From assembly GCF_000521785.1 (NCBI RefSeq), contig NZ_JALZ01000020.1:1-45411 (forward strand): a stretch of 45,411 bases of DNA, given 5' to 3'. Of the stretch, positions 1-45,411 are shown piece after piece. The position numbers and the translations under genes are program-made. The first letter of the stretch is position 1; each line of letters starts with the position of its first letter. Source of the DNA: Roseivivax halodurans JCM 10272. GTDB lineage: Bacteria; Pseudomonadota; Alphaproteobacteria; Rhodobacterales; Rhodobacteraceae. The notes beneath the pieces were generated by a model. The model saw nothing but the letters and a program-made list of their open reading frames with translations, did no database searches and was not told where the DNA came from.

Positions 1-432
1 GAGGGCGTCTTCACCGCCTCCGTCTATCCCCACGACATCAGCCAGGAGCGGGTGATCCATCTCGACCAGTATACCGGCGAGATCCTCTTCGACATGGGCG
101 TGGGCGAGCTCGGCGCGCTCGGCTGGGCCGCGGAATGGGGCATCGGCATTCACATGGGCCAGGCCTTCGGAGTGGTGAACCAGATCGTGCTGGCGCTCGC
201 CTGTGCGGCGATGGTGCTGATGTCGGTGTCGGCCGTGGTGATGTGGTGGAAGCGCCGCCCGGCGGGCGGGCTCGGCGCGCCGACGGTGCCCGCCGACTGG
301 CGCATCCCGCGCGGCATCCTCGTGATCGCGGTCGCGGCGGGGATATTCTTTCCGCTCGTCGGCCTGTCGCTGATCGTCGTCGCCGCGATCGAGCTCGCGC
401 TCCTCGGCGCGCGCCGCATCCGCTCCGTCTGA
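1..432 (+). CDS. PepSY-associated membrane protein, C-terminal part
   Basis: The reading frame is open from base 1, so the gene starts before the window and only its last 143 residues are present. A short hydrophilic stretch (HLDQYTGEIL) precedes two hydrophobic helices, near residues 57-82 (ending WWKRRPAG) and 102-135. This pattern of a DQYTG-type segment, a helix, a VMWWKRRP basic loop and a last helix is what PepSY-TM proteins (PF03929) look like at their C-terminus. Family members sit in the inner membrane and are often next to TonB receptors for iron or corrinoids, but no partner is visible here. A GTG at 52 is not the real start. Family is fairly sure, role is not. Confidence 0.75.
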   Translation, partial: EGVFTASVYPHDISQERVIHLDQYTGEILFDMGVGELGALGWAAEWGIGIHMGQAFGVVNQIVLALACAAMVLMSVSAVVMWWKRRPAGGLGAPTVPADWRIPRGILVIAVAAGIFFPLVGLSLIVVAAIELALLGARRIRSV

Positions 433-441
433 TCTTTGCGG

Positions 442-464
442 GCGAGCGGAACTACGCCGCTCGC
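442..464 (+). terminator. Hairpin after the PepSY gene
   Basis: A perfect 8-bp stem (GCGAGCGG / CCGCTCGC, 442-449 and 457-464) with a 7-base loop starts 9 bases after the stop codon. The T-run behind it is short, so it is a weak intrinsic terminator candidate that would isolate the riboswitch operon from the upstream gene. Confidence 0.45.
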
Positions 465-502
465 TTCCGCTTCGGCGGGGATAACCGTTACGGAATCGAC
501 GC

Positions 503-531
503 TTGACGGGTCTGTACCTTTCGTGTCCTTT
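503..531 (+). promoter_or_regulatory. Possible promoter of the riboswitch operon
   Basis: TTGACG at 503-508 is a good -35 hexamer. A 17-base spacer leads to 526-531 (TCCTTT), a poor -10. Transcription from here would begin right at the riboswitch. It is the only -35-like element in the short gap between the hairpin and the aptamer. Confidence 0.3.
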
Positions 532-535
532 GCTC

Positions 536-712
536 GCGTCGGTTCTCCGCGAGGAGATGAAAAGGGAATCCGCAGCATTTCGCTTCATGCGACATGCCAA
601 CCGGAACTGCCCCCGCAACTGTAGGCGGTGAGCCTCGGTCCGAAGATGCCACTGGGCCCCATGCCCGGGAAGGCCGGACCGGCGACGACCCGCCAGTCAG
701 GAGACCTGCCGG
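536..712 (+). promoter_or_regulatory. Cobalamin riboswitch (leader of the importer operon)
   Basis: The stretch has the conserved order of the AdoCbl aptamer: a G-rich 5' arm, GCCCCCGCAACTGTAGGCGG (608-627), the GCCACTGGG segment near 648-656, GGGAAGGCC, and the B12 box CCAGTCAGGAGACCTGCC at 693-710. It is on the plus strand upstream of the ABC importer. In this class, bound cobalamin normally lowers expression of the downstream genes. A GC-rich hairpin at 728-745 (CCGGGC / GCCCGG) lies just downstream and could be part of the expression platform. The 5' limit is approximate because I could not pair P1 with confidence. Confidence 0.9.
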
Positions 713-752
713 CATTTGACCGTAACACCGGGCGGGGTTGCCCGGGGGAAGG

Positions 753-911
753 ATGCCGATGACCGTCTCAGATCGCATGCCGGTTCCGCGTGATGCGGAC
801 AGCCGCCCTCTGCCGTTCGGCGCATTCAGATTGCCTCACAGCCCGAACGCCCGGATTCCAGAAATCCGGAGAAAATCATGTTCTATCGCATCGTCGCGCC
901 AGCGGCACTGA
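753..911 (+). other. Possible leader ORF between riboswitch and importer
   Basis: An open frame of 52 codons starts at ATG 753 (or 759) just behind a purine-rich GGGGGAAGG and ends at TGA 909-911, so it overlaps the first 34 bases of the binding-protein gene in another frame. The product resembles nothing I know. If translated it could couple the riboswitch to initiation at 878; it may equally be chance in GC-rich DNA. Confidence 0.2.
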
Positions 912-1894
912 TTGCGTCGGTCGGCCTTCCGGCCGTCGCTCAATCCACAGACTTCCCGCTCGAGGTCCAGAATTGCGGGCAGGCTGTAACGTTCGATGCG
1001 GCGCCGCAAAGCGCTGTCACCGTCGGGCAATCGGCGACTGAGATCCTCTACTCGCTCGGCCTTGCCGATAGGGTTTCGGGCACATCAGTCTGGTTCAGCC
1101 CCGTGCTACCCGAGTTCGCAGAGGTCAACGCTGGTATCGAGCGACTGGCCGACAACGACCCTAGTTTCGAGAGTGTCGCGAACAAGGAGCCGGGCCTCGT
1201 TGCGGTACAATACGAATGGCACGTCGGTCCGTCCGGCATCGTCGCCACGCGCGAGCAATTCCACGACCTCGGGATTCCGACGTACATCCTGCCCGCGGAT
1301 TGCGACACCAAGGACAACACAACCGGTGGCGACGGCACCCGCACTTCGGCTTTCTCACCCGAGTCGGTCTACAAGGGCGTTCGCGAGCTCGCGGCGATCT
1401 TCGACGTGCCGAGCGCAGGCGATGAGCTGATAGCCGAGCTGCAGCAGCGTGAGGAAGACGCAATCGCGTCAGCTAAGGAACTCGATCTGCCCGACGGAAT
1501 ATCGGCGGCGTTCTGGTTCTCTTCCGCCGATCTCGAGATCGATCCCTACATGGCCGGTCAGAAAGGTGCGCCGGGCTACATGATGTCGAAGCTCGGCATT
1601 GAAAATGTCGTGACCTCGGACGAGGAATGGCCGACCATCGGGTGGGAAACGATCGCCCGCGCGGATCCGACCGTCCTCGTGATCGCCGAGATGGATCGCC
1701 GCCGCTTCCCTGCCGACGACATCGACAAGAAAATGGAGTTCCTGCGCACCGATCCTGTCGCAAGCCAAATGACTGCGGTGCGCGAGGGCCGGATCGTGGT
1801 GATGGACGCCCACGCGATGAGCGCGACCATGCGCACCATCTTCGGGCTGGAAACACTGTCTGAGGCGCTCGCCGGGTTCGACTTCGGCGCATGA
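878..1894 (+). CDS. BtuF/FecB-like periplasmic binding protein of a corrinoid-type ABC importer
   Basis: The 338-residue product has a signal peptide (residues 1-21, cut after AVAQ) and then the layout of cluster A-II binding proteins (PF01497 type): an N-terminal QNCGQAVTF start, an early lobe with QSATEILYSLGLADRVSG, a long linking region and a C-terminal lobe ending AGFDFGA. Proteins of this family deliver B12, haem or Fe-siderophores to a BtuCD-type permease. The fold alone does not tell the ligand; the cobalamin riboswitch directly upstream makes a corrinoid the best guess. GGAG at 868-871 gives a fair ribosome site for ATG 878. The stop overlaps the permease start by 4 bases (ATGA), so the two are translationally coupled. 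Confidence 0.85.
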   Translation: MFYRIVAPAALIASVGLPAVAQSTDFPLEVQNCGQAVTFDAAPQSAVTVGQSATEILYSLGLADRVSGTSVWFSPVLPEFAEVNAGIERLADNDPSFESVANKEPGLVAVQYEWHVGPSGIVATREQFHDLGIPTYILPADCDTKDNTTGGDGTRTSAFSPESVYKGVRELAAIFDVPSAGDELIAELQQREEDAIASAKELDLPDGISAAFWFSSADLEIDPYMAGQKGAPGYMMSKLGIENVVTSDEEWPTIGWETIARADPTVLVIAEMDRRRFPADDIDKKMEFLRTDPVASQMTAVREGRIVVMDAHAMSATMRTIFGLETLSEALAGFDFGA

Positions 1895-2940
1895 CGCAAG
1901 CGGCGGCCTATTCGGCGGCACGACGGAAGCTGCACTGGGGGTGGATCACTCCCCCGGTGCTCTTCGCTGCCATTATTGCCGGCGCGACGATCGGCGAGAC
2001 GCGGATTCCTGTCGCGACGGTGCTTCAGGTGCTGGGCAACAATCTCCTTGGAACCGACTACGCAGTGGGGCGCATCGACGCGGGCATCGTCTGGGACTAC
2101 CGTGTCAGCCGGGCAGTTGTGGCGGCCTGCTGCGGAGCGGGGCTCGCGCTCTCCGGGGTCGTGCTGCAGGCGCTGCTGCGCAATGCGCTCGCCGATCCCT
2201 ACCTTTTGGGCATCTCCGCCGGTGCCTCGACCGGGGCGGTTGCGGTCACCGTCGCCGGCGTCGGTGCGGGCGTCATCTCGCTTTCGGTCGGCGCATTCGC
2301 GGGCGCGACTCTGTCCTTTCTCCTTGTCGCCGCGCTCGCGCGAGCGGCTGGAGGCGGTATGGGAGTCCGAGGCGCAGGCGTGATCGTCCTTGCCGGGATC
2401 GCAGGATCGCAGCTCTTTAACGCGCTGACCGCTTTCGTCATCGCCAAGTCCGCAAACGCCGAGCAGGCGCGGGGCATCATGTTCTGGCTGATGGGAAATC
2501 TCTCCGGTGTCAGATGGGATGACGTGTGGCTGGCGGTTCCGGCCGCCGCACTAGGGCTTGGCGCCTGCCTCTGGCATGTCCGGTCGCTCGATGCGTTCAC
2601 CTTCGGCGCAGGCAGCGCAGCTTCGCTCGGGGTCCCGGTGCGCCGGGTTCAGATCGTCCTCATCGGTCTGGCGGCGCTCGTGACGGCGGCGATGGTGTCG
2701 ATGGTCGGCTCTATCGGCTTTGTCGGATTGGTTGTTCCGCATGCGATGCGTTTTGTCGTTGGCGTACGCCACGCGCGACTTGTGCCAGCCTCGGCGCTGG
2801 CGGGCGCGGTCTTTCTAATTGTGTCCGACATCCTGTCTCGGGTCTTGGTCCCGGGGCAGGTCTTGCCCATCGGTGTCATCACTGCACTCGTTGGGGCGCC
2901 TGCCTTCGCACTCATTCTTGTTCGGGGAAGGGCGCGATGA
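1891..2940 (+). CDS. FecCD/BtuC-family ABC permease
   Basis: This 349-residue polytopic protein has about nine or ten hydrophobic segments and the FecCD family hallmarks: RVSRAVVAACCGAGLALSG early on, the QALLRNALADPYLLGISAGA block near residues 90-112, and GSIGFVGLVVPHAMR near 270, which forms the coupling and gate region. It forms the inner-membrane channel of the importer with the ATPase that follows. Length fits the family (about 330-350). It overlaps the binding-protein gene and the ATPase gene by 4 bases each (ATGA), which fixes both ends of the reading frame and supports one operon under the 536-712 riboswitch. Confidence 0.9.
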   Translation: MTQAAAYSAARRKLHWGWITPPVLFAAIIAGATIGETRIPVATVLQVLGNNLLGTDYAVGRIDAGIVWDYRVSRAVVAACCGAGLALSGVVLQALLRNALADPYLLGISAGASTGAVAVTVAGVGAGVISLSVGAFAGATLSFLLVAALARAAGGGMGVRGAGVIVLAGIAGSQLFNALTAFVIAKSANAEQARGIMFWLMGNLSGVRWDDVWLAVPAAALGLGACLWHVRSLDAFTFGAGSAASLGVPVRRVQIVLIGLAALVTAAMVSMVGSIGFVGLVVPHAMRFVVGVRHARLVPASALAGAVFLIVSDILSRVLVPGQVLPIGVITALVGAPAFALILVRGRAR

Positions 2941-3710
2941 ACCTGAGTTGTGAAAACCTCGGCTGGTCCGTTCGCGGACAGTCCATCGTCGATGGCGTAA
3001 CGCTCGAGGTTCGCGAGGGCGAGACGCTCGGCCTCATCGGTCCGAACGGGTCGGGCAAGTCGACGCTGCTGAAAATGCTGGCAGGTATCCAGCGGCCGAT
3101 GAGGGGCAAGGTCATGCTCGGCCAACGCTCGCTTGGTGATCTGCCGCAACGGGAGGTCGCACGGGGCATCGCATTGGTTGAGCAGCAGGCGGATACAGCA
3201 GACCGCATCACCGTGCGGGACGCCGTGGAGCTTGGCCGGACACCGTGGCTCTCGGCATTGCGTCCTTGGTCGGAGGACGACAGTCGTATCGTGGCGCGGG
3301 CGCTCGATGCGGTCGAGATGACGGCGTTCGACGGGCGTCCATGGCACACGCTCTCGGGTGGTGAGCGCCAGCGAGTTCACATTGCGAGAGCGCTTGCGCA
3401 GGAGCCGCGAATCCTCCTTTTGGACGAGCCGACGAACCACCTCGATATCCATCATCAGCTTTCGATCCTCGATCTCGTCCGCAAACTGCCCACCACGAAT
3501 GTGGTCGCGCTGCACGATCTGAATCAGGCGATGGAATGCGACCGGATTGCGTTGATGCATCGGGGGCATTTGGTCGCGCTCGGCATGCCGGAGGAGGTTT
3601 TGACATCCGATCGGCTGCGGCGAGTTTTCGCCGTCTCAGCGCGCGTGATGATAGATCCAGACGACGGCAGGCGCCTCTTTAGATTTCACAGACTGGAGCA
3701 AATGTCTTGA
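2937..3710 (+). CDS. BtuD/FecE-like ABC transporter ATPase
   Basis: A 257-residue nucleotide-binding subunit. Walker A is GPNGSGKST, the ABC signature is LSGGERQRV, and Walker B is ILLLDEPTNHLD, followed by the switch histidine in VALHDLN. These are all intact, so it should power the neighbouring permease. The frame stays open far upstream (to 2526), but that part lies inside the permease gene; ATG 2937 overlaps the permease stop (ATGA) and begins the normal family N-terminus MNLSCENLGWSVRG. The 3' end forms a TGATG overlap with the cupredoxin gene. B12 as substrate is inferred from the riboswitch. Confidence 0.9.
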   Translation: MNLSCENLGWSVRGQSIVDGVTLEVREGETLGLIGPNGSGKSTLLKMLAGIQRPMRGKVMLGQRSLGDLPQREVARGIALVEQQADTADRITVRDAVELGRTPWLSALRPWSEDDSRIVARALDAVEMTAFDGRPWHTLSGGERQRVHIARALAQEPRILLLDEPTNHLDIHHQLSILDLVRKLPTTNVVALHDLNQAMECDRIALMHRGHLVALGMPEEVLTSDRLRRVFAVSARVMIDPDDGRRLFRFHRLEQMS

Positions 3711-4141
3711 TGCTTAAATTCGCTACGATCGCGCTCGCGCTCGCTTCTGGCCCCGCGCTTGCCGAAATGCACGAGGTCGAAATGCTGACGCGGGGAGAGA
3801 CAGGAGCGATGGTCTACGAGCCTGCGCGTATCTCGATCGCGCCGGGCGATACGGTCAGGTTTGTGGCGGCGCAGCCCGGCCACAACGCGGCTACGATCGA
3901 CGGAATGATCCCCGAGAAAACCGAGCGCTTTACTGGAAACATCAACGAAAAGATCGAGGTGACGCTCCGTGAGGAGGGCGTCTACGGCATCAAGTGCTCG
4001 CCTCATTTCGCGATGGGCATGGTCATGCTGATCGAGGTGGGCGAGGCCGAAACGTCCCCGGCGGACCTGCCGGACGACTTGCCGCCGCGCGCGAGAGAGC
4101 GGTTTCTAAATATCATCGCAGGCGAGACTGATGGTGCTTGA
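3710..4141 (+). CDS. Pseudoazurin-like cupredoxin in a B12-riboswitch operon
   Basis: The 143-residue product has a signal peptide ending ALA-E (residues 1-18) and a blue-copper domain. The four type-1 copper ligands of pseudoazurin are visible: His58 in PGHNA, Cys96 and His99 in CSPHFAMGM, and Met104. Pseudoazurins are periplasmic one-electron carriers, usually for denitrification enzymes. Nothing for denitrification is near; instead the gene is the last of the importer operon and its ATG overlaps the ATPase stop (TGATG), so it is probably made under B12 control. A TTG three bases earlier is an alternative start. Why a corrinoid importer would need a copper protein is not known to me. Confidence 0.88.
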   Translation: MLKFATIALALASGPALAEMHEVEMLTRGETGAMVYEPARISIAPGDTVRFVAAQPGHNAATIDGMIPEKTERFTGNINEKIEVTLREEGVYGIKCSPHFAMGMVMLIEVGEAETSPADLPDDLPPRARERFLNIIAGETDGA

Positions 4142-4178
4142 GCTACGCGCCTTGTTCGGCGGGAACTGATCTCGTGGG

Positions 4179-4215
4179 CTTAAGATGTGCCGCATCGCCT
4201 GCGACACATCTCAAG
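4179..4215. terminator. Bidirectional hairpin between convergent operons
   Basis: An 11-bp stem (4179-4189 with 4205-4215, CTTAAGATGTG against CACATCTCAAG, one A-C mismatch in the plus reading and a G-U pair in the minus reading) encloses a further 4-bp CGCA/TGCG stem. It sits exactly between the stop codons of the cupredoxin (4141) and the PCuAC-like gene (4223), where both operons need to end. Confidence 0.6.
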
Positions 4216-4222
4216 CAAGGTG

Positions 4223-4711
4223 TCAGCCGACATCCTCGTCGTGATCGTGCTCTTCGTCGGCATGCTCGACTTCAACTTCGATCTCGATCTCACCGACGCC
4301 CTCGAATTCTAGATGGGCATGGAAGTGATCGCCGGCCTCTACACGCTCTTGCACGTCGTGGAAGACGATATGGATACCTCCCGGCTGCATCGTCAGCATC
4401 TGACCGGGAGCAATTTCCAAAGCAGCGATTTCACGTATCGACATCTTGCCACTGTCGTCGACACTTGGCGCCTGGAACACGCCCGGTTCGGCAAAATCGA
4501 CCTCGGCCGCGGTCAGAACCGCGGGCGTGTCGGTCGTGTTCTCGATGGTGACGAACACGTCGATCGAGTGTGCCGTCGCTCCGGCTTCGATCGTGTAGGC
4601 ATGGCTGACTACGATACCGGAATCGCGAGCGGCTTCGCCGTCGTGATGTGCTGTCACCGGAATGGCGAGGAGAAGCGCCGCGCTGGCCGCGGCGATGGTA
4701 CGCATGAACAT
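4223..4711 (-). CDS. PCuAC-like periplasmic metal chaperone with altered ligands and His-rich tail
   Basis: The 162-residue product has a signal peptide (to about A21) and a PCuAC-type domain (PF04314), seen in the ENTTDTPAVLTAAEVDFAE strand pair, the MSIREI strand, and MQPGGIHIVF near 108-117. PCuAC proteins carry Cu(I) to cytochrome oxidase through an H-x10-M-x21-H-x-M set. By my manual alignment those positions are Ala81, Ile92, His114 and Val116, so only one ligand remains. Instead there are many histidines: H22-H23, DHFHAH (129-133) and an acidic His tail (HADEEHDHDED, 150-160). A second cobalamin riboswitch is directly upstream. I chose ATG 4711 because AAAGGAAC precedes it and the signal peptide starts there. 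A cobalt or nickel role is an inference; copper is not excluded. Confidence 0.75.
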   Translation of the reverse strand: MFMRTIAAASAALLLAIPVTAHHDGEAARDSGIVVSHAYTIEAGATAHSIDVFVTIENTTDTPAVLTAAEVDFAEPGVFQAPSVDDSGKMSIREIAALEIAPGQMLTMQPGGIHIVFHDVQERVEAGDHFHAHLEFEGVGEIEIEVEVEHADEEHDHDEDVG

Positions 4712-4746
4712 CGATGTTCCTTTCCGGGGCCCTCCGCCCCTGTTGC

Positions 4747-4917
4747 AAGGTCGTCTCCGTCCTCCGGCTGGTCTCCTGGCTTGCGGGTCGCTGCGCACCT
4801 CGGCCTTCCCAATCCCTCGCGGGGATCAGTGGCGTGGGGAGGAGCGCTCGCCGCTTACAGTTGCGGGGGCAGCGCCGGAATTTCACCGGCTTCCCAATTT
4901 CTCCAAAAACGGACCTT
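4747..4917 (-). promoter_or_regulatory. Cobalamin riboswitch upstream of the PCuAC-like gene
   Basis: Read on the minus strand, P1 is AAGGTC (4917-4912) paired with GACCTT (4752-4747). Between them come GGGAAGCCGGTGAAATTCCGG, the GCCCCCGCAACTGTAAGCGG segment, CGCCACTG, GGGAAGGCC and the B12 box AAGCCAGGAGACC. All core elements of the AdoCbl aptamer are present. The only gene downstream on this strand before the convergent operon is the PCuAC-like chaperone, 36 bases further on. A GC-rich hairpin (GGGGC / GCCCC, near 4726-4741) follows the aptamer, close to the ribosome site. Confidence 0.92.
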
Positions 4918-4970
4918 CGGACGTGATCTTGATACCAAGCGGTGTCGCCACTGGCAATGTTCGCAAAACT

Positions 4971-5714
4971 TCAAGATGGTATGTCCCGACGTAGAAGATA
5001 CGTATCCATGATCCATCCGTGCCGTGCCCGTGCGGTCGCCCGGGCTTCGACGATCCTTGGCGCCGCAAGATCGAGTGGGCCGGATTCCAGCACCTGCTCC
5101 GCCATACCAAGAAACGCGCCCCACCAGATCGTCAGGTGGTCGGGCGGTAGCTGAAGGAAGCTGCACTCGCCATCGAGCATGACTGCCAAGGTTTCCGCGT
5201 TGCCGGGCCAGCCGTGGTCCCTGAGGCGTCGCCCCGTCGTGATCGTGACGGCGCCGTTCACGGTATTGAAGGGAATTTGGTGCGCGGCCGTCAGCGCCTG
5301 CAACGCAGTGATGCCCGGCACGACGTGGACACGCGGTGCGGGCGACAAACGTCCGGCAATCCGAAGCGTGCTGTCGTAGAGCCCCGGATCTCCCCAGACA
5401 AGCAGCGCGACCGGTCCCGCAACATCGCTGCGCGCGATCGTGTCCGACCAGCAGTTTGCGATTTCGTCATGCCAGTGATCCACGCGGTCCCCGTAGGGAA
5501 GAGTTTCGTCCCGGACCGGCATGTCGAATTCCGCGACGGCGGCTTTCGCTCCGGCGGCTTCGAGGATCCCGTGGCGGATGGCGGCCAGATCGTCCTTCCC
5601 GGGGCCCTTGCGCGGGATCAGGACGAGCGCCGCCTCGCGCAGCGCGCGCCGTCCCTCGAGCGTCAGGTGGTCCGGATTGCCGGTGCCTATCCCGACGAGC
5701 CACAGATCAGTCAT
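4971..5714 (-). CDS. cobF: Precorrin-6A synthase (deacetylating), C1 methyltransferase
   Basis: CobF methylates C1 of precorrin-5 with SAM and releases the acetyl group as acetate, giving precorrin-6A in the aerobic pathway. The 247-residue product starts MTDLWLVGIGTGNPDHLTLEG, the typical CobF form of the SAM methyltransferase N-terminus, and contains LVWGDPGLYDST and HVVPGITALQALTAAHQIPFN. Length agrees with the family. It overlaps the cobA 3' end by 8 bases and is the last gene of the long minus-strand operon; the next riboswitch begins about 50 bases beyond its stop. Confidence 0.95.
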   Translation of the reverse strand: MTDLWLVGIGTGNPDHLTLEGRRALREAALVLIPRKGPGKDDLAAIRHGILEAAGAKAAVAEFDMPVRDETLPYGDRVDHWHDEIANCWSDTIARSDVAGPVALLVWGDPGLYDSTLRIAGRLSPAPRVHVVPGITALQALTAAHQIPFNTVNGAVTITTGRRLRDHGWPGNAETLAVMLDGECSFLQLPPDHLTIWWGAFLGMAEQVLESGPLDLAAPRIVEARATARARHGWIMDTYLLRRDIPS

Positions 5715-6438
5715 GTCCGGTCTCGTGCGCCAAGGCCCCGTAGAGGATCAGCGCCGGCAGGTCGCTCCGCGCCTGCGAGAGCCGCGCCGCAAGTGTGTCC
5801 ACGTCCGTCCGGGTCAGGGACTGATCGACGGTCGAGACGCCCTCGGCGAGAAGCGCAGGCGTCGTGCCGGGCAGGCCGTGGGCCTTGAGCAGCGCCGCGA
5901 GTTTCGGGAAGGTCCGCTTGCCCATATAGACCACGGTGCAGGCGGCGGGATCGGCGAGCGCGGCGAGGTTCATCTCCTCGGGCAATTCGCCGGTGACGTC
6001 GTGGCCGGTCACGAACTGCACGCGCCGCGCGGTCAGGCGCCGGGTCAGGGGAAGCCCGGCCGCCGCCGCCGCCGCGCAGGCCGAGGGCACGCCCGGCACG
6101 ATCTCGTGGTCGATGCCTTCGGCGCGCAAAGCGGTGAGCTCCTCCTCGAGCCGGCCGAAGACGCCGCAATCGCCCGACTTGAGCCTTACGATCCGCCCGC
6201 CGCCGCGGGCGTAATCGACCAGCAGGCGCGAGACGTGATCCTGCCGGGGCGAAGGGCGTCCGGCCCTCTTTCCGACGCCGACGAGATCCGCGCCCGGGCG
6301 TGCATGACCCAAGATCGGGCCGGAGGAGAGGTCATCGAAGAGGATAGCGTCGGCGCGCTTCAGCCTGTCCACGGCCTTCAGTGTCAGAAGCTCGGGATCG
6401 CCCGGCCCGCTGCCGACGAAGCTCACGAAGCCCGCCAT
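5707..6438 (-). CDS. cobA: Uroporphyrinogen-III C-methyltransferase (SUMT)
   Basis: CobA transfers two methyl groups to uroporphyrinogen III (C2, C7) to make precorrin-2, the entry point to corrins and sirohaem. The 243-residue product shows VGSGPGDPELLTLKA at the N-terminus, DAILFDDL, the VRLKSGDCGVFGRLEEE block, and VPGVPSACAAAA, all SUMT signatures. It is a stand-alone SUMT, without the CysG reductase part. The frame is open far upstream, but that part is the shadow of cobB; ATG 6438 begins the family N-terminus and lies inside the cobB 3' end (16-base overlap). Confidence 0.95.
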   Translation of the reverse strand: MAGFVSFVGSGPGDPELLTLKAVDRLKRADAILFDDLSSGPILGHARPGADLVGVGKRAGRPSPRQDHVSRLLVDYARGGGRIVRLKSGDCGVFGRLEEELTALRAEGIDHEIVPGVPSACAAAAAAGLPLTRRLTARRVQFVTGHDVTGELPEEMNLAALADPAACTVVYMGKRTFPKLAALLKAHGLPGTTPALLAEGVSTVDQSLTRTDVDTLAARLSQARSDLPALILYGALAHETGHD

Positions 6439-7751
6439 GCGCCCTCCGCCGAAATGAGGTGGAAGAAGGTGCCGGTCACATGCCCGCGCCGCGAGCCGGT
6501 CTCGGGAACGGCCTCGCCATCGGCGTTGCTCACGCGGGCGAGCCGCGCGTCCGGCTGCTCGAGGATCGTCGAGTAATGGAACTCGTGTCCGCGCAGCGCC
6601 GCCCCGGCCGGGTGGCCCGGCATAGGAGCGTCGAGAACGGCGCGCCGGTAGCCGAGGTGGAACTTGCGTTTCTCGTAGGAGGTGACGAGCCCGAGAAGGC
6701 CCGCCATGGCATGCCGGGTGCCGTCCTTGTCGATCAGTGCCTCGCCGAGCGCCATGTAGCCGCCGCATTCGCCATGGATTGGCCGAGTCTCGGCATGGCG
6801 CCGCAGACCGGCGAGGAACGTGTCCGCAGCGGCGATGCGGGCCGCGTGAAGCTCGGGATACCCGCCCGGCAGCCAGACAAGATCCGCATCGGGGTCGGGG
6901 GCGTCGTCGGCGAGGGGCGAGAACGGCAGGATCTCCGCGCCCGCCGCGCGCCAGGCCTCGAGGATATGCGGATAGGTGAACGAGAAGGCGGCATCGCGGC
7001 CGAGCGCGATCCTCTGCGCGGGCGGCGGGGGCAAGGCGCCCGCGGTGGCGGCCGGCCCGCCGCCCGCCGCGTCCCGGATCGCCCCGAGATCGACATGCGC
7101 ACGCAGGAAGGCGGCGTAGCCCGCGATGGCCGCTTCGAGGTCGGGATGCTCGACCGCCTGGATCAGGCCGAGATGCCTCTCGGGAAGGGCCAGATCGCCC
7201 CGGCGGGGCAGGGCGCCCAGAACCGGCAGGCCGGCCCGTTCCATGCCGAGGCGCGTCAGGCGCTCGTGCCGGGGGCTGGCGACGCGGTTGAGGATCACGC
7301 CTGCAAAGGGCAGCCCTGGCCGGTAGGAGGCAAAGCCGAGCGCCGTTGCCGCCGCCGATTGCGCCTGCCCGCCGACATCGAGGACGAGGACCACCGGCCA
7401 GCCCATCCGCTCCGCGGTCTCGGCGCTGGTGCCGAAGCCCGAGAGACCCGCCGTCGCGACCCCGTCGAATAGGCCCATAGAGCCCTCGCCGACGCAGAGA
7501 TCCGCCCCCTCCGCCCGCGCCGCGATGGCGGTCAGGAGTGCGTCGTCCATCGCCCAGCTGTCCAGGTTGAACGACGCCCGCCCCGACGCGGCGAGGTGAA
7601 AGGCCGGGTCGATGTAGTCCGGTCCCGACTTGAAGGGCTGCACCGTGGCGCCGTCCTCGGCGAGCGCGCGCAGGAGCCCGAGCATCACAGTGGTCTTGCC
7701 CGTGCCCGAGGACGGTGCCGAGACGAGAAGACCCGGGGGCCAATGTGTCAT
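6423..7751 (-). CDS. cobB: Hydrogenobyrinate a,c-diamide synthase
   Basis: CobB uses glutamine and ATP to amidate the a and c side chains of hydrogenobyrinate. The 442-residue product has a dethiobiotin-synthetase-like N-terminal domain ([23 protein letters not shown], then [11 protein letters not shown] and [10 protein letters not shown]) and a class-I glutamine amidotransferase domain whose nucleophile is in [11 protein letters not shown], with a late HEFHYST His motif. Product of the step is the substrate of the CobN cobaltochelatase, also encoded here. Start and cobM stop overlap by 4 bases (ATGA). Confidence 0.95.
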
Positions 7752-8560
7752 GCCGCACCTCCCGCTGGGCCGGTGTCGTCCTTCCAGCCCGACCAGATGC
7801 TGCCAGCAGATTGCGGCCGGTAGCGGCGGTCGTAACCGGCTGCATAGAGCCGGCTCTCGGCAAAGCCCGTGGCCCCGAGCGCCCGCCCCACGAGGATCAG
7901 CGCGGTCCGCGTTATCTCAGGCCCGACGGCCTCGGCCAGCCCCGAGAGCGGCGCGCGGATCACCTCCTCGTCGGGCCAGCTTGCGCGAAAGACGACCGCC
8001 GCGGGGCAGTCGGGCCCGTAATGGGGCACGAGCGTGCCCACGACCGAGGCGAGGTTCTGCACTGAGAGGTGTATCGCCAGCGTCGCCCCGGTCGCGGCGA
8101 AGGCGGCGAGGCTTTCGCTTTCGGGCATTGACGAGGCCCGCCCCGGCGTGCGGGTCAGCACGACCGATTGCGCCACCTCCGGCAGGGTCAGTTCGGCGCC
8201 GAGGCTGGCGGCGGCCGCGGCGAAGGACGGCACGCCGGGCGTGACGGTATAGGGGATGCCGAGCGCGTCGAGCCGCCGGATCTGCTCTCCCATCGCCGAC
8301 CAGACCGACAGATCGCCCGAATGGAGCCGCGCGACGTCTTCTCCGCGGGCATGGGCCGCCGCGATCTCGGTCATGATGGCATCAAGGTCCATCGGTGCGG
8401 TGTTCACGACGCGTGCCCCGTCCGGACAGTGCTCGAGAACCGCTTCGGGCACGAGCGATCCGGCGTAAAGGCAGACGGGAGACGCGGCGATGAGATCGCG
8501 GCCGCGCAGGGTCAGAAGGTCCGGCGCGCCGGGTCCGGCGCCGATGAAGTGAACTCTCAT
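7748..8560 (-). CDS. cobM: Precorrin-4 C11-methyltransferase
   Basis: CobM methylates C11 of precorrin-4 to give precorrin-5. The 270-residue product begins [20 protein letters not shown] and carries the CobM pattern [14 protein letters not shown], the [16 protein letters not shown] block and [22 protein letters not shown]. An upstream in-frame ATG at 8575 would add MEGHH, but ATG 8560 overlaps the cobE stop in the ATGA manner used throughout this operon and begins the conserved sequence. The 3' end overlaps cobB likewise. Confidence 0.94.
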
Positions 8561-8925
8561 GTGATGTCCTTCCATGCCAGAGCGCAGGTGGCGCGCCCGT
8601 CACCCGAGACGCTGCGGGGGCCGAGGAGCCGCGCGCCGGGGCCGAGCGCGGCGAGCGCCGCCGCCTCGGCGACGCTGCCGGTGCCGTGCGCCGCCCAGGA
8701 TCTGGGTGAGTGTGTGAGGGTCGTCTGAGATGCCAGCGCGTCTGCCGGCATGGCCTCCACCCCGATCCCGAGATCGGCGGCGAGCGCGGCGAGGGCTGGA
8801 TGAGCCGCCTTGACCGTGGCCGTGGCCAGGGATGCGGGGCCGGGCGCGACCCAGGCGCGTCGGAGCGCGTCGACGAGGCTCTCCCGCGTTGCGCTTTGCC
8901 TGAAACCGAAGCCCGCCACGATCAC
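8557..8925 (-). CDS. cobE: CobE/GbiG C-terminal domain protein
   Basis: A 122-residue protein starting [21 protein letters not shown]. This glycine-rich opening and the later [21 protein letters not shown] and [18 protein letters not shown] are typical of CobE, which matches the C-terminal domain of CbiG. CobE is needed in the aerobic pathway but its exact step is not settled. The frame stays open upstream inside cobL; GTG 8925 is preferred because it forms a GTGA overlap with the cobL stop and starts the conserved sequence. The stop overlaps cobM by 4 bases. Confidence 0.88.
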
Positions 8926-10115
8926 AGCGCGCCCCGGTACTGGACTACGGGATAGGACGACCGCCAGCCGCGGCGCGGACCCAGGGGGGCGGCCTCGGCC
9001 AGCTCGATGCGCATGAGATCGCCGCCGCGCTCGGCGTGCCATGCCGCCAGGAGGGCCTCGGATTCTAGCGTCACCGCGTTGGCAACAAGGCGCGTTCCGG
9101 GCGCCAGACGGGTGACGAGATCGTCCAGAAGCGCGCGGCTGAGCCCGCCTCCGACGAAGACCGCGTCGGGCGGGGCGAGGCCTTCAAGCGCTTCGGGCGC
9201 GGCGCCTTGCACGACATTGAGCCGATCGACTCCCAGCGCGTCGGCGTTGCGCACGATGCACGTCGCGCGGTCCACCCGGGCCTCGATCGACACCGCCTCG
9301 GTCGTGGGATGGGCGAGCAGCCACTCGATCGCGATGGATCCCGATCCGCCGCCGATGTCCCAGAGCCGCTCGCCGGCCCTTGGCGCGAGGGCGGAGAGCG
9401 TCAGGGCTCGCACCGGGCGTTTGGAGATCTGCCCGTCGCTCTCGAAGACGTCGTCCTCGCGGCCAGGCACGCAGGGCATGCCGAGGCCGCCCGTAATCTC
9501 GAGCGCGACGCAGACGGGATGGCCGAACGCGCCGGTGAGCGCATCGGCATGGGCTTCGGTACGCCGCTCGCGCGGACCGCCGAGCGCCTCGAGCACCGTC
9601 ACCCGCGTCCGACCGAAACCGGTGCCCGTCAGGTAGCGCGACAGCTCGGGCACGGCCTCGCCGCCCCGCAAAAGCACGAGGAGCCGCGCGCCGGGCGCAA
9701 GGTGCGGTCGCAGGCGCGTCAGCGGCGCTGCGTGGAGGCCCAGGCAGAGCGTGCGCTCGATCGCCCAACCCATGCGGGAGGCGGCGAGGGCGAAGGTCGA
9801 GACGCCCGGATGGGCGCACCATTCCTGCGGGCTCAGCCGCTCCGCGATCACCCGCCCCGCGCCGAACCAGAAGGGATCGCCCGAGGCGAGGGCGACCACG
9901 CGCCGTCCGCGGTAGCTCTCGAGCAGATCGAGACCCTTCGAGAACGGTACGGGCCAGGTCATGCGGTCGGCCACGAGATCGGGCAGGAGGGCGAGATGGC
10001 GCGGCGGGCCGATCACCACCTCGGCGGCGTCGAGCGCGGCCCGGCTTGCGGCCGGCAGCCCGTCCGGTCCATCCTCGCCCAGACCGACGATCGTGAGCCA
10101 GGGACCTTCAGACAT
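8922..10115 (-). CDS. cobL: Precorrin-6Y C5,15-methyltransferase (decarboxylating)
   Basis: CobL methylates C5 and C15 of precorrin-6B (dihydro form) and removes the acetate carboxyl, giving precorrin-8x. The 397-residue product is the full two-domain type: an N-terminal CbiE-like domain (LTIVGLGEDGPDGL, then VVALASGDPFWFGAG) and a C-terminal CbiT-like Rossmann methyltransferase with its SAM loop ERLWDIGGGSGSIAIEWLL. ATG 10115 is chosen as it starts the family sequence; it shares the bases CATG with the start of cobK on the other strand. Upstream on this strand comes cobK in reverse, then cobJ. Confidence 0.94.
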   Translation of the reverse strand: MSEGPWLTIVGLGEDGPDGLPAASRAALDAAEVVIGPPRHLALLPDLVADRMTWPVPFSKGLDLLESYRGRRVVALASGDPFWFGAGRVIAERLSPQEWCAHPGVSTFALAASRMGWAIERTLCLGLHAAPLTRLRPHLAPGARLLVLLRGGEAVPELSRYLTGTGFGRTRVTVLEALGGPRERRTEAHADALTGAFGHPVCVALEITGGLGMPCVPGREDDVFESDGQISKRPVRALTLSALAPRAGERLWDIGGGSGSIAIEWLLAHPTTEAVSIEARVDRATCIVRNADALGVDRLNVVQGAAPEALEGLAPPDAVFVGGGLSRALLDDLVTRLAPGTRLVANAVTLESEALLAAWHAERGGDLMRIELAEAAPLGPRRGWRSSYPVVQYRGAL

Positions 10116-10869
10116 GGGCGTGAACCTTCTGATCCTCGCGGGGACGAGCGAAGCCACCGCCTTTGCCCGCGCCGCCGCCGAGGCGGGGCTCGCGGGGACG
10201 GTGTCCTTCGCCGGACGGGTGGCCCGCCCCCTGCGCCAGCCCCTGCCGCAACGGACGGGCGGCTTCGGCGGCGTGGCGGGTCTGCGGTCCTACCTGCGCG
10301 CCGAGGGGATCACGCATGTCGTCGACGCAACGCACCCCTTCGCCGCGGCGATGAGCCGGAATGCGGTCGCGGCCTGCGCCGCGGAGAACCTGCCCCTCGT
10401 GGCGCTCACCCGCCCCGAATGGGCCGAGCAGCCCGGCGACCGGTGGACGCGCGTTGCGGATTTCGCGGGCGCCGTCGCCGCGCTCGACAGGCCGGCCGCG
10501 TCGGTCATGCTCGCCATCGGCCGCATGCATCTCGGCGCGTTCGCAGGCCTGCCGCAGCATCGCTACCTTCTGCGGCTGGTCGATCCGCCCGAGACCCCGC
10601 CGCCCTTTCCGCGCCACGAGGTCATCGTGGATCGCGGGCCGTTCGATACCGGCAGCGACCGCGCGCTGATGGAAGAGCACGGGCTCGACATCGTCGTGTC
10701 GAAGAATTCCGGCGGCACCGGGGCCTACGCCAAGATCGCCGCGGCCCGCGAGCTGGGTCTTCCGGTCGTCATGATCGACAGGCCCGCCCAGCCAGAGCGA
10801 AAGGAGCTGCATGACGCGGCGTCGGTGCTGGACTGGGTCACTCATGCGGGCGCCGATCTCGGGGTGTAG
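10114..10869 (+). CDS. cobK: Precorrin-6A reductase, inverted inside the operon
   Basis: CobK reduces precorrin-6A to the dihydro form with NADPH, between the CobF and CobL steps. The 251-residue product opens MGVNLLILAGTSEATAFARA and has HVVDATHPFAAAMSRNAVAAC, DRGPFDTGSDRALME and VVSKNSGGTGAYAKIAAARELG, the last being the CobK substrate/NADPH region. It is the only gene on the plus strand between 4.9 and 19.3 kb. ATG 10114 overlaps the cobL start codon on the other strand; GTG 10120 is an alternative. The 3' end overlaps the cobJ 3' end by 28 bases. It therefore has no intergenic DNA for a promoter, which must lie inside cobL. Confidence 0.94.
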   Translation: MGVNLLILAGTSEATAFARAAAEAGLAGTVSFAGRVARPLRQPLPQRTGGFGGVAGLRSYLRAEGITHVVDATHPFAAAMSRNAVAACAAENLPLVALTRPEWAEQPGDRWTRVADFAGAVAALDRPAASVMLAIGRMHLGAFAGLPQHRYLLRLVDPPETPPPFPRHEVIVDRGPFDTGSDRALMEEHGLDIVVSKNSGGTGAYAKIAAARELGLPVVMIDRPAQPERKELHDAASVLDWVTHAGADLGV

Positions 10870-11594
10870 ACGAGCGGCGCGCCGCTGCGGGGGATGAGGC
10901 GGGTGGCGCTCGATCCGACGATCACCATCGTGCGCATGTCCGCCATCTCCGGCGTGGCCTCGGCGAGCGATACGACCCTGATCTCTTCCTCGGGGGTCGA
11001 GACCGCGCGGGCGAAGATCATCACCCGGCCGGGCTCGCAGCACTCCCGCAGGATCTCGAGCGTCCGGGTGAACCCTTCGGGCCGCGAGGCGGAGCGCGGG
11101 TTGTAGAAGGCCATCGCAAAATCGGCCTCCGCCGCGAGGCGCAGGCGCCGCTCAATCAGGGTCCAGGGCTTGAGGTTGTCGCTGAGATTGATCGCGCAGA
11201 AATCGTGCCCGAGCGGCGCGCCGGCCCGGGCCGCCGCCGCCAGCATCGCGGTGATCCCTGGCAGCACGCGCAGATCGAGATCGCGCCAGGCGGGCGCGCC
11301 GTGCTCCACCGCCTCGAAGACCGCGGATGCCATGGCGAAGACGCCGGGATCGCCGGAGCTGACCACCACCACGCGGGCGCCGCCTTCGGCGAGGGTCAGG
11401 GCGTGACGCGCGCGGTCGACCTCGACCCGGTTGTCGCTTTCGTGGAGCGTCAGGCCCGCGCGGGGCGCAATGCGCCGCACGTAGGGGATGTAGCCGACCA
11501 CGTCGGTCGCGGCATCGAGGGCCGCGCGTACCTCGGGTGTCACGAGCGCCTCCGCGCCGGGCCCTAGCCCCGCGATGACGACCGACCCGCTCAC
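10842..11594 (-). CDS. cobJ: Precorrin-3B C17-methyltransferase
   Basis: CobJ methylates C17 of precorrin-3B and drives ring contraction, giving precorrin-4. The 250-residue product shows VVIAGLGPGAEALVTPEV at the start, the DVVGYIPYVRRI element that marks CobJ/CbiH, VVSSGDPGVFAMASAVFE, and LGHDFCAINLSDNLKPW, followed by FAMAFYNPRSASRP. Start overlaps the cobI stop by 4 bases. Its 3' end runs 28 bases into the 3' end of cobK on the opposite strand. Confidence 0.95.
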   Translation of the reverse strand: MSGSVVIAGLGPGAEALVTPEVRAALDAATDVVGYIPYVRRIAPRAGLTLHESDNRVEVDRARHALTLAEGGARVVVVSSGDPGVFAMASAVFEAVEHGAPAWRDLDLRVLPGITAMLAAAARAGAPLGHDFCAINLSDNLKPWTLIERRLRLAAEADFAMAFYNPRSASRPEGFTRTLEILRECCEPGRVMIFARAVSTPEEEIRVVSLAEATPEMADMRTMVIVGSSATRLIPRSGAPLVYTPRSAPA

Positions 11595-12322
11595 GGCCGC
11601 CGCCCCTCGCCATGCACGACGACGATGGAGAAATAGGGCGCCGGTCCGTCCTCGGCCTCGGTCAGCGGGGTCACTTTCTGGCCCTCCATGCTGGCATATT
11701 GCACCAGAACGGCCCGGTCGGCGCGGCCCGCCTGGGCCAAGGCCGCGCGGATCTTGGGCAGGTTGCGCCCGACCTTCATCACGACGAGCGCGTCGGCGTT
11801 CAGCATCGCGCGCACAAGTTCGGCCTCGGGCAGGGTGCCCATGACGACGCTCAGCAGGTCGTCGCCCCAGGTCATCGGCCGGCCCGTCGCGGTCCAGGCC
11901 GCCGACATGCCGGTGATCGCGGGCACGACCTCGACCGGCACGTGACCCAGCAGCCGGTCGTGCAGATGCATGAACGAGCCGTAGAAGAACGGATCGCCCT
12001 CGCAGAGAACGACGACATCCTCGCCAGCCTCGGCAAGGGCGCGCAGCCGCCCGGTCTGCTCGGTGTAGAACCCCGAGAGGCAGGCGTTGTAGGCGGGATC
12101 GGAGAGCGGGATCTCGGTAGTGACCGGATACTCCATCGCGATCTCGCGTGCGTCCTCGCTCAGCAGGCCCGCGACGATGGCGCGTGCCCGTCCGGGGCGC
12201 CCCGCCTTGCGGAAGAAGGCGACGTTGCGCGCGGAGCGCACCAGCCGGTCGGCGCGCACGCTCATCAGGTCGGGATCGCCGGGGCCGAGGCCGACGCCGC
12301 GGATGGTGCCGGGCGCGGTCAT
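11591..12322 (-). CDS. cobI: Precorrin-2 C20-methyltransferase
   Basis: CobI methylates C20 of precorrin-2 to give precorrin-3A. The 243-residue product starts MTAPGTIRGVGLGPGDPDLMS and has VVVLCEGDPFFYGSFMHLHDRL, VEVVPAITGMSAAWTATGRPM and MKVGRNLPKI, all CobI features. The open frame extends upstream into cobH, but ATG 12322 forms an ATGA overlap with the cobH stop. It overlaps cobJ in the same way. Confidence 0.95.
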   Translation of the reverse strand: MTAPGTIRGVGLGPGDPDLMSVRADRLVRSARNVAFFRKAGRPGRARAIVAGLLSEDAREIAMEYPVTTEIPLSDPAYNACLSGFYTEQTGRLRALAEAGEDVVVLCEGDPFFYGSFMHLHDRLLGHVPVEVVPAITGMSAAWTATGRPMTWGDDLLSVVMGTLPEAELVRAMLNADALVVMKVGRNLPKIRAALAQAGRADRAVLVQYASMEGQKVTPLTEAEDGPAPYFSIVVVHGEGRRP

Positions 12323-12948
12323 TCCGCGCGGCTCGCGATGGCGTTGATGGCGGCGACGGTGATCGCGCTGCCGCCGAGGCGTCCCTTCACGATCAGCGCC
12401 GGGGCGGGCTGCGCCCGCCAGAGCGCGTCCTTCGATTCCGCGGCGCCGACGAAGCCGACGGGGCATCCGACGATCGCGGCGGGGCGCGGGCAGGCGGAAT
12501 CCTCGAGCATCTCGAGGAGGTGGAAGAGGGCGGTGGGCGCGTTGCCGATGGCGACGATAGCGCCGGCAAGAAACGGGCGCCACAGCTCGAGCGCGGCCGC
12601 CGAGCGGGTGGTCTTCATGTCTGCGGCCATCCCCGGCACCGAGGGATCGTGGAGCGTGCAGATCACTTCGTTGGCCGCGGGCAGGCGCGGCCGGGTGATG
12701 CCCTCGCTCACCATGCGGGCGTCGCAGAGGATCGGGGCTCCTGCGGTCAGAGCCTCGCGGGCCCGCGCGACCATGCCGTGCGAGATACGGATAGCGCGCT
12801 CGAGCCCCACGAGACCCGCAGCGTGGATCATCCGCACGGCGACGGGTTCGGCTTCGGCGTCGAAGGCGGCAAGATCCGCCTCCGCGCGGATGGTCGCGAA
12901 GCTCTCGGCGTAGATCGCCGCGCCGTCGGTTTCGTAGGTGTAGGGCAT
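12319..12948 (-). CDS. cobH: Precorrin-8X methylmutase
   Basis: CobH moves the C11 methyl of precorrin-8x to C12, giving hydrogenobyrinic acid; no cofactor is needed. The 209-residue product has the catalytic His42 in RMIHAAG, the ILCDARMVSEGI segment, and the family C-terminus with IVGCPVGFVGAAESKDAL and KGRLGGSAITVAAINA. Length is normal. It follows cobG after a single base and overlaps cobI by 4 bases. Confidence 0.95.
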   Translation of the reverse strand: MPYTYETDGAAIYAESFATIRAEADLAAFDAEAEPVAVRMIHAAGLVGLERAIRISHGMVARAREALTAGAPILCDARMVSEGITRPRLPAANEVICTLHDPSVPGMAADMKTTRSAAALELWRPFLAGAIVAIGNAPTALFHLLEMLEDSACPRPAAIVGCPVGFVGAAESKDALWRAQPAPALIVKGRLGGSAITVAAINAIASRAE

Positions 12949-12949
12949 G

Positions 12950-14119
12950 TCAGTTTCCGAGGAGCTGGTCGAGATCGGCAGGGTTCAGCCCGCGCCGCTC
13001 GGGGGTGTCGCGGGCGGTGCCGCTCCGGACGAGATCGACGCGGCCGGCCCGTCCCACGAGGGTCAGATCGGCCGCGCGGGGCCAGGCGCAGCCCTTGGCG
13101 CAGCCCGAGACATGCGCGCGAGCGCCTTTGGGAAGGTCCGCGGCGAGGCGGCGCGCGATGTCCCGCGTGGCGATCTCGGCCTGGCTGCAGTGAGGTGCCC
13201 CGACGCAGGCCGCCACGCGGAGCAGCGGATCGCCGGGTGCGGTGACGAGCTCGGACCCCGCGAAGGCGTCAGTCTCGGGCGGGGTCGTGAGGTACAGAAG
13301 GCCGAAGGGCGTCACGCGCACCTCCCCGCCGGGCAAAAGTGAATCCGCGATGAGGGTCAGCTGCGCCGAGGTGAACTGTCCGAACGGCGCGCCGACCGCG
13401 AGTCCGCCCGCGACGGGCCCGGGGTCGGGGCGCGGGGCCGCCGGTGCAGGCGCTTCGGATCCGGCGAGTTCCGTAGGCAGTTCTGCCTCCGATGCGATGT
13501 GCCGTGCCATCCGGCCGCGACCGTCGGCCCCGACGCCCCCCGACGCGAGGAACCATCGCGCCAGCGCCAGCGCCGCTTGTGTTGCATTTTCGGCGTCAGC
13601 GACCTGGCGCCCCGCGAGAGTCCCGTCGGCGCGCACCATCAGGCCGCAGCAGCCACTCTCGATCCGGATATCGCCGCTGACATCTCCGAGCCGCCGCGGG
13701 CGTGCGGTATCGACGACGAACCCGAATTTTGACGGCAGGTCCGCGAATTCGGCGCGCGTCAGGCAATCGGTCAGCGCCGCCCCGATCCGGTCCTGGAGAT
13801 CGTCATCGCCCCGGAACGGATCGAGCACGATGTTGCGCCGCGCCTCGCTGCCCTCGTCGGGATCGAGAAGGCCGAGCGCGCCAAGCCCCTCGAGGAGCGC
13901 CGGGAACCGCTCCTCGCTCACGCCGCGGATTTGCAGGTTCGCGCGGCTCGTGACATCCACCGCGCCGTTGCCGTGTTTCGCCGCAAGCTCAGCCAGCCCG
14001 CGCGTCTCGCCCGCCGATAGCGTGCTGCACCAAGGCCGCACCCTGACCACGAGCCCGTCCCCCGACATCATCGGCCGGTGCGCCCCCGGACACCAGCCCT
14101 TCACCACGGGAGCGCTCAT
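12950..14119 (-). CDS. cobG: Precorrin-3B synthase (O2-dependent monooxygenase)
   Basis: CobG hydroxylates precorrin-3A at C20 with molecular oxygen and forms the gamma-lactone; it marks the pathway as the aerobic one. The 389-residue product belongs to the nitrite/sulfite-reductase fold: an N-terminal ferredoxin-like half (KGWCPGAHRPMMSGDGLVVRVRP, SRANLQIRG) and a C-terminal half with the 4Fe-4S cysteines in CVGAPHC and CAKGC. It overlaps cobN by 4 bases (ATGA). No separate ferredoxin is in the operon unless the DUF1636 protein serves that purpose. Confidence 0.94.
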   Translation of the reverse strand: MSAPVVKGWCPGAHRPMMSGDGLVVRVRPWCSTLSAGETRGLAELAAKHGNGAVDVTSRANLQIRGVSEERFPALLEGLGALGLLDPDEGSEARRNIVLDPFRGDDDLQDRIGAALTDCLTRAEFADLPSKFGFVVDTARPRRLGDVSGDIRIESGCCGLMVRADGTLAGRQVADAENATQAALALARWFLASGGVGADGRGRMARHIASEAELPTELAGSEAPAPAAPRPDPGPVAGGLAVGAPFGQFTSAQLTLIADSLLPGGEVRVTPFGLLYLTTPPETDAFAGSELVTAPGDPLLRVAACVGAPHCSQAEIATRDIARRLAADLPKGARAHVSGCAKGCAWPRAADLTLVGRAGRVDLVRSGTARDTPERRGLNPADLDQLLGN

Positions 14120-17100
14120 GGCGCATCCCCGAGGCTTGCGAGGATCGAGTTGCGCCGGGTCTGCCAGAGCCCCGCTTCGTGCAGCGCCTCGAACCGGTCC
14201 TGCATCGCCTGTAGCGCGCCGGGATTGGCGGCGGCCATGAACTCCGCCACGTCCGGATCACCGAGCGTTGCCTCGTGATAGAGATCGAAGAGATGCGCCT
14301 GCACGACATCCGCCAGATGCGCGAAGGCCGCCATGTTCTCGAGCGTGGCGGCGATCTCGGCCGCGCCGCGGAAACCGTGCCGCCGCATGCCCCGGATCCA
14401 GGCCGGGTTCGCGGCGCGGGCCTGCACGATGCGCGCGATCTCTTCGGTGAGCGCCCGCGCCCGGGGTCGAGCCGGATCGGTGTTGTCGAGGTGCCAGAGC
14501 CGCGCCGATCCCCCCGCGACGCCCTGAGCCGCGGCAAATCCGGCCTCGTGGCTGGAGTAATCCTCAGCCAGCAGCAGGTCCGTCTCGGGCAGGTCCTGGG
14601 CGTGGATGAACCCGTCCGCCGCAGAGACCCGCGCCTCAATCCCCGCGCGATCCGCCGCCGCATGCTCGCCGTCGAAGGCCCAGGACGAGGCTGCGAGCCA
14701 GGCCTCGCCCGCTGCGCGCCGGCCGTCGTCCGAATAGTCGCCCAGCACCGCGCCCATGCTGAGCCCGAAGCTGCCCGGCGCCGGGCCGAAAACCCGCGCG
14801 CCCGGCGCGTCCACGTAAGGGTTCCAGTCGGCCGCCTCGTCGCGGGCGGCAAGCGCCCGGACCGCCTGCTGGAAGAGCGCCGAGAGGGTCGGGAAGACAT
14901 CCCGGAAAAGGCCCGATATGCGCAGCGTGACATCGATCCGCGGACGGTCGAGTTCCGCGATCGGCACGACCTCGATCCCCGAGACCCGCTCGGAGCCCGC
15001 GTCCCAGACGGGCCGTACGCCGAGGAGGGCGAGCGCCATGGCGAAATCTTCTCCCGCGGTGCGCATGGTGGAAGAGCCCCAGAGATCCACGATCAGCCCG
15101 CGCGGCCAGTCGCCCTCGTCCTGCAGGTGCCGGCGGATCAGCTCATCGGCAAGCCGCTCGCCTTGCGCGTAAGCGGCGCGCGTCGGCACGCTGCGCGGAT
15201 CGGTCGTGTAGAGGTTGCGCCCCGTCGGCAGCACGTCCGTCCGGCCGCGATAGGGCGAGCCGGAGGGGCCCGCCTCGATGCTTCGCCCGGCGAGGGCGTC
15301 GCGTAGCGCCTGCCGCTCCGATTGGGCGGAATGCGCGGCATCGAACGGCGCCGCGGCCGCCGGACTGCGCCCCCAGACATGCAGACCGTCGCCGAACTGG
15401 CTTTCCTTCACGTCGCAGACGAAGCGGTCGATGCGGGTGACCGCGTCGGCCGGGCAGGACGCGGCATCGATCCCGAGGTCGCCCTCCACGCCGAGCGCCC
15501 GGGCCTCTTCGCGTATGTCGTCCATCAGCCGGCCGCGGCGCTTCGGATCGAGGCCGTCGGCATTCGAGAACTCGTCGAGCAGGGCTTCGAGGCGGACGAG
15601 GCGATCCGGCGTCTCGGCCCGGCGCATCGGCGGCGGCACGTGCCCGAGCGTGACCGCGCCGATCCGGCGCTTGGCCTGCGCGGCCTCTCCGGGGTCGTTG
15701 ACGATAAACGGGTAGATCACCGGCATATCGCGGGTCAGCGCCTCGGGCCAGCATGTGTCCGACAGCGCCACCGACTTGCCCGGCAGCCATTCGAGGGTGC
15801 CGTGCGCGCCGACATGGACCATGGCGTCGACCTGCTCCCGCAGCCACAGGTAGAACGCCACGTAGGCGTGCCGCGGCGTCCGCGAGAGGTCGTGATACTC
15901 GTCCCCGCGGGCGTCCGGCATCCCCCGCTCTGGCTGCAGCGCGACGAGCGCGTGTCCGCACCTCACCGCGGAAAAGCTGACGCCCTCCGCTCCGACGTCG
16001 GGATCGTCCTCGGGCGCGCCCCATTCGGCTTCAAGATCGTCCCGTAGCGATCTAGGCATGCGGTCGAGCGCGGCCCGGTACCCCTCGAGCGGCCAAGTGA
16101 TCCGCTCGCCGCGGAGTGCCTGGTCGAGAGGGGCGCCGGACGAAACGTCGTAGCCGCAGCCGCGCAGATCCTCGAGGATGGCCTCGGCCGAGGCGAGCGC
16201 ATCGAGCCCCACCGCATGGGCAAGGTTCCATTCCCGGCCGGGATAGGTCGAAAGCACGAGGGCGACGCGCCTTTTCCCGGCTGGGGTCGCAGCGAGCCGG
16301 CACCATGCCGCCACGCGATCAGCGATCGCCTCCACGCGCTCTGCGCAAGCCGCGTGCCGAAACCGCGAGAACTGCAGCGCGTCATCGCGCGCGCCCGGCT
16401 CCTTGAACGAGGCGACACCGGCAAACAGTCGCCCGTCCACCTCCGGCAGCACCACGTGCATCGCGAGATCCGCGGGCGAGAGGCCGCGCTCCGACGCGGC
16501 CCAGTCCGGCTCGCTTGAAGTGGCAAGCGCCACTTGGAAGACCGGCACGCCCCCGGCATCGAGCGGCGAGCGCCCACCGTCGCTCCTCCCTGAGAACGCC
16601 GTCGCATTCACGATGGCGGCGGCCCCGAGCGCGCCCATCTGGCCCGCGAGCCATGCGCCCGCCTCCGGCGCCTTGAGCGAGGGTACGAAAAGGCCAAGCA
16701 CCCGGAAGCCCCGCGCCTCGAGCGCTGCGAAAAGCGCCTCGACGGGCTCGAGATCGGCCGCCACGAGGTAGGAGCGGTAGAACACCACCAGCGCCAGCGG
16801 CTTCTTCTTGACCGAAATAACGTCCGGGGGGGCGCCGCAGGCGCGGGGGGCGGAAAGCCCCCCTCCGGCCTCGCCGACATGGCCGAGCACGGGGCAGCAG
16901 ACGCCGTCCCGCAATGTCCATGCCCCGACGGGCGGCAGCGCCTTGATCCCAGGCACCGGCGCCGCATAGAGCCCGGCGGCGAGGGCCATCTGCGCGAGTG
17001 CCGCCTGCGCCGCGACGGCCCCGCCGGTGTCGGTGAGATGCGCCAGTCGCCGCAGGGTCGAGACCGGCACGGTCGAGACCGCGTCGAGCCGCGCATCGGG

Positions 17101-17466
17101 GCGGCCGTCGGCAGGAAGCACCGCGAGCGCGATGCCGCGGGCGCGGGAGAGAGCCTCGACCTGCTGGAGGCCGTAGGACCAGTAGGACGTCCCGCCGATC
17201 AGCCGGATCAGGATGCCGCGCGCGCCCGCGAGCGTCTGCTCCACGTAGGTGTCGACCGAGAGCGGGTGCTTCAGCGCCGCGAGGTTGGCAAGACGCAGCG
17301 AGGGCATGTGCCCGTCGCGCCCGCCCCCGCGCTCCCATCCCGCCGCGAAGGCCCCAAGGTCGCTGTCCGAGAACGACAGCACCACCAGATCGCCGGGCGT
17401 CTGCCCGAGATCGGTCGGCGTCTCGCTCTCTTCGAGGCCGTGGCTTTCGCGGAAGACGACGTGCAT
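14116..17466 (-). CDS. cobN: Cobaltochelatase large subunit
   Basis: CobN is the H subunit of the ATP-dependent aerobic cobaltochelatase CobNST, which puts Co2+ into hydrogenobyrinate a,c-diamide. The 1116-residue product has the family N-terminus MHVVFRESHGLEE, the LALVVFYRSYLVAADLEPVEALF block, and the conserved HVGAHGTLEWLPGKSVALSD region in the middle, with RTAGEDFAMALALLGVRP later. It is at the shorter end of the family. The frame is open to 18348, but that part is a cobW shadow; ATG 17466 lies 5 bases after the cobW stop. The ATPase subunits CobS and CobT of the chelatase are not in this window. Confidence 0.95.
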   Translation of the reverse strand: MHVVFRESHGLEESETPTDLGQTPGDLVVLSFSDSDLGAFAAGWERGGGRDGHMPSLRLANLAALKHPLSVDTYVEQTLAGARGILIRLIGGTSYWSYGLQQVEALSRARGIALAVLPADGRPDARLDAVSTVPVSTLRRLAHLTDTGGAVAAQAALAQMALAAGLYAAPVPGIKALPPVGAWTLRDGVCCPVLGHVGEAGGGLSAPRACGAPPDVISVKKKPLALVVFYRSYLVAADLEPVEALFAALEARGFRVLGLFVPSLKAPEAGAWLAGQMGALGAAAIVNATAFSGRSDGGRSPLDAGGVPVFQVALATSSEPDWAASERGLSPADLAMHVVLPEVDGRLFAGVASFKEPGARDDALQFSRFRHAACAERVEAIADRVAAWCRLAATPAGKRRVALVLSTYPGREWNLAHAVGLDALASAEAILEDLRGCGYDVSSGAPLDQALRGERITWPLEGYRAALDRMPRSLRDDLEAEWGAPEDDPDVGAEGVSFSAVRCGHALVALQPERGMPDARGDEYHDLSRTPRHAYVAFYLWLREQVDAMVHVGAHGTLEWLPGKSVALSDTCWPEALTRDMPVIYPFIVNDPGEAAQAKRRIGAVTLGHVPPPMRRAETPDRLVRLEALLDEFSNADGLDPKRRGRLMDDIREEARALGVEGDLGIDAASCPADAVTRIDRFVCDVKESQFGDGLHVWGRSPAAAAPFDAAHSAQSERQALRDALAGRSIEAGPSGSPYRGRTDVLPTGRNLYTTDPRSVPTRAAYAQGERLADELIRRHLQDEGDWPRGLIVDLWGSSTMRTAGEDFAMALALLGVRPVWDAGSERVSGIEVVPIAELDRPRIDVTLRISGLFRDVFPTLSALFQQAVRALAARDEAADWNPYVDAPGARVFGPAPGSFGLSMGAVLGDYSDDGRRAAGEAWLAASSWAFDGEHAAADRAGIEARVSAADGFIHAQDLPETDLLLAEDYSSHEAGFAAAQGVAGGSARLWHLDNTDPARPRARALTEEIARIVQARAANPAWIRGMRRHGFRGAAEIAATLENMAAFAHLADVVQAHLFDLYHEATLGDPDVAEFMAAANPGALQAMQDRFEALHEAGLWQTRRNSILASLGDAP

Positions 17467-17471
17467 CGCGT

Positions 17472-18527
17472 CTACTCGGCGGCCTCGCGCGCCTCGGTCA
17501 GCGCCTCGCGGATGGCCGCTTGGTCGATGTCGTCGTGTTCGGCGATGACCACGAGCCGTCCCTGCCGCGCCTCGTCCGGCCGCCAGGGGCGGTCGTATTG
17601 ATGCCGCACGCGCGCGCCGACCGCCTGCACGAGCAGCCGCATGGGCTTGCCCGCCACCGCCGCGTAGCCCTTCACCCGCAGGATGTTGCGCGACCGGGCC
17701 AGTGCCTCGATCCGGGCCACGAGGTCGGCCGGATCGCCCAGCTCGGGGATGTCGATCACCACGCTCTCGAAGTCGTCGTGATCGTGGTCGTGGGGTTCGT
17801 CGTGATGCGACGGGCGCGCGTCCATGTCGTCCTCCGCGGCAGCGCCGAGGCCGAGGATCACGCGCGGATCGACCGCACCCTCGGCCACCTCGACCACCGG
17901 CAGGGGGCGCGGCGCCTCGGCGGCAATGACCTCCCGGGCCTTCGCGACGCCCTCGGGGCCGGCGAGGTCGGGCTTGGTGAGCAGCACGATGTCCGCACAG
18001 GAGATCTGGTCCTCGAAGACTTCCGACAGGGGCGTTTCGTGGTCGATGCTCTCGTCCGCCAGCCGCTGCGCGTCGACGCGGGCGACGTCCGGGGCAAAGC
18101 GGCCCGCCGCGACGGCCTCCGCATCGGCGAGCGCGATGACCCCGTCCACGGTGATCTTCGAGCGGATATCCGGCCAGTCGAACGCCTTGAGGAGCGGTTT
18201 CGGCAGGGCAAGCCCGCTCGTCTCGATCAGGATGTGCTCGGGGCGCGGATCGAGCTTCAGGAGCGCCTCGATCGTCGGGATGAAATCGTCGGCCACGGTG
18301 CAGCAGATGCAGCCGTTGGCCAGCTCCAGCACGTTCTCGGCAGGGCATTCGGGGATCGCGCAGCCCTTCAGGATCTCGCCGTCGACGCCGACGTCGCCGA
18401 ACTCGTTGACCACGACGGCGAGCCGCTTGCCGCCGGGGTTCCGCATCAGGTGCGAGATCAGCGTGGTCTTGCCCGAGCCGAGAAAGCCGGTGACGACGGT
18501 GACGGGGAGTTTTTCGAGATCAGCCAT
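17472..18527 (-). CDS. cobW: CobW GTPase, cobalt chaperone
   Basis: CobW is a G3E-family GTPase that is thought to hand cobalt to the chelatase. The 351-residue product has Walker A GFLGSGKTT (14-22), the metal motif GCICC, ETSGLALP, and the GTPase motif LLTKPDLAG. Between the GTPase and C-terminal domains is a His-rich stretch (SHHDEPHDHDHDD). A strong ribosome site (AAGGAGG) precedes ATG 18527, which decides the start over the longer open frame. It overlaps the DUF1636 gene by 8 bases and leads into cobN. Confidence 0.94.
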   Translation of the reverse strand: MADLEKLPVTVVTGFLGSGKTTLISHLMRNPGGKRLAVVVNEFGDVGVDGEILKGCAIPECPAENVLELANGCICCTVADDFIPTIEALLKLDPRPEHILIETSGLALPKPLLKAFDWPDIRSKITVDGVIALADAEAVAAGRFAPDVARVDAQRLADESIDHETPLSEVFEDQISCADIVLLTKPDLAGPEGVAKAREVIAAEAPRPLPVVEVAEGAVDPRVILGLGAAAEDDMDARPSHHDEPHDHDHDDFESVVIDIPELGDPADLVARIEALARSRNILRVKGYAAVAGKPMRLLVQAVGARVRHQYDRPWRPDEARQGRLVVIAEHDDIDQAAIREALTEAREAAE

Positions 18528-18921
18528 TGGCGGCCTCCTTAGCGGGGGTGAGGGGCGGAACGCGCGCCACACAGTTGCGCTTGAAATGCTCGGGACGCTG
18601 GCGCCACGGGATGAGGCCGTCGGTCGTTTCGCGGTAGAGCGCTGCGCCGCCGAGCAGCGTCTCCACGTCGGTGTCCTCGTGAAGCGCGCCGTAGACATAG
18701 GTCCACCGCCCCGGCCCCCTCAGCGCGACTGTGCAGCCGCCCTCGCAGTTCTGCAGGCACTCGACCGGGGTGACGGTGACGCCGTCGGGCACATCGCTCG
18801 ACTTGAGGTTGTCGTAGAGCCGCGCGCCGGGGCGGCGGTCGTCCTCGGGGATCTCCGTGCCGCGGCGGCACTTGATGCAGACCAAGAGCTCGGCGGGTTT
18901 CGCCTCGTCGGTTTCGGTCAA
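18520..18921 (-). CDS. DUF1636 metal-binding protein, first gene of the cob operon
   Basis: A 133-residue protein with five cysteines in the pattern CIKC (15, 18) and CLQNCEGGC (55, 59, 63), the DUF1636 (PF07845) signature. The arrangement resembles thioredoxin-like 2Fe-2S ferredoxins, so an iron-sulfur cluster is possible but not proven. It is the first gene behind the 19056-19248 riboswitch and overlaps cobW. I have no established function; an electron carrier for CobG or a metal-handling partner of CobW both fit. The start is TTG at 18921; no ATG or GTG better fits the conserved region. Confidence 0.85.
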
Positions 18922-19055
18922 TTCGGCCCCACTTCCGTCGGTGGGACGCGGGCCGGGTGACGGGCGGTATCACGGGGTCGTCGCGCAAAAGCATCGGGCG
19001 CGGACCGCAAAGGCCTCCCGACACCGGAACACCCCGTCCGGTTTCGTCGTATCGC

Positions 19056-19248
19056 GCTGGCAGGTCTCCCGGCTTGCGGATCCCGGATCGCGGCGTTGCG
19101 ATCCTGCGGTTGCCCGGCCTTCCCGGCCCGATGCGGGGCCAGTGACCATTGGGCGACCTCTCCGGTTACGGTCGCGGGGGCGGCTGCGCCTGTCCCGGGT
19201 GGCCCGGGCTACGCATTCCCATTTTCACCCGTTTACACGGGCACCAGC
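19056..19248 (-). promoter_or_regulatory. Cobalamin riboswitch of the main cob operon
   Basis: On the minus strand P1 pairs GCTGG (19248-19244) with CCAGC (19060-19056). Inside are GGGTGAAAATGGGAA, a GCCCCCGCGACCGTAACCGG segment (a variant of the usual GCAACTGTAA), GTCACTGG, GGGAAGGCCGGGC and the B12 box AAGCCGGGAGACCTGCCA (19075-19058). About 135 bases separate it from the DUF1636 start and could hold the expression platform. It should control the whole run DUF1636-cobW-cobN to cobF. The divergent cobO promoter has to fit into 19249-19304. Confidence 0.92.
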
Positions 19249-19304
19249 TTTGGCTGACATGCGCGCGAGACGCCGATCTTGTCAAGAGCGAGGAGCCGAG
19301 ACCC

Positions 19305-19913
19305 GTGGACGACATCACTGCCCGCCACAACGAAAAGATGAAACGGATCAAGGAGGCCCGCGACCGCATGATGGCCACCAAGACCGGGGAAAAGGGCCTC
19401 ATCGTCGTCCATACCGGCAAGGGCAAAGGCAAGTCCTCGTCCGCCTTCGGCATGATCATGCGCTGCATCGCGCACGGCATGCCCTGCGCGGTGGTGCAGT
19501 TCATCAAGGGCAACTGGGAGACCGGCGAGCGGACCTTCCTGCGCGAGAGATTCGGCGAGGAATGCCGCTTCTTCGTGTCGGGCGAGGGCTTCACCTGGGA
19601 GACGCAGGACCGCGAGCGCGACATCGCCGCCGCCCGCCACGGCTGGGAGATCGCCAAGGAGCAGATCCGCGATCCCGGCATCCGCTTCGTGCTGCTCGAC
19701 GAGATCAACATCGCGCTGCGCTACGACTATCTCGACATCGACGAGGTGGTGGACTTCCTGCTGACCGAGAAGCCGCAGATGACCCATGTGGTGCTGACCG
19801 GCCGGAACGCCAAGCCCGAGCTGATCGAGGCGGCGGACCTCGTGACCGAGATGGCTATGGTCAAGCATCCCTTCCGCGAGGGCGTGAAGGCGCAGGCCGG
19901 GGTGGAGTTCTGA
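19305..19913 (+). CDS. cobO: Corrinoid adenosyltransferase, CobO type
   Basis: CobO transfers the 5'-deoxyadenosyl group of ATP to the reduced corrinoid. The 202-residue product has [20 protein letters not shown], then the P-loop [43 protein letters not shown] and [21 protein letters not shown], all family features. The frame is open to 19149, but that overlaps the riboswitch; GTG 19305 has AGGAG at 19291-19295 and gives the expected N-terminus. TTG 19278 is an alternative. It is followed by cobQ after 11 bases. It has no riboswitch of its own on this strand. Confidence 0.94.
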
Positions 19914-19924
19914 GGGCGCCGCGC

Positions 19925-21370
19925 ATGTCGTCCGCGCTGATGATCCAGGGCACCGGCTCGAATGTCGGCAAGTCGATGCTGGTCGCGGGGCTCTGCCGTG
20001 CGGCGCGGGCGCGTGGCTTCAGCGTCGCGCCGTTCAAGCCGCAGAACATGTCGAACAACGCCGCTGTGACCGCCGATGGCGGAGAGATCGGCCGGGCGCA
20101 GGCGCTGCAGGCCATGGCGTGCGGCCTTGCGCCTGTCACCGACATGAACCCGGTGCTGCTCAAGCCCGAGACGGATGTGGGCGCACAGGTGATCGTGCAG
20201 GGCCGGCGGCTGACCACGACGCGGGCGCGGGATTACGCGGCGCTGAAACCGAAGCTGCTGGGACATGTGCTCGAGAGTTACCGGCGGCTCCGCGCTGCGC
20301 ACGACCTTGTCCTCGTCGAGGGCGCGGGAAGCCCCGCCGAGGTGAACCTGCGCGCGAATGACATCGCCAACATGGGCTTCGCCGCGGCGGCTGATGCCCC
20401 GGTGATCCTCGCCGGGGACATCGACCGGGGCGGCGTGATCGCGCAGATCGTGGGCACGCAGGCTGTTATGTCGCCCGAGGATGCGGGCCGCGTGGCCGGG
20501 TTCCTGATTAACAAGTTCCGCGGCGATCCCAGCCTCTTCGACGATGGCTACGCGATGATCGAGGCGCGGACGGGTTGGCGCGGCTTCGGCGTGCTGCCCT
20601 GGTTCCCGGACGCCTGGCGCCTGCCGGCCGAGGACGCGCTCGACGTGGCCGCGCCGCGCCGAACCGAGGGCCTGCACATCGTCTGCCTGCAGCTCTCGCG
20701 GATCGCCAATTTCGACGACCTAGACCCGCTGGCGCAGGAGCCGGGGGTGCGGCTCAAGATGCTGGCGCCGGGGCGGGCGCTGCCCGGCGACGCGGACGTG
20801 GTGATCGTGCCGGGCAGCAAGTCCACGCGCGGCGATCTCGCCTTCCTGCGCGCGCAGGGCTGGGACTTGGATCTTGCCGCGCATGTCCGGCGCGGCGGCC
20901 ACGTGCTCGGGATCTGCGGCGGCTACCAGATGCTCGGCCGCGCCATTGCCGATCCGGCCGGCATCGAGGGCGCGCCCGGCACCGATCCGGCGCTCGGGCT
21001 GCTCGATGTCGAGACGGTGATGCACGCGGACAAGACGCTGACCGAAGTCTCCGCCCGGCATGCGGCGAGCGGCGCGGATTTCACCGGCTACGAGATCCAT
21101 ATCGGCCGCACGGAAGGCCCGGACCGCGCGCGCCCGTTCGCGCATGTGAATGGCACGCCCGAAGGCGCGACGGGGGCGAGCGGTCGTGTCGCGGGGAGCT
21201 ACCTGCACGGCATGTTTCGGGACGATGCCTTCCGCGCGGCGTGGCTCGGCGCCTACGGCACGGGCTCGGATCTTGCCTACGATGCGGGGGTCGAGGGGGT
21301 GCTCGACGCGCTTGCGGCCCATGTGGAGGCGCATCTCGATGTCGGCGGGCTGATCGCCGCGGCGCGGTAA
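19925..21370 (+). CDS. cobQ: Adenosylcobyric acid synthase
   Basis: CobQ amidates the four remaining side chains b, d, e and g of adenosylcobyrinate a,c-diamide. The 481-residue product has the ATP-binding [54 protein letters not shown], and a C-terminal glutamine amidotransferase domain with nucleophile in [11 protein letters not shown] and catalytic His in SYLHGMF. The very long upstream open frame (from 18857) is a GC artefact; ATG 19925 is the family start. Its stop lies 7 bases from the convergent cobC stop. Confidence 0.95.
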
Positions 21371-21377
21371 GGCGTCG

Positions 21378-22337
21378 TTACAGCGCCGCTTGCAACCGCG
21401 ACCAGCCGGCCTCGTCGCCCGGCAGGCCGAGGCGGATCCATCGGGGCGCATAGGGAAAGATCCGCGTCCAGATCAGGTGACGGGCCAGCGCATCCTGCGC
21501 GGCGGCGGCATCCGGCACCTCGTATGTGCGGAAAAGCGGCGTGCCGCCGACGAGGCTCCAGCCGGCGCTGGCCACCATGGCGTCGAGCCGGGCCGCATCG
21601 GCGCGCAGACGCGCGCGCGTTTCCGCCTGCCATGCCGCATCGCCGAGCGCGGCGCAGCCTGCGGCGATCGCGGGGCCGCTGACGGCCCACGGGCCCGCGA
21701 GGCTGCGCAGCCGCACCGCCAGCGCCGCCCCGGTGATCGCGAAGCCCAACCGCAATCCCGCGAGGCCGTAGAACTTGCCGAAGGAGCGCAGGACGACGAT
21801 CCGGTCCTCCGCGGCGCCGAGCGTGCCGGCGAGCGACACCTCGGGCTCGGGATCGGCAAAGCTCTCGTCGACGATCAGGAGGCGGACACGCCGCGACAGC
21901 GCGCGCAGACGGGCGGGATCGTGTCGCCGTCCGTCGGGGTTGTTGGGGTTCACGACGACGGCGAGGTCCGCGCCTTCGAGCGCGCCCGTCTCTCGGACCT
22001 CCGATACCCGCCAGCCCGCGGCGGAAAGTGCCCCGGCATGCTCGTTGTAGGTCGGCCCGAGGATGCGCGCCTCGCCCGGCCGCGCGAGGCGCGGAACGAG
22101 TTGGATCGCCGCCTGGGCCCCGGCGAGCGGAACGGGCCGAACGCTCGCGCCGTAAGCCTGCTGCGCGATTGTCTTGAGCGCGTCGATCTCGGCCCGGGTC
22201 GGCAGGGCGGTCAGGGCGCGGGAGGACAGCTCGGGCATCGGGTAGGGGCGCGCGTTGATCCCGGTCGAGAGGTCGAGCCAGTCGCCCGCCCCGTAGCGCG
22301 CCACCGCCGCGTCGGTATCCCCGCCGTGATCCCTCAT
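21378..22337 (-). CDS. cobC: L-threonine-O-3-phosphate decarboxylase
   Basis: A class-I/II fold PLP enzyme that decarboxylates threonine phosphate to (R)-1-aminopropan-2-yl phosphate for the nucleotide-loop arm. The 319-residue product begins MRDHGGDTDAAVARYG and has WLDLSTGINARPYP, LGPTYNEHAG, VVNPNNPDGR, IVDESFAD and the PLP-lysine motif SFGKFYGLAGLRLGFAI. It is the last gene of a four-gene minus-strand operon and corresponds to bluC in the Rhodobacter capsulatus naming as I recall it. A 15-base gap separates it from cbiB. Confidence 0.93.
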   Translation of the reverse strand: MRDHGGDTDAAVARYGAGDWLDLSTGINARPYPMPELSSRALTALPTRAEIDALKTIAQQAYGASVRPVPLAGAQAAIQLVPRLARPGEARILGPTYNEHAGALSAAGWRVSEVRETGALEGADLAVVVNPNNPDGRRHDPARLRALSRRVRLLIVDESFADPEPEVSLAGTLGAAEDRIVVLRSFGKFYGLAGLRLGFAITGAALAVRLRSLAGPWAVSGPAIAAGCAALGDAAWQAETRARLRADAARLDAMVASAGWSLVGGTPLFRTYEVPDAAAAQDALARHLIWTRIFPYAPRWIRLGLPGDEAGWSRLQAAL

Positions 22338-22352
22338 TCTTGCCTCGCCAAG

Positions 22353-23294
22353 TTATGCCAGCGCTAGGCCGGCCAGGCATGCCGCGAGACAAAGCATCGC
22401 CCGGCGGTAGAGCGCAAGGCCGCGGACGATATCGCCCGCTCCGGGATCGGGAGCGCCTTCGTTGACCCATGGTTCCTGCGCGACGCGCGCGACATAGATC
22501 CGCGGGCCCGACAGGCGGATGCCGAGGCCGCCTGCCATGGCGGCCTCGGGCCAGCCTGCATTTGGTGAGCGATGCAAGCCGGCGTCGCGCCACATCACCC
22601 ATGCCGCGCGGCGCGGCCGGCCGGAGGCGAGCGCGAAGAGCAGAGCCGTCAGGCGGGCGGGCACTAGGTTGACCAGATCATCGAGTCGCGCCGCCGCCCA
22701 TCCGAACGCCTCGTGCCGCGGCGTCCGGTGACCGATCATGGAATCCATCGTGTTGATCGCTTTGTAGACCGCAATGCCCGGCAGGCCCGCGACGGCGCCC
22801 CAGAAGATCGGCGCGACAATCCCGTCCGAGGTGTTCTCCGCCAGGCTCTCGATGGCGGCGCGCGCGATGCCGGCCTCGCCGAGCCGCGCGGGATCGCGGC
22901 CGACGATCATGGCCACGGCGGCGCGCGCGCCTTCCGTGTCGCCCGAGCCGAGCGGGCGCGCGACCGCCACCACGTGATCGTGCATCGAGCGTATGGCGAT
23001 GAACGGCCAGGCAAGAAGGCCACCGAGCAGGAGCCCGGGTATGCCGCCCGGAAGCGCGAGCTGCGCGATGATCGCGGGAAGGACCACTGCGGCGAGCACC
23101 ACAGCGACCGTGATGGCTCCCATGACCCGGCGGCGCGCGTCCGGCGCGGCGTCATCGTTGAGCCGCGCGTCCAGCGTAGCGACGAGCCTGCCGATCCAGG
23201 TCACGGGATGGCCGATCCGGGCAAAGAGCCGGCGCGGCCAGCCCACGCCTATGTCGATCAGCGCGCCGAGGAGCATGATGCCGGCAAAACTCAC
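22353..23294 (-). CDS. cbiB: Adenosylcobinamide-phosphate synthase (CbiB/CobD)
   Basis: This inner-membrane enzyme joins the aminopropanol(-phosphate) arm to adenosylcobyric acid. The 313-residue product is rich in hydrophobic helices and has DIGVGWPRRLFARIGHPVTWIG, SLAENTSDGIVAPIFWGAVAG, KAINTMDSMIGHR and ARLDDLVNLVPARLTAL, the strongest CbiB signatures. GTG 23294 forms a GTGA overlap with the stop of the kinase gene, so it is preferred over the in-frame ATG a few codons later. The name cobD is used for this enzyme in Paracoccus/Pseudomonas denitrificans nomenclature. Confidence 0.93.
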   Translation of the reverse strand: MSFAGIMLLGALIDIGVGWPRRLFARIGHPVTWIGRLVATLDARLNDDAAPDARRRVMGAITVAVVLAAVVLPAIIAQLALPGGIPGLLLGGLLAWPFIAIRSMHDHVVAVARPLGSGDTEGARAAVAMIVGRDPARLGEAGIARAAIESLAENTSDGIVAPIFWGAVAGLPGIAVYKAINTMDSMIGHRTPRHEAFGWAAARLDDLVNLVPARLTALLFALASGRPRRAAWVMWRDAGLHRSPNAGWPEAAMAGGLGIRLSGPRIYVARVAQEPWVNEGAPDPGAGDIVRGLALYRRAMLCLAACLAGLALA

Positions 23295-24070
23295 GGCCGG
23301 CTCCCGGTGTCGAAAACGACCACCGAGCTGGCCCCCGCCCGGGCGAGCGCCCGTTCCGCTTCGTCCGTCTGCGCCCCGGGCGCAAAGATCAGGCCGCGGG
23401 CGGAGCCGGTATGCGCTCTGAGGTGCCCGAGCGCACCGGTCTCGGCGGCAATCTCTGCGGTTCGGTCGCCCGCAGGCCCGCGGAGCGCCGTAGAGCGTTC
23501 GGCGGATAGGCCGGCAAGTCGGGCCGCAATCCGGAGCGTCGGCGCCATTCGCCACTCCGCAACGAGATCGCCGATATCCGGGAAGTCGTGATCGGCGGGA
23601 TCCGTGGGGCAGGGCGGACCGAAAAAGCCCCCGACGATACGCGCGCGGGGCGGGGGCGGCAGCGTCTCCAGCCTCCGCGCCTCCCGAGGTGCCCAGAGAG
23701 CCGAATCCGGCGCCTCCAGCATCAGCGGATCGCTCGCGCCTTCGACCGCATGGCAGATCGCGGCGATCTCCGCATCCCGGCACCCGGCGGCGCGGGCCAG
23801 AGCGACGAGCGCGGCTGTCGAGGCCCCGGCGCCTCCGCCCGGCGGCATGTCCGCCTCGAGCCGGCCGCCCGGAACGGGCTTTCCGAGGGCGGCGGCGAGG
23901 CGTCCGAGCCGCGCCTCCCCGAGGACTTCTGGGCATTGGACGAGAGTACTGTCGCCCGGAAGAAGGCGGACGGAGAGCGCCGTGCAGATCATGGTGACGA
24001 GCGCGACCGGGCCCCCCTGTCCGAGCCGCCCCTGCAGCCATTCGCCGAAATGTCCCGCGACCTCGATCAT
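23291..24070 (-). CDS. bluE: L-threonine kinase-like GHMP kinase (PduX/BluE)
   Basis: A 259-residue GHMP-family kinase. It opens with EVAGHFGEWLQGRLG, the variant start seen in PduX-type threonine kinases, and has the ATP loop PPGGGAGASTAALVAL near 76-91. The probable reaction is ATP plus L-threonine to threonine phosphate, the CobC substrate, which suits its place in an operon with cobC and cbiB. Stop and start overlap neighbours on both sides (GTGA with cbiB, ATGA with the phosphatase gene). The gene name follows R. capsulatus bluE; the substrate is taken from family and context. Confidence 0.82.
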   Translation of the reverse strand: MIEVAGHFGEWLQGRLGQGGPVALVTMICTALSVRLLPGDSTLVQCPEVLGEARLGRLAAALGKPVPGGRLEADMPPGGGAGASTAALVALARAAGCRDAEIAAICHAVEGASDPLMLEAPDSALWAPREARRLETLPPPPRARIVGGFFGPPCPTDPADHDFPDIGDLVAEWRMAPTLRIAARLAGLSAERSTALRGPAGDRTAEIAAETGALGHLRAHTGSARGLIFAPGAQTDEAERALARAGASSVVVFDTGSRP

Positions 24071-24651
24071 GCGAAGGCCGAGGGCGGCAGGGCGACCCCG
24101 AGGATCGCGATCCCACCGGCCGTGCAGCGCAGCCGGGTGACGGAGAGCGGCGGGATGTCGAAGGCGAGGCCATGCGCCGGCGCGCCGAGGGCGAGCCCGA
24201 GCCCCGCCCGCACGGTGCCGGCATGCGCGACGATTGCCAGGGGGGGTCTCGCGGCGGCCTCGATAAATCGCTTCAGGGCCGGAGATACGCGCGCGGCCAT
24301 GTCGGCAAAGCTCTCTCCGCCCGGCCAGGGATGCGCGGCGATCGCCTCGCGGCTCATCTCTCCGAGAGCGGGCAGACCCTCAAAGGGCACCCCGTCGAAA
24401 TCGCCGAAATCCTGCTCCCAGAGCCGCGCGTCGGTGGCGATGTCACCGTTTGCGCGAAGCGCATGGGCGGTCGCGACGCAGCGCGCGGCGGGGCTCGCCA
24501 CCATCTCGCAGTCCGAGAGCCAGCCCGACAATCCGGCGAGCTCCTGCGCCGGCGGCAGGATCGCCGGGACGTCCGTGCGTCCGCAGAGCCGGTCGCCATG
24601 GTCGGCCTGCGCATGGCGGATCAGCAGAAGGTCACCCGGCACGGGTCGCAT
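24067..24651 (-). CDS. Histidine phosphatase, likely alpha-ribazole phosphatase (BluF type)
   Basis: A 194-residue phosphoglycerate-mutase-like protein with the phospho-histidine motif LLIRHAQAD (8-16; RHA in place of the usual RHG), CGRTDVP, the SPAARCVATA motif, an acidic EQDFGDFDG, and the second catalytic His in AIVAHAGTVRA. In this setting the natural role is removal of phosphate from alpha-ribazole phosphate, or from adenosylcobalamin phosphate, in loop assembly. It is the first gene of the minus-strand set phosphatase-kinase-cbiB-cobC and diverges from cobU with a 49-base gap. Confidence 0.8.
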   Translation of the reverse strand: MRPVPGDLLLIRHAQADHGDRLCGRTDVPAILPPAQELAGLSGWLSDCEMVASPAARCVATAHALRANGDIATDARLWEQDFGDFDGVPFEGLPALGEMSREAIAAHPWPGGESFADMAARVSPALKRFIEAAARPPLAIVAHAGTVRAGLGLALGAPAHGLAFDIPPLSVTRLRCTAGGIAILGVALPPSAFA

Positions 24652-24700
24652 TTCGGTAAGCCCTTTTCCCCCGAACGGGTTTCTGCTTTGTCACGTCGTC

Positions 24701-25210
24701 ATGGGCAAGTCGATCCTCATAACCGGTGGCGCACGCTCCGGAAAAAGCACCCACGCCGAGCAGACGACGCTCGCGCTGGGACCTAGGGCGATCTATATCG
24801 CCACCGCGGAGGCGCACGATCCCGAAATGGCCGAGCGTATCGCGCGCCACCAGGCGCGCCGTGGCGCCGAGTGGCGGACGATCTCGGCGCCGGTGGAGCT
24901 CTCGGACGCACTCGACGCGAGCGACGGCGAGGCTCCGCGGCTGGTCGATTGCCTCACGTTGTGGCTGTCGAACCTCATGCTTGCGGATCTCGACTGGGAC
25001 GGTGCCACGGACGCGCTGGTCCGAACGATCGAGGCCCAGCGGGCCCCGGTCGTCATCGTGACCAACGAGGTCGGCGCCGGTATCGTGCCGGAAAATGCCC
25101 TCGCGCGCCGGTTTCGCGATGCGGCGGGACTCGTGAACCAGCGGGTGGCGAGAATGTGCGACGAGGTCCATCTCTGCGTCGCCGGATACCCCATCAAGGT
25201 GAAACCGTAA
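24701..25210 (+). CDS. cobU: Adenosylcobinamide kinase / guanylyltransferase
   Basis: This bifunctional enzyme phosphorylates adenosylcobinamide and then forms AdoCbi-GDP. The 169-residue product has the P-loop ITGGARSGKSTHAE, YIATAEAHDPEMAERIARH with the guanylylated-His region, LVDCLTLWLSNLM and VTNEVGAGIVPENALARRFRD. All are normal for the family (named CobP in P. denitrificans). ATG 24701 is the only sensible start. The stop TAA shares bases with the cobT ATG (TAATG), so translation is coupled. Confidence 0.94.
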   Translation: MGKSILITGGARSGKSTHAEQTTLALGPRAIYIATAEAHDPEMAERIARHQARRGAEWRTISAPVELSDALDASDGEAPRLVDCLTLWLSNLMLADLDWDGATDALVRTIEAQRAPVVIVTNEVGAGIVPENALARRFRDAAGLVNQRVARMCDEVHLCVAGYPIKVKP

Positions 25211-26226
25211 TGATCAATCTTCCCGCGTTCGACAGCCTCTCCGCCATTACCGGCTGGTTCGATGCGATGCCCGCCTTCGACAAAGCCGCCGCCGATGCCG
25301 CGCGGGACCGGCAGGCGCAGCTCACCAAGCCGCCCGGATCGCTCGGCCGGCTCGAGGAGTTGGCGGTGTTCATGGCCGGCTGGCACGGCGATCCGCGCCC
25401 CCGTGTCATGTCCGCGCAATCGCTCGTCTTCGCCGGAAACCACGGTATCTGCTGCCACGGCGTGAATCCGTTCCCGCAGGAGGTCACGACGCAGATGGTG
25501 ACGAATTTCGAGCGGGGCGGCGCCGCGATCAACCAGCTTGCGCGGGCGGCGGGGGCGACGCTGTCGGTTGTGGCGCTCGATCTCGAGCGCCCGACGGCGG
25601 ACTTCACCACCGGCCCCGCGATGAGCGAGGAGGAGTGCCTCGACTCCATGCGGCACGGCGCCGAGGCGGTGGATCCAGCGGCCGATGTGATCTTGCTGGG
25701 CGAGATGGGGATCGGCAACTCGACCGTGGCTGCGGCGCTGGCGCATGCCTGTTTCGGCGGGGAGCCGGGCGACTGGGTCGGACGCGGCACCGGCGCGGAT
25801 GACGAGCGGGTCGCGCTGAAATCGAGCGTGGTGGCCAAGGGCCGGCAGGCGCATGCGGACGCGACCGGGCTCGGGATCCTTGCGGCGCTCGGCGGGCGCG
25901 AGCAGGCGGCCATCTGCGGCGCGGTGCTCGCGGCGCGCGCCGCCCGGATCCCGGTCCTTCTGGACGGCTTCATCTGTTCCGCTTCCGCCGCGCCTCTCTA
26001 CGCCGCGGCGCCCGCGCTGCTTGATCATTGCATCGTCTCGCATGCCAGCGCCGAACCCGGGCATGCCCGCCTCTGCGCCGCTCTCGGCAAGTCGCCTCTT
26101 CTCGATCTCGGCATGGCGCTCGGCGAGGGAACCGGCGCCGCGCTGGCCCTCTCGATCCTCCGCGGCGCGCTCGAATGCCACAACGGCATGGCAACCTTCG
26201 CCGAAGCGGGGATCGGCGGAGCATGA
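25210..26226 (+). CDS. cobT: Nicotinate-nucleotide-dimethylbenzimidazole phosphoribosyltransferase
   Basis: This enzyme activates the lower ligand base by making alpha-ribazole phosphate from NaMN and dimethylbenzimidazole. The 338-residue product has DRQAQLTKPPGSLGRLEELA, FAGNHGICCHGVNPFPQEVT, LLGEMGIGNSTVAAAL, and a C-terminal LGEGTGAALAL with the catalytic glutamate. It is called CobU in P. denitrificans and is not the chelatase subunit also named CobT. The gene that makes dimethylbenzimidazole (bluB) is not in the window. It overlaps cobS by 4 bases. Confidence 0.95.
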   Translation: MINLPAFDSLSAITGWFDAMPAFDKAAADAARDRQAQLTKPPGSLGRLEELAVFMAGWHGDPRPRVMSAQSLVFAGNHGICCHGVNPFPQEVTTQMVTNFERGGAAINQLARAAGATLSVVALDLERPTADFTTGPAMSEEECLDSMRHGAEAVDPAADVILLGEMGIGNSTVAAALAHACFGGEPGDWVGRGTGADDERVALKSSVVAKGRQAHADATGLGILAALGGREQAAICGAVLAARAARIPVLLDGFICSASAAPLYAAAPALLDHCIVSHASAEPGHARLCAALGKSPLLDLGMALGEGTGAALALSILRGALECHNGMATFAEAGIGGA

Positions 26227-26972
26227 GCCTGCGCCGTCGCGTCGCCGAATTGCAGGTGGCGGTCATGCTATTGACGCGGTTTCCCGCCGGCAGGCTCCCC
26301 GAAGCGGTGCCGTCCTTGTCCCGGGCCCAGTGGGCCTATCCGCTCGTCGGGCTCCCCGTGGGACTGGTTTGCTGGGTGATCTGCGCCGGCAGCCTTCAGG
26401 CGGGCATTCCGGAGCCCGTCGCGGCCATGCTGTTTCTCGTGACAAACGCGCTGATCACCGGCGCGCTGCACCATGACGGGCTGGCAGATTTCGCCGATGG
26501 GGTCGGCGGGGGACGTGACGCCGTGAGTTGCCTCGCGATCATGCGCGACAGCCGTATCGGCAGTTACGGCGTTATCGCTCTGATCCTCGCGCTCGGATGC
26601 CAGGCCGCAAGTCTTTCTTCCATGGGACCGGTCCTGACACTGCTGCCCGTGCTGGCGATCTCTGTCAGCAGCCGATTGGCGATGCTGGGGGTGATGCAAA
26701 TCCTCCCGCCGGCGCGCGGCGACGGACTTGGGCATTTGGCCGGAGGCGGGACCATGAAATCGCTATGCGTCGGGTGCGGAATGGCTTTTGCGCTTCTAGT
26801 CGGCGCGGGGCTATCGTCCGCCATGGCGGTGTTGGCGTCTATGGCAGCAGTCGCGGTCGTGATCCTCTTGGCGTGGCGGCGGATCGGCGGCTACACCGGT
26901 GACGTGCTCGGTGCTGCCTTGGTTGCATTCGAAACCGTAGCTTTTATAAGTTTGGCGGGATCAACGACCTGA
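26223..26972 (+). CDS. cobS: Adenosylcobinamide-GDP ribazoletransferase (cobalamin synthase)
   Basis: An integral membrane enzyme that joins AdoCbi-GDP and alpha-ribazole (phosphate) in the last step. The 249-residue product has several hydrophobic helices, TRFPAGRLPEA near the start, the metal-binding acidic motif HHDGLADFADGVGGGRD, MRDSRIGSYGVIAL and a late GGYTGDVLGA. It is CobV in P. denitrificans naming, and is not the chelatase subunit CobS. ATG 26223 overlaps the cobT stop (ATGA). It is the last gene of the cobalamin region; I see no clear terminator in the 97 bases that follow. Confidence 0.94.
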   Translation: MSLRRRVAELQVAVMLLTRFPAGRLPEAVPSLSRAQWAYPLVGLPVGLVCWVICAGSLQAGIPEPVAAMLFLVTNALITGALHHDGLADFADGVGGGRDAVSCLAIMRDSRIGSYGVIALILALGCQAASLSSMGPVLTLLPVLAISVSSRLAMLGVMQILPPARGDGLGHLAGGGTMKSLCVGCGMAFALLVGAGLSSAMAVLASMAAVAVVILLAWRRIGGYTGDVLGAALVAFETVAFISLAGSTT

Positions 26973-27069
26973 TGGCCCTTTCTAAACAAACTGTTGCGAT
27001 AGCTAGCCCTGATTAGAGTTCTGGTCCTCTGGCGAACTTTAAAGCCGCTCCGTCGAAGAGAGCGTTAGA

Positions 27070-27516
27070 TCACGTAGCTCGCTCATCCTTGGGCGATCCC
27101 ATCACGATGTAGGACGTAATGGCGTTCACGTGGGACTGCGTGCCCAACACGTCGGTGTGGAAACGCTTGTACTCGGAGAGATCGGCGCTCTCGACCCGCA
27201 GCAGGTATTCGAACGCCCCCGCGATGTTGTGGCATTCGACGACCTCGGGCGCCACGGCCATCGCGCGCTCGAAGCCCTCCTGCGCTGCCTTGGTGTGGGA
27301 GGACAGGCCGACCATGACGTAGGCCGCAAAGCCGCGCCCCATTTGCTCGGGGTCGGTCACGACGCGGTAGCCCCGGATCACACCCGCACGCTCCAGTTCC
27401 TGTACGCGCCTGAGGCAGGCAGAGGGGGAGAGGCTGACGCGCTCGGCCAGGCCGACATTGCTGATCCGGCCATCGCGCCGTAGCTCGCGCAATATTTTCT
27501 GATCTATCTCGTCCAT
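27070..27516 (-). CDS. Lrp/AsnC family regulator
   Basis: A 148-residue transcription factor. It has the N-terminal helix-turn-helix (MDEIDQKILRELRRDGRIS, then LAERVSLSPSACLRRVQELE) and the C-terminal RAM ligand domain (AYVMVGLSSHTKAAQEGFER, ECHNIAGAFEYLLRVE). Such proteins sense amino acids. It diverges from a LysE exporter gene, the usual target of Lrp-type regulators such as LysG-like or PutR-like ones, and the intergenic gap holds inverted repeats. An in-frame ATG at 27537 would add seven residues; ATG 27516 gives the family start. Confidence 0.92.
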   Translation of the reverse strand: MDEIDQKILRELRRDGRISNVGLAERVSLSPSACLRRVQELERAGVIRGYRVVTDPEQMGRGFAAYVMVGLSSHTKAAQEGFERAMAVAPEVVECHNIAGAFEYLLRVESADLSEYKRFHTDVLGTQSHVNAITSYIVMGSPKDERAT

Positions 27517-27529
27517 GGCCAGTGAATAG

Positions 27530-27605
27530 TTGCGCAAGCCAGGTGCATCATAGTGAAGAAGATCAGAAGTTGCGAGCCACCCCTGATAATGTTGCGGCCA
27601 CGCAA
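27530..27605. promoter_or_regulatory. Probable operator of the Lrp-type regulator
   Basis: The 104-base gap between the regulator and the exporter holds TTGCG at 27530, 27570 and 27592 on the plus strand, with inverted CGCAA at 27533 and 27601. Two form palindromes: TTGCGCAA (27530-27537) and TTGCG-N4-CGCAA (27592-27605). Several similar half sites across about 75 bases is what an octameric Lrp protein would need. Confidence 0.45.
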
Positions 27606-27620
27606 TCGGAGGGGATCACC

Positions 27621-28220
27621 ATGAATTTCACCGTCATGAGCGGGCTCTTGGGCTTCGCGTTCGTCGCCACCGTCACGCCCGGGCCGAACAACCTGATGCT
27701 CATGGCCTCGGGTGCGAATTTCGGCTACCGGCGCACATTGCCCCATATGCTCGGCATCGTCGGAGGCGTGGCGCTGATGGCGCTCCTCGTGGGGGCGGGA
27801 CTGATGGCTCTCTTCGAGGCGGTGCCCGCTCTGAGCTTCGTGCTGAAGGTCCTGTCCGTGGGATACCTGCTCTGGCTCGCGTTCAAGGTCGCCACCGCCG
27901 CGCCGATGGAAGATCGAGATGCCGATGGCCGTCCGCTGACCTTCCTGCAGGCGGCGATGTTCCAGTGGGTGAACCCGAAGGCTTGGGCGATGTGCCTGTC
28001 GGCCATCACGCTCTACGCGCCCGACCGCTCGCTGCTGTCGGTCGTCATCGTGGCGGGCGCCTTCGCGCTGGTCAGCTTTCCGTTGATCTCGATCTGGACA
28101 TGGATGGGAACGATGGTCCGCCAGTGGCTGTCCAACGCCACCCGGCTCAAGGTCTTCAACATCACCATGGCGGCACTGCTGGTGGGATCGCTCTACCCTG
28201 TCCTCGGGTTCGGCGGCTGA
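27621..28220 (+). CDS. LysE/RhtB family amino-acid exporter
   Basis: A 199-residue inner-membrane protein with about six hydrophobic helices. The LysE signature TVTPGPNNLMLMASGANFG is at residues 16-34, followed by PHMLGIVGGVALMALLVGAGL, and QWVNPKAWAMCLSAI in the second half. Members pump out amino acids or related compounds; the substrate cannot be read from sequence. ATG 27621 is preceded by GGAGGGG with good spacing, which decides against the earlier in-frame start at 27522. Likely controlled by the divergent Lrp-type gene. Confidence 0.92.
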   Translation: MNFTVMSGLLGFAFVATVTPGPNNLMLMASGANFGYRRTLPHMLGIVGGVALMALLVGAGLMALFEAVPALSFVLKVLSVGYLLWLAFKVATAAPMEDRDADGRPLTFLQAAMFQWVNPKAWAMCLSAITLYAPDRSLLSVVIVAGAFALVSFPLISIWTWMGTMVRQWLSNATRLKVFNITMAALLVGSLYPVLGFGG

Positions 28221-28228
28221 CCCCAGGC

Positions 28229-28247
28229 CCGGCGGTGTCGTCGCCGG
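28229..28247. terminator. Hairpin between convergent genes
   Basis: A perfect 6-bp stem CCGGCG / CGCCGG (28229-28234, 28242-28247) with a 7-base loop fills the 29-base space between the LysE stop and the DapA-like stop. No T-run follows, so it is only a weak terminator candidate. Confidence 0.35.
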
Positions 28248-28249
28248 AC

Positions 28250-29164
28250 TCAAATCGTCTGCGACCTGAACTCGACGTCCTCGATCTCCTTCAGTGCCCC
28301 GCGAACCTTCGCTGCTTCGTCGCGCGGCAAAGGCAGAACAGGGCGCGGCGGAAGAGCGTCGGTGAGACCCAGCTCGTGCGCCATGGCGTAGACCACGCGG
28401 AGGCTGCCGAACGCGCGGAAGAGATCCCAGAGGGGGGTGAGCCCCGCGTCCATCGCCCGCGCCGCCTCGGCATCGCCGCGCCGTGCCGCCTGCGTTATCT
28501 GCATGGACAGCCCCGGGAGGATGCCGCCGAGGACGCTGAACCAGGCGTCCGCGCCAGCCAGCAGCGCCTCGGTGCAGCCCCAGTCGCCGCTGTAGCCGAT
28601 GGCAAAGTCGTGTGGCACACGGCCGCGGAGGTCGTCGAGCTCGTCGGCGATGATGCGATCCGCGGGCAGGGGCATCTTCACCGCGGCGACGTGGTCCAGC
28701 CGGGACAATCGCTCGATCAGTTCGGGCGTGAAGGTGAAATGGGTGGTCGAGGGATTGTTGTAGAGGCAGAGCGGCAGGTCTCCGGCCTCTGCGACGGCTC
28801 GCACATGTGCGAAGACCTCGTCGTGGGTGAGCGGCGTGTAAGAGACAGGGGCCAGCAGCAGTCCGTCCGCCCCTGCATCCCTTGCGTCGCGCGCCAGCGC
28901 CGCGGCTGTATCGGTGCGGAGCGCGCCGACGCCGACGATCAACGGGATCGCGCCCGCCAGCCGGTCGGTCGCTGTGTCGATGGCCCGCCGCCGCTCGTCT
29001 TGGCTGAGATACATGTAGCCGCCGGTGCTGCCCAGAAGGCCCACTGAGTCGACCCGTGCCGCGACAAGGCGATCCAGCACGAGGCCGAGCGCCTCGGCAT
29101 CGACGCGACCGCTGGCATCGGTCGGCGTGATCGGAAAGGCCGAGAGGCCGTGAAAGAGTGTCAT
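28250..29164 (-). CDS. DapA-like (dihydrodipicolinate synthase family) aldolase
   Basis: A 304-residue TIM-barrel aldolase of the DHDPS/NAL family. The Schiff-base lysine is Lys163 in VAAVKMPLP and the catalytic tyrosine is Tyr135 in LYNNP; the GxxGE-like pyruvate loop is present in the variant form LLGSTGGYMYLS. True DapA has GTTGE here, so the substrate is probably another 2-oxo acid adduct and not the lysine pathway. It overlaps the MocR gene by 4 bases, so the two are one operon and the enzyme is likely under MocR control. Confidence 0.87.
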   Translation of the reverse strand: MTLFHGLSAFPITPTDASGRVDAEALGLVLDRLVAARVDSVGLLGSTGGYMYLSQDERRRAIDTATDRLAGAIPLIVGVGALRTDTAAALARDARDAGADGLLLAPVSYTPLTHDEVFAHVRAVAEAGDLPLCLYNNPSTTHFTFTPELIERLSRLDHVAAVKMPLPADRIIADELDDLRGRVPHDFAIGYSGDWGCTEALLAGADAWFSVLGGILPGLSMQITQAARRGDAEAARAMDAGLTPLWDLFRAFGSLRVVYAMAHELGLTDALPPRPVLPLPRDEAAKVRGALKEIEDVEFRSQTI

Positions 29165-30498
29165 GCCCGTGTTTCCTGCGAATGGGTCAATTCCTGGCGG
29201 AGCGTCGTCAGGGCGGCTTCGAGATCAGGCAGAGGCACACCCCCGAAGGCGATGCGGATAGCCTGCGGCGGGTCGCCGACAGCGTAGGGTGCGCCGGGGG
29301 ACACCGCGACGCCACGCTCCCGGAGTCGGGCCACCAGCGGGTCGGCGCGTTGCCCCCGGGGCAGGGGTATCCAGGCGAAGCCCGCGTTGCGATGTGCGAC
29401 AAGGGCGAGATCACTGAGCATCTCCCGACAGAGGCGCTGACGCTCGGCTCCGTCGCGCCGCCGTGTCTCCTCGCTGGCCTCCAGCGTGCCATCCTCGATC
29501 CAGGCGGTGACGAGCGCGGTGATCAGCGCGGGCGTGCTCCACGTCGTCGCCCGGATGGCGCTCGTCAGCGGGCCAAGATGCGTCTCGGGCGCGATCAGAA
29601 AGCCGACACGCAGCCCCGTTCCGAGGCTCTTGGAGACGCCGCCCACATGGATGGTCCGCTCGGGCGCAAGCGCACGCAGGCTCGGCGGTGGATCGGTCTC
29701 GAGGAAGGCGTAGGCGCTGTCCTCGATGATCAGCAGGTCGTGCCGCCAGGCGATTTCGACGATCCGCCGCCGCGTGTCCTCGTCCATGACCGCGCCCAGA
29801 GGGTTCTGCACACTCGGCATCATGTAGACGGCGCGCAGCCCGCGCGTCCGGCACGCGTGATCGAGCGCGTCCGGGTCCATCACGCCCGCGTCGCCCTCGA
29901 CCGGCACCAGCGGCGTGCCGCGCAAGGCCGCGACCGATTTGATCCCCGCATAGGTGAGCGGGTCGGTCCCGACCGCGTCGCCGGGTCCAAGCAGACCCAG
30001 CATGACCAGCGACAGACCGTGCTGCGCCCCCGAGGTGACCAGCAGGGTCTCTGGCACGACCGGTCCGAGGCGCGCGGAAGCCAAGTCTGCAAGGGCCTTG
30101 CGCTCGTGTGGCCGCCCCTCATGTGGCTGATAGCGCAGCATCGCGTCGAGATCGCCGCCCGCGGCCAGTCGCTTCAGCCCTGCGCGCAACATATCGGCGT
30201 CGGCGGCGCCACCCGGCATATTGAACATCAGATCGATCAGCCCGTCGGAGGCCGCCTGCTCCACGCCGACGCCCGCAGGGACCGCCGCGTCCCGCACGAA
30301 CATGCCGCGGCCACGCTCGCCGACGATCAGATTGCGGCGCTCGAGCTCCCGATAGGCGCGCGTCGCGGTCGCGAGCGCGACGCCGTGCCGTTCAGCAAAG
30401 GCGCGGTGCGGCGGCAGCTTCGCGCCGGGCGGCAGGCTGCCGCCGGCAATCTGTGCCGCAACATGGTCGGCGAGGGCAATGAACTGAGTGCGGGGCAT
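29161..30498 (-). CDS. MocR family regulator (GntR HTH fused to aminotransferase)
   Basis: The 445-residue product has an N-terminal GntR winged helix (ADHVAAQIAGGSLPPGAKLP, then AFAERHGVALATATRAYRELE) and a class-I aminotransferase domain with LVTSGAQHGLSLVM, MPSVQNPLGAVMDE, IIEDSAYAFLE and the PLP-lysine motif GGVSKSLGTGLRVGF. MocR proteins use PLP plus an amino compound as effector. ATG 30498 starts the DNA-binding domain; the longer open frame would read through the operator. It diverges from an MFS gene and overlaps the DapA-like gene. Confidence 0.92.
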   Translation of the reverse strand: MPRTQFIALADHVAAQIAGGSLPPGAKLPPHRAFAERHGVALATATRAYRELERRNLIVGERGRGMFVRDAAVPAGVGVEQAASDGLIDLMFNMPGGAADADMLRAGLKRLAAGGDLDAMLRYQPHEGRPHERKALADLASARLGPVVPETLLVTSGAQHGLSLVMLGLLGPGDAVGTDPLTYAGIKSVAALRGTPLVPVEGDAGVMDPDALDHACRTRGLRAVYMMPSVQNPLGAVMDEDTRRRIVEIAWRHDLLIIEDSAYAFLETDPPPSLRALAPERTIHVGGVSKSLGTGLRVGFLIAPETHLGPLTSAIRATTWSTPALITALVTAWIEDGTLEASEETRRRDGAERQRLCREMLSDLALVAHRNAGFAWIPLPRGQRADPLVARLRERGVAVSPGAPYAVGDPPQAIRIAFGGVPLPDLEAALTTLRQELTHSQETRA

Positions 30499-30516
30499 GG
30501 GGGCAACTGTAATTAG

Positions 30517-30534
30517 TACAATAAAAATATTGTA
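30517..30534. promoter_or_regulatory. AT-rich inverted repeat, probable MocR operator
   Basis: TACAATA-AAAA-TATTGTA is a perfect 7-bp inverted repeat with a 4-base spacer, standing out in GC-rich DNA. It is in the 89-base gap between the divergent MocR and MFS starts, so one bound regulator could control both. The sequence also resembles a -10 element on either strand. Confidence 0.5.
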
Positions 30535-30587
30535 TCGAATCCCTGCGGGTGTCAACGATCGGCGAACAACCAGCCGAAAGCTCGCCC

Positions 30588-31748
30588 ATGTCCCGCTCCG
30601 CCGCTGCGCTCTGCCTTGCCTTATCACTCTTCCTCGTCACCTACGCGGTCAACCTTCAGGCTCCGCTTTACGACGCCTACGCCGCGGCCAGCGGGCGCGG
30701 ACCTGCGGCCGTCACGATCGCCTTCGCGGCCTATGTGGCGGGGCTGATGCCGACCGTGCTTTTTCTTGGCGGGCTGTCGGACCGGATCGGACGGCGCATT
30801 CCCGTGGTGACGGCGCTCCTTCTCGGCGCGGCGGCGACAGCCCTGCTTGTCGTCTCGCCGTCCTGGACGACGCTCGTTCTCGCCCGCACGCTCCTCGGGA
30901 TCGGCACCGGCCTCGCCACCACGGCAGGAACGGCGTTCATGATCGAACTGATGGGCACCGAGCGGAGCCGCAGCGCGGCGCTCGCGGTCACATCGGCAAC
31001 CTCGCTCGGCTTCGGCGGCGGCGCGCTCGCCACCGGGATCAGCCTGTCGCTGGCCGGTCCGTCGTTCTTTCCCGCCAGCTTCGCGGTTCTCTTCGTCTTG
31101 GCGCCGCTCCTGGCGCTTGGCATCATCTGCGCGCCGAAAGTCGCGCAGCCGCAAAGCGGGGCGCTCCTGCGTCTTCCCGTGTTTCCGAAAGGCACGTGGA
31201 TCTTCGGCGCGACCCTCGCGCTTGCCTGGTCGGCCACAGGCATGATCATCGCCGTCGTCCCGCTCGAACTCGCAATGCAGGGCCTGTCGGGATGGACCGG
31301 TGCGGTGATCTTCCTCGCGATCTTCATCGGCTTTCTCTGTCAGCCCATCGCCAAATGCCTGAGCGACGAGACATCGCTGGCGCTGGGGCTTGCCCTGATC
31401 CCGTCGGGTTTCGGTCTCATCCTCTTCGGGAACTGGATGCAGGCGATCGCGCCCGTTCTGGCCGGAACGGCTCTTTCGAGCGCCGCCAGCTACGGCTTCG
31501 TCTACCTCGCCGCGCTGTCGCAGGTCTCGGACCGATCAGGCCGGGACAGGTCTCGCGCCACCGCGGGGCTGTTCGTCTACGCCTATGCAGGGTTCTCCCT
31601 GCCGGTCATCGGGAGCGGCGTGCTTGCCGAAACCATGGGGCTGATCCCCGCGATGGGCGTTTTCCTCGCTCTGCTCATCCTCGGCGCGATTGCGTTGGCC
31701 TCGTGCCTGTCTGCGGGATCAAACGCACCCGTGGAGCAGGCGACATGA
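30588..31748 (+). CDS. MFS transporter
   Basis: A 386-residue major facilitator protein with about twelve hydrophobic segments. The MFS loop 2-3 signature is GGLSDRIGRRIPVV (after helix 2) and helix 4 carries RTLLGIGTGLATTAGTAFM. The place next to a MocR regulator and a DapA-like aldolase suggests transport of the compound that they sense or break down; the direction is unknown. GTG 30549 would add 13 residues, but ATG 30588 is closer to the first helix. No good ribosome site favours either. Confidence 0.88.
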   Translation: MSRSAAALCLALSLFLVTYAVNLQAPLYDAYAAASGRGPAAVTIAFAAYVAGLMPTVLFLGGLSDRIGRRIPVVTALLLGAAATALLVVSPSWTTLVLARTLLGIGTGLATTAGTAFMIELMGTERSRSAALAVTSATSLGFGGGALATGISLSLAGPSFFPASFAVLFVLAPLLALGIICAPKVAQPQSGALLRLPVFPKGTWIFGATLALAWSATGMIIAVVPLELAMQGLSGWTGAVIFLAIFIGFLCQPIAKCLSDETSLALGLALIPSGFGLILFGNWMQAIAPVLAGTALSSAASYGFVYLAALSQVSDRSGRDRSRATAGLFVYAYAGFSLPVIGSGVLAETMGLIPAMGVFLALLILGAIALASCLSAGSNAPVEQAT

Positions 31749-32020
31749 GTTCATCGCTTACTCCGCCTCGTGACAGGCCGATGCAGTTAAATTCTCTATA
31801 ATATTCCGAAAATCCGAAAATCGACAACGCTCCGAGATCGCATGTTTAAAGCTGCCGCTCATCTTTTCCCTGATTTCGGTCCATTCTCGCTCTCCTGCTC
31901 TGCAGGCTCGCCAGAGCGCTCTCTCTGTTCATGCTGCCCCGAATAAAGGGGATGATCGTCGGCTACCAATGGGCCAAAGAGATGCACGGCTTCGGCAGGC
32001 CACGCGGATAGCACGTGGAA
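31749..32020. other. No gene seen
   Basis: After the MFS stop there is about 270 bases with no credible coding frame. A small AT-rich patch (TCTATAATATTCC, 31793-31805) could be a -10 element but no gene follows it. The stretch ends at the left end of an IS5-family remnant. Confidence 0.4.
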
Positions 32021-32440
32021 GGCGTTGTTGCACATCGCCGACGACACAGTATTAACTGTTCGAATCCAATCGGTTAACCGGTCCGTATTTGAAGGACGTC
32101 TCTTATGTCCGGCGGTGATTTCCGATGCGGTCATCCCACACTGCTTGTCGATCAAGGCATGGTCTAGCTGCCGCTTCGCCAGACGTCTGGGATGGTGGCT
32201 AGCCTGCTGGAAATTGCAGGGCTGGACTGGCCCCTCCGGACTTCTTCGCGCCGTGTCGCAGCCAGGAGACGCAGGCCGACCAAGTCCCTTATCGCTGCGT
32301 CAAGGAACCGCTGAAGCTGCCCGTGGACAGCACCGGGGTCAAGCTCCACGGCGAGGGCGAATGGCAGGGGCGCAAGCATGGGGGCACGACGGCGACAATA
32401 GCGTAAAATGCATCTGGCCATGGGCGAGATCATGGGTTGG
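32021..32440 (+). pseudogene. IS5-family transposase remnant
   Basis: GGCGTTGTTGC at 32021-32031 equals the inner part of the terminal repeat of the IS copy at 33428-34542. Behind it are scraps of the same transposase in several plus-strand frames: ISDAVIPHCLSIKA, LRQTSGMVASLLEIAGLDWP, LPVDSTGVKLHGEGEWQGRKHG and RKMHLAM. Frames change repeatedly, a TAG replaces a conserved Trp near 32401, about 55 N-terminal codons are missing and the C-terminal third is absent, so it is dead. Confidence 0.75.
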
Positions 32441-32443
32441 AGA

Positions 32444-32686
32444 TCAGACCCAGCGCGGCTTTCTCGCGATGGCAGATGATAGCTCTTCACGGAAGTACTG
32501 CCTGAACTTTCGCTCGCCATCTGCCAGCGAAGCATTCCGCACCAGATCCGCATGGCCTTCAGTCGACAGCCAAAGACGGAAATCGGAGTACTCCAACATC
32601 TCAAGTGATGCCGGATGGGAGGGGTAGTCCCTCAGCCACTCGTCTAGGAGGCGTCGGAACTCCGTTCTTGGTTCGGGTGTCGGCAT
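32444..32686 (-). CDS. Small hypothetical protein beside an IS remnant
   Basis: An 80-residue frame starting MPTPEPRTEFRRLLDEWLRDYP and continuing with regular amphipathic helices (SLEMLEYSDFRLWLS, DGERKFRQYFREELSS), rich in Glu and Arg, unlike a chance frame in GC-rich DNA. I do not recognise the family. Its last residues (KPRWV) run to the very edge of the IS remnant at about 32440, so the true C-terminus may have been replaced. An earlier in-frame start at 32785 exists. No clear ribosome site is visible. Confidence 0.4.
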   Translation of the reverse strand: MPTPEPRTEFRRLLDEWLRDYPSHPASLEMLEYSDFRLWLSTEGHADLVRNASLADGERKFRQYFREELSSAIARKPRWV

Positions 32687-32904
32687 GGGTCGTCGTGCGG
32701 TTGTGAGCTCGCACGACCGCAACGAGCCGCGAGCCGTGGCCGTTCCTGCCTGAGGGATCGAGATTGTGAGGTTAGGCATCCACAAGACGCGAGGCCGTTA
32801 ACGCCATCGATGACCCTTTTATGAAGTAGGACGCAAGTCAGTAGCAAGCCGCCCACACGAGTGCTACCATTCCTGCAAAGGCGTCTTTTCTTTAGGCCGA
32901 CGAC

Positions 32905-33225
32905 ATGGGTGACCACTCAGACTTCACGCGTACAGGCATCCATGAACTTCGTAAGATGGCTCGGCGTTATGAGGCCTCAGGAGAGTCCGTGATGATGGTT
33001 GCTTGCCTCGACATTCTTCGTCGACTGGGCGAGCCAGCATCAAATCGGGAGGTAGTAGAGGAAACAAGGGAAGCCATGCGCAGAGAGGCAGGTCCGGACG
33101 ACCTGATCCTCGAAGACCCGCAATGGGGCTCGAAACAGCTCTTGATCCTCTACCGCTTACCTCGTCCTGAACCGCCCGGAAGTGTTCCTGAACTTCCGGC
33201 CAAGAACAGGAACGGGCCGGAATAA
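32905..33225 (+). CDS. Small hypothetical protein
   Basis: A 106-residue frame with a balanced composition: TGIHELRKMARRYEASGE, VMMVACLDILRRLGEPASNRE, EETREAMRREAGPDD and a final LLILYRLPRPEPP, followed by a polar tail. The helical first part and the single beta-like LLILYRL suggest a small folded protein. No family recognised, no clear ribosome site. It diverges from the 32444-32686 frame and both lie between two inverted IS5-family remnants. Confidence 0.42.
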   Translation: MGDHSDFTRTGIHELRKMARRYEASGESVMMVACLDILRRLGEPASNREVVEETREAMRREAGPDDLILEDPQWGSKQLLILYRLPRPEPPGSVPELPAKNRNGPE

Positions 33226-33427
33226 TCAGCGAAGTTAAACTTTTCATGGAATGGCGCGCACCCCCTTTTGCCAGTAGCTCTTCCAATGGCGATTAACTTG
33301 TGACCCGAGGGCCCTCGACACTGTAACAAGCGCCAGCGTGCCGCGGTCGATGCGACGATTGTCTTCGAGAGACGGGGCATGGTTGGCGTCTTCCCCCAGC
33401 TACTGTGGAAAGACGCGTTGGTGCTGA

Positions 33428-34542
33428 CGGGGCCTTGTTGCGGAACACTTATCTCAGGCACACCCGTCCCTTTCCCGTTTGATGTCAGGAGACGCGCACG
33501 ATCTCGGCAGTGCCGAGCGCGGAAAAGCGGTTCATGAGGGCGACGCGTATTTGAGTTTCAGCGGTTTGGCGGTCTGGGTCTCTTGCAGCGATTCGTTCGC
33601 CGAAGACTTTGAAACACCGCATCCTCGCCTCGACGCGAGTTCGGATATGGTGGCCGGTCCACCGCTTCCAGAACGCCTTGCCGTAGTGACGCGTGGCGCA
33701 GGGTCGCGTTCCTGACGCGGGCCGCCGGGCCGTCGTCCTTCCAAGGTCTGCCGTTCTTGCGGTTTGGGAGTGAGGAGGATCAGCGATCCGTCCGGGGGAC
33801 GGATCGCCCGACGAACGGAACGGCATCGCGTTCGAGGATGGCCGTGTGGCAGCGGCGCGTGTCGTAGGCACCGTCGGCTGTCACCGTGCCAATGGGTTCC
33901 GCCAGAGGTACCTGATCGACCAGTTCGGGCAGCACAGGGCTGTCTCCGTCCCGACTTGAAGTGAACTCGACCGCCCGGATGTCGGACGTGGCAGGGTCCA
34001 TGGCGAGATGAACCTTTCGCCACTGACGGCGGCCCTGCACGCCGTGCTTGCGCGCCTGCCATTCACCGTCGCCGAGAAACTTGATGCCGGTGCTGTCCAC
34101 GAGCAGGTTCAGCGGGCCATCGGCGCGGGGATATGGGATCTGCACCGCGAGAGGTTTTCTGCCGCCGGCAGAGCGTGGAAGCGTCCGGTATAGGTCTGTC
34201 GAGCCCTGCCTGCTGCAAGAGGCCGGCGACCATCCCGGCGGTTTGTCGAAGGGGGAGCCTGAACAGAACCTTGATCGACATGCAGAGCTGGATCGCATTC
34301 TGCTGATCCTCCTCATTCGGAAAAATCAGTGGCCTGCTGGCGCGCCCGTCGTGCGGCGCGAGCCATGTCATGCTCTTGTCGAACCAGATCAGCAACTCAC
34401 CGCGCATGCGGAGCGCGGCATTGTAGGCGGACCAATTCGTGGTGCGGTAGCGGGTTGGCGTCGGCTTCGGCATGACGCCCTACTAACTTGCCGGATTCCG
34501 GCTGTGAATCCTCACCGGCTCAGGTTCCGCAACAACGCCCCG
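33428..34542 (-). mobile_element. IS5-family insertion sequence, both ends present
   Basis: The ends are 19-bp terminal inverted repeats: CGGGGCCTTGTTGCGGAAC at 33428-33446 and the complement of CGGGGCGTTGTTGCGGAAC at 34524-34542, with one mismatch. The 1115-base length and the single transposase gene reading from the right end suit the IS5 family. I see no clear target-site duplication outside the ends. The transposase is frameshifted, so the element cannot move by itself. Confidence 0.8.
33485..34473 (-). pseudogene. IS5-family DDE transposase, frameshifted
   Basis: Read from 34473 the first frame gives YRTTNWSAYNAAL, PLRQTAGMVAGLLQQAGLD and STLCRRQKT. Near 34150-34155 an extra base moves the frame, and the homology goes on as PLNLLVDSTGIKFLGDGEW (first catalytic Asp), RRQWRKVHLAMDPATSDIRAVEF and VTADGAYDTRRCH (second Asp). 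Near 33790-33830 and again near 33690-33710 it shifts again, ending ATRHYGKAFWKRWTGHH, RTRVEARMRCFKVFGERI (Glu) and IRVALMNRFSALG. All parts of the protein are there but in three frames, so it is a decayed gene. Confidence 0.82.
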
Positions 34543-34655
34543 GTATGGCTTACACATGTCTCGTTGTTGAAATCAACGCATCGCTGCTATCACCTCCGGT
34601 CCCTTGAACACCCACCTCGCTTTAGCGAACGGTGGGTCCTGAAGGGATGGTTCGT

Positions 34656-35885
34656 ATGTCATACTTCCTCGTTCTTGGCGCCGGGATGATCGGCGTATCA
34701 ACCGCTCTCGAGTTGCAGTCGCGCGGGCACGTCGTCACTCTGGTCGACCGGCGCGCCCCGGGTCAGGAGACCAGTTTCGGCAATGCCGGTGTGATCCAGG
34801 CAGAAGCGGCCGAGCCCTACGCCCTCCCGCGGGATCTACCCACTCTGCTCAAGTACGCTCTCGGGCGGAGCAATGACGTCACATGGTCGGTGTCGGGTGT
34901 GCTTCGCATGGCTCCCGCGCTCTGGTCCTACTTCCGTCATTCCGCGCCGGCGCGGCACAGGCGGATCGCGCAGGTCTACACCCAGTTGACCCGCTGCGCG
35001 ACCGAGGACCACGCGCCCCTGATCATGGCCGCGGGGGCGGACAACCTGATCATCCGGGAGGGGATGACGCTCGTCTACCGCGACGTTCGGGCGCTGGACG
35101 CCGCAGCTCGCGAGGCGGAGCGGATGCGGCAGAGCTACGGTGTGAGCTCCCGCGTGCTCGACACCGGGGCTCTGAAGGCCGAGGAGCCGGCACTGACCGG
35201 TGAGCCCGCGGGCGCAATCCACATGTTGCAAAGCTGGAGCTGTTCCGATCCCGGCGGTCTGACGGCCGCCTATGCGGAACTCTTCCGCCAACGCGGCGGC
35301 CGGATCGTCGAAGCGGACGCCCTGACGCTGTCGCGGGAGGGATCAAGCTGGAACGTGTACGGACCGGACGGGGGTGTTAGCGGTGAGCAGGTGGTCGTGG
35401 CCCTCGGTCCCTGGTCGCCCGAACTGCTGCGCCGCTTCGGAATCCGGATTTCAATGATCTACAAGCGCGGCTATCACGCGCACTACCATGCACCGCGCGC
35501 TCTACGCCGACCGATGCTCGACACGGACTGTGGCATCGTCGCGGCCTCGATGCGGGGCGGGTTACGCCTCTCCAGCGGAGCTGCGCTAGTGGATCTCGGT
35601 GCGGTCCCGCTGCCAAGACAGCTGGGTTACGGCGCGACGAAGATCGGCGAGTTGTTTGAGACCGGTCCTCGGATCGACGAACCTCAATGGACCGGCACGC
35701 GGCCCTGCATGCCCGACATGCTGCCGGTCGTAGGTCCCGCACCCGGACTATCCAACATGTGGCTCAACTTCGGACACGGCCATCACGGCTTTACGCTCGG
35801 CCCCACATCGGCCCGGGTGCTGGCAGATGCGATTTCGGGTGATAGTAATGACCTTATAGCCTCCCTCGCATTGAGTGATCGATGA
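34656..35885 (+). CDS. DadA-like FAD-dependent D-amino-acid/glycine oxidase
   Basis: A 409-residue DAO-family flavoprotein. The dinucleotide fold is VLGAGMIGVSTALELQSRGH (5-24) with the ribose-binding acid in TLVDRRAP; a middle domain has SCSDPGGLTAAYAELFRQRGG, and the C-terminal flavin contact is MLPVVGPAPGLSNMWLNFGHGHHGFTLGPTSARVLAD. This is the DadA-type layout (D-amino acid dehydrogenase), but opine or glycine oxidases look alike. ATG 34656 has AAGGG nine bases upstream; ATG 34647 and GTG 34632 are possible. It is intact although surrounded by IS remnants, so probably carried in with them or a survivor. Confidence 0.85.
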   Translation: MSYFLVLGAGMIGVSTALELQSRGHVVTLVDRRAPGQETSFGNAGVIQAEAAEPYALPRDLPTLLKYALGRSNDVTWSVSGVLRMAPALWSYFRHSAPARHRRIAQVYTQLTRCATEDHAPLIMAAGADNLIIREGMTLVYRDVRALDAAAREAERMRQSYGVSSRVLDTGALKAEEPALTGEPAGAIHMLQSWSCSDPGGLTAAYAELFRQRGGRIVEADALTLSREGSSWNVYGPDGGVSGEQVVVALGPWSPELLRRFGIRISMIYKRGYHAHYHAPRALRRPMLDTDCGIVAASMRGGLRLSSGAALVDLGAVPLPRQLGYGATKIGELFETGPRIDEPQWTGTRPCMPDMLPVVGPAPGLSNMWLNFGHGHHGFTLGPTSARVLADAISGDSNDLIASLALSDR

Positions 35886-35949
35886 GCTTTGCTGCGAAAC
35901 GATCGAGCGAGGGAGTCTTCTTGAGAATCCGGTGTAGTAGCTGGTCCGC

Positions 35950-36045
35950 ATGAGCAGACCCATCCCACCGGGCTATAAGATCAGGATCTGCCGCCCTACG
36001 ACGAAGCGCTGAAGCAGCGTAGGTCCCTGACGATCCGAGACATTG
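35950..36045 (+). pseudogene. N-terminal scrap of an IS5-family transposase
   Basis: MSRPIPPGYKIR at the start, then, one frame over, LPPYDEALKQRRSLTI. This is the normal N-terminus of these transposases (compare YRTTNWSAYNAALRMRGEL in the larger copy). Only about 30 codons remain, with at least one frameshift. No terminal repeat is seen nearby. Confidence 0.55.
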
Positions 36046-36566
36046 CCGTAGAGGCAACGCAGTTTGTCCGGGGTCATGGGCAAGCTCATGGTTCTGGCGC
36101 ATGGAAAGTCGTGACCACTCCACACTTGCTCGGGAGGCGCCTGCACGCAACTTTGTTATCTTCGCCCGCCCGCAGTTCCGCCTCATGTCACAAAGGCCTG
36201 ATGCTGCGCGGTGTCTTATCGGCGGCGATGCGCAGATAGCGACCTTTGCAAACTCAGCCTCCGGGTCGCGTTCAGACGACCGTTCGTGCCGCAATGCGGC
36301 GTGCAGGAGCTGACTATCGCTGCAAGCGCATCATCTAATGAAGCGCGACAGGCAGAAGTGCGGACCTTTCTGCCGTTCGCTGCGCTTGCTCAGTATGTAC
36401 CGCGGCCGCGAAGTTCATCGTGCGTGAGGTCGGAAAGCTGAGATTCGTTGAATTTGCGCCCGAATGCCATGAAGAGCAAAACCAGCCATTTGCTGCGCGA
36501 ATGGAGAAAAGTGGCGATGTACGACAGCAGACGTTCACCCTGCCCCGTCCAGCGGGACGACGTTGC
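36046..36566. other. No gene seen
   Basis: About 520 bases with only short frames of shuffled composition on both strands. Several blocks read like the non-coding decay found around insertion sequences in this group, but I cannot assign them. A small hairpin CGTCC/GGACG at 36546-36559 lies 8 bases after the stop of the next minus-strand gene and could be its terminator. Confidence 0.4.
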
Positions 36567-38141
36567 TTAGTTAGGCAAGCACACAGCGATTGCTTCAGAC
36601 TTAAATCTTGTATCGCGGTTAAATCTTGGAATATGGCCTGCCTCCTCGAGGAACCCTGTATACTGTTCGAGATATGTGTCGACGTAGCAACCACAGAACC
36701 CTTCGCCGCTGTCTCCACTCCCCAGCATGCCTGTCATACTGAGTTGTGGCACTTGGTTGTTCATGCAGAACGACAATGTGCTCGATGTCAGATTTCTCCT
36801 CGATAGACACTGCGTATCAAGATCAAGCTTAAATCCGACGCCTGGACCGACACCCTGCTTTTCGAATACCCTCTGGTGTCTCCGGTAGCTAATGGCCAAC
36901 TCGTTTTGACGTGGGTCAAGCGGGTTTGGTTCAGCTTGGGCCATTTCCAAGGCTTCCACGGCAGCGCAGCCGCAATCCAGCGTTTGGAAATCGCTTCTGA
37001 GGCACTGGTTCAGGAGCGAGAATACAACATCCGTTTCTAGCTCTGATAGCGAAGATACATCCACCTCAGTCATCTCCATGTCAGGCATCGCCGAAAGCGC
37101 TTCCGCGAGAATCGTCTCATGTCTTTCTTGAGCGGTCATGGCGCGCCACATTTTGGCTGGCGGCTCGTCAGTAGCCGCCGATGATTCCGAAACGGATTCC
37201 GGATTTGATGTACCCGCTTCTGCCGTATCATCTACTGTCTCACCAGCATCTTCTTCGGCGCCTGTCGAAACCGGTTCGTCCGGCGCTTCAGCGCTGGAAC
37301 CAGAGCTGGACTCCGCACCGAACACGACCGGCCAGACCGGCAACACGCCGAAGCTGGTAGCAGCCAGAAAATCAAGCTCAGCGCTGTCCGATCCGAGATC
37401 TCGAATGACTGCATCATCTTGATATTGAGCAAGCAGCATCAGGACACTTCCGCTTGCCTGCAAGGCGGACCTCAAATCGTTCTGGTCGATGACCGTCATG
37501 GCGCCAAGTTCGAAGCCTCCTCGCTGCAGGAATGTTGCCACAAGAGACCTGTTGGGCTGAATGCGATACAGGAAGACATCGAGCGCACCATCGTCGGGGA
37601 TGTCACGCCCGATGAGTATCGGAACCTGACCGGCGCTCGCTGTTACCGTGGGACGGTTGCCCTCAGGAAATGAACCCTCTTCCAGAGCCTCGATTTCCCC
37701 GCCTCCAGGAAGCGGAATTGAAACGGATTCAGCGCCGTTCTGAGTAACTTGGAATGCGAAGTGGTCGTCACTCAGGAGGCCTGCCACCGCAACATTGCCG
37801 AACAGCTTTGCAGGTACCAGAGAAACCGCATTCCTGGCTTGCAATGCCTGCACCAAGTTTTTGTCCGAGAGTGACACGTACTGCGAGTATCTGATCCCGG
37901 CGAGAGCCAGTTCGCTCTGCAGACGGCTCGCATCCGATCCCTGATCGGGAACATAGACAACTTGAAAATCAAGGCGAGGCTCTCCCGCCGCAAGGAATAC
38001 CAGCTCATCGGAGTCGGCAGAGATGGCGCGTTGGGAAACTGCGGCTCTTGGAAGCGCCAAACAGGTCATTGCGATCCCGAAAAGCAGTACGGCTGTTATT
38101 CGAACTGCTGCGACATGTTTCTTGATGGTGTAAATAAGCAT
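36567..38141 (-). CDS. Secreted protein with duplicated N-domain and two four-cysteine modules, unknown function
   Basis: The 524-residue product has a signal sequence (residues 11-36, ending AAVS). Residues about 60-130 and 188-258 look like a tandem repeat: both have a strand, a helix and then NLVQALQARNAVSLV... / DLRSALQASGSVLML... at matching positions, each closing with an SDD or SDS segment. A low-complexity acidic Ser/Thr/Glu linker spans about 275-330. The C-terminal part has two modules of C...CGC...C: Cys380, 390, 392, 445 and Cys459, 483, 485, 521. These eight are the only cysteines after the signal, so four disulfides or metal sites are likely. The coding DNA is clearly more A+T-rich than the cob region. 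I do not recognise the family. ATG 38141 gives the signal peptide. Confidence 0.75.
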   Translation of the reverse strand: MLIYTIKKHVAAVRITAVLLFGIAMTCLALPRAAVSQRAISADSDELVFLAAGEPRLDFQVVYVPDQGSDASRLQSELALAGIRYSQYVSLSDKNLVQALQARNAVSLVPAKLFGNVAVAGLLSDDHFAFQVTQNGAESVSIPLPGGGEIEALEEGSFPEGNRPTVTASAGQVPILIGRDIPDDGALDVFLYRIQPNRSLVATFLQRGGFELGAMTVIDQNDLRSALQASGSVLMLLAQYQDDAVIRDLGSDSAELDFLAATSFGVLPVWPVVFGAESSSGSSAEAPDEPVSTGAEEDAGETVDDTAEAGTSNPESVSESSAATDEPPAKMWRAMTAQERHETILAEALSAMPDMEMTEVDVSSLSELETDVVFSLLNQCLRSDFQTLDCGCAAVEALEMAQAEPNPLDPRQNELAISYRRHQRVFEKQGVGPGVGFKLDLDTQCLSRRNLTSSTLSFCMNNQVPQLSMTGMLGSGDSGEGFCGCYVDTYLEQYTGFLEEAGHIPRFNRDTRFKSEAIAVCLPN

Positions 38142-38527
38142 CTGAAACCTAAATATCTATTAGTGAGGCGAGTAATTCGGGCGATAGAAAATGCTGCGGC
38201 TATCAGCGCTAAACCAGCATTCCCCAAGTGGCATGCCGTTTGACGTGAGGTTCGCCTGACCCCGCTTGCGGAGCAAGCATTTTCTGCCTAGAGCGGCGTC
38301 TGCGGTCGTCGCTGCACCTGCAAAGTCAAGCTGGCTAAACCTCGGTTACTATGGGCTCGAAGCCGCCTTGTGGCGACGCAGCGCGCTGACTCCGACGGTG
38401 GAGCATCAAGTCCACCCCCGGTCACGCGAGCCGAGGTAAGCAGGCAGCCCAAGGCGAATGTGGCAGGCGAGCTCGCCCCTTCACATAAAGCCAACTTCTT
38501 GCCCCCAATGTAAGATCAAGCTGGATG
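38142..38527. other. Intergenic stretch, no gene supported
   Basis: The 385 bases between the secreted protein and the next operon have no convincing coding frame. An inverted repeat GCTTGC-GGA-GCAAGC at 38264-38278 followed by ATTTTC may be a small terminator or a mobile repeat. The AT-rich part close to 38150-38165 is the likely promoter of the 36567-38141 gene. Confidence 0.4.
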
Positions 38528-38553
38528 GGAGCAGCACAGGACAGTGCTGCTCC
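38528..38553 (-). terminator. Strong hairpin closing the AIPR operon
   Basis: A perfect 10-bp stem GGAGCAGCAC / GTGCTGCTCC (38528-38537, 38544-38553) with a 6-base loop sits 8 bases after the stop of the 43-residue gene on the minus strand. No T-run follows on the minus strand, so it may need Rho or act as an RNA 3'-end stabiliser. Confidence 0.55.
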
Positions 38554-38561
38554 GTTTCGGC

Positions 38562-38693
38562 CTAAAGAAAAGCGGGCATCGTGAGCAAACATGCCACGAT
38601 AAGTACTATCACTATCGCCAGTCGACCGGTGGCGTTGGCTTCGAAGCTTTGGGCAACTTTGATGAGCAGTTTATCTTTCTCTGGAGGCATCAT
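38562..38693 (-). CDS. 43-residue single-pass membrane protein coupled to the AIPR gene
   Basis: ATG 38693 overlaps the AIPR stop (the bases ATGATG contain both), and the frame runs 43 codons to TAG at 38562. The product starts MMPPEKDKLLIKVAQSFEA, a charged amphipathic part, then a hydrophobic helix LAIVIVLIVACLLTMPAFL at residues 25-43 that reaches the very C-terminus. Translational coupling, a clear membrane helix and a hairpin directly downstream argue that it is real. It has no homologue that I know. Small membrane proteins in defence operons are often the killing effector or the antidote partner; that role here is inference. Confidence 0.6.
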   Translation of the reverse strand: MMPPEKDKLLIKVAQSFEANATGRLAIVIVLIVACLLTMPAFL

Positions 38694-39931
38694 TTGGCCC
38701 CCTTTGCGGCGGAGAGGCGGTCAAGCTGTTCTCGCAGATGAAAGTTCTCAACGGTTTTATAAAGACCCGCCCAATGGTTTCTGTTCTTGCCCAGAACGTT
38801 AGGAGCGGCGCCGATTTCCTTCACCGTGGCGTGCGTTTCGTTGAACAGATCAGGGGCGATTTCGGACCAGACGTTTTTGACATGATCGAAGCCACCGTCC
38901 CACTCAGCCAGACCGGTTTCAGCGTTAATCCGCACGTAGTTGCGAAACGCTCCAAGAATAGGATACGCGGCGCCTTTGGTCAGCCGTTTGTCGTGAGGGT
39001 CCAAACCCCCGAACGGAAATTCGAAGCCCGTTGACTTGGGGCCAGCTACTTCAATGTATGCGGGGATGGCCCCCTTTTGGCCGTTGATCTCGCCCCTGAC
39101 GCGCAAAAAGTCGCGGCGTATGATATCGTACAGATGAAGGATCTCCGGCAACATCGGTTCGAACTTGGCATATTTTCGTTCAGCAGGGTTATCTCGATGC
39201 GAGTTGAAATCTTTTCCGAAATTCTTCAGCGGAGTAGACCACTTTTCGTACGCAGAGATCGGATATTTTCCTCCGCGGTTCGGGAAGTCGATTACATTCA
39301 TGACTTCCATGGCACAAATCAACTCTCGGACATCGATGTCCTGCGGATCACTTTCTTTGTAAGCTACGTTTTTTGACCAAGAAAACGGAGCAATAACGTC
39401 CTTGATTCCCTGAAACGCTTTGTCCAATTCAAGCACTGACTCGGGCCGTACCGCTATGCCTGTGTTCTGTGCGCGCGCGATGTCGACACGCAAGGTGTGC
39501 TCGTCGGCACCTTCAACTCCGGTAATAATTCGAACTTCGACGTGCTGCCCTTCAGCGATTGAGTCGTCTTCCTGGCATTCCCAGATAAGTCTGGCGGTAT
39601 GACCACCGTTGGCAATGCCGTATTCGTCATCAATGAAGACATCAAAGATGCGCTTGTCGATTGTTTTTACGTCTTCCCCAATAATGGTGATCCCCAAGTT
39701 TAAGAGATCAAATGTTCCCGCCAGAGCTTCTTTGCCCTGCAAACTGGATCTGACATCGCGATAGACGCTACGGCTCATGCCGGTTGCTTCCCTGAGGTTC
39801 GCTTTTTCAGGGATGTCCTTTGGTAGCTTAGAAGCTTTGACCAAAAAAACGTGTTTCTGAATGTTGGGGAAATAAGGATGCTTGAAGCTTCGCGCTTCAG
39901 CGACCTCAAAGCGATAAGGTCGAATAGCCAT
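38690..39931 (-). CDS. AIPR-type (abortive infection phage resistance) protein
   Basis: A 413-residue soluble protein. The order of motifs fits AIPR (PF10592): FDLLNLGITIIGED at 74-87 (family F..NNGITI), then GIANGGHTARL at 105-115 (family IxNGxQT) and DIARAQNTGIAVRPE at 150-164 (family RxTNxQ). The DndB/DGQHR family is a looser second option. AIPR proteins are linked with phage abortive infection; their biochemical action is not well settled. A strong ribosome site AAGGAG lies at 39943-39938, six bases before ATG 39931. The DNA is more A+T-rich than the flanks, as expected for a transferred defence gene. It is coupled to the 43-residue membrane protein. Confidence 0.72.
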   Translation of the reverse strand: MAIRPYRFEVAEARSFKHPYFPNIQKHVFLVKASKLPKDIPEKANLREATGMSRSVYRDVRSSLQGKEALAGTFDLLNLGITIIGEDVKTIDKRIFDVFIDDEYGIANGGHTARLIWECQEDDSIAEGQHVEVRIITGVEGADEHTLRVDIARAQNTGIAVRPESVLELDKAFQGIKDVIAPFSWSKNVAYKESDPQDIDVRELICAMEVMNVIDFPNRGGKYPISAYEKWSTPLKNFGKDFNSHRDNPAERKYAKFEPMLPEILHLYDIIRRDFLRVRGEINGQKGAIPAYIEVAGPKSTGFEFPFGGLDPHDKRLTKGAAYPILGAFRNYVRINAETGLAEWDGGFDHVKNVWSEIAPDLFNETHATVKEIGAAPNVLGKNRNHWAGLYKTVENFHLREQLDRLSAAKGAK

Positions 39932-39943
39932 TTAAGGCTCCTT

Positions 39944-40336
39944 TTGTAGTGCCGACGACGCGGCCTATGTCCTGCAGGCGCGATGGCCTTTCACAGTGGA
40001 TGCGATGATCCTAATCTCAAATATCACGTGGACTCAGCTCGTTCAACCTTTAGGCCGCGGAAGGAAAAACTGCGCGCTACCGCCGTTGGTGCGCTCCGCC
40101 GCATCCGAGTATGCGGCGTTGCCTTGACGAGCGTCCGCTTCCGGGAAGATGGGCTTCGAATTTCGCGCATGCGGCAAAGCGAGCACTGTGCCTGTGCCGA
40201 ATGTCGCGCAAGGGCTGTGAGCGGTCATCCGATAGATTGCGCCGAAGCTCCAAGGTCAAGATCTGCGTGTCGCAGCGCCGCATGTTGGCTTCGAGCCCTT
40301 TAAAGACGTTTTGAGGAAGTTCCACTCGCGCCCAGG
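39944..40336. other. No gene seen
   Basis: About 390 bases without a credible frame. The part near 39965-40050 should hold the promoter of the AIPR operon; no clear hexamers. The base composition returns to GC-rich toward 40336, which marks the right edge of the A+T-rich segment. Confidence 0.4.
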
Positions 40337-41470
40337 CTACGCAATTGCGCCATCGACCGCCGACCCTGACCGGAAGGCCCCGGCGATCAGCGCGACGGCG
40401 GCGAAACCTATGACGGCAGACGCGACGCCCGGCCCCGCGAAGAGAAGTCCGAAGAGAGGAGCGCCGACGGTCTGGCCCACGGCGATGGTCAGGAAGCCGA
40501 CCATGAGGCCGGTTGCAGGCCGGTCCGGTAGGGCGTGAGTGCCCCAGATGAGGTAGATCCCTGTGAGCATCACGTAGGCCGCGCCGAAAACGGCTCCTCC
40601 GACGAGCGTGGGGATCGGGCCGAAGCCGAAGCCGACCGACAGGATACTGGCTGCCATCAGGCCGAGGAAGGCCCAGTGAACACGGTCGAGACCAAACCGG
40701 CCAACCAGCGTTCCGGCCCAAGCTCCGGCCAACCCGCCGATGCCGATACACGTCCAGAGAAGGCCCGTACCGGTCGGCCCCCAGCCCATCTGGCTGGAGA
40801 CGATCTGACCGCCAAAAGACCAGAGCGCGGTGCTCGCTGCCCCCATCAAGAAGGACGCGGAAACCAGCCGCAGGACCGGACCCGTCATCGTGGGAAGGCC
40901 ACCTGCGCGGTCGCTGCCCGAGGCGGCCGGTAGCGAGATCGCCGCCGCTAGGGCCAATGCCAGGGCCATGGCTGCGAAAGCTCCGAAGGCCAGCCTCCAT
41001 TGTCCCGTGATGGCGAGCGCGATGGGCCCCGACAGCGCCACGCCCGCGCTGACGCCCGCATTGATCACCGTGTTCGTCAGGTCCTGCCGGCCCTTGCTGA
41101 CCGCGGCGGCGACCGCGGCGGCCATTGGCGGAGAGGCGAGGCCCGTGCTCGATCCGGCGACCACGACAGCGATGGCCAGGATGAGCGGCGATGGCGCGAG
41201 CGCGATGCCGGCCATGCCGGTCGCCGCGACGAGGGCGGCCCCTGTCGCGACGGCGCGCGCGCCAAGCCGTTCGGTCAGGATGGCCGAGGCGACGATGGCG
41301 ACGCAGTAGCCGGCGAAAGAGCCCCCCGAGATCACCCCGCCGAGGGACGGGCCGAGGCCCAGTTCGCCGTCGATCTGCGGCAGGAACAGGCCGAAGGCGA
41401 AACGGGCAAAGCCGTAACAGACCGCGATGAGGGCGAACCCTGTCGCGCCGATGCGAAGGGCCGGGCTCAT
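40337..41470 (-). CDS. MFS transporter (YbfB/CynX-like)
   Basis: A 377-residue twelve-helix transporter. The start MSPALRIGATGFALIAVCYGFARFAFGLFLPQI is typical of the YbfB/YjiJ branch, with SGGSFAGYCVAIVASAILTERLGAR as the first cytoplasmic loop. Substrate unknown. It overlaps the TetR gene by 4 bases (ATGA), so the regulator controls its own operon and this pump, a usual plan for drug or metabolite export. The longer open frames around it on this strand are GC artefacts. Confidence 0.88.
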   Translation of the reverse strand: MSPALRIGATGFALIAVCYGFARFAFGLFLPQIDGELGLGPSLGGVISGGSFAGYCVAIVASAILTERLGARAVATGAALVAATGMAGIALAPSPLILAIAVVVAGSSTGLASPPMAAAVAAAVSKGRQDLTNTVINAGVSAGVALSGPIALAITGQWRLAFGAFAAMALALALAAAISLPAASGSDRAGGLPTMTGPVLRLVSASFLMGAASTALWSFGGQIVSSQMGWGPTGTGLLWTCIGIGGLAGAWAGTLVGRFGLDRVHWAFLGLMAASILSVGFGFGPIPTLVGGAVFGAAYVMLTGIYLIWGTHALPDRPATGLMVGFLTIAVGQTVGAPLFGLLFAGPGVASAVIGFAAVALIAGAFRSGSAVDGAIA

Positions 41471-41991
41471 GCGCGCGCTCTTTCAAGCAGGACGGCGGCC
41501 GCCGCCCGAGCCGCTGAGACGGCATCCGCTCCTCGATAGACCGCCGCGTGGGTCGCGCCCTCGACGAGAACCAGAACCTGCTCTGCGAGTGCCAAGTCCT
41601 CGCGTCCGCGGTCCATCGCGACGACCTCGCTGACCCGTCTGTGGAACGCTTCCTTGTGCAGCGCAACCGCCTCGGCGATCTCCGGCGTATCGCCACCCGT
41701 TTCCGCTCGCGAGCGAAGGAACAGGCAGCCCCGGGAGCCCTCGACCCGGACCCAGTCCTCGAGAGCAGCGAACAGGGCGTCGATGGTCCGCACGTCGATC
41801 CGGGCCATGAAGCGCCGGTGCCGCTCGGTCAGCACGCGCGCCATGAGCGCGGCCTTGCTGCCGGCATGCTTGTAGAGAGTGCGGCTCGACATCCCCGCAG
41901 CCTCCGTCAGCCGGTCCATGCCGGTGGCCATGTAGCCGTGCCGGTCGAAGAGCCGCTCCGCGGCGGCGGTGAGTTGGCTGGTCATGTCCAT
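41467..41991 (-). CDS. TetR family repressor
   Basis: A 174-residue regulator. The N-terminal helix-turn-helix is clear (TSQLTAAAERLFDRHGYMATGMDRLTEAAGMSSRTLYKHAGSK), followed by a helical ligand domain with WVRVEGSRGCLFLRSRAE, the layout of the AcrR/QacR-like branch. ATG 41991 has AAGGAGG in front with good spacing, better than the upstream start at 42084, which would read through the operator. The perfect palindrome at 42019-42046 lies just upstream, so autoregulation is likely. Confidence 0.92.
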   Translation of the reverse strand: MDMTSQLTAAAERLFDRHGYMATGMDRLTEAAGMSSRTLYKHAGSKAALMARVLTERHRRFMARIDVRTIDALFAALEDWVRVEGSRGCLFLRSRAETGGDTPEIAEAVALHKEAFHRRVSEVVAMDRGREDLALAEQVLVLVEGATHAAVYRGADAVSAARAAAAVLLERARA

Positions 41992-42018
41992 GGGAACCTC
42001 CTTTGGCGTCCTTGAACC

Positions 42019-42046
42019 GCAATGTAAAACGAACGTTTTACATTGC
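42019..42046. promoter_or_regulatory. Perfect TetR operator palindrome
   Basis: Two 13-base arms (GCAATGTAAAACG and its exact complement) with an AA spacer, 28 bases in all and without mismatch, 28 bases before the TetR start. Length and symmetry are as for a TetR-dimer site, and the AT-rich core suggests it overlaps the promoter. Confidence 0.75.
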
Positions 42047-42146
42047 AAGCCGGCAGGACCAGAGGTCCGCTCTGTCCCGCTCAAATGCCTTTCGGGCGAC
42101 CCTTGATGAATGCCCGATCTGGGTGGCTGCTACGTCAGCGCATTGA

Positions 42147-43040
42147 TCATTCGAGACCACCAGTCAGCAGGCTAATCGCGCTCTGCCTGCTGCCGAAGTA
42201 GTCCAGAACGGCCCGCACGCGCGCGGTTTGCCTAAGGTCGGGATGGGTGAGAAGCCAGAGATCGATGGCGAGATCCTCGATCGACCCGCCGAGGCGCCGT
42301 AGGGCAGGGTCTGGCTCGGCCAGGTAGCAAGGCAAGACCGCGACGCCCAGACCGGCCCGGACAGCTGCCTGCATGCCGAGCACGCTGTCCATTCTGGTCA
42401 CGCAGGAGCGGTCGCATCCATTGGCGCGCGTCCACGCCTGAAGCAAAGGGTAGGGCATGGAGGCGCTCGGGCCGATCCAAGGCCGGGCTTGCCAATCTTG
42501 TCCTGCCCCTTCGGTGCCGGACTCCTTTGAGGCGTAGACCGCCTGCCGGATGTGGCCGAGACGCCGGCCGACGAGGTGCTCCGGCGGCGCTGCGGCCGGG
42601 CGGATCGCGATGTCTGCCTCGCGGAAGGAGAGATCGGAGATCTCGTTCGACACGGACACCTCGACCACGATCTCGGGCTGCAGGTGCCTCAGCCGGGCGA
42701 TCTCCGGTGCCAGGAGACCGCTGAGCAACGTATCGGTTGTGGCCAGGCGCACGACGCCGGACGGGCGCAGGTCGCGCCCGCCGACGCGCCTCTCGGTCTC
42801 GTTCGTGAGCCCTTCGATCTCGCGCGCGGTGGCCGCGACCTCTTCGCCCGCCGCTGTGAGCCGATAGCCCGTGCGAAAGCGCTCGAAGAGCCGCACGCCG
42901 AGCTTGTCCTCCACCGCATTGATCCTCCGGAACATCGTCGGATGGCTCGATCCCGTTCGCTTTGCGGCAGCTGACAGGGAGCCGGCCTCTGCGATCCGCA
43001 GAACGGTCCTGTAGTCGTTCCAGTCGAGCGAATTGTTCAT
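42147..43040 (-). CDS. LysR family regulator
   Basis: A 297-residue LysR-type protein. The winged helix (DWNDYRTVLRIAEAGSLSAAAKRTGSSHPTMFRRINAVEDKLGVRLFER) is at residues 5-53 and the two-lobe effector domain follows with GVVRLATTDTLLSGLLAPE and LGMQAAVRAGLGVAVLPCYLA. The N-terminal form resembles regulators beside quinone-reductase genes. It diverges from the flavodoxin-fold reductase at 43134 with a 93-base gap. ATG 43040 is preferred over 43082 since the HTH starts right after it. Confidence 0.92.
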   Translation of the reverse strand: MNNSLDWNDYRTVLRIAEAGSLSAAAKRTGSSHPTMFRRINAVEDKLGVRLFERFRTGYRLTAAGEEVAATAREIEGLTNETERRVGGRDLRPSGVVRLATTDTLLSGLLAPEIARLRHLQPEIVVEVSVSNEISDLSFREADIAIRPAAAPPEHLVGRRLGHIRQAVYASKESGTEGAGQDWQARPWIGPSASMPYPLLQAWTRANGCDRSCVTRMDSVLGMQAAVRAGLGVAVLPCYLAEPDPALRRLGGSIEDLAIDLWLLTHPDLRQTARVRAVLDYFGSRQSAISLLTGGLE

Positions 43041-43054
43041 CTGTGCAATACCTG

Positions 43055-43064
43055 CTTTCGAAAG
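43055..43064. promoter_or_regulatory. Short palindrome in the LysR-reductase gap
   Basis: CTTTCGAAAG is a perfect 10-base palindrome in the gap between the divergent LysR and reductase genes, with a partial copy ACGAAAGCG near 43085-43093. It could be a LysR half site, but no clean T-N11-A box is convincing. Confidence 0.3.
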
Positions 43065-43133
43065 TGTCTGACGACATATCAAAAACGAAAGCGCAAGTCA
43101 GGTCCAACGCCACCAGATACGAAGGGGCCGCAG

Positions 43134-43862
43134 ATGCACACCCATATCGTCCATGCCCATCCCGACCCTAACTCCTACAACGGCGCTCTCACGCGCACGG
43201 CGGAGCGCACGCTGCTGGAGCAGGGGAGCTCCGTGACGGTGAGCGACCCCTATGCGACGGGTTTCGATCCCGTGGAAAGCGGGCGACATTACGCTAGCCG
43301 GTCGGAGCCCGATCACTTCACTCCGCTTGCCGAGCAGCGTCATGCCTGGAAGACCGGCACATTGCCAGATGAGGTCGCGACGGAGATCGCTTACCTCGAC
43401 GAGGCTGACCTGCTCATCCTGCAGTTTCCGCTCTGGTGGCATGGCCCGCCGGCGATCCTGAAGGGCTGGATGGACCGCGTCTTCGTGAGCGGCGGCCTCT
43501 ACACGAGCGGCATGCGCTACGATACGGGGTACTTCAAAGGGCGCCGGGCGATGGTGTCCGTCACCACGGGCGCGCCCCGCGCCGCTTTCGGTCCGGGCAG
43601 CCGCGGCGGGGACTTCGAGACGATGCTCTGGCCGGTGCAGTATTCGCTGCACTACATGGGGTTCTCGGTCCTGCCGCCGTTCATCTCCTATGGCGTGCAG
43701 GGGCATGGCTACAGCTACGAGGATCAGAGCAGCCTGGAGGAGAGGTTGCGTGGCAACCTCGGGGCCTGGGCGTCGCATCTGGCAAGCCTTCACGACGTCG
43801 AGCCCCTGCGGTTTCCGGGCTGGTCCGACTGGACCGAGGATGGCAGCGCGATCGAAAGGTAG
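43134..43862 (+). CDS. Flavodoxin-fold NAD(P)H:quinone oxidoreductase
   Basis: A 242-residue NQO1/KefF/MdaB-like protein (PF02525). The FMN/FAD-binding start is HIVHAHPDPNSYNGALT, the active-site segment is LLILQFPLWWHGPPAILKGWMDRVF, and SVTTGAPRAAFGP forms the third loop. These enzymes do two-electron reduction of quinones or electrophiles with NAD(P)H in the cytoplasm. A GAAGGGG ribosome site precedes ATG 43134. The divergent LysR gene is the likely activator, perhaps in response to an electrophile. Confidence 0.9.
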   Translation: MHTHIVHAHPDPNSYNGALTRTAERTLLEQGSSVTVSDPYATGFDPVESGRHYASRSEPDHFTPLAEQRHAWKTGTLPDEVATEIAYLDEADLLILQFPLWWHGPPAILKGWMDRVFVSGGLYTSGMRYDTGYFKGRRAMVSVTTGAPRAAFGPGSRGGDFETMLWPVQYSLHYMGFSVLPPFISYGVQGHGYSYEDQSSLEERLRGNLGAWASHLASLHDVEPLRFPGWSDWTEDGSAIER

Positions 43863-43932
43863 CGCCGCACGGCCGCAGAGTGTCAGCTATCACCTGCAGG
43901 CAGCGAGCAGGTGCAGTACTGGCCGGCGTCGC

Positions 43933-44562
43933 TCAACTGTGGGGTTGGAGATCCTTGCCCGCGAGCAAACCCGCGGCCGCGATCATCAACCCGCCGCAAA
44001 TCTTGTTCACGAGACCGAGTGAACGTCGCCTCAGCGCCCGCGCCGCGCGGATGCCGAGCCATCCCCAGAGCAGCAATATTACCCCGTCGATGACAAGGTA
44101 GGTCAGGCCGAGGACGAACAGTTGCGGGACGACCGGGCTGGCGGGATTGATGAACTGGGGGAAGAGGGCGCCGAAGAAGACGACCGCGAAGAGATTGGCC
44201 ATCGAGGTCACGAACCCCTGCTGGAACAGCCGGGCCGGCGTCCCACTAGCTCGTGTTGTTCTTCCCGTGGCGTCCTCCTTCGCGAGGATCAACTGGAGGC
44301 CGATCCAGGCAAGGTAGGCCACGCCGAACCACTTGATCAGGTGGAAGGCGGTGGCCGACGTGGCGATGATCGCCGCGAGACCGAACGCGGCCGCCACCAT
44401 CTGCACGCAGTTGGCCGAAAGGTCGCCCGCCGCCGTGTACACGCTGCGCCGCAGGCCGTGCCGGATGCTGTTCGAGATGATCAGCAACTGACTTGTGTCG
44501 GGAGGCGTGGCGAAGAAGACTGCGACGACGCCCAGGTAGAGAAAGTAGATATCCAGAGCCAT
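43933..44562 (-). CDS. LysE/RhtB family exporter
   Basis: A 209-residue membrane protein with about six helices, the second such exporter in this window. The LysE motif is in the variant form ATPPDTSQLLIISNSIRHGLRR (19-40; PPD for PGPD), followed by AGDLSANCVQMVAAAFGLAAI, FGVAYLAWIGLQLI and FQQGFVTSMANLFAVVFFGALFPQF. It exports amino acids or similar compounds. ATG 44562 is preferred over a TTG 27 bases earlier. It stands alone; no regulator is directly beside it. Confidence 0.88.
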   Translation of the reverse strand: MALDIYFLYLGVVAVFFATPPDTSQLLIISNSIRHGLRRSVYTAAGDLSANCVQMVAAAFGLAAIIATSATAFHLIKWFGVAYLAWIGLQLILAKEDATGRTTRASGTPARLFQQGFVTSMANLFAVVFFGALFPQFINPASPVVPQLFVLGLTYLVIDGVILLLWGWLGIRAARALRRRSLGLVNKICGGLMIAAAGLLAGKDLQPHS

Positions 44563-44964
44563 CTGACTGTCAACCGCCCCAGCACTCAACCTTGAAGATC
44601 AGTGATGGGGAGGGCCGGACTCAGCCAATTCATGAAATTGGCGCTCAGCTCTGAACAGGCCGCCTGCCTAGGCAGGAAGGGCGGGAACCCGACGGTCGCT
44701 GCGAAGGCATGATAGCATCGGCCAACCTGCGGAAACAGACTTCATGGGTGCCGAGGTGTGCAGTTATCCGGTGCGGCGCCGCGTGGCCGTTTCAAACCCA
44801 TGCGCCAGGTGGCGCGTTGTCGATAGATGACCGGTTTGATGCCGACGAGCTCAGAGGTCGTCGTGGTTTTCGGGGCTCCGTTCGTTCTTAACAAAGGCGG
44901 AGCCCAGCTCGGCAGTTGTTTGGACTTAGGGAACCTGCTGACACTTTCCGGACCTTCAGAGACC
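44563..44964. other. No gene seen; one inverted repeat
   Basis: The 400 bases between the exporter and the glycosyltransferase have only weak frames. GGGCTCCG (44873-44880) and CGGAGCCC (44898-44905) are an 8-bp inverted repeat with a 17-base spacer; it may belong to a decayed mobile element or to a terminator of the glycosyltransferase gene on the minus strand. Confidence 0.4.
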
Positions 44965-45411
44965 TCAAGCGGAGACGTGTTGGTCGGGGCGCACTCCCCC
45001 GGTTGTGACAAGGAGCGTCGACCATTTCGCGGCGGTTCGAGCCTCGTGGCCTATGGCACGCTTTTGATCGAACGCCATGCGGGTGATTGTGCGGATCGTG
45101 GCCGCCCAGGCCTCGGGCGTTGGAGACAGAACGGGAACCACACCTTCCGAAGCCTGATCAACGAGGCCGTCGACATGAGAAGCGATGACCATGCGACCGG
45201 CCGCGCGGGCTTCGAGCGCGACGAGGCCGAACGGCTCCCACCGGGAGGGCATCGCGACCACGTCGAGGCCGGCGATGGCGGAGGCGGGATTGGCGGCGAA
45301 CCGGCAGATCTCGATGCGGGAATCGCCTGCCGCAAGCGCCGTCAGCGCTGCGCGCTCGGGCCCATCACCAATTAAACGCAGCCGGAGTTTGGGATCGTCC
45401 ACCTGGCGGAA
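44965..45411 (-). CDS. GT4-family glycosyltransferase, C-terminal part
   Basis: The frame is open at the window edge, so the N-terminal domain is outside. The visible 148 residues are the nucleotide-sugar-binding half: LRLRLIGDGPERAALTALAA, then LDVVAMPSRWEPFGLVALEARAAG with the EX7E motif (E-PFGLVAL-E) of retaining GT4 enzymes, and VASHVDGLVDQASEGVVP. It should add a sugar from an NDP donor in polysaccharide or lipid assembly; acceptor unknown. The last 25 residues (TAAKWSTLLVTTGGVRPDQHVSA) do not look like the usual closing helix, so the 3' end may be replaced by other DNA. Confidence 0.8.
   Translation of the reverse strand, partial: FRQVDDPKLRLRLIGDGPERAALTALAAGDSRIEICRFAANPASAIAGLDVVAMPSRWEPFGLVALEARAAGRMVIASHVDGLVDQASEGVVPVLSPTPEAWAATIRTITRMAFDQKRAIGHEARTAAKWSTLLVTTGGVRPDQHVSA

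Follow-up and report, generated by a model that had tools for sequence, protein, structure and literature searches.

The PCuAC proteins (PF04314) are Cu(I) chaperones with the ligand motif H-x10-M-x21-H-x-M, and His-rich tails are known in the family. The PCuAC domains PmoF1 and PmoF2 of methanotrophs are described as binding copper through an N-terminal histidine, and precedent for the histidine brace leans to copper (PMC8424229, PMC10952591). A counterexample is the brace-type site of DUF4198, a secreted N-terminal-His protein which PMC12537917 links to Ni/Co uptake and reports as stabilised by Ni more than by Zn, by Zn more than by Co, and not by Cu. CobW is described as a cytosolic Co(II) metallochaperone for CobNST that delivers cobalt for B12 when cobalt is low (PMC7689651), and CbtAB is a membrane transporter found under the control of cobalamin riboswitches.

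The protein considered here (the variant PCuAC) resembles each of these in part. It belongs with the PCuAC Cu(I) chaperones by profile and fold and is, like them, probably secreted to the periplasm; however, it has lost the H80-M92-H114-M116 set, is preceded by a cobalamin riboswitch, and coexists with ordinary PCuAC in the genus. It shares the PCuAC fold with PmoF1/PmoF2 but has a predicted doubled N-terminal His, His48 and the riboswitch, and no methane oxidation genes were recognised by eye beside it. With CbtAB it has in common the riboswitch control and, in a second genome of the genus (G002), the same interval beside cobF, although CbtAB is a membrane transporter of an unrelated family and the variant PCuAC is soluble. 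The likeness to DUF4198 would lie in a predicted N-terminal His metal site and a probable tie to Ni/Co uptake; the family is different, and the context of DUF4198 is Ni and not B12 (PMC12537917). CobW has a role similar to the one proposed below (PMC7689651), but is a cytosolic GTPase of another family.

The window, i.e., the whole stretch of 45,411 nucleotides analysed, covers positions 1-45411 of contig C20 of the Roseivivax halodurans genome (G000). Three cobalamin riboswitches were detected in it with the Rfam covariance model RF00174, all exceeding the gathering score of 31.5 bits. The first (523..727, + strand, 112.8 bits, full model length) lies 5' of an ABC operon, and the second (4749..4933, - strand, 121.7 bits, full model length) 5' of the variant PCuAC gene (4223..4711, - strand, 162 aa), so that the two read toward each other, as the original prediction had stated. 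The third (19042..19263, - strand, 79.1 bits) precedes genes for DUF1636 (PF07845, E 1e-33), a protein we take to be CobW, and CobN (PF02514). The riboswitch of the variant PCuAC is flanked by the 3' end of cobF, encoding precorrin-6A synthase (4971..5714, - strand; TIGR02434, 275 bits, cut-off 195.8).

The ABC operon, on the + strand, consists of four genes with overlapping stop and start codons: a periplasmic substrate-binding protein (878..1894; PF01497, E 4.8e-35), a FecCD-type permease (1891..2940; PF01032, E 1.6e-80), an ATPase (2937..3710; PF00005, E 1.1e-35), and, as the final gene, a pseudoazurin (3710..4141; TIGR02375, 125.6 bits, cut-off 109.85). The 25 listed of the 209 NCBIfam matches of the ATPase were all under their cut-offs, and the sub-cut-off matches of the system were of the EitABC and F420-0 types. 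The cupredoxin with four type-1 copper ligands that had been predicted is this pseudoazurin, in which H58, C96, H99, and M104 are all present; it is a standard family member, and its gene is coupled to those of the ABC system. G002 has the same operon, pseudoazurin included (71.5% identity). The redox role put forward for it in the original prediction is hypothetical: among the fetched loci, a pseudoazurin was found in these two genomes only, with none in those of the other genomes that carry the variant PCuAC; it was not seen in the related substrate-binding protein operons of G001 and G007. Just upstream of the first riboswitch a PepSY_TM protein (1-432) runs off the contig start, and a protein with a similar stretch was noted by eye at the same place in G002.

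The whole G000 genome contains five cobalamin riboswitches. In addition to the three described above, one on contig C3 precedes an NrdI-like gene and a ribonucleotide reductase, and one on C39 precedes a separate set comprising a TonB receptor, two substrate-binding proteins and, as judged by eye, a permease and an ATPase. The gene classes usually regulated by B12 are given in the main text of PMC3766115 as B12 synthesis, B12 transport, cobalt transport, and B12-independent isozymes; the word "copper" is absent from that main text. The riboswitch targets of G000 other than the variant PCuAC and the pseudoazurin fit these classes.

The variant PCuAC matches PF04314 with an E-value of 9.5e-20 (71 bits, gathering score 29.4). 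In the family alignment its Cu(I) ligand columns hold Q80, I92, H114, and V116, whereas the ligand set is intact in 64 of the 80 sampled PCuAC genes. The loss of the motif, with His114 alone kept, had been recognised from the sequence; the residue in the first column, however, is Gln80 and not Ala81, as then proposed, neither being a ligand. Judged by these columns the protein fails as a Cu(I) chaperone; its PCuAC fold and family membership hold. The nearest solved structures in both the fold search and the single-sequence search were the histidine-brace PCuAC domains PmoF1 and PmoF2; matches of the fold search ranked below the PCuAC group were set aside as common beta-sandwich matches. Each of the nine genus members has one or more ordinary PCuAC genes whose ligands are intact, to which the variant is extra where present.

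The predicted mature chain begins with His-His, a feature absent from the original prediction, and contains 12 His, 32 Asp/Glu, and 4 Lys/Arg, with the many histidines and the acidic His-rich tail that the prediction had pointed out. Its emphasis on His114 proved misplaced: this residue is ruled out as the key ligand of the clade to which the protein belongs, because it survives only in the genus and in G051, with V, Q or A in the other clade members. All 11 full-length clade members share the likely mature N-terminal His-His, His37, and His48, and all 11 have an x-x-A|HH site, at which cleavage is predicted, following a signal-like stretch. His37, a candidate second brace residue, aligns with a histidine of PmoF1.

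The clade is well defined (support 100/100) and comprises 11 genomes from four families of one class; the original observation is real and broader than first described. From 94 profile matches, 81 rows remained after removal of matches shorter than 110 residues and sequence repeats; since one intact G004 gene was present twice (L050, L063), 80 genes were counted, 64 with the Cu(I) set intact and 16 without. The sample was drawn with a clade query and is non-random. Members of the clade are rare. In 394 sampled genomes of the family, including one other genus member, the only clade match was in the genome of the window, and 27 other genomes of this sample had a match at 1e-18, all of at most 86 bits. 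Clade matches were found in 5 of the 385 genomes of the class sample, in four of the nine genomes of the genus, and in 5 of 12 genomes of family f28. A scan of genome contigs gave two ordinary relatives and no more, viral contigs gave none, and among the matches listed in plasmid searches all were below 60% identity.

Ligand loss tracks the riboswitch, as had been anticipated. RF00174 was found upstream of nine of the 11 full-length clade members (the window, L007-L010, L095, L097, L098, and L099), which represent four families; it was absent upstream of L096 and L100 at E 0.1. None of the 64 intact genes had a riboswitch, 59 being searched with Rfam and five (L037, L085, L090, L092, and L093) with box patterns only. 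A box-pattern match before the intact G004 gene L063 did not correspond to RF00174 in the whole-genome search. The resulting contrast, 9/16 non-intact against 0/64 intact genes, has a Fisher p of 4.9e-8, with kinship ignored and the sample non-random. Ligand loss alone was rejected as a marker: L057, L065, and L014 are without the set and L068 is without one ligand, and none of them has a riboswitch. The first three are PCuAC-like proteins with a histidine at column 37 and are possibly further histidine-brace types.

In the window, 37 nt separate the end of the aptamer from the variant PCuAC gene; in the clade, six leaders have 33-42 nt between the aptamer and the start codon, and three have 120-127 nt. 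Comparison of the clade leaders revealed a hairpin between aptamer and start codon (4726..4740, - strand), just before a Shine-Dalgarno-like sequence. Its loop, GGAGG, is invariant in six of the nine riboswitch-bearing leaders, which are the six short ones, and compensatory changes in the stem preserve its two outer pairs. It is a reasonable guess that the control is translational.

The riboswitch in turn tracks CobN, which was distinguished from a second, presumably BchH-like, chelatase by identity to the window CobN (38-83% versus 27-30%). CobN is present in nine of the 11 clade genomes, exactly the nine with the riboswitch; the other two, G557 and G796, gave no CobN match at all. That these two retain the variant PCuAC with neither CobN nor an adjacent riboswitch means that the protein has some use without B12 synthesis, and its use there is likely another one. 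In both genomes (L101, L102) the gene adjoins an SDR-like gene, as judged by eye.

Within the genus, the variant PCuAC alternates with CbtBA. Four genomes (G000, G001, G003, and G004) have the variant PCuAC and CobN without CbtA (no match to PF09490 in G000), three (G002, G006, and G007) have CobN and a riboswitch-controlled CbtBA without the variant PCuAC, and two (G005 and G008) lack all three. All seven CobN genomes of the genus thus carry exactly one of the two (Fisher p 0.029 for exclusion, in a small set of related genomes). In G002 a riboswitch and the ABC operon (substrate-binding protein, FecCD permease, ATPase, and pseudoazurin, in this order) come first, a second riboswitch with CbtB, CbtA, and a His-rich protein follows, and a convergent cobF comes next; in G000 the variant PCuAC and its riboswitch occupy the pseudoazurin-cobF interval in the orientation opposite to that of CbtBA. 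The riboswitch and CbtBA likewise adjoin cobF in G006 and G007. G002 and G000 group on the CobN tree (100/100), on which the two states require three changes, with two of the four inner forks weak (44/0). A BchH tree was discarded, since its inner branches of 1.2-1.7 changes meant that the longest frame represented different genes in different rows. In G001, G003, and G004 the variant PCuAC and the CobN cluster are on different contigs; G003 has just two cobalamin riboswitches, one on the variant PCuAC and one on the DUF1636-cobW-cobN cluster. CbtA is found in two of the 11 clade genomes (G797 and G798), together with the variant PCuAC, and in three of the five genus members that lack the variant. 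The small His-rich protein that follows CbtBA in three genus members (L148:15151-15657, - strand; L149:15171-15647, - strand; L147) has a probable N-terminal membrane anchor and, in the two cases tested, no Pfam match; possibly it binds cobalt in the periplasm as a partner of CbtAB.

The variant PCuAC probably helps to gather cobalt for making vitamin B12. On balance we favor a periplasmic Co(II)-binding chaperone serving B12 synthesis, the metal being assigned from context. Cobalt, although unproven, is by that context the best supported metal, because ligand loss tracks the riboswitch, the riboswitch tracks CobN, and the variant PCuAC alternates with CbtBA. The cobalt link of the original prediction of a scavenger for B12 gains support on these grounds, its metal remaining a matter of context. 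Of the conditions that would have spoken against that prediction, an intact Cu(I) ligand set was ruled out by the alignment, and no cytochrome oxidase gene was recognised by eye among the neighbors, a minority of which were scanned by profile. A PCuAC copper chaperone would have lost its Cu(I) His/Met site and become a secreted periplasmic metal binder. The mature N-terminal His-His, His37, and His48 may have supplied the new ligands, arranged much as in a histidine brace, a geometry suggested by sequence comparison, with assistance from His129/His131 and, in the genus, also from the acidic His-rich tail. Repression is usual for the cobalamin riboswitch class, and a shortage of B12 would accordingly permit synthesis of the protein if the sense is the same here. 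It would then bind periplasmic Co(II) and pass or concentrate the metal for uptake across the inner membrane, after which CobN would insert cobalt into the corrin ring.

Being soluble, the variant PCuAC cannot carry cobalt across a membrane and therefore must work with a transporter. Candidate partners are NicO or another transporter family. Each of the nine genus members has NicO (PF03824), whether or not it makes B12, and so does G051; the other clade genomes gave no match, nor did the searched genomes of f28 and f131, a distribution that counts against the proposal. A more specific version, which we regard as tentative, is that of a dedicated periplasmic cobalt metallochaperone, with a copper-chaperone fold and a histidine-brace-like site, that replaces CbtAB in the B12 regulon by way of a different transporter. 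The replacement idea is weakest in that a soluble protein alternates with a membrane transporter, and the presence of both in G797 and G798 counts against it; lineages with another transporter may need a chaperone.

A copper function, in which the protein would bind Cu(II) through a histidine brace, as in PmoF1/PmoF2, and serve, for example, the pseudoazurin or a copper step when B12 is scarce, appears rather unlikely. The description of N-terminal-His PmoF domains, the nearest solved structures, as copper-binding (PMC8424229, PMC10952591) does speak for copper and counts against cobalt, and a pseudoazurin shares the window locus, yet the loci fetched from the other clade genomes showed none. 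Moreover, all nine riboswitch-bearing clade genomes encode CobN, the partner in alternation is CbtBA and no copper gene, and the genus is already provided with intact PCuAC throughout.

All-His and acidic ligands would suit several divalent metals, and DUF4198 is reported to prefer Ni (PMC12537917). It is nonetheless improbable that the variant PCuAC binds Ni(II), Zn(II) or several such metals as a buffer of the periplasm, with the riboswitch serving general metal sparing: the two clade genomes without CobN and an adjacent riboswitch could be read in this way, but the B12 control and the CobN tie point to cobalt. Least credible is a by-product without any part in cobalt supply, i.e., a single unit of riboswitch and gene that has spread by horizontal transfer. 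The rarity of the clade (5/385 class genomes) and its scattered positions would agree with such spread; the adjacent riboswitch, however, is missing exactly where CobN is missing, and the alternation with CbtBA involves three changes on the CobN tree.

In the open-licence literature, no paper combined "cobalamin riboswitch" with "PCuAC", and none was seen, judged mostly from titles and the starts of abstracts, to connect PCuAC with B12 or the uptake of cobalt; on cobalamin biosynthesis together with cobalt chaperones or cobalt-binding proteins of the periplasm, only the CobW review (PMC7689651) was found. Little is known about how B12-making cells secure scarce periplasmic cobalt in competition with copper, nickel, and zinc. 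If its site has shifted from Cu(I) to a divalent metal, the variant PCuAC, whose role the B12 riboswitch would mark, offers a natural test of how metal-site specificity changes, and it cautions against taking the annotation "copper chaperone PCu(A)C" at face value. G004 carries, in addition, a second, truncated copy of the variant PCuAC without a signal peptide (L042:3811-5841), which adjoins an IS66 transposase gene and has a cobalamin riboswitch about 2.6 kb upstream on the same strand.
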